Shown: positions 1 to 55,572 of the stretch, one piece after another
How positions within the stretch are numbered: the first letter of the stretch is position 1
Layout of the letters: the number at the start of each line of letters is the position of its first letter
Source: Comamonadaceae bacterium
GTDB lineage: Bacteria; Pseudomonadota; Gammaproteobacteria; Burkholderiales; Burkholderiaceae_C
Direction of reading: 5' to 3'
NCBI GenBank assembly: GCA_947451285.1
Contig: CANFYL010000003.1
Coordinates: forward strand, 1 to 55,572
Length of the DNA stretch: 55,572 nucleotides
Notes under the pieces: generated by a model
Told to the model about the DNA's origin: nothing
Databases searched by the model: none
What the model saw: only the letters and a program-made list of their open reading frames with translations
Program-made: the position numbers and the translations under genes

Positions 1-45
1 CTCGCGCGAGATGGCTTCAACCAACATCAACATTTCGCGGTTCAT
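1..45 (-). CDS. nusA: NusA transcription factor, N-terminal fragment (cut by window edge)
   Basis: Only the first 15 codons lie in the window. They read MNREMLMLVEAISRE, which matches the start of NusA in Burkholderiales. A good ribosome binding site (GAAGGAG) lies upstream on the minus strand. NusA binds RNA polymerase and modulates pausing, termination and antitermination. Its place just downstream of rimP fits the conserved rimP-nusA-infB operon, so infB is expected beyond the edge. The identity rests on a short string plus synteny. Confidence 0.85.
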   Translation of the reverse strand, partial: MNREMLMLVEAISRE

Positions 46-73
46 GACGACTACTCCTTCTCAAAACCAAAGT

Positions 74-631
74 TCAACGGGGCTTTTTGCCCTTGAAATC
101 CACAATCGGGGCCAGACGCGCTTCGCGCAACTCGTCCAGCGTGAAACCCAACGCATGAAGCGGGGTTTCGGCTCTTTTTTGACTGATCTTTTGACCGGGC
201 TTGGCCTTTGGCGCATCACGCCAAGTGATTTGCCAGCCCTGCCCGTCGTCCGTTCGCTCCAAGGTGCCACGGAACTTTTTACGATTGGCCGCCACCTGAC
301 CGGCAGCCGCAATACCCATGGGCGCTTTCAGCGTGAGATCAACTTCTTCACCCACAAAGCGCTCAAAGTCAGCCTGATGGCGCAACGGCCGATCAATGCC
401 CGGTGAAGACACCTCCAAGCGCTGGTACTCCACGCCATCCACCTCGAGCGCAAACTGCAACTGACGGGTCACGCGTTCGCAATCTTCAACGTTGACAAAT
501 TGCACCGGTGAATCGGGCGTCCAAGGCAACTCAATCGTGATGCGCAGCAGCCCCCCGGCAGAGCGTTCAATCTCCACGAGGTCGTAACCTAAACCAGTCA
601 CGGTTTGTTCTACTATTTGCTGCAAAGCCAC
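74..631 (-). CDS. rimP: Ribosome maturation factor RimP
   Basis: A 185-residue protein beginning with a GTG codon (ALQQIVEQTVTGLGYDLVEI). The N-terminal part carries the RimP pattern 'LGYDLVEIE' near residues 13-21 and 'VEDCERVTRQL' near residues 46-57, and 'LEVSSPGIDRPL' follows near residues 72-83. RimP assists maturation of the 30S ribosomal subunit in the cytoplasm. The protein is somewhat longer than the roughly 150 residues of E. coli RimP because of a lysine-rich insertion and tail (AKPGQKISQKR), which is common in Burkholderiales. nusA starts 28 bases downstream, so the two are probably co-transcribed. Confidence 0.95.
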   Translation of the reverse strand: MALQQIVEQTVTGLGYDLVEIERSAGGLLRITIELPWTPDSPVQFVNVEDCERVTRQLQFALEVDGVEYQRLEVSSPGIDRPLRHQADFERFVGEEVDLTLKAPMGIAAAGQVAANRKKFRGTLERTDDGQGWQITWRDAPKAKPGQKISQKRAETPLHALGFTLDELREARLAPIVDFKGKKPR

Positions 632-670
632 GTCGACGAAAACCCTAAATTCAACAGATCAAAAAACAAT

Positions 671-711
671 CGACCAAAAAAAACGGGCGGTAATTACCCG
701 CCCGTTTGGTC
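671..711 (-). terminator. Intrinsic terminator after yejF
   Basis: A 9-bp perfect stem (AACGGGCGG at 682-690 with CCGCCCGTT at 698-706) is followed on the minus strand by a run of eight T. It lies between the yejF stop and rimP, so it ends the yejABEF transcript and separates it from the rimP-nusA operon. Confidence 0.85.
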
Positions 712-774
712 GTGAAGGGCTCATTGTAGCGCCTAAATGCTTGATTTGCAAAGAGAATGTGTGAAAAACACCGA

Positions 775-2412
775 TTACTGACGGGCTGAAGCCACCAACA
801 AGCGTGTGTAGGTGTGTTGTGGTTGCTGGAGTACGGCTTCAACCGTACCGGACTCGACCACCTGACCCGCTTGCATCACCAACACATGGTGCGCCATGGC
901 TCGAACCACTGATACATCATGCGTGATGAGCAGGTAGCTCAAACCGCGTTCGCGCTGTAAACGCTGCAACAATTCCAGCACTTGTTTTTGAATGGCCACA
1001 TCAAGCGCGCTGGTCGGTTCGTCAAGCACCAGCACCTGCGGGTCGACCACCAAAGCGCGTGCAATCGCCAAGCGCTGGCGTTGCCCTCCAGAAAATTCAT
1101 GGGGATAACGCAGCAACAACCCTGGGAATTCAGACTCGGTCAAGCCAACAGCTGCCAAAGTGATCAAGACCCTGCGCAAATAACCCAAGTCATCCAAATC
1201 AGGGGCATGCAACCGCAAGCCCTCAGACACCAACTCTTGAACGTTCATGCGGGGTGACAAGGAAGAAAAGGGGTCTTGAAACACCACCTGTACTTTGCGA
1301 CGCAAAGGCAAGTCTTGACGAGCTCGCAAAGACCAACTCCGCCCCTCGATACTCAGATCACCAGAACTTGGCAACAAACCCAGAGCGGCTAAGGCCAAAC
1401 TGGATTTACCCGATCCCGACTCTCCCATCACAGCCAGGGTTTGACCTGCACGCACTTCAAAATCAAGCCCCTGAACGGCCACAAAACTACCACGACCCAA
1501 CCAACCTCGCCAGCCTCCTCGGGGAACTGGGTAGGTCACGCGCAAGCCGATCCCCTGCATCAACACCGGCGCCTGTGCTAGTGCTGGCAGCACCTCGCGA
1601 GGAACATGGCTGTGAATCAGGTGCTGGGTGTAAGCATGCTGAGGTCGATTGAGCACCTGATCGACTGTGCCTGACTCAACCAGTAAACCTTTCTCCATGA
1701 CCAAGACACGATCTGCAAAACGGCGCACGGCTTGAAGATCGTGCGTGATCAATAAGACCGCCATGCCGTAGCGCTTCTGCAAGCTGTCAAGCAAATCCAA
1801 AATCTGACCACGCAAGGACACATCCAATGCTGTCGTGGGTTCATCAGCCACCAGAAGTCGCGGTCGGCATGCCAAGGCCATGGCAATCATGACCCGCTGG
1901 CGCTGCCCCCCAGAGAGTTGGTGCGGATAAGCCTTGGCCCGTCGCGAAGGCTCTTCAATTCCCGTGTCTAAAAGAAGACGAATGACCTCAAACCAAGCCT
2001 CCTCTGAAGTCATGCCACGTTTGAGTTGTAACACCTCAGCAATCTGGTCTCCAACAGTGAACAGGGGGTTCAAAGCCGTCATGGGCTCTTGAAAAACAAA
2101 GGCAACTTCTTGCCCACGAATCGCCTGTAAGTCTTGCTCTTTGAGTTTGATCAAGTCACGGGTTTGAATTTCGTCGCTGGAGACTGCCGCCAAGCTGACC
2201 TCATCTTGAGGCGTCCACAGACAACGTCCGGACATCGTTGCGCCCTCAAGAAGCCTGACAAAACCGAGGGCGGTGACACTTTTGCCCGAACCCGACTCAC
2301 CGACCAGCGCTAGTTTTTCGCCATGCTCCAGACTGAATGTGATGCCGTGCACAACCTCGGTGGCACCAAAGGCGATGTGAAAGTCACGCACTTGAAGCAA
2401 TGGCAGTCTCAT
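775..2412 (-). CDS. yejF: Peptide ABC transporter, duplicated ATP-binding subunit YejF
   Basis: A 545-residue protein with two complete ABC ATPase domains in one chain. The first has a Walker A 'GESGSGKS' near residue 38 and signature 'LSGGQRQRV' near residue 167. The second has Walker A 'GESGSGKSS' near residue 331 and signature 'FSGGQRQRL' near residue 445, with Walker B '[12 protein letters not shown]'. Each half ends in the oligopeptide-transporter C-terminal pattern. It powers import of peptides through YejB and YejE; in enterobacteria the Yej system takes up microcin C-type peptide antibiotics. The ATG overlaps the yejE stop (ATGA), showing translational coupling. It is the last gene of yejABEF. 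Confidence 0.93.
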
Positions 2413-3452
2413 TGGGAGGCCTTACGCGGGTCGAGTGCATCTCTTAGAGCGTCCCCCATGAATGTCAAAGACATCAAGGTCACGACCAGCACAGCAAAGG
2501 TAGACAAAGAAATCCACCAAGCGTCGATATTGTTTTTGCCTTGCGCCAACAACTCACCCAAGCTAGGCGTTCCGGGCGGCACGCCCAGTCCTAAAAAGTC
2601 GAGGGAGGTTAACGCCAGAATCGCACCGCTCATGCGGAAGGGCAAAAAAGTCACCACCGGCGTCAAGCTATTAGGCAACACATGTCGCCAAATGATTTGT
2701 GTGTTGGATAGGCCTAAAGCACGGGCAGACCGAACATAGTCGAGCTGTTTATTGCGCAAGAATTCGGCGCGCACATAGTCTGACAGCCCCATCCAACCAA
2801 ACAAGCCCAACAAAACCAATAGCAATGTGATGCTCGGATCGAAAACAGCTGAAAAGATGATGAGCAAATACAACTCAGGCATGGCACTCCATATCTCAAT
2901 GAAACGCTGCATGGTCAAGTCAGTCACACCACCAAAAAAACCTTGCAAAGCCCCTGTCAATAAGCCAAGAACCGTGCCAAACAAGGTCAGTGCCAAAGCA
3001 AAGAGTACTGAGATACGAAAACCATACAAGAGCCGTGCCGCTAAATCACGCCCTCTGTCATCGGTACCTAACCAGTTGTCCCGCGAGGGTGGCGCGGGGT
3101 TGGGCTCTTTGGCAAAGTAATTGAGTGTGCTGTGATGGTAGGGATTGATGGGATACAGCGCCCAATTGCCCGGTTGTGTAAATTGCTGCTGAATGAATGG
3201 ATCCAAAAAGTCTGTAGGAGTTGAAAAGTCCCCCCCAAACATTGTCTCTGGCAATGTTTGCACAATGGGCATATACCAATGCCCTTGGTAACGGGCAATC
3301 AAGGGCTTGTCGTTGGAAATCAATTCGGCAAACAAGCTCAACACAAAGATCGACAAGAACAATAACAAGCTTCCAAAACCGAGTCGATTTCGGCGAAACC
3401 GTTCCCAAGCCCGGCGGCTGGGAGATTGGGGCTTATCAGTCAAATTTGACAC
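2409..3452 (-). CDS. yejE: Peptide ABC transporter permease YejE
   Basis: I chose the GTG at 3452 (SNLTDKPQSPSRRAWERFRRNR), giving 347 residues; the frame stays open further upstream but that would run deep into yejB. The cytoplasmic arginine-rich start leads into a membrane segment (LLLFLSIFVLSLFA), then a long periplasmic stretch, then the BPD-type permease core. The EAA-like loop reads 'VRSARALGLSNTQIIWRHVLPN' in part, followed by terminal membrane helices. It forms the inner-membrane channel with YejB. The start overlaps the last 17 bases of yejB and the end overlaps yejF, so the three are coupled. Confidence 0.93.
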   Translation of the reverse strand: MSNLTDKPQSPSRRAWERFRRNRLGFGSLLLFLSIFVLSLFAELISNDKPLIARYQGHWYMPIVQTLPETMFGGDFSTPTDFLDPFIQQQFTQPGNWALYPINPYHHSTLNYFAKEPNPAPPSRDNWLGTDDRGRDLAARLLYGFRISVLFALALTLFGTVLGLLTGALQGFFGGVTDLTMQRFIEIWSAMPELYLLIIFSAVFDPSITLLLVLLGLFGWMGLSDYVRAEFLRNKQLDYVRSARALGLSNTQIIWRHVLPNSLTPVVTFLPFRMSGAILALTSLDFLGLGVPPGTPSLGELLAQGKNNIDAWWISLSTFAVLVVTLMSLTFMGDALRDALDPRKASQ

Positions 3453-4470
3453 GTGGATCCACCCAGACGTAACACAGGTCACTGATGAGTTTGGTGAACA
3501 AACCAATCAGTGTGAACAAATACAAAGTCCCAAGTACCACCGGGTAGTCACGACGCATCACGCTCTCATAACTCAATAAGCCCAATCCATCGAGTGAAAA
3601 GAGCGTTTCAATCAGCAAAGAGCCGGTAAAAAAGGCGCCAATGAAAGCCGAAGGAAAGCCTGTGACCAGAGGAATCAAGGCGTTGCGCAACACATGCACC
3701 CAGAGCACGCGCCGCTGAGACAGGCCTTTGGCGCGCGCAGTGAGAACATATTGTTTGCGAATTTCTTCAAGAAAGGCATTCTTGGTAAGCATGGTGGTCA
3801 CAGCAAATGCACCCAGCACACTGGATATCACGGGTAGCACAATGTGCCACAGATAGTCCACGATTCGCGCCCCCCAATGCATTTGCTCCCAGTTGGCTGA
3901 GGTCAAGCCTCGCAAAGGGAACCATTGCAACTGCCCACCAAAAACGACAAGGAGCGCAACACCCAAAACAAAACCAGGAATGGCATAACCGGTGAGCACC
4001 AACAAGCTGGTCAACACATCAAAATGCGAACCCGCACGAACAGCTTTGGCAATGCCCAAAGGAATCGATATCAAGTAACTTAAAAAGAAGGTCCACAAGC
4101 CTAGGCTGATGGAGACCGGCAGCTTTTCAAGCACCAAATCCCACACATCTTTGGGATAAAAAAAACTCTTTCCCAAATCGAAGCGCGCAAACTGCTGAAG
4201 CATTTGCATGAAACGCTCAGGTGCGGGTTTGTCAAAGCCATAGAGTTCTTTGATTTCCTGAATGCGTGCGGCATCCACACCTTGACGCCCCCGATAGCCG
4301 GCGCCCGCAACCACGGCGCCTTCGCCACCGCTGTCGCGGCCTTGCAGTTGTGACACCATTTGTTCAACAGGACCACCCGGTACAAACTGAATGACAGCAA
4401 ATGTCATGAGCAAGACACCCAGAAGTGTTGGCACCATCAGCAACAAACGTTTGAGGATGTAACTCAACAT
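3436..4470 (-). CDS. yejB: Peptide ABC transporter permease YejB
   Basis: A 344-residue permease starting MLSYILKRLLLMVPTLLG, the classic DppB/OppB-type N-terminal helix. A periplasmic region with a glycine-rich stretch (GRDSGGEGAVVAGAGYRG) precedes the core helices. The EAA loop 'YVLTARAKGLSQRRVLWVHV' is near residues 246-265 and contacts the ATPase. It pairs with YejE to form the channel. yejA ends 9 bases upstream, and yejE overlaps the 3' end, consistent with one transcript. Confidence 0.94.
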   Translation of the reverse strand: MLSYILKRLLLMVPTLLGVLLMTFAVIQFVPGGPVEQMVSQLQGRDSGGEGAVVAGAGYRGRQGVDAARIQEIKELYGFDKPAPERFMQMLQQFARFDLGKSFFYPKDVWDLVLEKLPVSISLGLWTFFLSYLISIPLGIAKAVRAGSHFDVLTSLLVLTGYAIPGFVLGVALLVVFGGQLQWFPLRGLTSANWEQMHWGARIVDYLWHIVLPVISSVLGAFAVTTMLTKNAFLEEIRKQYVLTARAKGLSQRRVLWVHVLRNALIPLVTGFPSAFIGAFFTGSLLIETLFSLDGLGLLSYESVMRRDYPVVLGTLYLFTLIGLFTKLISDLCYVWVDPRVKFD

Positions 4471-4479
4471 ATCAAGTGA

Positions 4480-6327
4480 TCATTTTGTTTCTGCGGCCAA
4501 GGTGGCTCGATTGTCACGTGTTGCCCACCAAGTCGACACCGCCCAGTTTTCGGGCTGGTAGTAACGCGGTGTCACAGGTGGTTGTTCAAAGCGCCCCTGT
4601 CGCCAGGCCACACGATGCACGCCGCCATACCAATGGGGCACGGCGTAATGGCCATGACGCAGCACTCGGTCAAGTGCACGAACAGCGGTGATCAACTGCG
4701 GTCTTGATTTGGCGGAAACGACCTTATCCAGCAAGGCATCTATGGCAGGATCGCGCACACCCATGAAGTTCCCCGATCCTTCTGTGCTGGCTGCTTTGGA
4801 GCCAAAGCGATCCATCAGTTCAGTGCCTGGCGATTCGCTGCCCACGTTGCGGTTACTGATGACTTCAAAATCAAACACGTCCAAACGTTTTTGCAATATC
4901 GCAAAGTCAATCACTTTATAGTTCACCACAAATCCCAGCTTCTCTAAGTTTTTGGCATAAGGCGTGACCACTCGCCCCATCGATCCTGAGTTGTCCAAAA
5001 ACTCAATGGTAAAAGCTTCACCCTGAGAATTTCTCAAAGCACCATCTTTGTAAACCCAACCCGCCTGAGCCAACAAGGCTATGGCTTGTCTCAAGTGGTC
5101 ACGTAAAGTATTGCCTGAGGCAGGATCTATTTGGGTTTGGGGCGGTTGCGGCACAGGCGAGTCAAACACTGCAGGTGCCAATTGATTGCGCAAGGGGGTC
5201 AAAAGGGCCAACTCCTCCGCATCGGGCAAGTCAGTGGCTTCAAAGTCGCTCGCGACAAAGTAACCTCGCACACGGCGGTATGCGTTATAGAAGAGCTGAC
5301 GATTCATCCACTCAAAGTCCATCGCTAAGCCAATGGCTTCACGCACGCGTGCGTCTTGAAACTTCGGCAACCGAGTGTTGAACAAAAATCCTTGAAAGTC
5401 TCCAGCATTACCGTGCTGGAGTTCGCGTTTGATCAACTGACCACTTTTAAAAGCTTTACCAGTGTACGCACGCGCCCATTCGCGGGCAATGAACGACTGA
5501 ATCAAATCAAATTCTCCGGCTTTGAATCCTTCAAGTTGTGCTGTGTTGTCCTTGTAAAGACGATATGTCACGCGGTCAAAATTGAATTGCCCTCGGCGCA
5601 CATTCACATCTCGGCCCCAGTAATTGGGATCTCGGTCATAACTGATGTCACGTCCAAAAACAACCCGCCCAACCTTGTAAGGTCCACTCCCAATGGGAAG
5701 GTCGGTGATGATTTTGTCAAAGGGTTTTGCAACGCCGTCTTGAACGCCCCATTGACGACTGAATACTGGCAAATTACCCACGATCAGAGGTAGCTCAGGA
5801 TTCACCCGTGAAAAGTCAAAGCGAACGGTACGCGCATCCAAAACTTTCACGCCTGTCACTTCTGAATACAAGGTACGAAACTGTGGAGCAGCGAGTTTGC
5901 TGGTCAACTGATCAAAGGAATGTTTGACATCATCAGCCAATACAGTGTCGCCATTGTGGAACCGCGCTTCAGCTCGTAAACGGAAAGTAACTGACCGCTT
6001 GTCGGCCGCTACGCTCACATCTTCTGCCAACAAACCGTAAGCCGTGGTAGGTTCATCTAGAGTGCCGGTGAGCAATGTTTCAAAAACCAAACTTGCCAAT
6101 CCGGGAGCCGCGTTGCCTTTGAGTGTGTAAGGGTTGTACTTATCAAAACTTGACAACCTAGATGGCGAGACCAAAACCAACTCGCCCCCCTTGGGCGCAA
6201 CAGGGTTCACATAGTCAAAGCTGCGGAATCTGACGGGATATTTAATGTCGCCAAACTGGGCGTAAGCATGCCCCGCCCAAGAGGGAGAGCAAAGCCACAC
6301 TAAGGTTAAAAAGAGCAAACAACGCAT
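4480..6327 (-). CDS. yejA: Periplasmic peptide-binding protein YejA
   Basis: I set the start at the ATG at 6327 ([18 protein letters not shown]), which gives a signal peptide directly; a TTG 15 bases upstream is possible. The mature protein is of the solute-binding family 5 type: '[26 protein letters not shown]' region near residues 48-75 (partly quoted), '[24 protein letters not shown]' region following. 615 residues is normal for YejA. It captures oligopeptides in the periplasm for YejBEF. It is the first gene of the operon. Only 36 bases separate its ATG from the divergent fabI ATG, so the promoters must overlap each other or the coding regions. Confidence 0.93.
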
Positions 6328-6363
6328 GCGACAATTCTGCAAGATTTTTTCGGAGACTTATTA

Positions 6364-7176
6364 ATGACCTCACACACAGGTTTTCTTGCCGGTAAAAAAC
6401 TACTCATCAACGGCGTACTGTCCAACCGATCGATTGCCTACGGCATTGCCAAAGCATGCCATAAACAAGGGGCTGAACTGGCTTTCAGTTATGTGGGTGA
6501 GCGCTTCAAAGAACGCATCACCGAATTTGCCGCTGACTTTGATTCCAAGTTGATTTTTGATTGCGACGTAGGTGACGACGCCCAAATTGACCAACTGTTC
6601 ACAGACCTGTCAGCCTATTGGCCAAGCTTCGATGGCTTTGTGCACAGCATCGGCTATGCACCGCGCGAAGCCATTGCTGGCGACTTCTTGGAAGGCCTGA
6701 GCCGAGAAGGTTTCAAAATTGCACATGACATCAGCGCCTACAGCTTCCCTGCCATGGCCAAAGCAGCACTTCCCTATCTCAACGACAACGCCGCAGTGTT
6801 GACCTTGAGCTACTTGGGCGCCATTCGCACGGTCCCCAACTACAACACGATGGGTTTGGCCAAGGCTTCGCTGGAAGCTTCGGTGCGGTATCTGGCTGAA
6901 TCTTTGGGGTCAAAAGGTCGTGGCTTACGTGCCAACGGCATCAGTGCAGGCCCCATCAAAACTTTGGCAGCCAGTGGTATCAAAGGTTTCGGCAAGATTT
7001 TGAGCGTGGTCGCCGAAGCGTCTCCCATTCGTCGCAATGTGACAATTGACGATGTGGGCAATGTGGCGGCATTTTTGATGAGCGATTTAGCGGCCGGCAT
7101 GACCGCTGAAATCACTTATGTAGACGGTGGTTTCAGCCAAGTCGTGGGTGGAATTGCAGATCCTGCTGGCGAATAA
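6364..7176 (+). CDS. fabI: Enoyl-[acyl-carrier-protein] reductase, NADH type
   Basis: A 270-residue SDR-family enzyme of the FabI type. The nucleotide-binding start reads '[20 protein letters not shown]'. The catalytic residues are Tyr150, Tyr160 and Lys167 in '[19 protein letters not shown]', aligned with Tyr146, Tyr156 and Lys163 of E. coli FabI. It catalyses the last reduction of each fatty acid elongation cycle in the cytoplasm. GGAGA precedes the ATG. It is monocistronic, closed by a strong hairpin terminator. FabI is the target of triclosan-type inhibitors. Confidence 0.97.
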
Positions 7177-7198
7177 ATCCAGCCCCCTGGTTCCATAA

Positions 7199-7226
7199 AA
7201 AAGAGCGCTGAGGCGCTCTTTTTTTA
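7199..7226. terminator. Bidirectional terminator between fabI and the decarboxylase gene
   Basis: An 8-bp perfect stem (AAGAGCGC at 7201-7208 and GCGCTCTT at 7213-7220, loop TGAG) has T-runs on both strands. It lies between two converging genes and can stop both transcripts; its right part touches the decarboxylase stop codon. Confidence 0.9.
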
Positions 7227-9488
7227 TTGCTTCACACAATCGGCAAAGTAAAACCGTTTGCCATCGGGCGCGACCTCTTCGACCAAGCCATGGATATCGG
7301 TTTCAAAGCCAGGGCATTGCATATTGAACTCTCGGGCAAACTTGAGGTAATCAACAATTTTCTTGTTGAAGACTTCACCCGGAATCAGCAAGGGAATGCC
7401 GGGGGGATAGGGAGTGACCAAGCTGGTCGTGATGCGGCCCAACAATTCATCCACAGGCACCCGCTCGGTGTTGCGGTGCGCAATTTGGGCATACGCATCG
7501 CTGGGTTTCATGGCCGGGGTCAAGTCCGACAAATACATGTCCGTGGTCAAGCGTGCGATATCGTACTTGGCATATAAAGTGTGCACGTGTTGACACAAAT
7601 CACGCAAGCCCATGCGCTCATAAGCGCGGTGCTTTTGGCAGAACTCGGGCAGGATGCGCCACATGGGTTGATTGCGGTCGTAGTCGTCCTTGAACTGCTG
7701 CAAGGCCGTCAACAACGAGTTCCAACGGCCCTTAGTGATTCCGATGGTGAACATGATGAAAAAGCTGTACAAGCCTGTCTTTTCAACGATCACACCGTGC
7801 TCGGCCAAGAACTTGGTGACAATGCTGGCTGGAATGCCACTCTTGTCGAACTTGCCATTCAAATCCAAGCCTGGCGTGACGATGGTGGCCTTGATGGGGT
7901 CAAGCATGTTGAAGCCATCGGCCAATTTGCCAAAGCCATGCCATTTGGAAGACTTGCCAGTGCCTTTGATGATCCAGCTGTCGGCGCGGCCAATGCCATC
8001 GTCCACCAACTCATCGGGACCCCAGACTTTGAACCACCAGTCTTTGCCGTACTCTTCATCCACTTTACGCATGGCACGGCGGAAATCCAGAGCTTCGGCG
8101 ATGCTCTCTTCCACCAAGGCAGTGCCGCCGGGTGGCTCCATCATGGCCGCCGCCACGTCGCAGCTGGCAATGATGCTGTACTGCGGGCTGGTGCTGGTGT
8201 GCATCAAATAAGCTTCGTTGAACAGATGCCGATCCAGCTTGGTCATTTGTGAATCTTGCACCAACACATGGCTGGCCTGACTGATACCCGCCAACAGTTT
8301 GTGGATGGACTGCGTGGCATACACCACCGAATGCATGGGGCGCTCGCGCTTTTTGCCCATGGCATGGTAGGTGCCATAAAAGGGGTTGAAGGCAGCGTGA
8401 GGCAACCAAGCCTCGTCAAAATGCAAGTTCGCTACATAGCCATCAAGCATTTTCTTGATCGTCTCTGTGTTGTAGAGCACGCCGTCGTAGGTGGACTGCG
8501 TAAGCGTCAAGACACGGGGTTTGACCTTTTTGGCATCCACGCCTTTGAGCAAAGGGTTGGCTTTGATCTTGGCTTGAATGGCTGCAGGCTCAAACTCGCT
8601 TTGGGGGATGGGGCCAATGATGCCGTAATGATTGCGCGTGGGCTTCAAGAACACAGGCACTGCACCGGTCATGATGATGGCGTGCAACACTGACTTGTGG
8701 CAATTGCGGTCGACCACCACCACATCGCCAGGAGCTACCGTGTGATGCCACACAATTTTGTTGGAGGTGCTGGTGCCGTTGGTGACAAAAAAGCAATGGT
8801 CTGCGTTGAATATCCGCGCAGCATTGCGCTCGCTCTCCCCAATGGCACCGTTGTGGTCGAGCAATTGCCCTAACTCCTCAACCGCATTGCACACGTCAGC
8901 GCGCAACATGTTTTCGCCGTAGAACTGGTGGTACATCTGACCCACAGGGCTCTTCAAAAAGGCCACTCCACCCGAGTGGCCTGGACAGTGCCATGAATAA
9001 GAACCGTCTTCTGCATAGTCGAGCAAGGCTTTGAAGAACGGTGGCTGCACGCTCTCCAGATAGCTCTTAGCCTCACGGATGATGTGGCGCGCCACAAATT
9101 CAGGCGTGTCTTCGAACATGTGGATGAAGCCATGCAATTCGCGCAAGATGTCGTTGGGCAAGTGACGCGAAGTTTTGGTTTCGCCGTAGACGTAGATCGG
9201 CACGTCGGCGTTTTTACGGCGCACTTCTTCGATGAAGTTGCGCAAATTCAAAACGGCAGGATCAAGGTCTGGACCGGGCGTAAACTCTTCGTCGTCAATC
9301 GACAAGATGAATGCACTGGCACGGGACTGTTGTTGCGCAAATTGGCTCAAGTCACCATAGCTGGTGGCCCCCATGACTTCGTAACCCTCACCTTCAATGG
9401 CATCGGCCAAGGCACGGATACCTAAACCCGAGGTGTTCTCGGAACGAAAATCCTCGTCAATGATGACGATGGGGAAGCGAAATTTCAT
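7224..9488 (-). CDS. PLP-dependent arginine/lysine/ornithine decarboxylase
   Basis: A 754-residue fold-type I decarboxylase. I use the ATG at 9488 (MKFRFPIVIIDEDFRSENTS); upstream residues in the same frame have no family resemblance. It has an N-terminal response-regulator-like wing, then 'YSWHCPGHSGGVAF' and 'VVDRNCHKSVLHA' of the PLP domain, then the Lys-containing motif 'TQSIHKLLAGISQASH' for the Schiff base, and a C-terminal domain with 'TPYPPGIPLLIPGE'. Length and motifs resemble E. coli AdiA more than CadA/LdcC, but the substrate cannot be fixed from sequence. Decarboxylation yields agmatine, cadaverine or putrescine and consumes protons. No antiporter gene is adjacent, so a polyamine role is at least as likely as acid resistance. 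Confidence 0.9.
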   Translation of the reverse strand: MKFRFPIVIIDEDFRSENTSGLGIRALADAIEGEGYEVMGATSYGDLSQFAQQQSRASAFILSIDDEEFTPGPDLDPAVLNLRNFIEEVRRKNADVPIYVYGETKTSRHLPNDILRELHGFIHMFEDTPEFVARHIIREAKSYLESVQPPFFKALLDYAEDGSYSWHCPGHSGGVAFLKSPVGQMYHQFYGENMLRADVCNAVEELGQLLDHNGAIGESERNAARIFNADHCFFVTNGTSTSNKIVWHHTVAPGDVVVVDRNCHKSVLHAIIMTGAVPVFLKPTRNHYGIIGPIPQSEFEPAAIQAKIKANPLLKGVDAKKVKPRVLTLTQSTYDGVLYNTETIKKMLDGYVANLHFDEAWLPHAAFNPFYGTYHAMGKKRERPMHSVVYATQSIHKLLAGISQASHVLVQDSQMTKLDRHLFNEAYLMHTSTSPQYSIIASCDVAAAMMEPPGGTALVEESIAEALDFRRAMRKVDEEYGKDWWFKVWGPDELVDDGIGRADSWIIKGTGKSSKWHGFGKLADGFNMLDPIKATIVTPGLDLNGKFDKSGIPASIVTKFLAEHGVIVEKTGLYSFFIMFTIGITKGRWNSLLTALQQFKDDYDRNQPMWRILPEFCQKHRAYERMGLRDLCQHVHTLYAKYDIARLTTDMYLSDLTPAMKPSDAYAQIAHRNTERVPVDELLGRITTSLVTPYPPGIPLLIPGEVFNKKIVDYLKFAREFNMQCPGFETDIHGLVEEVAPDGKRFYFADCVKQ

Positions 9489-9567
9489 GCGGAACTCCGA
9501 AAGGCACTGGCATTGACAAAACAACAGCGGCGAAGTGTACTCGCCCACTGATACAATCCAAAGGCTA

Positions 9568-9658
9568 GGAGCGGTGGATGAGTGGTTTAAGTCGCACGCC
9601 TGGAAAGCGTGTGTGGGTTAATAGCCCACCGCGGGTTCGAATCCCGCCTGCTCCGCCA
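9568..9658 (+). tRNA. tRNA-Ser (anticodon GGA)
   Basis: A 91-base class II tRNA including an encoded CCA. The acceptor GGAGCGG pairs with CTGCTCC (one G-U). The anticodon arm reads CGCC TGGAAAG, giving anticodon GGA, which reads UCC and UCU. A long variable arm (TGGGTTAATAGCCCA) and the T arm GCGGGTTCGAATCCCGC follow. The size and variable arm are typical of serine tRNAs. Confidence 0.97.
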
Positions 9659-9666
9659 AATAAACC

Positions 9667-9698
9667 AAGCCCCTACATTTTTTGCAGGGGCTTTTTTT
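9667..9698 (+). terminator. Terminator of the tRNA-Ser gene
   Basis: An 8-bp stem (AAGCCCCT at 9667-9674 with AGGGGCTT at 9686-9693) followed by seven T. It lies 8 bases after the tRNA CCA. Confidence 0.9.
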
Positions 9699-9763
9699 AT
9701 GACGCATGCAGGTGAAGACGCACTGCAAGGTGCAGGGTTTATGAAATTTTGTACTTTACAAGT

Positions 9764-9975
9764 TCAGCCCACGATGCTGCCTTGCGGCATGATCATGGCC
9801 AAGTAGATAACCTTGAGTTCGAGAAAGTCGCTGGTGGTGGTGCCGTATTCAACCATGAGGTAGTCGTAGCATCGGTCATTGGCTTCGCGCATGGTGGACT
9901 TCACGCACACCTGGGTGGTCACACCCATCACCACCATCGACTGGTGATCGATCGCTTCAAAGTGCCCTGCTCAGA
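9764..9975 (-). pseudogene. Remnant of an isochorismatase-family cysteine hydrolase (C-terminal end)
   Basis: Read on the minus strand, the stretch from about 9975 to a TGA at 9764-9766 gives 'FEAIDHQSMVVMGVTTQVCV' then 'KSTMREANDRCYDYLMVEYG' and ends 'LAMIMPQGSIVG'. 'GVTTxVCVxxTxREANDRxxD' is the hallmark of the C-terminal half of isochorismatase/nicotinamidase-type hydrolases and includes the catalytic cysteine. The frame is closed by a TGA immediately upstream, and no catalytic Asp/Lys half is found. About 70 codons remain of a normal 200-230. The other part of the gene-free stretch 9699-10171 shows nothing I recognise. Confidence 0.75.
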
Positions 9976-10171
9976 AATGACAGCATTAGCAACCAGTTTG
10001 TCTGTTGGCAACCTGCAAAAGTTCATTGTGGATAGAGAGATCATGCTCGCGCCAAAAGGGATGGTGTTATCACGCGAAATTCTCACTAGAATGGCTTAAC
10101 AGAGTTCTGGGCTCGATACATAACTTTTCTGTTTTGATCTGTCATTGGATAAATTCCAGCAGAAATTTCCC

Positions 10172-10202
10172 AAAAGCCTCTGCCCATGCAGAGGCTTTTT
10201 TT
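10172..10202 (+). terminator. Orphan rho-independent terminator upstream of the TSUP gene
   Basis: An 11-bp perfect stem (AAAGCCTCTGC at 10173-10183 with GCAGAGGCTTT at 10188-10198) plus a T7 run. No intact plus-strand gene precedes it; it may be left from a lost gene, or protect the next gene from read-through. Confidence 0.85.
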
Positions 10203-10229
10203 GATTGTTATGTATTCATAAAGGCAAGC

Positions 10230-10976
10230 ATGGTCATCGACGAATATTTATTAATTACTAATTTAGCAGCTCTACTGATTGGCTTATCCAAAGGTGGCCT
10301 TCCATCTATCGGAATGTTGGCGGTCCCAATTCTTTCACTGACAATTTCCCCCATGAAGGCAGCAGTTCTGCTGCTGCCCATTTACGTGATTTCAGATGCA
10401 GTAGGGGTTTGGTTGTATCGCAAGAATTTCAGCACTCCAAATTTAATAATTTTGATACCTGCAGGTGTTTTGGGCGTATTCATTGGATGGTTAACAGCAT
10501 CCTTCATCTCCGACATTGCCATCAAACTATTGTTGGGCCTGATTGGGGTTGGTTTTTGTCTGAATACTTGGTTGAAAAAACAAGCCGACCAACCCACACA
10601 ACCAGCTCATCGCGGCAAAGGTTTGTTCTGGGGCGCTATGGCTGGGTTTACCAGCTTCATCTCACATGCTGGTGCACCACCCTTTCAAATCTATGTCTTG
10701 CCACAAAGACTCTCAAAAGCGGAGTTTGCAGGAACTGCGACCCTGGTTTTTGCGGTCATTAATGCGGCAAAGATAATTCCCTACCAAGACCTCAGGCCCT
10801 ATGCAATCGAAGATATGCTCAATGCAGCTTTCCTAATTCCAATGGCCTTGGCAGGAACTGTATTAGGGGCTTATCTAACTAAGAAAATTGCTGACAAATG
10901 GTTTTTTAGATTGATTCAAGTCGGGTTGTTTATTATTTCGATTAGACTTATTTATGATGCAGTCCATGCAATGTGA
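10230..10976 (+). CDS. TSUP (TauE/SafE) family membrane permease
   Basis: A 248-residue membrane protein from the ATG at 10230 (MVIDEYLLITNLAALLIGLS). The frame is open for 75 codons upstream, but that part crosses the terminator at 10172-10202 and looks non-coding. It has about eight hydrophobic helices; 'GLSKGGLPSIGMLAVPIL' near residues 18-35 and 'GFTSFISHAGAPPFQIYVLP' near residues 141-160 are the two repeat motifs of the family. TSUP proteins export or import small anions such as sulfite, sulfoacetate or taurine-derived compounds. The substrate is unknown. The base composition is A+T-richer than the neighbouring decarboxylase, which with the decayed flank suggests acquisition. Confidence 0.9.
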   Translation: MVIDEYLLITNLAALLIGLSKGGLPSIGMLAVPILSLTISPMKAAVLLLPIYVISDAVGVWLYRKNFSTPNLIILIPAGVLGVFIGWLTASFISDIAIKLLLGLIGVGFCLNTWLKKQADQPTQPAHRGKGLFWGAMAGFTSFISHAGAPPFQIYVLPQRLSKAEFAGTATLVFAVINAAKIIPYQDLRPYAIEDMLNAAFLIPMALAGTVLGAYLTKKIADKWFFRLIQVGLFIISIRLIYDAVHAM

Positions 10977-10990
10977 GTCTTAGCAAAATA

Positions 10991-11464
10991 TCAGCCGCTC
11001 GACTCTTGCGCTTTGCGAATCACACTCTTGGCATCTGTGCTGTTAGTGGCAGCTGCTGCGCTGGTCGGATTTTGAATGACTAAACCCAGTAGCCTTGCAC
11101 CGTGCTCAACAGCAATTGAACCATAGGAAATATCACCTTGAACCACGGACTCTTTGTGGAATTCAACCCGCTCAGCAGCGTAGATGTTTCCTTCTACACG
11201 ACCCGCGACCATCACGCGGTGGGCCGTGATATCACCTGACACCTCCCCCGTAAGACCAATCGCGACGGTGACTTTATTGTCTTTGGTAGTTTCAATATTT
11301 CCCACGACCTTACCATCGATACGCACACTGTCAAGCAATACCAATCGGCCATAAATTTGCGTGGTTCGTCCTATGATGGTGTCAAACCTCTCTTGTGAGG
11401 GTGACAAGGATTTGTCTTTGAGCTTCTCAAACATACCGAATCTTTTTTGGTTAAAACCGCTCAT
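10991..11464 (-). CDS. Bactofilin (polymer-forming cytoskeletal protein)
   Basis: A 157-residue protein with a short N-terminal region, a central bactofilin domain (about residues 28-125) made of repeated beta-helix turns such as 'GRLVLLDSVRIDGKVVGNI' and 'VSGDITAHRVMVAGRVEGNI', and a disordered alanine/serine-rich tail. Bactofilins form nucleotide-independent filaments on the membrane and localise cell-wall enzymes. The ATG overlaps the stop of the upstream M23 peptidase gene (ATGA), so the two are translated together and probably act together in cell shape. Confidence 0.94.
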   Translation of the reverse strand: MSGFNQKRFGMFEKLKDKSLSPSQERFDTIIGRTTQIYGRLVLLDSVRIDGKVVGNIETTKDNKVTVAIGLTGEVSGDITAHRVMVAGRVEGNIYAAERVEFHKESVVQGDISYGSIAVEHGARLLGLVIQNPTSAAAATNSTDAKSVIRKAQESSG

Positions 11465-12390
11465 TGTGTCGCGGCTTGTATCAACATCTGAGTTGGGTTA
11501 AGTACCCGATCGTTTCGAATGATTTCATAATGAAGGTGAGGTCCAGTTGAACGTCCGGTGTTGCCCAGCTGGCCCAAAACTTCACCGCGATTAACTTTTT
11601 GACCATCAATTGCAATGCGCTTACTCAGGTGTGCATAACGCGTTGTAAATCCCTCTATGTGGCTAACTTCTACAACGTTTCCAAATGAAGCGTCCCAAGT
11701 AGAACGGGTCACTGTTCCTGCCGCAGTGGCTACGACAGGCGAACCAGCAGGCGCGACAAAGTCCAATCCTTCATGCATTGCCAGCTGGCCTGTAAACGGA
11801 TCATTGCGTATACCAAATCCACTGGTCATTCGAAAATCTTTGTCAACAGGAAGACCCGTAGGCAAAGCATGCAACCAATTGAGCTGGCTTGCCCAACTTT
11901 GGCTCAAATTCTTAACAGCCGCTTCAGCTTGTGAGAACTCATCCAACGCCAATGACAAATCTCGGCTAAGTATGGAAGATGAGTTGCTTTGTAGTCGAGG
12001 GGCAACCCAAGGCCCACCTTTTGCATCTTCTTTCTTGCTAAGTTTGTCACGCAAATTGATGGGCGTAGCAATGTCCATAAAACGATTTTTGAGTGCCTCG
12101 AGTTGCCTGATTTCTTGAACAGTTGCTGTCAAGTTTTGGCGCAACTTTTCAAGCCGATCGCGATAAACTGATTCAACGCGCTGCTGTTCTGCCTCCGTGG
12201 TTACCCCTCCTAGACTTCTTGCAAGGCTGGGGCTGAATTCAATCGCAATTCGAAATCCAATGAAATGAAGCAAGACACCAAATGACACCAAGAAAAAAGC
12301 GGACACGCAAGCAGCAACCAAGACTTTGTGCGTGGTGATAGAAATGGTCCGCACTTCGGCGGTGGGCCCAGACACCCACATCAGTTGCAT
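11461..12390 (-). CDS. M23-family peptidoglycan endopeptidase, membrane-anchored
   Basis: A 309-residue protein with one N-terminal membrane helix (about residues 23-45), a periplasmic coiled-coil stretch (residues 65-110), and a C-terminal M23/LytM domain. The metal site is intact: 'MTSGFGIRNDPF', 'MHEGLDF' and 'GPHLHYEI' carry the zinc-binding His and Asp residues. It should cleave peptide cross-links of the wall. The pairing with a bactofilin gene is a recurrent arrangement in proteobacteria. It could instead be a degenerate EnvC-like activator, but the conserved metal residues argue for an active enzyme. Confidence 0.92.
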   Translation of the reverse strand: MQLMWVSGPTAEVRTISITTHKVLVAACVSAFFLVSFGVLLHFIGFRIAIEFSPSLARSLGGVTTEAEQQRVESVYRDRLEKLRQNLTATVQEIRQLEALKNRFMDIATPINLRDKLSKKEDAKGGPWVAPRLQSNSSSILSRDLSLALDEFSQAEAAVKNLSQSWASQLNWLHALPTGLPVDKDFRMTSGFGIRNDPFTGQLAMHEGLDFVAPAGSPVVATAAGTVTRSTWDASFGNVVEVSHIEGFTTRYAHLSKRIAIDGQKVNRGEVLGQLGNTGRSTGPHLHYEIIRNDRVLNPTQMLIQAATQ

Positions 12391-12483
12391 AAAAAGCTCC
12401 GGAATCTAAAAGAATGTATCAATCTCAACCATAACAAGGACGCGCAAGGAATGTGATTGTATGGAGTTGCATCCACCTTCGGG

Positions 12484-12504
12484 AACTGATTTTTTCAATC
12501 AGTT
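12484..12504. repeat. Perfect 8-bp inverted repeat upstream of aat
   Basis: AACTGATT at 12484-12491 and AATCAGTT at 12497-12504 are separated by TTTTC. It sits in the A+T-rich divergent region between the M23 gene and aat, 72 bases before the aat ATG. It could be an operator or an RNA hairpin; it lacks a T-run, so it is not a typical terminator. Confidence 0.5.
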
Positions 12505-12575
12505 CATTACATACATAACAATAAACTATATTTCTCAGAAAAACTCATTCAAAACAATTAATAAAATACCAATCA

Positions 12576-13337
12576 ATGCATCAATATTCTCCTGCAATTT
12601 CATGGATTGAAATAAACGACCCACTACCATCACCAGAAACCGCCATGAAATCCGACTCCGGACTCAACGGCTTGGTAGCAGCAGGTGGTGGTTTATCGGT
12701 CGAGAGACTTCTAGAGGCATACAGCCATGGGATGTTTCCATGGTTCAGCAAGGATCAACCCGTGCTGTGGTGGTCACCAGACCCTCGAATGGTGCTCCAT
12801 GTCGATTCGTTTAAGTTACACAGGTCTTTAAGAAAAACCCTCGATGCTTTTCTTGTAGCACCCAATCATTGCATCAGGTTTGACAGCGCATTTGATCAAG
12901 TCATACGCCACTGCGCCAACACCAAGAGGGCTCACCAAACTGGCACATGGATCTTGGATGAAATGATCACTGCTTACTTAGACCTGCACGAACTTGGCTT
13001 TGCGCACAGCGTAGAAACTTGGGTCGATAACCGCTTGGTAGGTGGCTTGTACTGCGTCGCTATCGGACATTGCGTCTTTGGCGAGTCTATGTTCAGTTTG
13101 CAATCTAACGCATCAAAAATTGCGCTTGCAGCCTTGGTAGCTTTTGCCAAGGCGCAGGGAATTGATTGGATTGACTGCCAGCAAAACACCAAGCACTTGG
13201 CATCGATGGGAGCAAGTGAAGTCTCTAGATCCAAATTTCTTAAATATGTGGCTCAACAGCGAGTTAAACCTTCTGTGGACTGGCAATATCGATCGATATA
13301 CTGGTCAGAGATCATGCCAAATCGGAGTTCAGATTGA
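12576..13337 (+). CDS. aat: Leucyl/phenylalanyl-tRNA-protein transferase
   Basis: A 253-residue enzyme that transfers Leu or Phe from tRNA to proteins with N-terminal Arg or Lys, marking them for ClpAP via ClpS. Family signatures include '[20 protein letters not shown]', '[10 protein letters not shown]' and '[19 protein letters not shown]'. The start ([15 protein letters not shown]) fits the family length. Its TGA overlaps the TTG start of bpt, so both branches of the N-end rule are made from one transcript. Confidence 0.96.
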
Positions 13338-14071
13338 CGCATCCCCAGGAACTGCCTTTTGAAACTTTGCAGTTTTATGCGACTGCGCCATACCCTTGCA
13401 GCTATCTTAAAAACAAAACAGCACGCTCACAAGTTGCAACACCAAGCCATCTGATTCAACACGACACTTATTCTGACTTGGTACAAAAGGGTTTTCGCCG
13501 CAGTGGTCTATTTACATACAGACCCTACTGTGATGGCTGCCAAGCCTGTGTCCCATTGCGAGTGAAAGTACAAGAGTTTTTAGCCACCAAGAGCCAACGT
13601 CGCGCATGGCGTGCGCATCAGAATCTGGTCATACGGGTACTTAACTTGAGTTATTCGTCAGAACACTATGACTTGTATGTTCGCTACCAAAGCCATCGGC
13701 ATGCAGGCGGTGGCATGGATAAAGACAGCGTGGAGCAATTTACCCAGTTTCTTTTACAAAGCCGCGTCAACTCTCGGCTTATAGAGTTTCGAACGCCACC
13801 CCTTGCTGATGGAACTTTGGGGGAGCTCAAAATGGTCTCGATCATTGACATGCTGAGCGATGGTTTGTCTGCTGTTTACACCTTTTACGAACCCGAGTCT
13901 CACACCAGCTATGGAACCTACAACGTCATGTGGCAGATTGAACAAGCCAAACAATTAGGACTTCCCTTCGCCTACTTGGGGTACTGGATTCAAGAGAGTG
14001 TCAAAATGAATTACAAAGCCAACTTCAATCCTCACCAGCGCTTGATCAATGGACATTGGCTGACTAAATAA
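13334..14071 (+). CDS. bpt: Arginyl-tRNA-protein transferase (bacterial type, leucylates Asp/Glu N-termini)
   Basis: A 245-residue protein from a TTG at 13334 that overlaps the aat stop codon. The start ([20 protein letters not shown]) and '[20 protein letters not shown]' carry the ATE1/Bpt N-terminal cysteine motif. The C-terminal domain has '[18 protein letters not shown]' and '[18 protein letters not shown]'. Bacterial Bpt transfers leucine to N-terminal Asp or Glu. Choosing the TTG is supported by the family start and by the overlap; no nearby ATG keeps the conserved beginning. Confidence 0.94.
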
Positions 14072-14093
14072 TTTCACAAGGTAAAATAATGCC

Positions 14094-14873
14094 ATGCGTA
14101 AATCCAGCGTTCCAGCAACGCCAAACATTCAAGTCATAGAACGGATCTTTTCGCTGATGGATGTTTTGGCATCCAGAGAAGACGCCATCTCTCTCAAAGA
14201 AATCAGTGAGCGTACTGGTTTGCACCCGTCGACCACCCACCGCATATTGAACGATTTGGCTGTTGGACGTTTTGTTGATCGTCCTGAGGCTGGTAACTAC
14301 CGTCTTGGCATGCGACTACTCGAGTTGGGTAATTTGGTTAAAGATCGTCTCAATGTTCGTGATGCAGCAGTTCAACCAATGCGCGAGCTGCATAAGCTGA
14401 TACAGCAACCTGTCAACCTCAGTGTGAGACAAGGCGATGAAATTGTGTATGTCGAACGCGCATTCAGCGAACGTTCTGGCATGCAAGTCGTAAGAGCTAT
14501 TGGTGGCCGCGCACCTTTGCATCTGACATCGGTTGGAAAACTATTCTTGGCAATGGACGATCCGCAACGTGTAAGGGCTTATGCAACTCGAACCGGACTA
14601 AGCGGCCAAACTCGCAACAGCATCACACAATTACAAGTTTTGGAGCGGGAACTCTCAAGGGTCCGGCAGTATGGACTTGCTAGAGACAACGAAGAACTAG
14701 AACTGGGCGTTCGATGTATGGCGTCTGGCATCTACGATGACCAAGGCAAATTGGTTGCTGGTTTATCAATCTCTGCTCCAGCAGATAGGTTAGATGATGA
14801 ATGGCTGCCTAAGTTACAAGCCACCACAAAAATTATTTCTCAAGCCTTGGGACACAAAGACAGTAACTTTTGA
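14094..14873 (+). CDS. IclR-family transcriptional regulator
   Basis: A 259-residue regulator: an N-terminal winged helix-turn-helix (about residues 10-70, 'LKEISERTGLHPSTTHRILN') and a C-terminal ligand-binding IclR domain with 'LTSVGKLFLA' and 'LEDNEELELGVRCMASGIYD'-like text (here RDNEELELGVRCMA). IclR proteins usually control catabolic genes. No catabolic operon is adjacent, so the target is unknown. It starts 22 bases after bpt and may be read from the same transcript. It converges with the PBP7 gene. Confidence 0.92.
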   Translation: MRKSSVPATPNIQVIERIFSLMDVLASREDAISLKEISERTGLHPSTTHRILNDLAVGRFVDRPEAGNYRLGMRLLELGNLVKDRLNVRDAAVQPMRELHKLIQQPVNLSVRQGDEIVYVERAFSERSGMQVVRAIGGRAPLHLTSVGKLFLAMDDPQRVRAYATRTGLSGQTRNSITQLQVLERELSRVRQYGLARDNEELELGVRCMASGIYDDQGKLVAGLSISAPADRLDDEWLPKLQATTKIISQALGHKDSNF

Positions 14874-14916
14874 CGCAAATAACCAAGAACAAATATTCCA
14901 TAGTCGCACCGATAAA

Positions 14917-15876
14917 TTAGGTTTGAGGCCGTCCAGCGTGATGTAACTCAACCCACTTACGAACACGCTCAGCATCTGCTATACGACTGAGCTTACCGGC
15001 TGAATCCAAAAAAACCATGATTAACTTTCTGCCAGCAACTTTGGCCTGCATCACAAGGCATTGCCCGGCTTCCGAGATGTAACCCGTTTTTTGAAGCCCA
15101 ATGTCCCAATTCGGGTTCTTAACAAGACGATTCGTAGTCCGATACTGGAGTGTATGGTTACCGACTTCAACCTCATAACTGGCAGAGGTGGAGAGCTCAC
15201 GCAGGATGGCATCGTTGTAAGCGAATCCCACAAGGGTGGCCAAATCTTTTGCGCTTGACTGATTCCGACTTGATAAGCCCGTAGGCTCTACATAGCGGGT
15301 ATCTCGCATTCCAAGTTGAGTTGCTTTAGCGTTCATCAACTCAACAAACACAGACAACCCACCAGGATAAGTTCTTCCCAAAGCATGAGCCGCACGGTTC
15401 TCGCTGGCCATTAAAGCCAAGTGCAACAACTCTCCGCGAGTGAGTGTTGTTCCAACACGTAAGCGTGAGCTACTCCCTTTTTCAGTGTCTACATCATCTT
15501 GCGTAATCGTGATGGACTCATCTAGTGGCAAATTAGCGCCACTGATAAGCAAGCCAGTCATCAATTTAGTGATTGATGCAATTGGCAAGACCACTTGATC
15601 GTTCTTACTGAGAAGCACTTCATGAGTATCTTGATCAATCACATAGGCAACACTGGACTTCAAATCTAAATGGTCAGACGTACCATGTAAGCCCGCTATT
15701 TGCCCAAACGAGGGTTTGGGTACGATGACCTTGACAACTTTTCGTTTTACTTGAGCCTTAACTGCTGAGGGCTTGGTCTTTTCCGACTTGGTTTTATTGA
15801 CCATGTCGGCATGTACAGAAACAGCAGAAAAAACCAGGGTCAGTCCCAGAGATATGGCAAGCAGTTGTTGTTTCAA
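14917..15876 (-). CDS. pbpG: D-alanyl-D-alanine endopeptidase, PBP7 type (S11 family)
   Basis: A 319-residue penicillin-binding protein from a TTG at 15876, which has AAGGAAG six bases upstream and opens directly into a signal peptide (KQQLLAISLGLTLVFSAVSVHA). The longer open frame upstream crosses the leuA terminator and is rejected. A basic linker follows, then the S11 domain with all three active-site motifs: Ser101-x-x-Lys104 (SITK), Ser-x-Asn (SEN) and Lys-Thr-Gly (KTG). It should cleave D-Ala-meso-DAP cross-links in the periplasm. The gene symbol is by family resemblance. Confidence 0.9.
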   Translation of the reverse strand: MKQQLLAISLGLTLVFSAVSVHADMVNKTKSEKTKPSAVKAQVKRKVVKVIVPKPSFGQIAGLHGTSDHLDLKSSVAYVIDQDTHEVLLSKNDQVVLPIASITKLMTGLLISGANLPLDESITITQDDVDTEKGSSSRLRVGTTLTRGELLHLALMASENRAAHALGRTYPGGLSVFVELMNAKATQLGMRDTRYVEPTGLSSRNQSSAKDLATLVGFAYNDAILRELSTSASYEVEVGNHTLQYRTTNRLVKNPNWDIGLQKTGYISEAGQCLVMQAKVAGRKLIMVFLDSAGKLSRIADAERVRKWVELHHAGRPQT

Positions 15877-15930
15877 GTGTTCTTCCTTGTGGCTTGAAAA
15901 GCAAATAGCTTGCAGTGTAGCAAAAATAAA

Positions 15931-15962
15931 AAAACACGCAAGATCAAAGACTTGCGTGTTTT
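15931..15962. terminator. Terminator of leuA (bidirectional hairpin)
   Basis: A 12-bp perfect stem (AAAACACGCAAG at 15931-15942 with CTTGCGTGTTTT at 15951-15962, loop ATCAAAGA). The minus-strand side is followed by TTTATTTTTG, and the plus side by T-rich sequence. It separates leuA from the pbpG start. Confidence 0.88.
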
Positions 15963-15991
15963 TATTGAAAAAGAATTGAAGAAAGCTGACC

Positions 15992-17530
15992 TCAACCTTG
16001 TGCCGCAACCCGATCAGCGGTGCTTTGCAATTTATTAAGCGCACTCAAGTAGGCCTTGGCAGAGGCCACCACGATGTCAGGATCAGATCCGACACCATTG
16101 ACAACGCGACCACTGTTTTGGAGACGTACCGTGACCTCGCCTTGGCTTTCAGTGGAACCGCTGATTGCATTGACTGAGTAAAGAACCATTTCTGCACCAC
16201 TTTTGACAAGTGACTCAATCGCTTTGAGCGATGCATCAACAGGGCCATTGCCATCGGATTGCCCATGAACTTCTTTGCCATCCACTGTGAAGACAACGCT
16301 TGCTTGGGGCCGCTCCCCTGTTTCGCTATGTTGGGACAACGAAACAAACCCGAATTGCTCCTTGTCATTGTGAATATTGTCTTCACTCACCAGGGCCAAA
16401 ATATCTTCGTCAAATATTTCACTCTTTCTGTCGGCTAGCTCCTTGAATTTAGCGAATGCAGTATTGATATCGCCTTCACTTTGCATCTCCACACCCAGGT
16501 CTTGTAAACGCTGCTTGAAGGCGTTTCGGCCGCTGAGCTTACCCAAAATGATCTTGTTAGCTGTCCAGCCTACATCTTCGGCACGCATGATTTCATAGGT
16601 ATCGCGCGCCTTGAGCACACCATCTTGATGAATGCCTGAAGCATGTGCAAATGCATTCGCGCCCACAACAGCTTTATTGGGTTGAACGACGAAACCTGTG
16701 GTTTGGCTCACCATTCGGCTTGCGGCCAAAATTTGTCGTGTATCAATACCCAGCTCTAAATTGAAATAGTCTTTCCGCGTTTTAACAGCCATCACAATTT
16801 CTTCAAGGGAACAATTGCCTGCCCGCTCACCCAATCCATTGATCGTGCATTCAACTTGTCTTGCGCCACCTATTTTCACGCCAGCAAGCGAGTTGGCAAC
16901 TGCCATTCCTAAGTCGTTGTGGCAATGCACAGACCAGATGGCTTTGTCGCTGTTGGGGATGCGTTCGCGCAGAGTTCTTATGAATTCACCGTACAGCTCT
17001 GGGACCGCGTAGCCTACCGTATCAGGCACATTGATGGTAGTTGCACCCTCGGCAATAACGGCTTCTAAGACGCGACATAAAAAGTCCATCTCGCTGCGGT
17101 AACCGTCCTCCGGACTGAATTCGATATCTCCCACCAAATTACGTGCAAACCGAACCGATTGCTTGGCTTGTTCTAAGACTTGATCTGGTGACATTCGCAA
17201 CTTCTTTTCCATGTGTAATGGCGAAGTGGCAATGAACGTATGAATACGTGCACTGTTAGCACCGCGGAGCGCTTCAGCTGCTCGGCTGATGTCACGATCA
17301 TTCGCCCGAGACAAGGAACAAATGGTTGAATCTTTGATCGCATGAGCGATCGCCTGAACAGCCTCGAAATCACCATTTGAACTAGCGGCAAAACCAGCCT
17401 CAATCACGTCTACTTTAAGCCTCTCCAATTGACGCGCAATTCGTAATTTTTCGTCGCGGGTCATTGATGCACCAGGAGACTGTTCACCATCTCGCAAGGT
17501 GGTGTCAAAAATTATGAGTTTTTCAGCCAT
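15992..17530 (-). CDS. leuA: 2-isopropylmalate synthase
   Basis: A 512-residue enzyme from the ATG at 17530, which has AAGGAG eight bases upstream; a GTG nine bases earlier is less well placed. It condenses acetyl-CoA with 2-oxoisovalerate, the first committed step of leucine synthesis. The catalytic barrel shows '[16 protein letters not shown]' near residues 6-21 and the metal motif '[13 protein letters not shown]' near residue 205. The C-terminal part (about residues 390-510) is the LeuA allosteric domain that binds leucine for feedback inhibition. Expression is likely controlled by the leader peptide and attenuator found directly upstream. Confidence 0.97.
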
Positions 17531-17580
17531 GTTCATCACTCCTTGATTTTCAGAAAACCTGCAACTTAAATTTCAACCCC

Positions 17581-17616
17581 AAAGCAAAAGGCCCGTTGCA
17601 GGTGCATACGGGCCTT
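17581..17616 (-). promoter_or_regulatory. leuA attenuator: terminator hairpin
   Basis: On the minus strand AAGGCCCGT (17616-17608) pairs with ACGGGCCTT (17596-17588), a 9-bp perfect stem, followed by TTGCTTT. It lies 19 bases after the leader-peptide stop and about 50 bases before leuA, where a terminator must be conditional. The loop contains ACCTGCAAC, which can pair with GTTGCAGGT at 17565-17557 beyond the hairpin, and with GTTGCAG in the leader's Leu-Leu-Gln codons. Confidence 0.85.
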
Positions 17617-17635
17617 GTTTGGATTTGCGCGTGCG

Positions 17636-17692
17636 CTACCAACTCCGCCCGTTGGGGGATAGAACTAGTAGCTGCAACAAAAAAACTTTCAT
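17636..17692 (-). CDS. leuA leader peptide (leucine-rich)
   Basis: An 18-codon frame reading MKVFLLQLLVLSPNGRSW. Five of the first eleven residues are leucine (TTG, TTG, CTA, CTA, CTA), with the three CTA codons clustered around one Val codon. It lies between pssA and leuA and is followed by a terminator hairpin, the standard layout of a ribosome-mediated leucine attenuator. The final codons (Asn-Gly-Arg, AACGGGCGG) contain ACGGGC, complementary to GCCCGT in the 5' arm of the terminator, so they probably serve as both peptide code and antiterminator. Confidence 0.85.
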   Translation of the reverse strand: MKVFLLQLLVLSPNGRSW

Positions 17693-17730
17693 GGGATTCA
17701 ATTTAGCACAAACAAAAGCATTTGACTGTC

Positions 17731-18534
17731 TCATTTGTGCAAACCTTGCTCATCGGGTTCATCCGTTGACGTGCTGATAACGCTTGTTTGCAAACCATGT
17801 GAACGTCTCCAAATGTACAAGGCGTAACCACTCAAACCATACAACATGAACAATGCAAACAAAACAATCGGGGGATGAATGTTGATAACCGCGATGACCA
17901 AAGCCAACATCACGATCACAGCAAAAGGGACACTTTTCTTCATTTGCACATCTTTGAAGCTATAAAAAGGCACGTTGGTGACCATTGTCAAACCCGAATA
18001 CAAACACATGGCAAACATCGGCCAAACAACTTCTGCGCCCTCATATCCCATCTCATTCATCAACCAAATAAAACCCATCACAAGTGCAGCAGCAGCCGGT
18101 GAAGGCAGACCTTGAAAAAATCGCCGATCTACCACTGCCGTATTAACGTTGAATCTGGCTAAACGAAGCGCTGCACAAGATATGTAGACAAAAGCAGCGA
18201 CCCACCCCCACCGCCCTACGCTTTTGAGAGCCCACTCATACGAAATCAAAGCCGGAGCAGCCCCAAAAGAAACCATATCAGCCAAAGAATCCATTTGCTC
18301 ACCAAATGCACTTTGTGTATTGGTCATCCGCGCCACGCGTCCATCAAGACTATCGAGCACCATGGCACAAAATACGCCAATCGCCGCCATTTCAAAACGA
18401 TCATTCATAGCCATCACAATGGCGTAAAAGCCTCCGAATAACGCAGCAAGCGTAAATAAGTTGGGCAAAACGTAAATGCCCTTTCTGGGTTTACGAGGAG
18501 CGTCACCCTCGGCGCGATCATTTGAGTCCGACAT
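17731..18534 (-). CDS. pssA: CDP-diacylglycerol-serine O-phosphatidyltransferase
   Basis: A 267-residue inner-membrane enzyme making phosphatidylserine, the precursor of phosphatidylethanolamine. The CDP-alcohol phosphotransferase motif is complete: 'DSLDGRVARMTNTQSAFGEQ' then MDSLADMVSFG, giving D-G-x2-A-R-x8-G-x3-D-x3-D. Several membrane helices follow. The cytoplasmic N-terminus is charged and proline-rich. A terminator separates it from ilvC, so it probably has its own promoter in the roughly 60 bases between. The partner psd gene, often beside it in Burkholderiales, is not in the window. Confidence 0.95.
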   Translation of the reverse strand: MSDSNDRAEGDAPRKPRKGIYVLPNLFTLAALFGGFYAIVMAMNDRFEMAAIGVFCAMVLDSLDGRVARMTNTQSAFGEQMDSLADMVSFGAAPALISYEWALKSVGRWGWVAAFVYISCAALRLARFNVNTAVVDRRFFQGLPSPAAAALVMGFIWLMNEMGYEGAEVVWPMFAMCLYSGLTMVTNVPFYSFKDVQMKKSVPFAVIVMLALVIAVINIHPPIVLFALFMLYGLSGYALYIWRRSHGLQTSVISTSTDEPDEQGLHK

Positions 18535-18591
18535 CGGTCTGGCTCCGTATAAATAATGATTGAGTGTAAAGGCTAGGGGATGTTACGCATC

Positions 18592-18615
18592 AAAAAAAAA
18601 GGCCACTGAGTGGCC
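18592..18615 (-). terminator. Terminator after ilvC
   Basis: A 7-bp stem with a one-base centre (GGCCACT-G-AGTGGCC at 18601-18615) is followed on the minus strand by nine T (18600-18592). It ends the ilvBHC transcript ahead of pssA. Confidence 0.88.
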
Positions 18616-18636
18616 CTTTTCAAAAATCCAAAAAGA

Positions 18637-19686
<1,050 letters not shown>

Positions 19687-20178
19687 CTAAACACGCAAGA
19701 TGCGTTCACCGCGGCCGATACCACACGCACCTGTACGAACAGTTTCGAGAATTGCACTTCGGTCGATTGCCTCTAAAAACGCATCATTCTTGGACTGATC
19801 GCCAGTCAATTCAATCGTGTAACTTTTCTCAGTCACATCAATGATGCGGCCACGAAAAATATCGGCCATGCGCTTCATCTCTTCTCGCTCTTTACCTACC
19901 GCACGTACCTTGACCAACATAAGTTCACGCTCGGTGTAAGCGCCCTCGGTCAAGTCAACTACTTTGACAACCTCAATTAAACGATTCAAGTGCTTTGTAA
20001 TTTGCTCAATGACATCATCAGAGCCATGGGTCTGGATTGTCATGCGAGACAAACTTGCGTCTTCTGTTGGAGCAACGGTCAAGGATTCAATGTTGTAGCC
20101 TCGCGCCGAGAAAAGGCCTACAACCCTGGATAAAGCACCGGGTTCGTTCTCGAGCATCAGGGAAATGATGTGTTTCAT
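19687..20178 (-). CDS. ilvH: Acetolactate synthase, small regulatory subunit
   Basis: A 163-residue protein from the ATG at 20178 (MKHIISLMLENEPGALSRVV). The N-terminal ACT domain (residues 1-75) contains 'NEPGALSRVVGLFSARGYNI', the valine-binding region, and the C-terminal ALS_ss domain follows. It activates the IlvB subunit and confers feedback inhibition by valine. It is 16 bases downstream of ilvB; the longer open frame upstream merely overlaps the ilvB end in another phase. Confidence 0.97.
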   Translation of the reverse strand: MKHIISLMLENEPGALSRVVGLFSARGYNIESLTVAPTEDASLSRMTIQTHGSDDVIEQITKHLNRLIEVVKVVDLTEGAYTERELMLVKVRAVGKEREEMKRMADIFRGRIIDVTEKSYTIELTGDQSKNDAFLEAIDRSAILETVRTGACGIGRGERILRV

Positions 20179-20194
20179 ATGGTCTTCTCCCGGA

Positions 20195-21967
20195 TCAAAG
20201 GTCTTCGCTGCCAAGCAGCATTTCAGTGATGCCTTTACCGGCTTGAACCATCGGGAAAACGTTCTCCGTCGGATCAGTTCTGAAGTCCATGAATACCGTA
20301 CGGTCTTTGAGATTTCGTGCTTCGCGTAGAGCCGGCTCAACATCTTCGGGACGTTCAATCAACATACCAACGTGACCATAAGCCTCAGCCAGCTTGACAA
20401 AATCAGGCAAGGCGTCCATGTAACTGCTGCTGTAACGCCCAGAATATTCAATCTCTTGCCACTGACGCACCATTCCCAAATAGCGGTTGTTCAACGCCAT
20501 GATCTTGATGGGCGTGTTGTATTGCAGGCAGGTTGAAAGTTCTTGGATGCACATTTGCACAGAGCCTTCTCCGGTGACACAAAACACCTCGCTGTCAGGC
20601 TTAGCCAATTTGATACCCATCGCGTAAGGAATACCCACCCCCATAGTGCCCAAACCACCCGAATTGATCCAACGACGTGGCTCATCAAACCCGTAGTACT
20701 GAGCCGCCCACATTTGATGTTGGCCGACATCAGATGTGATGTATGTGTCTGTACCCTTGGTCATCTTGTGCAGGGTCTCAATCACGTACTGAGGTTTGAT
20801 GACGTTTGAGTTGGATAGGTCGTACTTCAAGCAGTCGCGTTTACGCCATCCATTTATGGTTTCCCACCAACCTGCCAAGGCATGGTTATCAGGTTTTAGC
20901 CCAGATTCTTTGAGCATCTCCATCATTTCCATCAACACGTCTTTGACATCCCCTACGATTGGGATATCCACTTTGACTCGTTTGGAAATACTTGATGGAT
21001 CAATGTCAATATGAATTATTTTTCTTTCGTTTTGGGCAAAGTGCTTGGGGTTGCCAATCACCCTGTCGTCAAAACGGGCACCAACCGCTAACAAGACATC
21101 GCAGTTTTGCATCGCATTGTTAGCCTCGATGGTGCCATGCATACCCAACATGCCTAAGAACTTAGGATCGCTTGCAGGATAGGCACCCAAGCCCATCAAT
21201 GTATTGGTGCAGGGATAGCCCAACACATCAACCAAACTTCGCAGCTCAGCCGATGCATTACTTAACAAGACACCGCCACCCGTATAAATATATGGCCTTT
21301 TTGCAGACATTAACAATTGGAGAGCCTTACGGATTTGCCCCCCATGCCCCTTGCGAACTGGGTTGTAAGAGCGCATTTGTACATCCGCTGGGTAGCCTTC
21401 AAAAACAGCCTTCTTGAAAGACACATCTTTGGGTATATCCACCACAACAGGGCCGGGTCGCCCGCTACGAGCGATGTGGAAGGCCTTTTTCATGATGATG
21501 GCTAAATCCCGTGGATCTTTGACCAAAAAGTTGTGCTTAACGATGGGCCGCGTGATGCCCACGGTGTCGCACTCTTGAAAAGCATCAAGCCCAATAGCGT
21601 GGGTAGGAACTTGTCCCGTGATGATCACCATTGGAATGCTGTCCATGTACGCGGTAGCAATGCCTGTGACTGCATTGGTAACGCCAGGACCTGAGGTCAC
21701 CAATGCCACGCCCACTTCACCTGTGGCACGTGCGTAACCATCTGCCGCATGAACAGCCGCCTGCTCGTGACGAACCAATACATGCTGCATCGTGTCTTGC
21801 TTGTACAAAGCATCGTAAATGTAGAGGACCGAACCACCCGGATAACCCCAGATGAACTTCACATCCTCAGCCTGAAGCGCCTTGACAAGGATTTCAGCTC
21901 CCATCAACTCAGTAGGCTTGGTATCCGTTAATACAGATACGTTTGATTGCACTTGTTTCTTTTCCAT
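20195..21967 (-). CDS. ilvB: Acetolactate synthase, large catalytic subunit
   Basis: A 590-residue ThDP-dependent enzyme with the three usual domains. The catalytic glutamate lies in 'RHEQAAVHAADGYARATG' near residue 67, and the ThDP/Mg motif 'GEGSVQMCIQELSTC' plus 'NNRYLGMVRQWQ' is in the C-terminal domain. It joins two pyruvates, or pyruvate and 2-oxobutyrate, at the start of branched-chain amino acid synthesis. The N-terminal 15 residues are a variable extension. A 32-codon upstream frame ends two bases before the ATG, so translation may be coupled. The symbol ilvI would be equally valid. Confidence 0.97.
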   Translation of the reverse strand: MEKKQVQSNVSVLTDTKPTELMGAEILVKALQAEDVKFIWGYPGGSVLYIYDALYKQDTMQHVLVRHEQAAVHAADGYARATGEVGVALVTSGPGVTNAVTGIATAYMDSIPMVIITGQVPTHAIGLDAFQECDTVGITRPIVKHNFLVKDPRDLAIIMKKAFHIARSGRPGPVVVDIPKDVSFKKAVFEGYPADVQMRSYNPVRKGHGGQIRKALQLLMSAKRPYIYTGGGVLLSNASAELRSLVDVLGYPCTNTLMGLGAYPASDPKFLGMLGMHGTIEANNAMQNCDVLLAVGARFDDRVIGNPKHFAQNERKIIHIDIDPSSISKRVKVDIPIVGDVKDVLMEMMEMLKESGLKPDNHALAGWWETINGWRKRDCLKYDLSNSNVIKPQYVIETLHKMTKGTDTYITSDVGQHQMWAAQYYGFDEPRRWINSGGLGTMGVGIPYAMGIKLAKPDSEVFCVTGEGSVQMCIQELSTCLQYNTPIKIMALNNRYLGMVRQWQEIEYSGRYSSSYMDALPDFVKLAEAYGHVGMLIERPEDVEPALREARNLKDRTVFMDFRTDPTENVFPMVQAGKGITEMLLGSEDL

Positions 21968-21969
21968 GA

Positions 21970-22068
21970 TTAACCTGCGTGAATTTCGTCAACGAAAAAC
22001 CTGGGGTGCTTCTTCACACGCCTTTGTGGGGCTGCGTCAAAACTTTGGACCTTCGGCCATGGACGCAT
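21970..22068 (-). CDS. Short upstream frame coupled to ilvB (putative leader peptide)
   Basis: A 32-codon frame starting MRPWPKVQSFDAAPQ and ending FFVDEIHAG with TAA two bases before the ilvB ATG (TAATCATG). It is basic and has only three Val and one Ile codon, with no Leu, so it is not a classic attenuator peptide. No clear ribosome binding site precedes it. A 5-bp hairpin (GTTCG-ACG-CGAAC, 22087-22075) sits 6 bases before its ATG. The tight junction makes re-initiation at ilvB plausible. It may also be chance; coding is unproven. Confidence 0.4.
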   Translation of the reverse strand: MRPWPKVQSFDAAPQRRVKKHPRFFVDEIHAG

Positions 22069-22224
22069 TGTTGTGTTCGCGTCGAACCGAGACCCGTTTG
22101 CCTTTTTCTGTCGAATTGCAACCTTACATTATGGCATCAAGTGCTGATAACTTTTGATAAAGCTCCGAAGAATCCACCATCAAATGCCATAATTACTTTT
22201 TACAAATCACTCAATGCTCAGACA

Positions 22225-22791
22225 GTGGCATCCGAACAAGAACTCTCAGATTTTCTGCAAAGTGTTGAGAAACGGGCTTATAAACGGTCGGTCTATCACG
22301 TGCGGGACGAAGAGGCGGCCCTCGACATTGTGCAAGACAGCATGATGAAACTTGCAGAGCACTACGGTGACAAGCCAATTACCGAACTGCCTATGCTTTT
22401 TCAGCGGATACTCTCCAACACGACTTTGGATTGGTTTAGACGAAATACAACTCGCAAGGCTTTATTTAGCAATTTCAGTGACTTTGAATCCGGCAAAGAA
22501 GATGGAGAATTTGATATTCTGGAGTCTTTAAGTTCGGATAACGACTCTCAGAAGACAAAAAGCGCCGAAGACACATTCGCAAGCACAGCCAATGTTCGTG
22601 AAATAGAAGAAGAAATACAAAATCTACCGCTACGTCAACGAGAAGCCTTCCTTCTGCGTTATTGGGAAGACTTAGATGTTTCTGAGACAGCTGCTGCTAT
22701 GGGATGCTCAGAAGGAAGTGTTAAAACACATTGTTCGCGGGCCATTCAATCTCTCAGCAAAGCACTCACTGCCAAGGGGCTACGACCATGA
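22225..22791 (+). CDS. ECF-type RNA polymerase sigma factor
   Basis: A 188-residue sigma-70 family protein from a GTG at 22225 (ASEQELSDFLQSVEKRAYKR). Region 2 covers about residues 8-75 ('DEEAALDIVQDSMMKLAEHY'), and region 4 about residues 130-180 ('LPLRQREAFLLRYWEDLDVS', 'AAMGCSEGSVKTHCSRA', the helix-turn-helix). The acidic linker between them is rich in Ser, Asp and Glu. The open frame continues upstream through the ilvB leader, but that part lacks family resemblance. It heads a tightly packed chain with DUF3619, DUF3106 and RDD genes. Confidence 0.93.
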   Translation: MASEQELSDFLQSVEKRAYKRSVYHVRDEEAALDIVQDSMMKLAEHYGDKPITELPMLFQRILSNTTLDWFRRNTTRKALFSNFSDFESGKEDGEFDILESLSSDNDSQKTKSAEDTFASTANVREIEEEIQNLPLRQREAFLLRYWEDLDVSETAAAMGCSEGSVKTHCSRAIQSLSKALTAKGLRP

Positions 22792-23225
22792 AAAAATCAA
22801 GCAACCACGCCCAAGATCAGTTGGGCCTCACCATCGCTCGTCGTTTGAACGAGGCAACGCATGAACTCCCTCATGACATCAGTGAGCGCCTGAGAGCAGC
22901 CAGAAACCGCGCGATCTCAGTGCGGTTGACTTATCAACCAAGCTTGCAAGTTAGCGTCCGCGGTGGATTAGGCATGCTCCACTTTGGTGATGAGGGCCTC
23001 AATTTGTGGAGTCGGATGGCGTCTTTCTTGCCTTTGGTGGCTTTGGTTGCAGGGCTGGCACTCATACAAAATATCCTGGATGACAACCGCGCGAGTGAAT
23101 TGGCAGAAGTTGATTCAGCCATGTTGAGCGACGACTTGCCGCCCAGCGCTTACGCCGATCCAGGTTTCTTGCAGTTTTTAAAGGCTCCATTGGTCACTGA
23201 CACGCCAAGCACGCCAAACAATTAA
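22788..23225 (+). CDS. DUF3619 family protein, possible anti-sigma factor
   Basis: A 145-residue protein whose ATG overlaps the sigma factor stop (ATGA). It has a charged cytoplasmic N-terminus with 'LPHDISERLRAARNRAISVR', a single hydrophobic helix near residues 83-98 (MASFLPLVALVAGLALI), and a short acidic C-terminus. Topology and position directly after an ECF sigma gene resemble membrane anti-sigma factors, but it has no zinc motif of the ZAS type. DUF3619 has no assigned function that I know of; the anti-sigma role is inference. Confidence 0.85.
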   Translation: MKKSSNHAQDQLGLTIARRLNEATHELPHDISERLRAARNRAISVRLTYQPSLQVSVRGGLGMLHFGDEGLNLWSRMASFLPLVALVAGLALIQNILDDNRASELAEVDSAMLSDDLPPSAYADPGFLQFLKAPLVTDTPSTPNN

Positions 23226-23231
23226 CAATTC

Positions 23232-23897
23232 ATGTCCTCGTCTTTCAGAATTTCCGCCTTCATGCTTGCACAGTTATTTACTGCGCTCAGCTTAGTCTGC
23301 GCCAATTCAATCGCACAAACAAACGTTCCTGTGCAAAGTTCACAGACTGACATCAGCTTAAAACCATACTGGCAAGACTTGACCCTCGCCCAACAACAAG
23401 CTTTGACTCCACTTTCTCAGCTTTGGCCTAGCATGACACAGCCACACAAGCGAAAATGGCTGGCCATTGCACAAAACTTCCCCCAACTTTCCAACGAAGA
23501 AAAGTCAGTGGTTCAGGGACGTATGCGTGAATGGGCAGCACTCAGTGCCCAGCAACGGTCTATGGCTCGATTGAATTTTGCTGATGTCAAGCAACTCCCA
23601 CAAGACGAAAAACGCACAAAGTGGGAGGCCTATCAAGCCTTAAGTCCTGAAGCCAAACAAAAACTAGCCACGCAACAGCCCACACCACCCGTTGGCGCGG
23701 CGCCGGCCGTCAAACCCGTTTCTTCCAATAAATTGGCTGCAACACCAGCTGCAAGCTCTGGCACAAAGCCCTTACCACGCATTGATAGTCAACAAGCAGC
23801 GCCCACGACCTTGCTGCCACCACTGCCCAACACAGCAGCAGCCAATTCAAATCCTTCGGTCCCTACAGCGCCAGAGAGCCCGGTTACATCCCAATGA
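23232..23897 (+). CDS. Secreted DUF3106 domain protein
   Basis: A 221-residue exported protein. A signal peptide (about residues 1-28, ending near ANSIAQ) is followed by a DUF3106 helical region (about residues 45-140) with repeated 'W..L....Q..L..L' patterns such as 'YWQDLTLAQQQALTPLSQLW' and 'LSAQQRSMARLNFADVKQLP'. The last 80 residues are alanine/proline/serine rich and probably disordered. It is 6 bases after the DUF3619 gene and overlaps the RDD gene. A periplasmic partner of the sigma/DUF3619 pair is possible; the function is unknown. Confidence 0.88.
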   Translation: MSSSFRISAFMLAQLFTALSLVCANSIAQTNVPVQSSQTDISLKPYWQDLTLAQQQALTPLSQLWPSMTQPHKRKWLAIAQNFPQLSNEEKSVVQGRMREWAALSAQQRSMARLNFADVKQLPQDEKRTKWEAYQALSPEAKQKLATQQPTPPVGAAPAVKPVSSNKLAATPAASSGTKPLPRIDSQQAAPTTLLPPLPNTAAANSNPSVPTAPESPVTSQ

Positions 23898-24403
23898 CAG
23901 GGCTCATGGTTTGCGTTGATACAAACCATTTGAAGGCACCCCATTTGCTAAGGCGGCTGGCCTGCTGGCTTTACGAAGGGTTACTTCTTTTCGGCGTAGT
24001 ATTTATCTCAGCTTACTTATTTAGCGCACTGAGTCAAACACGACATGCACTAGATCATCGGCACGGTTTGCAGGCATTTCTCTTTTTGATTTTTGCAATC
24101 TATTTCACTTGGTTTGGCCACAAGGGGCAGACCCTGGCCATGAAAACTTGGCATATCCGCTTAGTCGATGCGCAAGGACAACCGCTGACCCAAATGCGTG
24201 CATTTGGGAGATATATTCTGAGTTGGATCTGGTTTCTTCCTCCTTTGGCGGCACTGGCACCTTATGAGTTGTCGGGTTCAGAAACATTGGTTATTTGTCT
24301 TGGCTGGGTTATGGTGTGGGCTTTGACAAGTCGCTTTCAAGCCCAAGGGCAGTTTTGGCACGACATCTGGGCAGGCACACGCTTGGTCAGCACATCTAAT
24401 TGA
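23894..24403 (+). CDS. RDD family membrane protein
   Basis: A 169-residue protein with the RDD pattern: 'RRLACWLYEGLLLFGVVFIS' as the first helix with its Arg, a second helix 'FLFLIFAIYFTWFGHKGQTL', and 'KTWHIRLVDAQGQPLTQMRA', then further helices. RDD proteins are small inner-membrane proteins, some linked to ion transport. It overlaps the DUF3106 stop (ATGA), marking it as part of the sigma-factor operon. No specific role can be given. Confidence 0.9.
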   Translation: MTGLMVCVDTNHLKAPHLLRRLACWLYEGLLLFGVVFISAYLFSALSQTRHALDHRHGLQAFLFLIFAIYFTWFGHKGQTLAMKTWHIRLVDAQGQPLTQMRAFGRYILSWIWFLPPLAALAPYELSGSETLVICLGWVMVWALTSRFQAQGQFWHDIWAGTRLVSTSN

Positions 24404-24420
24404 ACCGCTAAAGTCTTGCC

Positions 24421-24801
24421 ATGGACTCCAACCCTCAAAAAAGCAGAACTGGGCTCAACCGCATATGGCACGCCTTGGGTTACTCGCTCAGCGGTTTACG
24501 CGCCGCTTGGGATGAAAAGGCTTTCAGGCAAGAGGCACTTGCGTCAATTGTCTTACTACCGCTCGCGTTTTGGTTTGGTCAATCATGGGTAGAAACCGCA
24601 CTGCTTGTCGGCGTAGTCATCTTGGTCATGGTTGTGGAATTACTCAACACCGGAATCGAATCTGCCATTGACCGCATTGGCCCAGAATGGCACGAACTTG
24701 CTAAGCGCGCCAAAGACATGGGGAGTGCGGCAGTTCTGCTGAGCGTGCTGCTCTGTATTGGCGTCTGGACCGCTGCCTTGTTACCCCACTTTTTTTCATG
24801 A
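24421..24801 (+). CDS. dgkA: Diacylglycerol kinase, prokaryotic DgkA type
   Basis: A 126-residue trimeric membrane kinase. The signature 'VVELLNTGIESAIDRIG' carries the catalytic Glu-Asn-x-Asp pattern near residues 75-90, followed by 'AKRAKDMGSAAVLLSV'. Three membrane helices are visible. It phosphorylates diacylglycerol released by membrane-derived glycan synthesis, returning phosphatidate to lipid synthesis. It begins 17 bases after the RDD gene and overlaps the next gene by ATGA. Confidence 0.95.
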   Translation: MDSNPQKSRTGLNRIWHALGYSLSGLRAAWDEKAFRQEALASIVLLPLAFWFGQSWVETALLVGVVILVMVVELLNTGIESAIDRIGPEWHELAKRAKDMGSAAVLLSVLLCIGVWTAALLPHFFS

Positions 24802-25388
24802 TCAATTTACCCGCTTTTTCTGTGTGCGTTTACTGCGGTTCACGCAGTGGTGTATCCCCCGCTTACGCGCAAGTGGCTCAAGAAGTCGGCCAATGGATAG
24901 GCCATCACCAAGGTCAATTGGTCTATGGGGGTGGGAATAATGGTTTGATGGGCTTAGTGGCTCAAGCAACAGCAGACTCTGGGGGCAGCGTAGTTGGCAT
25001 CATTCCCAAAGCCCTTCAAAGCAAAGAAAATACTCGCACGGCCTGCACTGAACTGCATGTTGTGGACACCATGCACGAGCGCAAGCACATGATGGCTGAA
25101 CGGTCGGACGTGTTCCTCGCCTTACCCGGAGGAATTGGCACCTTCGAAGAACTTTTCGAGGTATGGACTTGGCGCCAACTGGGGTACCACGACAAACCCA
25201 TTGGCCTTATGAATACAGAGGGCTATTACGACGGTTTGTTGGAATTTACCGCTAACAGCGTCGCTCAAGGATTTCTCAGTGGTTGGCAGCTAGACTTGAT
25301 TCGTGTCGACAGTGACCCTAGAGCTTTGCTGCGCGAATTGGTTCAAGCGGCAGGATTTGTGCCGAAAGCCAAACTCGAGTCGCTGTGA
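24798..25388 (+). CDS. LOG family protein (cytokinin riboside 5'-monophosphate phosphoribohydrolase type)
   Basis: A 196-residue Rossmann-like protein. 'VYGGGNNGLMGLVAQA' near residues 41-56 and 'LPGGIGTFEELFEVWTWRQL' near residues 110-130 give the PGGxGTxxE motif of the LOG/TIGR00730 group. Members cleave the N-glycosidic bond of nucleoside 5'-monophosphates. In bacteria without cytokinin signalling the physiological substrate is uncertain. It overlaps the dgkA stop and ends one base before the convergent glnB stop. Confidence 0.92.
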   Translation: MINLPAFSVCVYCGSRSGVSPAYAQVAQEVGQWIGHHQGQLVYGGGNNGLMGLVAQATADSGGSVVGIIPKALQSKENTRTACTELHVVDTMHERKHMMAERSDVFLALPGGIGTFEELFEVWTWRQLGYHDKPIGLMNTEGYYDGLLEFTANSVAQGFLSGWQLDLIRVDSDPRALLRELVQAAGFVPKAKLESL

Positions 25389-25389
25389 A

Positions 25390-27423
<2,034 letters not shown>

Positions 27424-27425
<2 letters not shown>

Positions 27426-28629
27426 GGATACAGGTACACAGTCCACAGAAAACAGAGCAAAACAACGGCTTGATTATGTCATTCGCGTATTTGACAACCC
27501 GCTCGAGATTAACCCCTCTGCCTGGGACACCCTCTGCGCAGCGCAAGACATACCCTCCCCTTTTATGCGACACGCCTATCTGGCGGCACTTCACTCGAGC
27601 GGCAGCGCCACCCCAACAACTGGCTGGCACCCACAGTTTGTCACCCTTTGGCAGGATGATGCCTTGGTCGCAGGCTGCGCGCTTTACCTGAAGGACCATT
27701 CCTACGGGGAATATGTGTTTGACTGGGCCTGGGCTAAAGCCTATGCCGATCACGGATTGAACTACTACCCCAAAGCCCTGACAGCTGTGCCGTTTACTCC
27801 TGTGCCAGGTGCACGGTTGCTGGCTATCAATGCACCATGCCGACTGGCCTTGTTGCAAGCATGCGTTTCTCTGTGCCAGACGCGAGGCCTGTCCACCTTG
27901 CATTTGTTATTCATCAGCCCAGCAGATGGCGCTGCCTGTGATGCCCTGGGGCTGCTTCAGAGACAAACTGTGCAGTTCCACTGGCAAAACCAAGGTTTTG
28001 TAAGCTTTGATGCTTTTTTGGCCAGTCTCACCCAAGAAAAACGTAAAAAAATCAAGCAAGAGCGTCGCCGCGTATCAGACGCTGGCATCAGTTTTCGCAC
28101 AATGCAAGGTAGCAATATCCAAACCGAAGACTGGGATTTTTTCTACAAGTGCTATGAGCGCACATACCTAGAACACGGCAATGCTCCTTATCTCAGTCGT
28201 TCATTTTTTAAGGCCATGCAACGAGACATGCCTGACAACTGGCTGCTCTTCATTGCAGAGAAAGAGAAACGCCCCATCGCCAGTAGTTTGATCGGCATTC
28301 AAGGAGTGGGCTCACCCGAGAGTGTGGCCTATGGTCGCTACTGGGGAGCTCTGGAACGGGTGGACTGCTTGCATTTTGAGGCATGTTATTACCAACCCTT
28401 GGCATGGTGCATTGAAAACAACGTCAGTCGTTTTGAAGGTGGCGCGCAAGGTGAGCACAAAATGGCGCGTGCGCTCATGCCTGTGACAACCTTCAGTGCT
28501 CATTGGTTGGCAGTGCCTGCATTTTCAGACGCTGTTGCGCGCTTTCTACAAAGGGAAACAGCTGGCGTTGATGGTTACCTCGAACACTTGGCAGATCGCT
28601 CGCCTTTTCGATCTCAGCAGCCTAAATAA
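27424..28629 (+). CDS. FemAB/GNAT-like acyltransferase (COG3146 type)
   Basis: A 401-residue protein from the ATG at 27424, preceded by TGAGG; a TTG three codons earlier is possible. It matches a family annotated as GNAT or peptidoglycan biosynthesis/recognition protein: 'SPFMRHAYLAALHSSGSA' near residue 45, 'YGEYVFDWAWAKAY', 'LTQEKRKKIKQERRR' and 'RFEGGAQGEHKMARALMPV'. No signal peptide is seen. The fold is that of Fem-type aminoacyl transferases, but the substrate is unknown. It is divergent from nadE and converges on the 94-residue frame. Confidence 0.85.
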
Positions 28630-28644
28630 GGATCTTTGATCACT

Positions 28645-28929
28645 TCAACGCTTGGCCTTAGAGATATCTCTTTGACTTAAAAAATCTGCCAATCCTTTGT
28701 TTTTGACCTTGGCATCGCCTGCAATGGCACCGCGAATTTGCTTGACCAAGAGAACTTGGACATCTGACTGCAAATTTTGGCATCGCAAGACGATGTATCG
28801 GCTACGTGCTTTGACATGATCGAGCTTTTCCTCGGACAAAGCTTGCAACCACAAAGCGTCATGACGGACGCCTTCTTCCAACTCGCGCAGAACCATTGCA
28901 CGCACCAAATCTGATGACCGATTCTCCAT
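28645..28929 (-). CDS. Hypothetical protein, 94 residues
   Basis: I do not recognise this protein. It is charged and probably helical (ENRSSDLVRAMVLRELEEGV), with 'RARSRYIVLRCQNLQSDVQV'-like text in the middle and a lysine/arginine-rich end. It has no signal peptide or membrane helix. It follows the FrnE-like gene by 6 bases on the same strand, so it is probably its operon partner. The length, start and spacing support a real gene; function unknown. Confidence 0.6.
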   Translation of the reverse strand: MENRSSDLVRAMVLRELEEGVRHDALWLQALSEEKLDHVKARSRYIVLRCQNLQSDVQVLLVKQIRGAIAGDAKVKNKGLADFLSQRDISKAKR

Positions 28930-28935
28930 ACGCGC

Positions 28936-29583
28936 TTACTCCTTTTCTTGCAAAGATTCGCGCATGGCTTGTAACAAACTCTGGCTTTCATGTGCCCCGG
29001 ACACGCCAATTCGTCCGTTAAAAATAAAGAAAGGCACCCCACTGACCCCCATATCACGGGCTTCTTTGTCGCAAGCTGCCGTTTGTGCGTGGACACCAGA
29101 ATCGTGAATAGTTTGATGCGCCAGCTCCGGATCAAGGCCTGCAGCATTAGCGATATCCTGTAAAACGTCTGGATTGGTCAAATCGAGTCCATCCATAAAA
29201 TAACCCTGAAACAAAGCTTCCACCATACGATCTTGCTCAGGGCCGGGCTCTGCAGCTGCGATCAAACTGTGCGCAACGAGGGTATTGGGCTGACGCGTGA
29301 TGCGGTCAAACTCAAACGAAATACCCACCTCATGCCCAACTCCTGTCACTCGGTCATACACAGAGTCGGCACGGTCACCAAACTTAGTGCGCACATAGGT
29401 CTCTCGGTCAATGCCTTGTGGACTCATCTCGGGGTTGAGCTGAAATGTGTGCCAGCGCACCTGTGGCACGACATCCGGATACTCAGAGGCCCATAAGGCC
29501 AACGCCCCCTCCAAGCGGCGCTTGCCCACAAAACACCAGGGGCACACCACGTCCGATATCACATCAATGTTCAAATTTTTCAT
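28936..29583 (-). CDS. DsbA-family oxidoreductase, FrnE-like
   Basis: A 215-residue thioredoxin-fold protein from the ATG at 29583 (MKNLNIDVISDVVCPWCFVG). The redox motif Cys14-Pro-Trp-Cys17 sits right at the N-terminus with no signal peptide, so it acts in the cytoplasm. 'GVSGVPFFIFNGRIGVSGAH' near the C-terminus contains the cis-proline loop. The closest known group is FrnE/polyketide-type 2-hydroxychromene-like isomerase, often described as disulfide isomerase or stress protein. It diverges from trxA, with only 68 bases between the two ATG codons. Confidence 0.9.
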   Translation of the reverse strand: MKNLNIDVISDVVCPWCFVGKRRLEGALALWASEYPDVVPQVRWHTFQLNPEMSPQGIDRETYVRTKFGDRADSVYDRVTGVGHEVGISFEFDRITRQPNTLVAHSLIAAAEPGPEQDRMVEALFQGYFMDGLDLTNPDVLQDIANAAGLDPELAHQTIHDSGVHAQTAACDKEARDMGVSGVPFFIFNGRIGVSGAHESQSLLQAMRESLQEKE

Positions 29584-29651
29584 GAGGTTACTTGCTTTCT
29601 GCCACAATGACCCAACTGTAGCGTTATCGCCAACTTAGAGAGGGAACCAAC

Positions 29652-29984
29652 ATGGCTAGCGATCTGATCAAACACATCACCGACACCACCTTTGAAGCCG
29701 ACGTATTGCAAGCCGACAAACCCGTGCTCGTCGACTATTGGGCGGAATGGTGTGGCCCATGCAAAATGATCGCACCTATCTTGGACGAGGTCTCAGCTGC
29801 ATACGAAGGCAAACTGCAAATCGCCAAGATGAACGTCGACGAAAACCGTGACATACCTGCTAAGTTTGGCATACGTGGAATTCCAACACTGATGTTATTC
29901 AAGGGTGGCCAACTCGCTGCCACCAAGGTTGGAGCGATGAGCAAAGCACAATTGACCGCGTTCATCGACCAGCAATTGGCTTGA
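29652..29984 (+). CDS. trxA: Thioredoxin 1
   Basis: A 110-residue canonical thioredoxin. The active site is Cys34-Gly-Pro-Cys37 ([10 protein letters not shown]); the cis-proline loop is '[13 protein letters not shown]'. It reduces cytoplasmic disulfides using thioredoxin reductase. A GAGAGGGAACC ribosome binding region precedes the ATG. It is followed by its own terminator and then rho, the arrangement also found in enterobacteria. Confidence 0.98.
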
Positions 29985-30019
29985 TTTGCCAAGGCTTTTT
30001 TCGAAGCCCACTGATTCTG

Positions 30020-30052
30020 AGCCCGTCGATTGCAACAATCACGGGCTTTTTT
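30020..30052 (+). terminator. Terminator after trxA
   Basis: AGCCCGT-C-GATTG pairs with CAATC-ACGGGCT (12 bp with one bulged C, loop CAA), followed by T6. It isolates trxA from rho. Confidence 0.87.
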
Positions 30053-30123
30053 CCTGTCATAATTAACACCGAGCTCAACGTTCACCCATGAGGTCAACGC
30101 AAACCATACCGGTCTAGAGTTCT

Positions 30124-30157
30124 GGTCTCTGTGGCGTCTTCCGCCACTTTTTAGACC
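30124..30157 (+). promoter_or_regulatory. Terminator-like hairpin in the rho leader
   Basis: GTGGCG (30131-30136) pairs with CGCCAC (30142-30147), followed by T5. It is enclosed by an outer pairing GGTCT (30124-30128) with AGACC (30153-30157). It lies 41 bases before the rho ATG and downstream of the trxA terminator. Because it is in the rho leader, it may work as an attenuator. In E. coli, rho is known to be autoregulated by premature termination in its leader; this hairpin itself is only inferred to be regulatory. Confidence 0.6.
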
Positions 30158-30198
30158 TCCCCCCAATTTATTTAACGAACTCCCCTTGGAGTCACCTG

Positions 30199-31461
30199 AT
30201 GCATCTGAACGAACTCAAGGCACTGCACGTGTCTGAAGTGCTGAAACAAGCCGAAGAACTCGAAATCGAAAACACCGGCCGCATGCGCAAGCAAGAGCTG
30301 ATGTTTGCCATCATTAAAAAACGTGCCCGTGCAGGCGAACAGGTATTTGCCGATGGCGTACTTGAAATCTTGCCCGATGGCTTTGGTTTCTTGAGAAGTC
30401 CAGATACCAGTTACACCGCCAGCACAGACGACATTTACATCAGCCCGAGTCAGGTGCGCCGCTTCAACCTGCACACTGGCGACATGATCGAAGGCGAAGT
30501 GCGTATCCCTAAAGACGGCGAGCGCTACTTTGCACTGACCAAACTTGACCAAGTCAACGGCGACTTGCCTGAGAACAACAAACACAAGGTCATGTTTGAA
30601 AACTTGACCCCATTGTTCCCACGCGAGCAGATGAAGCTCGAACAAGAAATCAAAGGTGAAGAAAACATCACCGGTCGCATCATCGACATCATTGCGCCTA
30701 TCGGCAAAGGTCAACGCGCGTTGCTGGTCGCGCCACCCAAGAGTGGCAAAACCGTGATGATGCAGCACATCGCCCACGCCATTGCAGCCAACTACCCTGA
30801 CAGCCACATGATGGTGTTGCTGGTGGACGAGCGTCCTGAGGAAGTGACCGAAATGCAACGATCGGTCAAAGCTGAGGTGATTGCCTCCACCTTTGATGAA
30901 CCTGCCGCCCGTCACGTTCACGTGGCCGAAATGGTCATTGAGCGTGCCAAGCGTTTGGTTGAACTCAAAAAAGACGTGGTCATCTTGCTTGACTCCATCA
31001 CCCGCCTGGCTCGCGCCTACAACAACGTGGTGCCCTCATCAGGTAAGGTCCTGACAGGTGGTGTCGACTCCAATGCCTTGCAACGTCCTAAACGCTTCTT
31101 TGGTGCTGCGCGTAAAGTCGAAGAAGGTGGTTCACTCACCATCATCGCCACGGCCTTGGTTGACACCGGAAGCCGAATGGACGAAGTGATCTTTGAAGAG
31201 TTCAAAGGCACCGGCAACTGCGAAATCCACTTGGATCGTCGCTTGTATGAAAAGCGCGTGTTTCCCGCCATTCAACTCAACCGCAGCGGCACTCGACGCG
31301 AAGAATTGTTGCTGGCACCCGAGATTTTGCAAAAAACTCGCATCCTGCGTCAGTTCATGTACAACATGGACGAAATTGAGTCGATGGAGTTGATGTTGAA
31401 AAACATGAAAGCCACCAAATCGAACGTCGATTTCTTCGACCTGATGCGTCGTGGCGGCTAA
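30199..31461 (+). CDS. rho: Transcription termination factor Rho
   Basis: A 420-residue hexameric RNA helicase. The N-terminal domain and RNA-binding cold-shock-like fold contain '[20 protein letters not shown]'. The ATPase core has Walker A '[15 protein letters not shown]' near residues 177-191, the Walker B/Q-loop '[16 protein letters not shown]' and the R-loop '[20 protein letters not shown]'. It terminates untranslated transcripts and acts in the cytoplasm. No long N-terminal insertion is present. It ends at a clear terminator facing the convergent alpha-E gene. Confidence 0.98.
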
Positions 31462-31480
31462 AACCTAACACCCTCAGAGC

Positions 31481-31516
31481 AAAGGGCTTATGCGTTCCCG
31501 CGCAGACGCCCTTTTT
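31481..31516 (+). terminator. Terminator after rho
   Basis: AAAGGGC (31481-31487) pairs with GCCCTTT (31508-31514), with an inner stem TGCG/CGCA, followed by a short T-run. It lies between convergent rho and the alpha-E gene. Confidence 0.82.
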
Positions 31517-31542
31517 GTTTTGCCTTCATGGCACCTGATCGC

Positions 31543-32496
31543 TCAGGTCGGCACTAAAAACTCACGGCTGATGCTTGCACCGATGTCATTCACTCGGTCC
31601 AAGAACTGGGTTAGATAAGCATGAAGACCATTCGCCAAGATCTCTTCAATCTTGCCAAACTGCAACTCTGCCAACAGCTTACCCGAGCGACGCCGACTCT
31701 CAATCGCCGAGTCGGACGACACCATGGCCAAGTTGCTCACCACTTCATTCAAACATGCATGAAGAGAACGCGGCATATCGGCGCGCAACACCAACAATTC
31801 GGCCACACGTTCGGGTTGAATCACGTCACGATAAACCTTGCGGTAAATCTCAAAGCCAGACACGCTGCGCAAAATCGCACTCCAGTGGTAGAAGTCGTAT
31901 TCTTGGTCTTGTGCGTTGGCAGCGCCAAAGAAATCGCTCTCAACGGCATGGAACTTCACATCCACCAAACGTGCCGTGTTGTCTGCACGTTCCAGAAACG
32001 TGCCCAAACGCATAAAGTGCAAGGCCTCATCCATCAGCATGGTGCCAACCGTGACACCTCGTGACAAGTGCGAGCGAAACTTCACCCATTCGAAAAACTG
32101 ACCGGGATCTCTTTCAAACTCACCCTCTTTGATCTTGCGCAGCAGCTCCAACCAAGTTTGATTTTGTGTTTCCCACACCTCGGTGGTTAAGCTGCCGCGA
32201 ACCGCACGCGCGTTCTCGCGCGCGGCTTTGAGGCAAGAAATAATCGATGAGGGGTTGTCCTCGTTTTTCACCATGAATGCCATCACGTTTTCAGGCGTGA
32301 TCTCTGGGTACAAAGACTCATAGGCGGGCAACAGCTCGCTGATCGACAGCAAGCCCTGCCAACCCATTTGGGCCACAGCAGCTGATTGCGGCAACAGCGA
32401 GGTTTGGTAATTCACGTCCAGCAAACGTGCGGTGTTTTCGGCCCGCTCGGTATAGCGGGACATCCAAAACAGGTGATCAGCGGTGCGGCTCAGCAT
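31543..32496 (-). CDS. Alpha-E domain protein (locus 1)
   Basis: A 317-residue all-helical protein of the alpha-E (formerly DUF403) family. The start 'MLSRTADHLFWMSRYTERAE' with the RYTERxEN motif at residues 15-21, and 'FLERADNTARLVDVKF' near residue 165, are typical. It is always found next to circularly permuted ATP-grasp enzymes and is thought to be their partner; its activity is unknown. The ATG is two bases after the ATP-grasp stop. The same domain is fused to an ATP-grasp in the second locus at 40.6 kb. Confidence 0.92.
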   Translation of the reverse strand: MLSRTADHLFWMSRYTERAENTARLLDVNYQTSLLPQSAAVAQMGWQGLLSISELLPAYESLYPEITPENVMAFMVKNEDNPSSIISCLKAARENARAVRGSLTTEVWETQNQTWLELLRKIKEGEFERDPGQFFEWVKFRSHLSRGVTVGTMLMDEALHFMRLGTFLERADNTARLVDVKFHAVESDFFGAANAQDQEYDFYHWSAILRSVSGFEIYRKVYRDVIQPERVAELLVLRADMPRSLHACLNEVVSNLAMVSSDSAIESRRRSGKLLAELQFGKIEEILANGLHAYLTQFLDRVNDIGASISREFLVPT

Positions 32497-32498
32497 AG

Positions 32499-33944
32499 TT
32501 AAACCTCAAGAATCCATGTGTCTTTGGTACCCCCGCCTTGCGACGAGTTCACCACCAGCGAGCCTTCTTTCAATGCCACGCGAGTCAAACCGCCAGGCAC
32601 CATTTGCACGGTTTTTCCACTGAGCACGAAAGGGCGCAAGTCAATGTGGCGCGGCGCAATGCCACTCTCTACATAGGTCGGGCAGCTTGACAAACTCAGG
32701 GTGGGTTGTGAAATATAGCCATCAGGTTTTGCAATGAGCACACGACGGAAATCTTCAATCTCTGCCTTGGTGGCTGCAGGCCCGACCAACATGCCATAAC
32801 CGCCTGCGCCATGCACCTCTTTCACCACCAACTCGCTCAAGTGATCGAGCGTGTACTGCAAGTCTTCTTTCTTGCGGCATTGAAAAGTTGGCACATTGTT
32901 CAGGATGGGTTTCTCGCCCAAGTAGAACTCGATCATTTGTGGCACATAAGGGTAGATCGACTTGTCGTCAGCAATGCCTGTCCCCACAGCGTTGCATATG
33001 CTCACATGCCCTGCGCGGTACACATCCATCAAGCCCGCACAACCCAAGGTTGAGCTCGCGCGAAATACTTTGGGGTCTAAGAAGTCGTCGTCCACGCGGC
33101 GGTAAATCACATCCACCCGCTTAGGTCCACGCGTGGTGCGCATGTAGACAAAGTTGTCTTTCACAAACAAGTCTTGGCCCTCAACCAACTCCACACCCAT
33201 CTGCTGCGCCAAAAACGCATGTTCAAAATAAGCGCTGTTGTACATGCCCGGGGTCAACACCACCACCGTGGGGTTGTCGGTGGTCGCCGGACAGCTGGAA
33301 CGCAAGGTCTCGAGCAACAAGTCGGGGTAATGGGCCACAGGGGCCACACGGTGCTGGCTGAACAACTCGGGGAACAGCCGCATCATCATCTTGCGGTCTT
33401 CCAGCATATAGCTGACACCGCTGGGCACCCGCAGGTTGTCTTCGAGCACGTAGTACTCGCCCTCACCTTGCGCATTGGGGGCCCGCACGATGTCAATGCC
33501 ACTGATGTTGGAGTACACGCTGTGTGGCACATCCACCCCCATCATTTCGGGGCGGAACTGAGCGTTGTGAAGAATCTGCTCAGCGGGAATCACTCCAGCC
33601 TTGAGGATCTCTTGCCCATGGTAGATATCATGGATGAAGCGATTCAACGCGGTCACGCGCTGCACCAAGCCCTTTTGCATGTCACGCCACTCGTGGGCGG
33701 GAATGACACGTGGAATCAAATCAAAAGGAATCAAACGCTCGGTGCCAGCGCCCTCTTCGTCTTTGTCCCCATACACGGCGAAGGTGATACCCACGCGGCG
33801 AAAAATCATTTCAGCCTCTTCACGGCGCCCGCGCATGGCTTGGGGGTTTTGGCGATTGAGCCAATCCAAGTAGCTCTTGTAGTGGGGCCTCACCTGTCCC
33901 GGCACGTAGGGCAGTTGGGCATACATTTCATCGAACTTGTGCAT
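32499..33944 (-). CDS. Circularly permuted ATP-grasp protein (locus 1)
   Basis: A 481-residue protein of the circularly permuted type 2 ATP-grasp family (formerly DUF404/DUF407). Landmarks are 'LEDNLRVPSGVSYMLEDRKM' near residue 167, 'LTPGMYNSAYFEHAFLAQQM' near residue 230, 'YRRVDDDFLDP' near residue 284, and the nucleotide-loop 'VKEVHGAGGYGMLVGP' near residue 385. The family is predicted to form amide bonds using ATP. The substrates are unknown. It forms a two-gene unit with the alpha-E gene downstream; comEC lies 42 bases upstream on the same strand but is functionally unrelated. Confidence 0.93.
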   Translation of the reverse strand: MHKFDEMYAQLPYVPGQVRPHYKSYLDWLNRQNPQAMRGRREEAEMIFRRVGITFAVYGDKDEEGAGTERLIPFDLIPRVIPAHEWRDMQKGLVQRVTALNRFIHDIYHGQEILKAGVIPAEQILHNAQFRPEMMGVDVPHSVYSNISGIDIVRAPNAQGEGEYYVLEDNLRVPSGVSYMLEDRKMMMRLFPELFSQHRVAPVAHYPDLLLETLRSSCPATTDNPTVVVLTPGMYNSAYFEHAFLAQQMGVELVEGQDLFVKDNFVYMRTTRGPKRVDVIYRRVDDDFLDPKVFRASSTLGCAGLMDVYRAGHVSICNAVGTGIADDKSIYPYVPQMIEFYLGEKPILNNVPTFQCRKKEDLQYTLDHLSELVVKEVHGAGGYGMLVGPAATKAEIEDFRRVLIAKPDGYISQPTLSLSSCPTYVESGIAPRHIDLRPFVLSGKTVQMVPGGLTRVALKEGSLVVNSSQGGGTKDTWILEV

Positions 33945-33986
33945 CTTGGAACTCCTGCTCCGACAGAAGCAAGTTAAGTGCCATTA

Positions 33987-36425
33987 TCAAGGTATTCGGT
34001 GGTGCCAATAGCGTTGTTGCTCCTCGCGCGTGCAATGCACCAACTTGGGTTGATCACTTTGCCATCGTGATGCACCACAACGGGGGGTTTGCACCACTTG
34101 TACCCCCAGCGCCTTGTAGCGCGAGAGCACATCACTTCGAGGATGTCCAAAACGATTGCGGTAACCAGCCTGCACAACGGCAATCACAGGTTGAACCGCT
34201 TGTAAAAACTCATTCGTTGACGAAGTCGCGCTGCCATGGTGAGGAACCAGGAGCCAATCGGCCTGAAGTGTGACACCCGAACGAACCAAGCGTTGCTCCT
34301 GAGCAGCCTCAATATCACCCACGAGTAACGCACGAACCCCGTCTGTGCTTTGCAAGCGAAGCACACAACTCATGGAATTTGGCTTCGAAGCACGCGCATA
34401 GTCACTGCCATGAGGATGCAGTACGGTGAATTCCACGCCATCCCATTGCCAGCGCTGTCCGCTTTCGCAACGTTGTATCTCGTGCAACGCATTCAAAACA
34501 TGCGTAGAAGGCGTCGAAGACCAAAGTTGAGCTTGCGGCTGCGTGGCCAGTACTGCCGGTGCACCTCCACTGTGGTCGCTGTCTTGATGGCTGATGACCA
34601 CACCATCTAATCGCTCCCCCAAGCTTCGCAGCAAGGGCACCAACACACGCTGACCAGCATCAGTTTCAGACGAATAACGTGGGCCTGTGTCATAGAGCAG
34701 GGCATGTGTTTTAGTTCGCACAAGTACCGCATGACCTTGTCCCATGTCTGCTGCGATGAGCTCAAAAGCGCCATAAGGCGGACGCTGTGTTTGCCAAGTC
34801 AGCAGAGGCAGCACCATCGCCAAACCACAGAGCCGCATCCAACCGGGCAGGCGACGAGCCCACAAAGCCACACCTAACAGTGACGCTGCCCCCACCCAAG
34901 CAGGTGCGGCAGGCGCAGACCATTGCGCCCAAGATGCTTGCGACATCCACGTCAAACACTTCATCAAAAGCTGTAAAAAGGTCTGCGCCCATGACCATAA
35001 GTCAGAGCAAAACAAACCCAATAAACACAAAGGCGTGACCAGCAATGTGACCCACGGCACAGCCACCAAGTTAGCGAACAAGCCAATCACCGAGACTTGA
35101 TGAAACAACACCAAACTCAGGGGCGCTAAGCACACACTCATCAACCACTGTTCGCGCACCATCAGCTTGAGCTGCTTCCAAGCGCGATGCGCAGGCGTAA
35201 GACCGACAGTGTCGGTTTGCAACCCCGACGCAAACAACACACCCACAGCCACAAAGCTCAACCAGAACCCTGCTTGCAATATCGCCCAGGGATCCAGGGC
35301 CACAACCACCACACAAACCAGCAACCATAAGTGCGGCCATGGCCACCTCAGGCCGAACCAGCGCAACAAAGTGGCTGTCAGCAGCATCCAAACCGTGCGC
35401 TGTGCTGGCAGCCCCCATCCAGTGAACAAGGCATACACCAGGGCCACACCACAGCCCACGGCTTGAGCAGCGAAGGGAGCCGGCAAAAGCAAGCACCACG
35501 GTCTCAGCCGTGACCACGCATTGCTGCGCCGCCAACACCATCCAGCCACTGACGCACAAAGCCAAGCCAAGCCAGTGATGTGTAAACCTGAAATCGACAT
35601 CAAATGCGCCACACCCGTGGCGCGAAAAACATCCCAGTCAGCGCGTTCAATGGCAGCTTGATCGCCCACCAACAATGCAGAGATGATGCCCGCCATCGCT
35701 CGCTCAGGAACTTGGCGCTCAATCGCTTCTCGTGCGTCTTGACGCCAGCGCTCGACAGGATGAGAAAGACTCGTCCCGAGCCGCACTGGTACAGGATCGC
35801 GCAGGCCGGCACGAACATAACCAGTCGCTTGTAGCTTTTGCTCCCACAGCCACAACTCGTAATCAAAACCATGCGGGTTCATATGGCCATGCGGTGCCTT
35901 GAGTCGAACTGCGAAACGCCAACGGTCGCCAGCTCTCACTGCAGGGGGTGGTTCCCCCACATCTGGACTACCCCACGTCTTACTGCCGTACCAACCGAGC
36001 AGCAGTTGTGAAGGTATGCCAGGTGGCGCATACTCAACTTCGAAGCGAAACCGCCAGTTTTCACCCATGCGTTGAGGCATGGCGGCAACCACTCCCTCCA
36101 CCACCAGAGTGGCCCCCTCCCACCGTGTCTCAATGGACTTCGCCAACTGCGCATGCGCGCGCCAGCCAGTTTGACCAAAAGCCGTTGCCCATGCGCCAAG
36201 GACAAGCACCCAGAAGGTGAGATTCCAACGAGTCAGGTATGCATCACGCAGTCCAAACAGCGGCGCCAAAATCAAGCAGCTACCCAGCGCCATGAGGCCC
36301 AAGTAGAGTATCGCCGCCATGAGTTCGCGTTCCTGCAGCTGGCAAACCGTACCTGCCAACCAACCAATACCTAGGGGAGTGAGACGTGAAATCAATGCAG
36401 ACCTTGCTGAACCAAGGTCTGGCAA
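33987..36425 (-). CDS. comEC: DNA internalization protein ComEC/Rec2
   Basis: An 812-residue membrane channel for single-stranded DNA uptake in natural transformation. The N-terminal helices and soluble DUF4131-like segment come first, then the competence domain ('DVFRATGVAHLMSISGLHIT'), then a C-terminal metallo-beta-lactamase-like nuclease with 'VVISHQDSDHSGGAP' and 'LLVPHHGSATSSTNEFLQAV', keeping the His/Asp metal residues. The best start is a TTG at 36425; later ATG codons would remove the first helix. Other competence genes are not in the window. Confidence 0.92.
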   Translation of the reverse strand: MPDLGSARSALISRLTPLGIGWLAGTVCQLQERELMAAILYLGLMALGSCLILAPLFGLRDAYLTRWNLTFWVLVLGAWATAFGQTGWRAHAQLAKSIETRWEGATLVVEGVVAAMPQRMGENWRFRFEVEYAPPGIPSQLLLGWYGSKTWGSPDVGEPPPAVRAGDRWRFAVRLKAPHGHMNPHGFDYELWLWEQKLQATGYVRAGLRDPVPVRLGTSLSHPVERWRQDAREAIERQVPERAMAGIISALLVGDQAAIERADWDVFRATGVAHLMSISGLHITGLAWLCASVAGWCWRRSNAWSRLRPWCLLLPAPFAAQAVGCGVALVYALFTGWGLPAQRTVWMLLTATLLRWFGLRWPWPHLWLLVCVVVVALDPWAILQAGFWLSFVAVGVLFASGLQTDTVGLTPAHRAWKQLKLMVREQWLMSVCLAPLSLVLFHQVSVIGLFANLVAVPWVTLLVTPLCLLGLFCSDLWSWAQTFLQLLMKCLTWMSQASWAQWSAPAAPAWVGAASLLGVALWARRLPGWMRLCGLAMVLPLLTWQTQRPPYGAFELIAADMGQGHAVLVRTKTHALLYDTGPRYSSETDAGQRVLVPLLRSLGERLDGVVISHQDSDHSGGAPAVLATQPQAQLWSSTPSTHVLNALHEIQRCESGQRWQWDGVEFTVLHPHGSDYARASKPNSMSCVLRLQSTDGVRALLVGDIEAAQEQRLVRSGVTLQADWLLVPHHGSATSSTNEFLQAVQPVIAVVQAGYRNRFGHPRSDVLSRYKALGVQVVQTPRCGASRWQSDQPKLVHCTREEQQRYWHHRIP

Positions 36426-36502
36426 TCTAGCTAATTTCGTGGCCTTGATTAAAAGGCGCGCTCACAAAGTCAAGCGTATCAAGCAACTGTGCCCATTGGC
36501 GA

Positions 36503-36928
36503 TCAGGTGGCAGGTTTGCCTGAACAGACTTCTTTTTTCAGCGTCGCCAAATACGTATTGGGTCGGATGGGCACCTCGCGCATGCGCAACTCAGGGGCAT
36601 CCTCAGCGGCAACTTCTCTGCCCTTACCCATGGATTTTTCAAAAAAACTGACTGACAAGCGCACCACCATGTCAGTCTTGCAGTACAAGCGCCAACGGGT
36701 CATGACCGATTTATAAGCGTCTCCGCTTGAGGTCTTGTCGCCCTTGGAAAAATCAACCATGGTCCATGCGTAACGTGACACATGGACGGGCATCACCGAA
36801 TCTTTATCAAAGTAATATACGATATCCTCATCCTTGGCCAGTTCACTCCAATCGGCCGCAGCCAAAGGCGTCCAAGCCGATAAGGTCGCCCATAGAACCA
36901 TCCATACTAAATTACGAGTTAAACACAT
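36503..36928 (-). CDS. Small secreted protein, surface-adhesin E-like domain
   Basis: A 141-residue protein from the ATG at 36928 with a signal peptide (MCLTRNLVWMVLWATLSAWTP, cleavage near AAA-DW). The mature part has 'DEDIVYYFDKDSVMPVHVSR' and 'YKSVMTRWRLYCKTDMVVRL' with two cysteines (about residues 91 and 134), matching the short domain found in Haemophilus surface adhesin E-like proteins and many betaproteobacterial lipoprotein-like proteins. Here no lipobox is evident. The role is unknown; a periplasmic binding function is only a guess. Confidence 0.75.
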   Translation of the reverse strand: MCLTRNLVWMVLWATLSAWTPLAAADWSELAKDEDIVYYFDKDSVMPVHVSRYAWTMVDFSKGDKTSSGDAYKSVMTRWRLYCKTDMVVRLSVSFFEKSMGKGREVAAEDAPELRMREVPIRPNTYLATLKKEVCSGKPAT

Positions 36929-37048
36929 GGTTTCCAGCTCAATCAATTTCCGATCTAACGTGCTGTTTGTATCGGTACCAGTTCAAGATACTTGAGCGCA
37001 CCAGCTTGGCGCGCAAACACATGGCGCATGTTTTGCTTTAATTGAGGC

Positions 37049-40000
37049 ATGTCTATCCATGCCGCACTCCACCACGTTACCCACTACTCCTACGACCGAC
37101 TCGTGGAACTCGGCCCACAAGTCATCCGCCTGCGTCCCGCACCACATTGCCGCAGCAAAGTGTTGTCCTATTCGCTTAAGGTGGAACCGGCGCACTTCGT
37201 CAATTGGCAACAAGACCCTTTCGCCAACTACCTGGCACGCTTGGTGTTTCACGAAAAAACCACCGAATTCAAGGTCACGGTGGACCTGGTGGTCGAAATG
37301 GCGGTCTACAACCCATTTGACTTTTTTCTGGAAGCCAACGCCGAAAAATTTCCTTTCAGCTACGACACCGCCACATCTCTTGAGTTAGCGCCCTACTTGG
37401 CCACGCTGGCGTTAACGCCCAAGTTTGAGGCCTATTGCAAGTCCATCGACTTGGACGACCTCCAACGTGAGCCCATTCGCACCATCGACTTTTTAGTTCG
37501 GATCAACCAAAAGCTGCACCGCGACGTCAACTACCTGATTCGCTTGGAACCCGGCGTGCAAACACCCGAACAAACCCTCACCTTGGGCAGCGGCTCGTGC
37601 CGAGACAGCGCCTGGCTGATGGTGCAACTGCTGCGCCAATGCGGCTTGGCCGCGCGCTTTGTGTCAGGCTATCTGATTCAACTCACCCCAGACGTCAAAT
37701 CGCTCGATGGCCCCAGCGGCACAGAAGTCGACTTCACGGATTTGCATGCATGGTGCGAAGTGTATTTACCCGGTGCAGGCTGGGTCGGTCTCGACCCAAC
37801 CTCTGGCCTGTTTGCCGGAGAGGGTCATATTCCCTTGGCCTGTACACCCCAACCCTCAAGTGCCGCGCCCATCGAAGGTTTGGTGGACGATGCCGAGGTG
37901 AAATTCAGCCACGACATGAAAGTCACACGGGTGCTGGAGTCACCCCGCGTGACCAAGCCCTACACCGAAGACCATTGGGTGCAGGTACTGGCTCTGGGCG
38001 ACGAGGTCGATCGCCGCCTCAACGACGGCGATGTGCGCTTGACCATGGGCGGCGAACCTACTTTTGTGTCGGTGAACGATCGAGACGCGCCTGAATGGAA
38101 CACCGAAGCCCTGGGCCCAACCAAGCGCGCTTACGCCACGGAATTGGTCCACAAACTGCGCGACGAATATGGCCAAGGGGGCTTCTTACATTTTGGCCAA
38201 GGCAAGTGGTACCCCGGCGAACAACTCCCACGATGGGCACTTGGCATTTACTGGCGCGCTGACGGGCAGCCTTGCTGGCACAACCCCGACTTGTTTGCCG
38301 ACGAGCGCGTACCCAGCCACTACACCAGCGAAGACGCTGAACAATTCACCCACACCTTGGCCCGCAAACTAGGGCTGGACGGTCAACACATCACCCCTGG
38401 TTTTGAAGACACCTGGTACTACCTCTGGCGCGAGCGCCGCTTGCCAGGCAACGTTGACCCCTTTGACTCACGCTTGGATGACGAGATGGAGCGCGCGCGA
38501 TTGCACCGCGTCTTCACCCAAGGCCTCAAGCAAGTCGTGGGCTATGTGCTCCCCCTCAAAGCCAACGACCCCGAAATGCTGGGCCCACGCTGGAGCAGCG
38601 GCTCATGGTTTCTCCGCGACGAGCGGATGTACTTGGTCCCGGGCGACTCGCCCATGGGCTATCGCCTGCCACTGGACTCCTTGCCATGGGTCACTGCAGC
38701 CGATTACCCGTATCCCATCAGCCAAGACCATTACGCCGAGCGCCAACCGCTGCCCCATGCCGCAGCCTTGAGGGCGCAATACGCACACCACGCCCGTTTC
38801 ACCCACTACAACACCCCTCACAGCGGAGGTAGTTTTACGCAAGGCGGCACGGTGGCTATGGGTGCCAATCACTATGCCGAAGAACTGATTGCCGTCAAAG
38901 GCATGGTGCCTTCTGGCACTTCGCCAGCACACCAAGTTCAGCGCGCCATCGACCCCAACACGCCACCCCACAAATTCCAATCGGCCTCCTGGATCACCCG
39001 CACCGCCATCTGCGTCGAAGTGCGCGACCCGGCCCGGGCCAACGGCCCAAACGTTGAATTGGCAGGCAAGACAGGCAGCGCCGCGCAAAGCTTGATGTAT
39101 GTCTTCATGCCGCCCTTGACGCGCTTGGAAGATTACTTGGAACTGCTCAGCGCCATCGAAGCCACCGCCCAAGAACTCGACATGCGGATCGTGCTTGAAG
39201 GCTATGGCCCGCCACGCGATCCACGCCTCAAAGTATTGGCCGTCACGCCTGACCCGGGTGTGATCGAAGTCAACATCCACCCAGCCCACAACTGGCAAGA
39301 AATCGTGGCGCACACCGAGTTCTTGTACCAAGCCGCCTTCGAGTCGCGCCTGTCGGCCGAAAAATTCATGACCGATGGCCGCCACACCGGCACTGGCGGC
39401 GGCAACCACGTGGTCATGGGGGGCGCCACTCCTGCCGACAGCCCGTTCTTGCGCAAGCCTGAACTGCTGGCCAGTTTGATTTTGTATTGGCACAACCACC
39501 CATCTCTGAGCTACTTGTTCAGCGGCATGTTCATTGGCCCCACCAGCCAAGCCCCCCGCGTGGACGAGGCGCGCAACGATCAAATCTACGAGCTCGAAAT
39601 TGCCTTGGGCGAAATTCGCAACAACCGCGCCAAATACGGGGTGGATTTGCCCCCATGGTTGGTCGACCGTAGCCTGCGCAACTTGCTGATTGATGTCACA
39701 GGCAACACCCACCGCTCAGAGTTTTGCATTGACAAGCTCTACTCACCCGACTCGTCCACCGGTCGCTTGGGCTTGCTGGAATTGCGCGCCTTTGAAATGC
39801 CCCCGCACGCCCGCATGAGCGCGGTGCAGCAACTGCTGCTGCGCGCCCTGGTGGCGCGCTTTTGGGCGCAACCCTACGAAGCCCCGGCCACGCGCTGGGG
39901 GACCGAGCTGCACGACCGCTTCTTGCTGCCCCACTTTGTCAAAGCCGACTTTGACGATGTGCTCACCGAACTCGGCGACAACGGCTTTCACTTCGACCCC

Positions 40001-40579
40001 GCCTGGTTTGCGCCACACTTTGAGTTCCGCTTTCCCCGCGTGGGCGAACTCAACACGCTGGGCATCTCACTGACCCTGCGCAACGCCCTTGAACCCTGGC
40101 ATGTGATGGGCGAAGAAGGCTCCAGTGGCGGCACCGTGCGCTATGTGGACTCGTCTCTTGAGCGCATCGAAGTGCACGTGACAGGCCTGAATCCCAGCCG
40201 TCACACCGTCACCGTCAATGGCCGCGCCCTGCCCCTGCAACCGACAGGCACCGTGGGCGAATACGTGGCCGGTGTGCGCTACCGTGCTTGGGCCCCGTCG
40301 TCTGCCTTGCACCCCACCATCGGCGTGCACGTGCCACTGACCTTTGACATCGTGGACACATGGATGAAACGGTCGGTGGGGGGGTGTCAATACCATGTGG
40401 CGCATGCTGGCGGCCTCAGCTATGACACCCTGCCAGTCAACGCCTACGAGGCAGAAAGCCGGCGTCTGTCGCGCTTCTTCCCGCTGGGCCATACGCCCGG
40501 CAAGCTCGACATTGGCGCGGCAACCGTGGGCGTGGCAGCGAGCAAGGAGTTTCCGTTCACGCTCGACTTGCGACGGTGA
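37049..40579 (+). CDS. Transglutaminase-like / DUF2126 giant protein (locus 2)
   Basis: An 1176-residue protein. Residues 1-100 form the transglutaminase N-terminal domain, and the catalytic core has Cys184 (GSGSCRDSAWL), His233 (DLHAWCEVYL) and Asp249 (GLDPTS), so the cysteine protease/transglutaminase triad is intact. From about residue 310 the long DUF2126 region begins ('VRLTMGGEPTFVSVNDRDAP') and includes 'GTGGGNHVVMGGATPADSPF' and 'HNHPSLSYLFSGMFIGPTSQ', which look like a nucleotide- or metal-dependent amidoligase site related to glutamine synthetase-like enzymes (inference). No signal peptide is seen. It starts the operon with the ATP-grasp/alpha-E fusion. The region is G+C rich. Confidence 0.92.
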   Translation: MSIHAALHHVTHYSYDRLVELGPQVIRLRPAPHCRSKVLSYSLKVEPAHFVNWQQDPFANYLARLVFHEKTTEFKVTVDLVVEMAVYNPFDFFLEANAEKFPFSYDTATSLELAPYLATLALTPKFEAYCKSIDLDDLQREPIRTIDFLVRINQKLHRDVNYLIRLEPGVQTPEQTLTLGSGSCRDSAWLMVQLLRQCGLAARFVSGYLIQLTPDVKSLDGPSGTEVDFTDLHAWCEVYLPGAGWVGLDPTSGLFAGEGHIPLACTPQPSSAAPIEGLVDDAEVKFSHDMKVTRVLESPRVTKPYTEDHWVQVLALGDEVDRRLNDGDVRLTMGGEPTFVSVNDRDAPEWNTEALGPTKRAYATELVHKLRDEYGQGGFLHFGQGKWYPGEQLPRWALGIYWRADGQPCWHNPDLFADERVPSHYTSEDAEQFTHTLARKLGLDGQHITPGFEDTWYYLWRERRLPGNVDPFDSRLDDEMERARLHRVFTQGLKQVVGYVLPLKANDPEMLGPRWSSGSWFLRDERMYLVPGDSPMGYRLPLDSLPWVTAADYPYPISQDHYAERQPLPHAAALRAQYAHHARFTHYNTPHSGGSFTQGGTVAMGANHYAEELIAVKGMVPSGTSPAHQVQRAIDPNTPPHKFQSASWITRTAICVEVRDPARANGPNVELAGKTGSAAQSLMYVFMPPLTRLEDYLELLSAIEATAQELDMRIVLEGYGPPRDPRLKVLAVTPDPGVIEVNIHPAHNWQEIVAHTEFLYQAAFESRLSAEKFMTDGRHTGTGGGNHVVMGGATPADSPFLRKPELLASLILYWHNHPSLSYLFSGMFIGPTSQAPRVDEARNDQIYELEIALGEIRNNRAKYGVDLPPWLVDRSLRNLLIDVTGNTHRSEFCIDKLYSPDSSTGRLGLLELRAFEMPPHARMSAVQQLLLRALVARFWAQPYEAPATRWGTELHDRFLLPHFVKADFDDVLTELGDNGFHFDPAWFAPHFEFRFPRVGELNTLGISLTLRNALEPWHVMGEEGSSGGTVRYVDSSLERIEVHVTGLNPSRHTVTVNGRALPLQPTGTVGEYVAGVRYRAWAPSSALHPTIGVHVPLTFDIVDTWMKRSVGGCQYHVAHAGGLSYDTLPVNAYEAESRRLSRFFPLGHTPGKLDIGAATVGVAASKEFPFTLDLRR

Positions 40580-40609
40580 ACCCAGCTCCGATGAGACAAT
40601 GCGCCCACT

Positions 40610-43492
40610 GTGGAGACACCTCAACACCCAACCGATGCCACCTCACCAACGCCCGCATTGGCTGAGTTGGTGAGTGCCTTGGTCCATCCGGCTGACAGCG
40701 GGCACTTTGACGAACTGTTGGGTGCCTGCCGTCCTGCCACTTCTGAACCCGGCCACACGCCATCGCCATCGCTAAGTCAAGGGCAAAGTCAAACATCGCT
40801 GCCATCACTGAGCAACCTTTCCCCACCAACTCGCCCCCACTTTAAGCCCTTCGCGCCACTTGCCCCGCTGTCCAACGCCAACCCAGCGGTTGCGGCAAAC
40901 CCCGTAAACGCTCCGACGCCAGTCGCTCATGCGGACCTGGCCACCCGGGAGTTGACGCCCTCTTGGCGCACCTTCTTTGAGCAGCTGGGACCGCTGGGAC
41001 TCGATGACCTCGACCGACGTACCCAGGTGCTGGCGCGCCAGGTGCGAGACAACGGCATCACCTACAACGTCTATGCCAGCCAAGGCGGGCCACAACGCCC
41101 TTGGGCGGTCGATTTGTTCCCCCTGATCTTGACCCCACAAAGCTGGCAACAGATAGAGCAAGGCGTGCAGCAGCGTGCACGCCTGTTGGAGCGCGTCATG
41201 GCCGACGTCTACGGCCCGCAGCAACTGATTCGGCAAGCCATGATTCCCCCAGCGTTGGTGCAAGGACACCCTGGCTATGTGCGTGCCATGCATGGTGTCT
41301 CGCCCGGCGGTGGCACGCACTTGCACATCGCCGCGTTTGACCTGGCGCGCGGCCCCGACGGGCAATGGGCGGTCGTGTCTCAGCGCACCCAGGCCCCCTC
41401 CGGCTTGGGTTACCTGCTTGAAAACCGCTTGCTGATTTCGCGCCAGTTTCCACAGGCGTTTGAAACCATGCACATCCAGCGCCTGGCTGCCACCTACCGG
41501 GTGTGGGTGGAGTCGCTCAAGCAGCACAGCCCTGCTGGCGCGCAAGCCCATGTGGCATTGCTCACCCCGGGCCCCTACAACGAAACCTATTTTGAACACG
41601 CTTACCTGGCCCGCTACCTCGGCCTGAGCTTGGTCGAAGGCAGCGACCTGACCGTGCGTGACGAGCGCCTGTACCTTCGCACCTTGCGCGGTTTGGAGCC
41701 CGTGCATGTGTTGCTCAAGCGCTTGGACGACGAGTTTTTAGACCCCCTGGAGTTGCGCGCCGACTCCACCCTGGGCGTTCCCGGCCTGCTGCAGGCAGTG
41801 CGCGCGGGCCACTTGGTGGTGGCCAACAGTCCGGGCTCGGCCTTCCTCGAATCCCCGGCCTTGATGGGCTTTTTTCCGGCGTTGAGCGAAACCCTGCTGG
41901 GCGAGACCTTGCAGTTGCCTGCGCTGGACACCTGGTGGTGCGGCGAGCGCGCAGCCTTGGCCAGCGTGCTGCCGCAGCTCGACCACATGGTGATCAAACC
42001 CACCTACCCGGGCTCTGCCAGCCATGGCAGTTTTGACGCGGCGCTGGGGCGATCCCTGAGCGAATCGCAGCGCGACGAATGGGTGGGGCGCATCACGCGC
42101 CAGCCCGATCGCCACACCTTGCAGGCCTACATGCCGTTGTCACAGATGCCAACTTGGAAAAACGCCCAAGAAGGCATCGTGTCGCGCTCGGTCATGTTGC
42201 GCGTATTTGCCTTGCGCGATGGCCCCGACTCTTGGCGCGTCCTGCCCGGCGGTTTGGCGCGCATTGCGGCACCGAATGCCGAAATTGCCTCGATGCAACG
42301 CGGTGGCAGCAGCGCCGATGTGTGGGTCCAAACCGAAGCCGCCGTAGACCGCAGCACCTTGCTGACCAAGACCGCCAGCTCGGTGAACTTCACCCACCGC
42401 CCACGCATGGTGACCAGCAGAGCAGCAGAAAACCTGTATTGGCTAGGACGCTACACCGAGCGCAGCGAGAACATGGTGCGTTTAGTGCGCTTGTGCCTTG
42501 AGGCGCTCAATGGGGAAGATCCGGCATCGCGCAGCCTGTGGGCTTGGTTGCAGCAACTCACCCAACGCCAAGGCTTGATTCCCTTGGGTGTGCCCTTCGC
42601 CCAAGGGCATGGCACGGAAGAAGCAGGCCTCTCCACCCCCAGCATGGGCACCCGTCGCAGGGTGTTCGAGCGGACCTTGATTGCCTGCCTCGACCAAGAC
42701 GAACACACCACCAGCGTGGGTTACAACTTGCGCGCACTGCGGCAAGCAGCATCTTCGTTGCGCGAGCGTTTGTCGCCAGAGCACTGGAACGCCATCGTCC
42801 ATTGCGTGGCGCAATTCAGTGCCGACTGCACTCAGACCCTGTCTCGCCCCGAGTTTTCCGCCATTCAGGCTTTGCAGGCCTTGGAGTCAGCCAGCGCGAC
42901 CTTGGCAGCCATCACAGGGGCACAAACCGACCGCATGACGCGTGACGAGGGTTGGCAATTGCTGAGCATCGGCCGCCATGTCGAACGCTTGGGTTTCTTG
43001 GCCGATGCGCTGGACTTGGCGGTTGAGGTCGGCGCGTTTGAAGTCGCTCAAGAGGCTTCACACCATGCTGCGCATCTGACCGAGGAAACCTTGGACAACA
43101 GCTCACACTTCAGCGCTTTACTGGCTTTGTTTGACAGCACCATCACCTTTCAGGCCCAACACCAACAAAGCCGTGACTTGGCGCCACTGGTCGAGCTGCT
43201 GATTCAAGACCACGACAACCCCAGGTCTTTGGCTTGGGTCACCCGCTCCTTGCGCGCGCGCCTGTCCAAATTGGCGGCCACGCCCATGGGCGAACCCGAT
43301 GCGCTGGCCTTGTTGGTGCCCCACGTGCAGCATGCCAAGCTTGAGGAACTCTGTGCGCGCGATGCCCAGGGGCAACTGGTCGCGTTGCGCACGTGTTTGT
43401 CTGGATGTGTGCAAGCTGCGTGGCAGGTTTCAGATGCCATCTCTGCCCACTATTTCAGCCACACCCAAAACGGCGACAGCGTGGGGGCTTGA
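40610..43492 (+). CDS. Circularly permuted ATP-grasp / alpha-E fusion protein (locus 2)
   Basis: A 960-residue protein from a GTG at 40610; no in-frame ATG is near. A proline-rich, likely disordered N-terminus (residues 1-110) precedes the ATP-grasp part (about 115-590), with 'LTPGPYNETYFEHAYLARYL', 'KRLDDEFLDPLELRADSTLG' and 'LPGGLARIA'. The alpha-E part follows (about 600-950), with 'AAENLYWLGRYTERSENMVR' and 'IGRHVERLGFLADALDLAV'. Compared with the locus 1 enzyme, the glycine-rich nucleotide loop is altered ('VIKPTYPGSASHGSFDAALG' replaces 'VHGAGGYGM'), so its activity may differ. It is 30 bases after the DUF2126 gene and 2 bases before the next. Confidence 0.92.
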   Translation: METPQHPTDATSPTPALAELVSALVHPADSGHFDELLGACRPATSEPGHTPSPSLSQGQSQTSLPSLSNLSPPTRPHFKPFAPLAPLSNANPAVAANPVNAPTPVAHADLATRELTPSWRTFFEQLGPLGLDDLDRRTQVLARQVRDNGITYNVYASQGGPQRPWAVDLFPLILTPQSWQQIEQGVQQRARLLERVMADVYGPQQLIRQAMIPPALVQGHPGYVRAMHGVSPGGGTHLHIAAFDLARGPDGQWAVVSQRTQAPSGLGYLLENRLLISRQFPQAFETMHIQRLAATYRVWVESLKQHSPAGAQAHVALLTPGPYNETYFEHAYLARYLGLSLVEGSDLTVRDERLYLRTLRGLEPVHVLLKRLDDEFLDPLELRADSTLGVPGLLQAVRAGHLVVANSPGSAFLESPALMGFFPALSETLLGETLQLPALDTWWCGERAALASVLPQLDHMVIKPTYPGSASHGSFDAALGRSLSESQRDEWVGRITRQPDRHTLQAYMPLSQMPTWKNAQEGIVSRSVMLRVFALRDGPDSWRVLPGGLARIAAPNAEIASMQRGGSSADVWVQTEAAVDRSTLLTKTASSVNFTHRPRMVTSRAAENLYWLGRYTERSENMVRLVRLCLEALNGEDPASRSLWAWLQQLTQRQGLIPLGVPFAQGHGTEEAGLSTPSMGTRRRVFERTLIACLDQDEHTTSVGYNLRALRQAASSLRERLSPEHWNAIVHCVAQFSADCTQTLSRPEFSAIQALQALESASATLAAITGAQTDRMTRDEGWQLLSIGRHVERLGFLADALDLAVEVGAFEVAQEASHHAAHLTEETLDNSSHFSALLALFDSTITFQAQHQQSRDLAPLVELLIQDHDNPRSLAWVTRSLRARLSKLAATPMGEPDALALLVPHVQHAKLEELCARDAQGQLVALRTCLSGCVQAAWQVSDAISAHYFSHTQNGDSVGA

Positions 43493-43494
43493 TC

Positions 43495-44469
43495 ATGTTG
43501 CTCCACGTGTTGCACACCACCACTTACCACTATGCATCGCAGGTGGAGACCGCGCAGCACATGGCGCATTTGCTGCCACGCGACCTCTCCTCTCAAACTG
43601 TGCGCAATGCCGCACTACGCATCACGCCGGCCCCAGCCGCACGCAGCGACCATGTGGACGTGTTTGGCAACCTGCGCAGCTTTTTTTCATTGCCTGCGCC
43701 TCACAGCAGTTTGCACATCGAAGCCAGCAGCTTGGTGCTGACACATCCCACGACTTTTGAAGCCAGCCAAGCGGCCCAGCTCCCAAACTGGGAAAAAGTG
43801 CGTGACCATTTTGTGTACCACGCAGGCGCCGCTTGGGATGCGGCCAATGAATTTGTGTTTGCCTCGCCCTACGTCGTGCCGCACCAAGACTTCGGCGAAT
43901 TTGCCCGACCCAGCTTCACCCCCCAACGTTCGGTCTTGGCAGCCGCCTGTGATTTGATGACCCGCATCCATCAAGAGTTCAAATACGCCAGCGCCAGCAC
44001 CGACATCAACACTCCCGCTCGTGAGGCCCTGGCCAAACGCCAAGGCGTGTGCCAGGACTTTGCGCATATCTTGTTGTGTTGCTTGCGCACCCAGGGCTTG
44101 GCTGCGCGCTATGTGAGCGGCTATTTGCTGACCGAACCCCCAGAGGGCCAAGCGCGCTTGATTGGCAGCGATGCATCACATGCTTGGGTCTCGCTGTATG
44201 TGCCGCACACAGAGAACGGCACACTCACCCCCCATGGCCAATGGTTTGACCTTGACCCGACCAACAACCGCTGGGGCTTGAACTCTCCGGGTCAAGACTA
44301 CGTCACCCTGGCGCTCGGGCGTGACTTTGGTGATGTGTCACCTGTTCGTGGCGTGATTCACGGCGGGGCCAGTCACACCCTGGAAGTGGGTGTCACCGTG
44401 TTCCCCATTGAGGACCCTCCCATTGACCCTGCAAATGCAGCGCCTGAGCCTTCTAAAATTTCAACTTGA
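43495..44469 (+). CDS. Transglutaminase-like cysteine peptidase family protein (locus 2)
   Basis: A 324-residue protein from the ATG at 43495. An N-terminal bacterial transglutaminase-like domain (residues 1-90) precedes the core with Cys186 (RQGVCQDFAHI), His229 (SDASHAWVSLY) and Asp254 (FDLDPTNN). The triad is complete. No signal peptide. The start is two bases after the ATP-grasp/alpha-E fusion stop, showing coupling. It is a second, shorter member besides the transglutaminase domain of the DUF2126 protein. Expected to cleave or transfer amide bonds; substrate unknown. Confidence 0.93.
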   Translation: MLLHVLHTTTYHYASQVETAQHMAHLLPRDLSSQTVRNAALRITPAPAARSDHVDVFGNLRSFFSLPAPHSSLHIEASSLVLTHPTTFEASQAAQLPNWEKVRDHFVYHAGAAWDAANEFVFASPYVVPHQDFGEFARPSFTPQRSVLAAACDLMTRIHQEFKYASASTDINTPAREALAKRQGVCQDFAHILLCCLRTQGLAARYVSGYLLTEPPEGQARLIGSDASHAWVSLYVPHTENGTLTPHGQWFDLDPTNNRWGLNSPGQDYVTLALGRDFGDVSPVRGVIHGGASHTLEVGVTVFPIEDPPIDPANAAPEPSKIST

Positions 44470-44489
44470 AATTCAACAAGGACCACCCC

Positions 44490-44945
44490 ATGAGCATTTA
44501 TGACCGCCTGCAAGCCCTCCACATCACCCTGCCGCCCGTGGCTGTTCCGGCCGCAGCCTATGTGCCCTTTGTACAAAGCGGCAAACTGGTGTTCTTGAGT
44601 GGTCATATCGCCAAGCAAGACGGCAAATCCTGGGTCGGGCAGCTCGGGCGCACCATGAGCACCGAGCAGGCGAAGGCCGCCGCACGCTCAGTCGCCATCG
44701 ACTTGCTGGGCACCTTACACGCTGCCGCGGGAGACTTGAACAAGGTGCAACGCATCGTCAAAGTCATGAGCTTGGTGAACTCCACCCCTGACTACACCGA
44801 GCAGCACTTGGTGACCAACGGCTGCAGCGAGCTGATCGCCGAAGTCTTTGGTGACAAAGGCGCCCATGCCCGCAGCGCATTTGGCGTGGCCCAACTGCCC
44901 ATGGGTGCCTGCGTGGAAATTGAATTGATTGCCGAGCTGGCCTGA
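44490..44945 (+). CDS. RidA family protein (YjgF/YER057c/UK114)
   Basis: A 151-residue protein from the ATG at 44490, preceded by AAGGACC. 'YVPFVQSGKLVFLSGHIAKQ' and 'LVNSTPDYTEQHLVTNGCSE' with 'HARSAFGVAQLPMGACVEIE' match the subgroup that includes the longer YjgF-type proteins; the Arg (HARSAFG) that binds imine/carboxylate ligands is present. RidA hydrolyses reactive enamine/imine intermediates made by PLP enzymes. It lies 20 bases after the transglutaminase gene and may be part of that transcript. Confidence 0.9.
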   Translation: MSIYDRLQALHITLPPVAVPAAAYVPFVQSGKLVFLSGHIAKQDGKSWVGQLGRTMSTEQAKAAARSVAIDLLGTLHAAAGDLNKVQRIVKVMSLVNSTPDYTEQHLVTNGCSELIAEVFGDKGAHARSAFGVAQLPMGACVEIELIAELA

Positions 44946-45005
44946 CAAAGTGCGCTTGCCCGAAGGCAGTAACGTCAGCCGGCTTGACCAGCAAGGTGGG
45001 TGGGT

Positions 45006-45992
45006 TCAGTGGACCCAGCTCAATACCCAAGGCACCGTGACCATCGCCAGCAAGGTGGACAAGGCCACGGCTGCAGGCACCGAATCTTCACCCACCCCAT
45101 AGCGTTGGGAGAACAAAAACACATTGGCACCAATGGGCATGGAGGCTGCACTCACCATCACGGCCAATGCCAGTCCCGTCACCCCAAAGGACCATCCCAA
45201 GAGCAGCACCAGCAAAGGGTGCCCTAAATTCTTCAGCAGGGCCAAACGCACCGCTACCCCCAAGGGCTTCATAGCCTCTAGACGGCTCTGTTTTGCCCAA
45301 CTCTGGCGCATGTCGTGCAACACATTCGCCAAGGTAATGCCGACCAGCAACAGGGCCAAGGGCCCAAAGGTACTGCCCATCCACTGCAGTGGTTTGTCCA
45401 CCACCTCTGGCATGACCCATCCCAATTGACCAAAACCCAAACCTAACAAGATGGGTAGAGGCACCGGATGGATCACCGCATTGCGCACCGCCAGCGCAAT
45501 CGTCACCATGGGATGACGGTTGGCTAAGTCAGTACTGGGATCTGCCGCAACCTCGCGTGCCAACACCAACTCCAGGACCACCGTGGCCAACGTCAGCATG
45601 ACCAAGGCATGCAAAGAGATCAAAGTGAAAAGATAAACTAAGCCGGGTGGACCATACATCAATCCGATCAGCGGAATGCCCAACATCACCGTATTGCTAA
45701 AAGTGGCCGCCAAAGCCAATACTGTGGCCCGGCGGTTCCAGCCCAAGCTCAAGAAGAGCATCACGAACAAGCCAATCGCTCCCACAAAGTACATGGCCAC
45801 CGGCTGAATGTCCAGCTCATCCAAGTGAACTTGGCTCATGGTGCGAAACAGCAGAGCTGGCGCCAAGACCATGAATGCCAAATTGGATATCTCTTTGGCG
45901 CCGCTTGGCGTCACCCATCCGCGTACACCGACCCAAAATCCAATCGCGATCAACAAGACCACAGGGAGCAAAGAACTGAGCACAACAAACAT
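45006..45992 (-). CDS. AEC family transporter (auxin efflux carrier type)
   Basis: A 328-residue membrane protein with ten or so hydrophobic helices. 'IGFWVGVRGWVTPSGAKEIS' near residues 17-36 and 'VMLGIPLIGLMYGPPGLVYL' near residues 103-122 are characteristic, as is 'ASMPIGANVFLFSQRYGV' near the C-terminus. Bacterial members export small organic acids such as malate/malonate. The substrate is not determinable. It converges on the RidA gene and begins near a small conserved-looking frame on the same strand. Confidence 0.92.
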   Translation of the reverse strand: MFVVLSSLLPVVLLIAIGFWVGVRGWVTPSGAKEISNLAFMVLAPALLFRTMSQVHLDELDIQPVAMYFVGAIGLFVMLFLSLGWNRRATVLALAATFSNTVMLGIPLIGLMYGPPGLVYLFTLISLHALVMLTLATVVLELVLAREVAADPSTDLANRHPMVTIALAVRNAVIHPVPLPILLGLGFGQLGWVMPEVVDKPLQWMGSTFGPLALLLVGITLANVLHDMRQSWAKQSRLEAMKPLGVAVRLALLKNLGHPLLVLLLGWSFGVTGLALAVMVSAASMPIGANVFLFSQRYGVGEDSVPAAVALSTLLAMVTVPWVLSWVH

Positions 45993-46044
45993 ACGGCTTT
46001 CACAGCGCTGTGCGCTCAGAAAAAAATCAATGACTCCAACACAA

Positions 46045-46065
46045 AGGGCCCACCAATGGGGCCCT
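46045..46065 (-). terminator. Hairpin after the 63-residue frame, weak terminator
   Basis: AGGGCCC (46045-46051) pairs with GGGCCCT (46059-46065). On the minus strand it is followed by TTTGTGTTGG, a poor T-run. It lies between the stop of the 63-residue gene and the AEC gene start. Confidence 0.5.
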
Positions 46066-46105
46066 CAACTTCAACGCTGATCGACACAGCGCCTGGAATG
46101 ACTAC

Positions 46106-46297
46106 TTAAGCTTTCACCGCTCTAAAGCCCGAATAAATCCGTGACACAGGACGGCTTCTTTGCTCGGCTTCTTGTGCCAACTGGGCACGTAGACGGTCAA
46201 AGGTGGCTTTGATTCCTGACTTTTCAGCTGGCGCACATTTGAAGCGACGCTCCAGTGCCACATCAGGTGGATCCATTTGAAATACTGACTTGTCCAT
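46106..46297 (-). CDS. Hypothetical small protein, 63 residues
   Basis: A short frame starting MDKSVFQMDPPDVALERRFK with a strong AGGAG seven bases upstream. The protein is basic, with 'FDRLRAQLAQEAEQRSRPVS' in the middle and no membrane helix or signal. I do not recognise a family. The good ribosome binding site, the plausible stop-adjacent hairpin, and the lack of any other candidate in the 480-base gap support a real gene. A regulatory or ribosome-associated role would be a guess. Confidence 0.6.
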   Translation of the reverse strand: MDKSVFQMDPPDVALERRFKCAPAEKSGIKATFDRLRAQLAQEAEQRSRPVSRIYSGFRAVKA

Positions 46298-46538
46298 ACA
46301 GGCTCCTCAGAACACGATGAGCAAACAACGCATGACGCCAAGAATTGGTGGACACAAATTACAAAAAAAAATTCAAACGGCTCTAAGTACTTGATTTTTA
46401 TAGACTCCAGCCAGATCACAGCGCCGTATCCTACGGAAGACTCCTATAATTTTTGGATTCTGAAAGTGTGCCCTGTCCCTGAATTCCCCCCCCATTTTTT
46501 CTGCTTCTCGTTCGAGCTGGTCCATTGGTATTGGCAGT

Positions 46539-48053
46539 TTGCTGTTGATTCATGTGCTGTCTTGGGTGTTGGCCCATGGCATTGCCGACACCAACCTTGA
46601 CGCCTATGCCGACATGCTGGAGAACTTTGCCTGGGGACAAAACTGGGCCTGGGGCAGCGCCAAGCACCCGCCCCTGTTTGCTTGGATCACCGGCGCCTGG
46701 TTTTCGGTACTTCCCCACCTCGACGCCTCTTACCACCTGCTGTCCTACCTGAACGTCGCACTGGCCTTGCTGGGTGTGTACCAAGCCGTTCGAGCCATGG
46801 GACGACCTGACTTGGCTTTGCCTTGCGCGCTCTTGCTGTGCTTGGCGTTTCCCTACAGCACCTTGGCCGTCAAGTTCAATGCCAATGCCATTTTGTTGAG
46901 TGTGTGGCCCTGGGTGGTACTGGCTTGGGTGCGTTGCGTGGCCAGTCAAGGGCGCACCGCATTCTTTTGGTCATTGGGTTTGGGCGTTCTGAGTGCCCTG
47001 GCCATGCTCGGAAAGTATTACAGCGGTGTCTTTTTGCTGGCCATTTTCTTGAGCTCGCTGGTCAGTCGCAATGGGCGGGCTTGGTTTGGCACTTACAAAC
47101 CCTGGTTGACTCTGATGGTGTTTGGTCTGTGTTTGGGGCCTCACCTGCAATGGTTGCAAGATCACGATTGGGTCACGCTGCGCTATGTTGGGGAACAAGG
47201 GGGACAAGAAGGGGTGAATTGGCGCATGGTGTTGAAATTTGCGCTCGCCCCAATCGCCTACTGGGTATTGCCCTGGTTGCTGTGCGCGTGGGTGTACGCA
47301 CCAGGCACACCTTCATTGTGGCAAAGGCTGCGAACTTGGCCACTGCGACTGCTGCGCGCGTGGTTGCCGCATGGTTGGGACGACACCTTGTTTTGGATCG
47401 CCATGCTCCCATGGGCCATCACCTTGGTCTTTGGCATCAGCGGCTTTGTGGAGTTGTCCATGCCATGGGCAATCCCCATCGGTTATGGGTTTTCTTTGCT
47501 GTGGTTGCGTAATTTGAGTCACCCGGGAGCAGATCTGCGCGCAGCTCGGCCTGTGCTTTTGAAGTGCTTTCTTGCGTGGTGCTTGCTCGTTCTAGTCGTG
47601 AGCCCTTGGTACGCTTGGCACCAAGCCCAAGAAGGTACCCCTAACCACTACTTGCCCAGGCGCGAGGCAGCGAAAGCTCTGCTGGACAACTGGCAAGAGC
47701 GCTATCCCGATCAGCCCTTGCGCTGGGTCGGCGGGCAGTGGGCAGAAAGCGCCTTGCTGGCTTTTTATGGCGATCCCAGCGTGCGGGTGGTGCCAGGGGT
47801 TCCAAATCAATTTCCTGCAACAGTGACCCCACTGCTCAACTGGCAACAGCAGGCCGGCCTCTTGTTGTGCCCCTTAGGGCCCATCGATAAACCCGAACCC
47901 AGCAACTGTGAAAAAGACATGCGCATGTGGCTGAGTTCACAAGGACAAACACCCGAGGCCATGGAATTGACTGTTGTCAGTAAAGGGTTTCGTTTTCCGC
48001 TGCACAAACCGTTTGCCTATATTGCATTCGCCTACCTTCCACCCGCCCGATAA
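46539..48053 (+). CDS. Membrane glycosyltransferase, GT39/ArnT-like
   Basis: At least 504 residues from a TTG at 46539, though the true start is uncertain. The frame is open upstream to 46464 and carries 25 more family-like residues ('SRSSWSIGIGSLLL'). It has about ten helices; 'DTNLDAYADMLENFAWGQNW' and 'WGSAKHPPLFAWITGAWFSV' form the periplasmic catalytic loop with the conserved acidic residues, and 'LGKYYSGVFLLA' follows. The family transfers sugars from polyprenyl-phosphate donors to lipid A or protein. A TATAAT box at 46445-46450 lacks a convincing -35. See the C8 tract at 46486-46493. Confidence 0.85.
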   Translation: MLLIHVLSWVLAHGIADTNLDAYADMLENFAWGQNWAWGSAKHPPLFAWITGAWFSVLPHLDASYHLLSYLNVALALLGVYQAVRAMGRPDLALPCALLLCLAFPYSTLAVKFNANAILLSVWPWVVLAWVRCVASQGRTAFFWSLGLGVLSALAMLGKYYSGVFLLAIFLSSLVSRNGRAWFGTYKPWLTLMVFGLCLGPHLQWLQDHDWVTLRYVGEQGGQEGVNWRMVLKFALAPIAYWVLPWLLCAWVYAPGTPSLWQRLRTWPLRLLRAWLPHGWDDTLFWIAMLPWAITLVFGISGFVELSMPWAIPIGYGFSLLWLRNLSHPGADLRAARPVLLKCFLAWCLLVLVVSPWYAWHQAQEGTPNHYLPRREAAKALLDNWQERYPDQPLRWVGGQWAESALLAFYGDPSVRVVPGVPNQFPATVTPLLNWQQQAGLLLCPLGPIDKPEPSNCEKDMRMWLSSQGQTPEAMELTVVSKGFRFPLHKPFAYIAFAYLPPAR

Positions 48054-48083
48054 GTCAGCGCTGCGGGCTTACGCCATGCGCAT

Positions 48084-48107
48084 CAAAAAAACCACCCGAA
48101 GGTGGTT
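48084..48107 (-). terminator. Terminator of the branched-chain amino acid binding protein gene
   Basis: AACCACC (48090-48096) pairs with GGTGGTT (48101-48107). On the minus strand the loop is the stable TTCG tetraloop and a T-run follows. It ends the gene at 48133-49275 and lies between two converging genes. Confidence 0.88.
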
Positions 48108-48132
48108 CTTCCAATTGGCGTGAAACTGAGAT

Positions 48133-49275
48133 TCAGCGCACCACCGCAATTTGATCGCGCTTGCCCGCCTTGTAGGTGTAGAGCGTGAGCGCACCGTTTT
48201 TGATGTCGCCTTTGGCATCAAAGGCAATCGTGCCCGTCACGCCCTTGTAGCCCGCAGTCTTGGACAGCTCAGGCAAGTACTTGGTGGGGTCGGTAGATTT
48301 AGCGCGCTGCATGGCGTCCACCATCACATTGACCGCGTCATACACATAGGGCGCGTACAGCTTCACATCATCGTTGAAGCGTTTTTTGTACTTCACACCA
48401 AAGTCATCCATGCCTTTCTTCAAGGCGCCATCCACGCCGCCTGCTTCGGCACAAATCACCTGGCCATCGGCCATGGCGTCACCCGCGAGTTTGGCCAACT
48501 CGGTGGTGCAAATACCATCCCCACCCATGAACTTGGCCGCAATGCCCAGCGACTTCATTTGCTTGAGCATGGGGCCACCCACAGCATCCATGCCGCCAAA
48601 AAACACAATGTCGGGCTTCTTGCCTTTGATCGTGGTCAAGATGGGCATGAAGTCGGTGGCTTTGTCGGTGGTGAACTCGTGGCCCACCAAGTTGCCGCCT
48701 GCGGCCTTGACGGCTTTTTCAAACTCTTCGGCCACACCTTGGCCATAAGCCGTGCGGTCGTCAATCACAGCAATCGATTTGCCTTTGAGCTCTTTCACCG
48801 CATAGCGCCCGAGGGTACCGCCCAGATGCACGTCATCGGCCACCACACGGAATGCCGTTGGGTAGCCTTGGCGGGTGTACTTGGGATTGGTGGCAGAAGG
48901 CGAAATTTGCGGGATGCCCGCATCGCTGTAAATCTTAGAAGCCGGAATCGTGGTGCCTGAGTTCAAGTGTCCCACCACCCCAGACACTTTGGCATCGACC
49001 AGCTTTTGTGCCGCTGCTGTGCCTTGCTTGGGGTCGGCTGCATCGTCCTCGGCCAGCAATTCGAATTTGATTTTTTTGCCCCCAATGCTGATGCCTTTGG
49101 CGTTGAGCTCTTCCACGGCCAAACGTGCGCCGTTTTCATTGTCTTTGCCTAAATGCGCAATCGCACCGCTGACAGGCGCTACATGACCAATCTTGACCAC
49201 CTGCTCTTGTGCATAGGTCAGGCCACTGAGTGCGGCAATGCTGGCAACCAGCGTCAATTTGAAATGAATGCGCAT
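48133..49275 (-). CDS. Branched-chain amino acid ABC transporter substrate-binding protein
   Basis: A 380-residue periplasmic binding protein of the LivJ/LivK type with a signal peptide (MRIHFKLTLVASIAALSGLT, cleavage near YAQ). 'QVVKIGHVAPVSGAIAHLGK', 'GHLNSGTTIPASKIYSDAGI' and 'VIDDRTAYGQGVAEEFEKA' are typical of the fold. It binds Leu/Ile/Val or related amino acids for an ABC importer. An AAGGAG site precedes the ATG. No permease or ATPase gene is adjacent, so it is an orphan that must work with a transporter encoded elsewhere. Confidence 0.94.
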   Translation of the reverse strand: MRIHFKLTLVASIAALSGLTYAQEQVVKIGHVAPVSGAIAHLGKDNENGARLAVEELNAKGISIGGKKIKFELLAEDDAADPKQGTAAAQKLVDAKVSGVVGHLNSGTTIPASKIYSDAGIPQISPSATNPKYTRQGYPTAFRVVADDVHLGGTLGRYAVKELKGKSIAVIDDRTAYGQGVAEEFEKAVKAAGGNLVGHEFTTDKATDFMPILTTIKGKKPDIVFFGGMDAVGGPMLKQMKSLGIAAKFMGGDGICTTELAKLAGDAMADGQVICAEAGGVDGALKKGMDDFGVKYKKRFNDDVKLYAPYVYDAVNVMVDAMQRAKSTDPTKYLPELSKTAGYKGVTGTIAFDAKGDIKNGALTLYTYKAGKRDQIAVVR

Positions 49276-49355
49276 TCAAAAACTCCTTGGTGGATAAAAC
49301 AAAGACAAAAAGATCATAACTTTCAAAAATGCGTCATATAAAGAAGCATTTCGAA

Positions 49356-49799
49356 TCATGCACTTTCTTTCAATTTCAAATCATGCCGTGTGATGGCGTA
49401 ACCCCTGTCCGCGTAATGCTTCCATCGCAAGCGAGCATTGAGTCGGTCCTGCTCATCCAGGGTCACCACCTCGATGGCTCGCTCAAAGTGTTCAAAGCCT
49501 GGCATCACGCGAGCCGCCAAATTCAATAGCACTTGATGGTGCGGCAAGGGTTCTCCGTCCGATAGTTGGGTTGTCAATACCACGGGCGACGCCATGCGCA
49601 GCTCTATCGGACTTTCAGCGCGACAGTGCGGCACAAACTCCAATGGAGCAAAGGTCCACAACTGGCTGTCCAGGTCTTGCAAAAAGGCTTCATCTCCCAC
49701 CACAACCACCTTGGCACCACTGGCCACAGCCTTACGCAGCAAACGACAGGCGTAGGCCAGCTTGTCTGGCGCATTGAAGTGAAAGGCGATTTCGGTCAT
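49356..49799 (-). CDS. holC: DNA polymerase III chi subunit
   Basis: A 147-residue protein that starts [20 protein letters not shown] and contains '[20 protein letters not shown]' and '[20 protein letters not shown]', the HolC pattern. Chi links the clamp loader to single-strand binding protein. Its ATG overlaps the pepA stop (ATGA), matching the frequent pepA-holC arrangement of proteobacteria. Confidence 0.92.
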
Positions 49800-51313
49800 G
49801 CCAAACGTGTTGGCGCACGCCGGCGAGTCGCCGATTTGGGCTCGACAGCTGTGGGTTTAGGTTGGCGTTTGTGCTCCGTGCCCAGCAGGTAGTGGAGCAG
49901 CAAGCCCACAGGGCGACCGGTGGCTCCTTTGGCCGCTCCGCTCTTCCACGCGGAGCCTGCAATGTCCAAATGTGCCCACGGGTAGTCCTTGGCAAAACGC
50001 TGCAAGAACTTGGCCGCAGTGATGGCCCCGCCATCTCGACCCCCCACGTTGGCGACGTCGGCAAAGTTGGACTTCAGAGCCTCGGCATATTCGTCATCCA
50101 AAGGCAAACGCCAGCAAGGGTCCAAGGCCGCTTCGCCTGCAGCTTGCAGCGCATGGGCCAACTCGTCAGAGGCCGAGAACAAACCGCTTCGCACATGGCC
50201 CAGAGACACCACACACGCGCCGGTCAACGTGGCAATGTCAATCACCGCGCAGGGTTTGAAGCGCTTGGCATACGTCAAGGCATCACACAAGATCAATCGA
50301 CCTTCGGCATCGGTATTGAGTACCTCAATGGTTTGGCCGCTCATGCTGGTCACCACATCGCCCGGCTTCAGGGCTTGACCGCCGGGCATGTTTTCGCAAG
50401 TAGGGATCAAGCCCACCACATTGATGGCAGGTTGCAACTGCGCCAAAGCTTCAAACGTGCCCAGCACGCTTGCAGCGCCACACATGTCGAACTTCATTTC
50501 GTCCATGCCTGCGGCTGGCTTGATAGAAATCCCCCCTGTGTCAAAGGTGATGCCCTTGCCCACCAACACAGTGGGGGCCACACTTTTGGCGGCGCCGTTG
50601 TAATGCAACACGATGAAGCGCATGGGCTCACGCGACCCCTGCGCCACCGCAGCAAACGAGCCCATACCCAATTTGTGAATCTGGTCCGGGCCCAACACTT
50701 CGCAACGCAGACGGGGCTTTTTACCCAAGGTTTGGGCCACCTTGGCCAACATACTCGGTGTGGCATGGTTGGCTGGACGATTGCCCCATTCTTTAGCCAA
50801 AGCAACGCCTGCCACCAGGGCACAGGCATGGTCGAAATCAGACTTGGCTGCTTTGGTTTGACTGACAGTTGGCAAACCCAGCACCACGCGTTTGAGCAGA
50901 TTGGCCTTGGCGGTCGGTTTGGTTGCGGTGTAGACGTAGCTGGTGTCGGCGACAGCTTGTGTGGCCGCATGCAAGCGTTGTTCGCTGGCCTCCTCCATCC
51001 AAAGCGTCAAGCTCTTTGGGGCCGCCGATTTGAGTGAGGCCACCGCAGCCGTGACAGCTTGCCGCACCTGCCGTGCATGGCCCTCACCTGTAGAAACCAA
51101 CAACACGCGTCCTGCAGCCACGCCATCGGCTCGCCAAAGACTCAATATCTTGGCGGGGGTGGCGTCCAAGTCCCCGCTTTTTCGTGCTTGGGCAATCAGT
51201 CCGGACACGGTATCTCGAGCAGGCTTGAAAGCCGCAGATACCAGCACAATCAGCACATCGTTTTTCAGGCTTGCTGCTGCTGTCAAATCTAGGGTCTTGA
51301 GTTCGAAGTTCAT
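49796..51313 (-). CDS. pepA: Leucyl aminopeptidase (M17)
   Basis: A 505-residue cytosolic aminopeptidase. The catalytic domain shows '[20 protein letters not shown]', and the family signature '[20 protein letters not shown]' binds the two metal ions; '[19 protein letters not shown]' follows. It removes N-terminal residues from peptides; in E. coli PepA also binds DNA in Xer recombination. Only 23 bases separate its ATG from the divergent lptF ATG. The last 30 residues are basic and unusual for the family. Confidence 0.96.
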
Positions 51314-51336
51314 AATTGCGTCTTTCTTTCGCGCTG

Positions 51337-52440
51337 ATGTTATTCCATTCCTCCCTCCGCAAAGAGCTGGCCCGCAGCTTTGGCGCCACCTTGGTGGTGC
51401 TGGTGACGATCGTCATGACCATGATGCTGATTCGCACCCTGGGACAAGCCTCCCAAGGCAGCGTCAACCCTTCTGAAGTCAGTTTGGTCATGGGCTACAC
51501 CATGTTGGGTCACCTCCCCACCGTACTGACCATGAGTTTGTTCATCGCCACCGTCAGCACACTCTCTCGCCTTTACCTTGACAGCGAAATGGTGATTTGG
51601 CTGGCCAGTGGCAAAGGCTTGCGCGCCTTTCTTACACCCGTGTTGCGCTTTGCATGGCCCATGCTGGTGACCGTGGCTGTGTTGGTGCTTTTGGTGTGGC
51701 CTTGGTCAAACAGCCAAATCAGTGAACTGCGTGAGCGTTTTGAGCGCCGCGGCGACTTAGAACGCGTCTCCCCAGGCCTTTTTCAAGAGTCCTCGAGCGG
51801 ACAACGCGTATTTTTTGTTGACAAAGACAGCGTTGAAAACAAGCAAGGCAAGAATGTCTTTATCTCGTCCACAGATCATGGCAAGCAAACCATGACATCG
51901 GCTAGAGCCGGTCGCATTGAAATGATCAATGACGAGAGGTTTTTGATGCTCGAACGTGGCCAATTGGTAGAGCAAACCATGGGCGAGGCTGATTTGAAGG
52001 TCAGCGAATTCAAACTCTACGGCACTCGTATAGGTCAAGACGTCAAAGTTGCAGCCAACGCACCACCCAAAGCAGTCAACACACTGCGGTTGATTCAATC
52101 CCCCAGTTTGGCCCATCAGGGTGAGTTGGCCTGGCGCTTGGGCATGGTCCTGGCTTCTTTCAATTTACTGGTGGTTGGTCTGGCCATCACAAGCGCCAAC
52201 CCACGGGTCGGACGGGGCGGTAACTTGGCCCTGGCCTTGTTCATCTTTGTCATTTATTACAACTTCATCAATCTGGGCCAAAGCTGGATCAGCGCTGGCC
52301 AAGTGCAACTCATCCACTACCTTGTGGCTTTGCACGGCGGTATGTTGGTCATGAGTTTGTTGTGGCTCAGCGCGCGCCACAACAACTGGCATTGGCGGCA
52401 ACTCTTGGGCCATGCGCGCACCTCACAAGGACGTCCATGA
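51337..52440 (+). CDS. lptF: LPS export ABC transporter permease LptF
   Basis: A 367-residue inner-membrane protein from the ATG at 51337 ([20 protein letters not shown]). Helices flank a periplasmic jellyroll-like part (about residues 135-260, '[20 protein letters not shown]'). It forms the LptB2FG complex that extracts lipopolysaccharide from the inner membrane. The stop overlaps the lptG start (ATGA). Divergent pepA is the standard neighbour. Confidence 0.96.
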
Positions 52441-53537
52441 AAACCCTGCGTCGTCTCATTTATGGTGAAGTGTTTGGTGCCGTGTCCTTTGTGGCGCTGA
52501 GTTTTCTCGCATTGTTTTTTTTCTTCGACTTTGTCGATGAAATCCAAGGCGTGGGTAAAAACAATGGGGCCTACCAACTCAAACACGCCTTCATCTATGT
52601 GTTGCTGCTGGTGCCCAGCCATCTCTACGAATTACTTCCCATCTCGGTATTGATTGGCACCATTTTTGTCATGGCGCGCTTGGCCCAAAGCTCTGAATTC
52701 ACGATATTGCGCACCAGTGGGCTGGGCCCAAGCATGGCCTTGCGCAACCTCATGGGATTGGGCTTGGCGTTCGTCGCGATCACCTTTGTGATCGGTGACT
52801 ACGTATCACCTTTGTGTGACCGCTACGGTCAATTGCTCAAGAGCCGCTACATGGGCCAAATCAGTGTGGGCCAAACAGGCGCTTGGTTGCGTGAGCGGCA
52901 AACCGATCGAAGTTATGCCGTCAATGTGCAATCGCTCACGCCCGAAGGCAACCCGAGCGGCATACGTATTTTTGAGTTTGATGCCGAGGGGCAGTGGCTA
53001 GGCCTGACCCGCGCCAAATTAGGCCTTCTCCACAACGATGACGCTTGGTACTTGCAGCAGGTCGAGCGCGATAGCATCAACCGCAACAGCGACAACGCCA
53101 CCATGCAGCGCAAACGCACCGAGGGATACAACTGGTCGACCAGCATCACTGCTGAAATGCTCTCGGTGGCTCTGCTCAAGCCCGACCGCATGGGCACCAT
53201 CGACCTGTTCCAGTACATCCGTCACCTCAGCGCCAATGGTCAAGCCACCCAGCGCTTTGAAATTGAGTTCTGGAAAAAAGTGTTCTACCCCTTGAGCTGC
53301 CTGGTCATGGTGGTACTCGCCCTGCCCTTTGCTTACCTGCATTTCCGCAGCGGCAACATCACCAGCCATGTCTTTGGCGGCGTGCTGGCTGGCATCAGCT
53401 TTTTCTTGCTCAACAACGTCTTCAGCTACATCGGCAACCTCAACAGCTGGGCCCCTTGGTTCGCTGCAGCGGCGCCGGGCATGCTCTACTCCGTCGCCTC
53501 GCTCGCCGCCTTTGGGTGGTTGGTATTGCGCCAATAA
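52437..53537 (+). CDS. lptG: LPS export ABC transporter permease LptG
   Basis: A 366-residue permease from the ATG at 52437 ([20 protein letters not shown]). It has six helices in two groups around a periplasmic beta-jellyroll ('RQTDRSYAVNVQSLTPEGNP'). 'LLPISVLIGTIFVMARLAQS' is the coupling-helix region contacting the LptB ATPase. It pairs with LptF. The next gene, for a chelatase, starts 13 bases later. Confidence 0.96.
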   Translation: MKTLRRLIYGEVFGAVSFVALSFLALFFFFDFVDEIQGVGKNNGAYQLKHAFIYVLLLVPSHLYELLPISVLIGTIFVMARLAQSSEFTILRTSGLGPSMALRNLMGLGLAFVAITFVIGDYVSPLCDRYGQLLKSRYMGQISVGQTGAWLRERQTDRSYAVNVQSLTPEGNPSGIRIFEFDAEGQWLGLTRAKLGLLHNDDAWYLQQVERDSINRNSDNATMQRKRTEGYNWSTSITAEMLSVALLKPDRMGTIDLFQYIRHLSANGQATQRFEIEFWKKVFYPLSCLVMVVLALPFAYLHFRSGNITSHVFGGVLAGISFFLLNNVFSYIGNLNSWAPWFAAAAPGMLYSVASLAAFGWLVLRQ

Positions 53538-53550
53538 ACGCACCCACACC

Positions 53551-53925
53551 ATGCACGCCATTCTTCTTTTCGCCCACGGTTCACGCGACCCCTTGTGGCA
53601 CCGCCCCATCCAAGCCGTGGCAGCTCGGATTGCGCAACGCGCACCGCACATCGCCGTGCGCTGTGCTTACTTGGAACTCACCGAACCCAGCCTGGCCCAA
53701 GCCGCAGCCGAGGTGGTGGCCCAAGGCGCCACCAGCCTGAGCGTGTTGCCCTTGTTTTTGGGGGTTGGCAAGCACGCCCGCGAAGATTTGCCCGTGCTCA
53801 TGCAAGCGCTGCGCCAAGCCCACCCCGACCTACACATCGACTGCCAGCCCGCTGTGGGCGAACAAGACGCCTTGCTCGATTTGTTGGCCGACATCGCGTT
53901 GGAACACGCCAAAACCTCTGAATAA
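53551..53925 (+). CDS. CbiX/SirB-type sirohydrochlorin chelatase
   Basis: A 124-residue single-domain chelatase: 'LLFAHGSRDPLWHRPIQAVA' near residue 5 carries the metal-binding His10, and 'SLSVLPLFLGVGKHAREDLP' carries His83. This is the short CbiX form, half the size of classical type II chelatases, acting as a homodimer. It inserts Fe or Co into sirohydrochlorin; next to a CysB-like regulator, siroheme for sulfite reductase is likely. It starts 13 bases after lptG. Confidence 0.9.
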   Translation: MHAILLFAHGSRDPLWHRPIQAVAARIAQRAPHIAVRCAYLELTEPSLAQAAAEVVAQGATSLSVLPLFLGVGKHAREDLPVLMQALRQAHPDLHIDCQPAVGEQDALLDLLADIALEHAKTSE

Positions 53926-53983
53926 AGAACGGTCCAGTTAGATGCCCAAGGCATAATGACGCGGCAAATTCACCGCCCACGTC

Positions 53984-54925
53984 ATGAATCTTCACCAATT
54001 TCGCTTCGTCCAAGAGGCCGCACGTCGCAACCTCAACCTGACCGAGGTAGCCAAGGCGCTGCACACCTCACAGCCTGGGGTCTCCAAAGCCATCATTGAA
54101 CTCGAAGAAGAACTGGGCATTGACATCTTCACCCGCCACGGCAAGCGCCTCAAGCGCGTCACCGAGCCCGGGCAACACGTGCTGCGCAGCATCGAGGTGA
54201 TCTTGCGCGAAGTGGGCAACCTCAAGCGGATTGGCGAGCAATACAGCGCCGAAGACAGCGGCACCCTCTCCATCGCCACCACCCACACCCAGGCGCGCTA
54301 TGTGCTGCCGGTGCCCGTGGCCAAGTTGCGCGCGACCTACCCCAAAGTCAACATCAGCTTGCACCAAGGCGCGCCCGCGCAAGTGGCGCAAATGGTGCTG
54401 GATGAAGTGGCCGAGATTGGCATTGCCACCGAATCGCTGTCGGACTATCCGGATCTGGTGACCCTGCCTTGCTACGAGTGGGAACACGTCTTGGTCATCC
54501 CCAAGACCCACCCACTCGCCGCCAAAAGCCGCATCACGCTGGAAGACTTAGCCGCTGAGCCCATCATCACTTACCACCCGTCGTTCACGGGACGCACCCG
54601 CATTGACAAAGCCTTTGCCGCCAAGCACCTGACACCGCGCATTGCCCTCGAAGCCATTGACTCAGATGTGATCAAAACCTATGTGCGCTTAGGCATGGGC
54701 GTGGGCATCGTGGCGGAAATGGCGGTGCGCGACAGCGCCGACGACGACCTGGTGGTGCGCCCCGGCGCCCAATTGTTTGGTAAAAACACCGCACGCATTG
54801 CGTTCAAGCGCAGCGCCTACCTGCGCAACTTCGTCTATGACTTCGCCACCTTGCTGAGCGACCGCTTGGACCGCAACCTGATTCTCAAAGCCCTCGAAGG
54901 CCACGCCAACGACTACGACCTGTGA
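53984..54925 (+). CDS. CysB-type LysR-family transcriptional regulator
   Basis: A 313-residue LysR protein. The N-terminal helix-turn-helix 'NLNLTEVAKALHTSQPGVSK' and 'AIIELEEELGIDIFTRHGKR' are nearly the CysB/Cbl consensus. The C-terminal effector domain covers residues 90-300. CysB-type proteins activate sulfate assimilation when O-acetylserine accumulates. Whether it is CysB or a Cbl-like paralogue cannot be settled. The upstream chelatase gene supports a sulfur role. Confidence 0.93.
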   Translation: MNLHQFRFVQEAARRNLNLTEVAKALHTSQPGVSKAIIELEEELGIDIFTRHGKRLKRVTEPGQHVLRSIEVILREVGNLKRIGEQYSAEDSGTLSIATTHTQARYVLPVPVAKLRATYPKVNISLHQGAPAQVAQMVLDEVAEIGIATESLSDYPDLVTLPCYEWEHVLVIPKTHPLAAKSRITLEDLAAEPIITYHPSFTGRTRIDKAFAAKHLTPRIALEAIDSDVIKTYVRLGMGVGIVAEMAVRDSADDDLVVRPGAQLFGKNTARIAFKRSAYLRNFVYDFATLLSDRLDRNLILKALEGHANDYDL

Positions 54926-54935
54926 ACCCTGACCT

Positions 54936-55572
54936 ATGACCACACCTGTTCTTGACACCAAATTTCCCAAAGTCGGCACCACCATCTTCACCGTCATGTC
55001 CGCATTGGCGACTGAAAAAAATGCCGTCAACCTGGGCCAAGGTTTTCCAGACTTTGCCTGTGACCCGCACCTGGTGCGCTGCGTCACCGACGCCATGACC
55101 CAAGGACTCAACCAGTACCCGCCCATGACCGGGGTGCCCGTGCTGCGCGAAGCGATTGCCAAAAAAATTGAATCGCTCTACCAGTACCGCTACGACCCGG
55201 TGAGCGAGATCACCGTCACCGCAGGGGCCACCCAAGCCATCTTGAGCGCCATCTTGGCCGTGGTGCGCACGGGTGACGAAGTCATCGTTTTAGAACCCTG
55301 CTACGACAGCTACATCCCCAACATCGAGTTGGCCGGTGGCGTGGCCGTGCGCGTGCCGCTGACACCCGGCTCCTTCCGCCCCGACTTTGACAAGATCGCC
55401 GCCGCCATCAGCCCCAAAACGCGCGCCATCCTCGTCAACAGCCCACACAACCCCAGCGCCACCGTGTGGACACGGGAAGAAATGCTCAAGCTGGAGGAAC
55501 TCTTAAAGCCCACCCAGATCTTGCTCATCAGCGACGAGGTGTACGAGCACATGGTGTACGCACCGCGCCAAC
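54936..55572 (+). CDS. PLP-dependent aminotransferase, YbdL (methionine aminotransferase)-like, truncated by window edge
   Basis: The first 212 codons of a fold-type I aminotransferase from the ATG at 54936 (TTPVLDTKFPKVGTTIFTVM). 'AVNLGQGFPDFACDPHLVRC', 'QYPPMTGVPVLREAIAKKIE', 'VTAGATQAILSAILAVVRTG' and 'NSPHNPSATVWTREE' with 'LISDEVYEHMVY' match E. coli YbdL throughout. The PLP-binding lysine lies beyond the edge. It likely transaminates methionine or aromatic amino acids. It follows the regulator by 10 bases. Confidence 0.93.
   Translation, partial: MTTPVLDTKFPKVGTTIFTVMSALATEKNAVNLGQGFPDFACDPHLVRCVTDAMTQGLNQYPPMTGVPVLREAIAKKIESLYQYRYDPVSEITVTAGATQAILSAILAVVRTGDEVIVLEPCYDSYIPNIELAGGVAVRVPLTPGSFRPDFDKIAAAISPKTRAILVNSPHNPSATVWTREEMLKLEELLKPTQILLISDEVYEHMVYAPRQ

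Follow-up and report, generated by a model that had tools for sequence, protein, structure and literature searches.

The window, that is, the whole stretch of 55,572 nucleotides analysed here, contains two loci with genes for circularly permuted ATP-grasp, alpha-E and transglutaminase-like proteins, which are arranged with their neighbours as follows:

31543..32496, minus strand: alpha-E protein gene, locus 1 (open reading frame; Pfam)
32499..33944, minus strand: split (A-type) circularly permuted ATP-grasp gene, locus 1 (open reading frame; Pfam; PDB 3n6x)
33987..36425, minus strand: comEC, upstream of locus 1 (Pfam; synteny)
37049..40579, plus strand: transglutaminase-DUF2126 gene, locus 2 (open reading frame; Pfam)
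40610..43492, plus strand: F-type ATP-grasp/alpha-E fusion gene, locus 2 (Pfam; alignment to 3n6x)
43495..44469, plus strand: second transglutaminase-like gene, locus 2 (Pfam; motifs)
44466..44945, plus strand: Rid-family gene, directly 3′ of locus 2 (Pfam)

In locus 1, 2 bases separate the ATP-grasp and alpha-E genes, and in locus 2 a 30-base gap lies between the transglutaminase-DUF2126 gene and the fusion, which is followed after a gap of 2 by the second transglutaminase, taking as its start the likely ATG at 43495 in place of the mechanical ORF start at 43393. The coordinates and gaps of the original prediction match these open reading frames, each of its domain calls was confirmed by Pfam, and the motifs it had named, RYTERxEN in alpha-E and PGGLxR, LTPGxYN and DDxFLDP in ATP-grasp, are present in the translations of both copies. 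All Pfam scores are far over the cut-off, at 331.6 and 200.6 bits for the two copies of Alpha-E, 542.7 and 473.6 for those of CP_ATPgrasp_2, 1325.6 for DUF2126, and 89.4 and 81.6 for Bact_transglu_N. No CP-ATP-grasp genes beyond the copies of locus 1 and locus 2 were found in the assembly, whose completeness is 62%. The Rid-family gene, whose start is perhaps an in-frame ATG near 44490, is possibly co-transcribed with locus 2, and such a gene lies 3′ of the second transglutaminase in 57 of the 80 named loci; comEC is by synteny a frequent neighbour upstream of locus 1, for which no membership of the system is claimed.

The split and fused ATP-grasps

The two ATP-grasps of the window are 30.8% identical over 454 columns, and in the phylogeny the split and F-type forms make up two clades, one branch apart with support 100. 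Because of this identity and these separate clades they are not recent duplicates, so that the possibility of recent, nearly identical tandem copies, raised in the original prediction, falls away; judged by their sequences, they are old paralogues.

The split ATP-grasp of locus 1 is a close relative of PDB 3n6x (E 3.6e-213), whose residues agree with those of the split form. It retains Asp151, Glu168, Asn170, Lys328 and Lys375, and Glu168, Asp169, Asn170, Arg172, Asp326, Asp327, Lys328, His433 and Asp435 are invariant in 122/122 split forms. By eye, the split form shares a motif order (Asp..Glu-x-Asn, Lys, Lys-Gly-rich) with glutathionylspermidine synthetase and with the E. coli proteins YgiC and YjfC, both annotated as peptide-spermidine ligases, and we take these motifs to be contacts in the E. 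coli glutathionylspermidine synthetase. Asp..Glu-x-Asn and the two lysines are in this sense putative metal and ATP contacts, placed by motif order without a significant alignment: hhalign gives a probability of at most 0.4% and no significant profile alignment between the split form and enzymes of this type, and 3n6x, its close homologue, bears the name glutathionylspermidine synthetase as putative. The alpha-E protein of locus 1 is predicted to be all-helical (model pLDDT 90.4) and carries the ERA[ED]N motif twice.

When aligned to 3n6x, the fused ATP-grasp has VSQRTQ where the split form has LEDNLR, and among 136 F-type domains Glu168 is retained in 1 and Asn170, Lys328 and Asp435 in 0. Among the papers listed by the literature searches, none was found to describe this loss in the F-type. 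Having lost putative metal and ATP residues, the fused ATP-grasp is probably inactive, making no bond itself, and probably binds or positions a substrate. The original prediction had expected its two-product hypothesis to fail if locus 2 proteins lacked ATP-binding residues in structural models, and at the level of sequence two putative metal ligands and the putative ATP lysine are indeed gone from the fused protein. The contrary view, of an active ligase whose metal and nucleotide contacts have been rearranged, could appeal to 28 positions that are at least 95% conserved in the F-type and yet unlike the split form, as well as to the retention of Asp151 in 133/136 domains and of Lys375 in 105/136; the F-type is therefore under selection, and its activity could have changed. 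Nevertheless, the positions replaced are those invariant in 122/122 split forms, with Asn170 changed to Arg in 134/136 and Lys328 replaced in 136/136, and Lys375 itself is lost in 16/18 F-type domains of the phylum set, by which an active fused ligase seems to us quite unlikely.

As regards distribution, the phylum sample of 249 genomes has CP-ATP-grasp in 147 and DUF2126 in 75, and the two operon types, Anbu-type and DUF2126, recur in relatives. Two or more CP-ATP-grasp copies are found in 127/130 DUF2126-positive family genomes (own genome left out) against 13/69 DUF2126-negative ones (p 7e-33), and in 71/75 DUF2126 genomes of the phylum sample (own genome included), a copy number of 2 being taken as split plus fused and not assigned genome by genome. 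The suggested check, whether locus 2 always co-occurs with locus 1, is approached by these counts, in which DUF2126 nearly always goes with a second ATP-grasp copy. There are seven single-copy DUF2126 genomes. Five carry a split ATP-grasp, 51 to 81% identical to that of locus 1; in a sixth the copy is the fused one, and the first 70 residues of a split form stand at the end of a contig; the remaining genome (G105, 240 contigs), with the fused form alone and the split form absent, is the exception.

The other domains of locus 2

The transglutaminase domain joined to DUF2126 has, by motif, Cys184, His233 and Asp249, and the second transglutaminase-like protein Cys186 and Asp254; the Cys and His motifs are retained in 123/123 DUF2126-linked and 129/131 terminal sequences. 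DUF2126 itself, which Pfam already labels a ‘putative amidoligase’, has a mean column identity of 59% over 40 sequences, and the matches of its predicted model to the glutamine synthetase / gamma-glutamylmethylamide synthetase fold are consistent, with low scores, which makes a glutamine-synthetase-fold amidoligase possible. The ligase of locus 2 is likelier to be DUF2126 than the fused ATP-grasp.

These same domains could suggest a ligase and its antagonist, in which a group attached through an amide bond by locus 1 would be removed or transferred by the transglutaminase-like domains encoded in locus 2. The retained Cys and His motifs, and the way locus 2 depends on a split ATP-grasp, are in keeping with this, as is the fact that a search for Bact_transglu_N genes in this genome and in two complete genomes of the genus found just the locus 2 pair; but it leaves unexplained the presence in locus 2 of the conserved, ligase-like DUF2126, and we regard it as improbable.

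Promoter-like sites and nitrogen

Three short sites lie before the start codons of the two units:

33969..33983, minus strand: sigma-54 type -24/-12 site TGGCACTTAACTTGC, 24 bases upstream of the locus 1 start codon
36998..37012, plus strand: possible NtrC-type dyad GCACC-N5-GGCGC with 1 mismatch, one short match that is weak when taken alone
37022..37036, plus strand: sigma-54 type -24/-12 site TGGCGCATGTTTTGC with 1 mismatch, 12 bases upstream of the locus 2 start codon

Apart from the first, TGGCACTTAACTTGC, no sequence in the window matches TGGCACN5TTGC exactly; with 0.51 exact matches expected, it is by itself no rarer than chance, and one-mismatch sites number 8 against 6.28 expected. 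Between genomes these sites are conserved at unit heads, strongly in the family and patchily in the phylum. In the family set, 51/57 ATP-grasp unit heads have a site within 2 mismatches (4.85 expected from shuffles) and 21/24 DUF2126 unit heads one within 1 mismatch (0.10 expected), while operon-internal DUF2126 genes have a site within 2 mismatches in 0/17; in the named set, 52/62 DUF2126 heads carry a site within 1 mismatch (0.20 expected). At this last threshold the family controls give 0/59 for aE, 0/40 for Rid, 0/44 for comEC and 2/38 for the fused gene, and the phylum set gives 10/26 ATP-grasp heads and 3/17 DUF2126 heads; five of the six same-order ATP-grasp heads of the phylum set (L076, L082, L105, L106, L108) are without a site under 4 mismatches. 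Sigma-54 would on this evidence drive both units in this organism.

The genome has rpoN and ntrC, and NtrC-type dyads occur at 18/57 ATP-grasp heads against 8/229 control genes (p 1e-8), at 4/24 DUF2126 heads and 2/17 operon-internal DUF2126 genes, and at 1/17 DUF2126 heads of the phylum (p 0.44); at locus 1 of the window, the only NtrC-type dyads have two mismatches. PP2685, PP2686 and PP2687 of P. putida are presumably this operon. In a nitrogen-limitation study their values are 11.1, 6.6 and 7.1 in one comparison and 4.0, 4.6 and 2.6 in the other, only PP2686 being named there as transglutaminase-like (PMC3325844), and the I35_5080-83 cluster of B. cenocepacia has tabulated values between -6.0 and -9.4 when ntrC is mutated, which we read as fold changes (PMC5491218). 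NtrC would then be the activator that drives both units in this organism. That the sites are sigma-54 promoters answering to some other enhancer-binding activator and a non-nitrogen stimulus fits the presence of dyads at only part of the heads and the want of a one-mismatch dyad at locus 1; the ntrC-mutant and nitrogen-limitation data speak against it, and we hold it to be very doubtful.

A probable single pathway and its relation to known systems

We think it fairly probable that the two loci together form one system of amide ligation, each supplying a half, under sigma-54 control and probably induced by nitrogen stress, and the original prediction of an amidoligase/transglutaminase system is supported, as is its statement that the substrate is not established, none being given for CP-ATP-grasp/DUF2126 genes in the literature found. 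All of the chemistry that follows, for both loci, we infer. Locus 1 would supply the ligase that works, an ATP-grasp, together with the alpha-E protein that partners it; this pair forms the Anbu operon's core, with the operon's own transglutaminase missing and the Anbu gene elsewhere in the genome; locus 2 would be an add-on, nearly always accompanied by a second, split ATP-grasp, in which the fusion would hold the substrate, ATP-driven ligation would fall to DUF2126, whose fold is perhaps glutamine-synthetase-like, and amides would be cut or transferred by the pair of transglutaminase-like domains.

That both halves would act in one pathway is likelier than two products, because the second ATP-grasp is near-universal with DUF2126 and the same type of promoter-like site stands at both heads. 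The “two systems with separate products” first proposed, each with its own ligase and making different peptide-like tags or metabolites, would agree with the old divergence of the ATP-grasp classes, with a candidate ligase, DUF2126, in locus 2, and with the two operons being often far apart or on different contigs outside the family; against these are set the two points just given and the key residues lost in the fused ATP-grasp, and we judge such a pair of systems unlikely. Within the one-pathway reading, a more tentative and less probable version may be put forward, in which the dead fusion would be a carrier or scaffold for a glutamine-synthetase-like DUF2126, and two unrelated ligase folds would work in turn on one peptide-like substrate under nitrogen stress. 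If true, this would amount to tagging or nitrogen recycling in two steps by a bacterial pathway, and we know of no described parallel to such a pathway. The results make a long-open question testable, without answering it: which ATP-grasp works, what the ligase of the second operon is, and under which condition the product should be sought.

Both operon kinds are widespread and had been predicted before, the DUF2126 (COG4196) amidoligase operon reportedly by Iyer et al. 2009. That work is cited in PMC5666114 and PMC6376114, and the Anbu operon is already described in print, with one of its ATP-grasp proteins assayed (PMC6376114), so that, with the Pfam label of DUF2126, the phrase “best candidate for an undescribed system” was too strong. 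In that assay phosphate was released from ATP, neither peptidase nor amidase activity of Anbu was found in one study (PMC6376114), and, counting against the induction proposed here, expression of the Anbu operon was reported unchanged under various conditions (PMC5666114). The absence of Anbu noted at the outset is true of the window and not of the genome: the assembly has an Anbu gene outside the window (G000:C76). Within the genus Anbu stands behind mutS, and the copy from this genus gives a match to PDB Anbu at 4e-92. Sigma-54 control may not extend to Anbu, because outlying Anbu genes are mostly without a sigma-54-type site (1/30 with at most 1 mismatch). Locus 1 is thus a cut-down Anbu operon: of the order ATP-grasp, alpha-E, transglutaminase, Anbu, it has the first two genes in the same order, without an adjoining transglutaminase or Anbu gene. 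Locus 2, in turn, is a complete DUF2126 operon, with the order transglutaminase-DUF2126, ATP-grasp with alpha-E, second transglutaminase, the same in gene order and domains as many loci of the phylum set.

Two operon types and their arrangement

The ORF check of the window recovered the five genes on which the original prediction of two paralogous amidoligase/transglutaminase loci was built, with the same positions and gaps (2 bases in locus 1, 30 and 2 bases in locus 2), and Pfam confirmed every domain that had been named in them:

31543-33944, minus strand: locus 1, a split ATP-grasp gene and an alpha-E gene (the latter at 31543-32496)
36503-36946: surface-adhesin-E-like gene (Pfam PF16747), between the loci
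37049-44469, plus strand: locus 2, a transglutaminase-DUF2126 gene, an ATP-grasp/alpha-E fusion and a second transglutaminase gene
44466-44945: Rid-family gene, 3′ of locus 2

The alpha-E protein of locus 1, which carries an ERA[ED]N motif in each half, seems to be made of two similar halves, and its comparison with known folds gave no clear match. The window is contig 3 of an assembly that is 62% complete, and the five records closest to the fused protein, whose best segments are 76 to 83% identical to it, are all MAGs, four labelled Comamonadaceae and one Burkholderiales.

Three samples were compared: (i) a family sample of 59 usable stretches, comprising 40 selected for having both loci within about 20 kb of each other on the same contig, plus 19 taken from DUF2126-negative genomes; (ii) a phylum sample of 40 further stretches, the ORFs of both samples being labelled by the window proteins; and (iii) a named set, picked solely by similarity to the fused protein. 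Two operon types recur, namely type A (ATP-grasp, alpha-E, transglutaminase, Anbu) and type B (transglutaminase-DUF2126, ATP-grasp/alpha-E, transglutaminase); locus 1 is type A minus its last two genes, and locus 2 is a complete type B. Both transglutaminase and Anbu lie downstream of alpha-E in 14 of the 28 phylum loci having alpha-E, as against 7 of 60 in the family. Counting the window, the family set has 60 loci: A and B share a strand in 20, are opposed in 21, and B is absent from 19. In some relatives (L015, L020, L038) B follows immediately after A on the same strand; among the 52 full-flank loci of the named set, A lies at most 9 kb away in 29, on the opposite strand every time. The order and orientation of the window are kept in two genomes of the same genus (L031, L032) and in three further loci (L114, L115, L117), and the surface-adhesin-E-like gene also stands between the loci in all five. 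A Rid gene follows the second transglutaminase in 57/80 named loci; in other relatives it is found on the far side of comEC.

Two classes of ATP-grasp

The two ATP-grasp domains of the window are 30.8% identical. From all loci, 258 domains of at least 380 residues were collected, near-copies being kept separate and shorter pieces left out: 122 split (A-type) and 136 of the class present in the fused protein (F-type, fused in 132 cases). A tree of 92 rows drawn from this collection, made by a quick method and with long branches within F, separates the classes by a single branch whose support is 100.

Seven residues are present in 122/122 A-type domains and are lost from the F-type almost without exception: Glu168 (Ser, Gly, Ala or others; retained in 1/136), Asn170 (Arg in 134/136; retained in 0/136), Arg172 (Gln in 130/136; retained in 1/136), Asp327 (Ser in 123/136; retained in 0/136), Lys328 (Pro in 93/136, or others; retained in 0/136), and His433 and Asp435 (retained in 1/136 and 0/136). 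In the alignment to 3n6x, the PDB relative of the split form, VLEDNLRTPSG corresponds to VVSQRTQAPSG in the window's fused protein. The fused protein is not decaying, because Asp151 persists in the F-type, as does Lys375 in 105/136, and 28 positions have a conservation of their own across the 136 F-type domains. From these residues we infer that it would bind or position, rather than ligate.

As regards the split form, it shares with glutathionylspermidine synthetase the succession of Asp..Glu-x-Asn, Lys and Lys-Gly-rich motifs, a likeness seen by eye and unconfirmed by profile alignment. An A-type protein encoded in a Yersinia Anbu operon released phosphate from ATP, the authors being unable to separate ligation from hydrolysis (PMC6376114).

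Sigma-54-type sites at the operon heads

The sole exact -24/-12 match in the window ends 24 bases 5′ of the start codon of locus 1; at locus 2 the site has one mismatch and its end is 12 bases 5′ of the start codon. The number of matches within the window is not unusual, and the weight of these sites rests on conservation instead. Sites were scored with GG and GC obligatory and single-base shuffles as the control; genes directly behind comEC were treated as heads (first genes of a unit). The family and named sets share some genomes (e.g. L134/G175, L138/G056), and are therefore not independent.

Genes with -24/-12 sites (family; named set; phylum; at most one mismatch unless stated)
ATP-grasp heads: 26/57 (0.60 expected), at most two 51/57 (4.85 expected); 16/35; 10/26
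DUF2126 heads: 21/24 (0.10 expected), at most two 23/24 (1.20 expected); 52/62; 3/17
ATP-grasp behind a transglutaminase gene (additional to the 57 heads): one-mismatch site in 3/3 (family)
DUF2126 behind alpha-E, transglutaminase or Anbu: at most two 0/17 (family)
alpha-E: at most two 0/59; 0/31
Rid: at most two 0/40; 0/57
comEC: 0/44, at most two 6; 0/38
Transglutaminase: 0/47, at most two 8; 0/76
Fused gene: 2/38; 0/79

NtrC-type dyads, counted at one mismatch or fewer, were found in the family at 18/57 ATP-grasp heads, 4/24 DUF2126 heads, 2/17 operon-internal DUF2126 genes and 8/229 controls; ATP-grasp heads, DUF2126 heads and controls gave 5/35, 10/62 and 7/281 in the named set, and 4/26, 1/17 and 2/80 in the phylum.

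Partners and known systems

A genome with DUF2126 usually carries its own fused ATP-grasp, and dependence was therefore tested by the presence of a second copy. At least two copies occur in 127/130 DUF2126-positive family genomes, against 13/69 DUF2126-negative ones, and in 71/75 DUF2126 genomes of the phylum; these are copy counts, split and fused forms having been told apart genome by genome for the seven single-copy genomes. Five of these hold the split form; G155 has the fused form and, at a contig end, the initial 70 residues of a split form; G105 has the fused form alone. The converse is frequent, 49/69 DUF2126-negative family genomes having at least one ATP-grasp copy.

Anbu accompanies the ATP-grasp gene across the family, though frequently encoded elsewhere in the genome (199 genomes: both 166, Anbu only 1, ATP-grasp only 13, neither 19; p 4e-17), and that of the window's own genome lies outside the window, at G000:C76 (L073, L212). 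Family Anbu genes apart from ATP-grasp often stand behind mutS and beside an alpha/beta-hydrolase: the 30 best Anbu loci (L210-L239) have a mutS-like ORF in 24 and an alpha/beta-hydrolase-like ORF in 23, labels backed by Pfam in L210, where the mutS stop and the Anbu start overlap by 4 bases. A proteasome-family search of G000, G073 and G166 returned a weak Anbu match only, the strong HslV-type match seen in many family members being absent, and the window's genus may lack HslV.

The genome carries rpoN and ntrC. PP2685-2687 of P. putida is presumably an operon of the present kind. These genes go up under nitrogen limitation (PMC3325844), as does P. putida Anbu, Anbu-operon expression being otherwise stated as steady (PMC5666114); in B. 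cenocepacia, a cluster that has these domains is dependent on ntrC and sigma-54 (PMC5491218); and in marine metagenomes these domains accompany those of urea metabolism (PMC3597751). In summary, the system is of a known and widespread kind, of which the window's member displays a two-unit layout, sigma-54-type heads and a probably inactive fused ATP-grasp.
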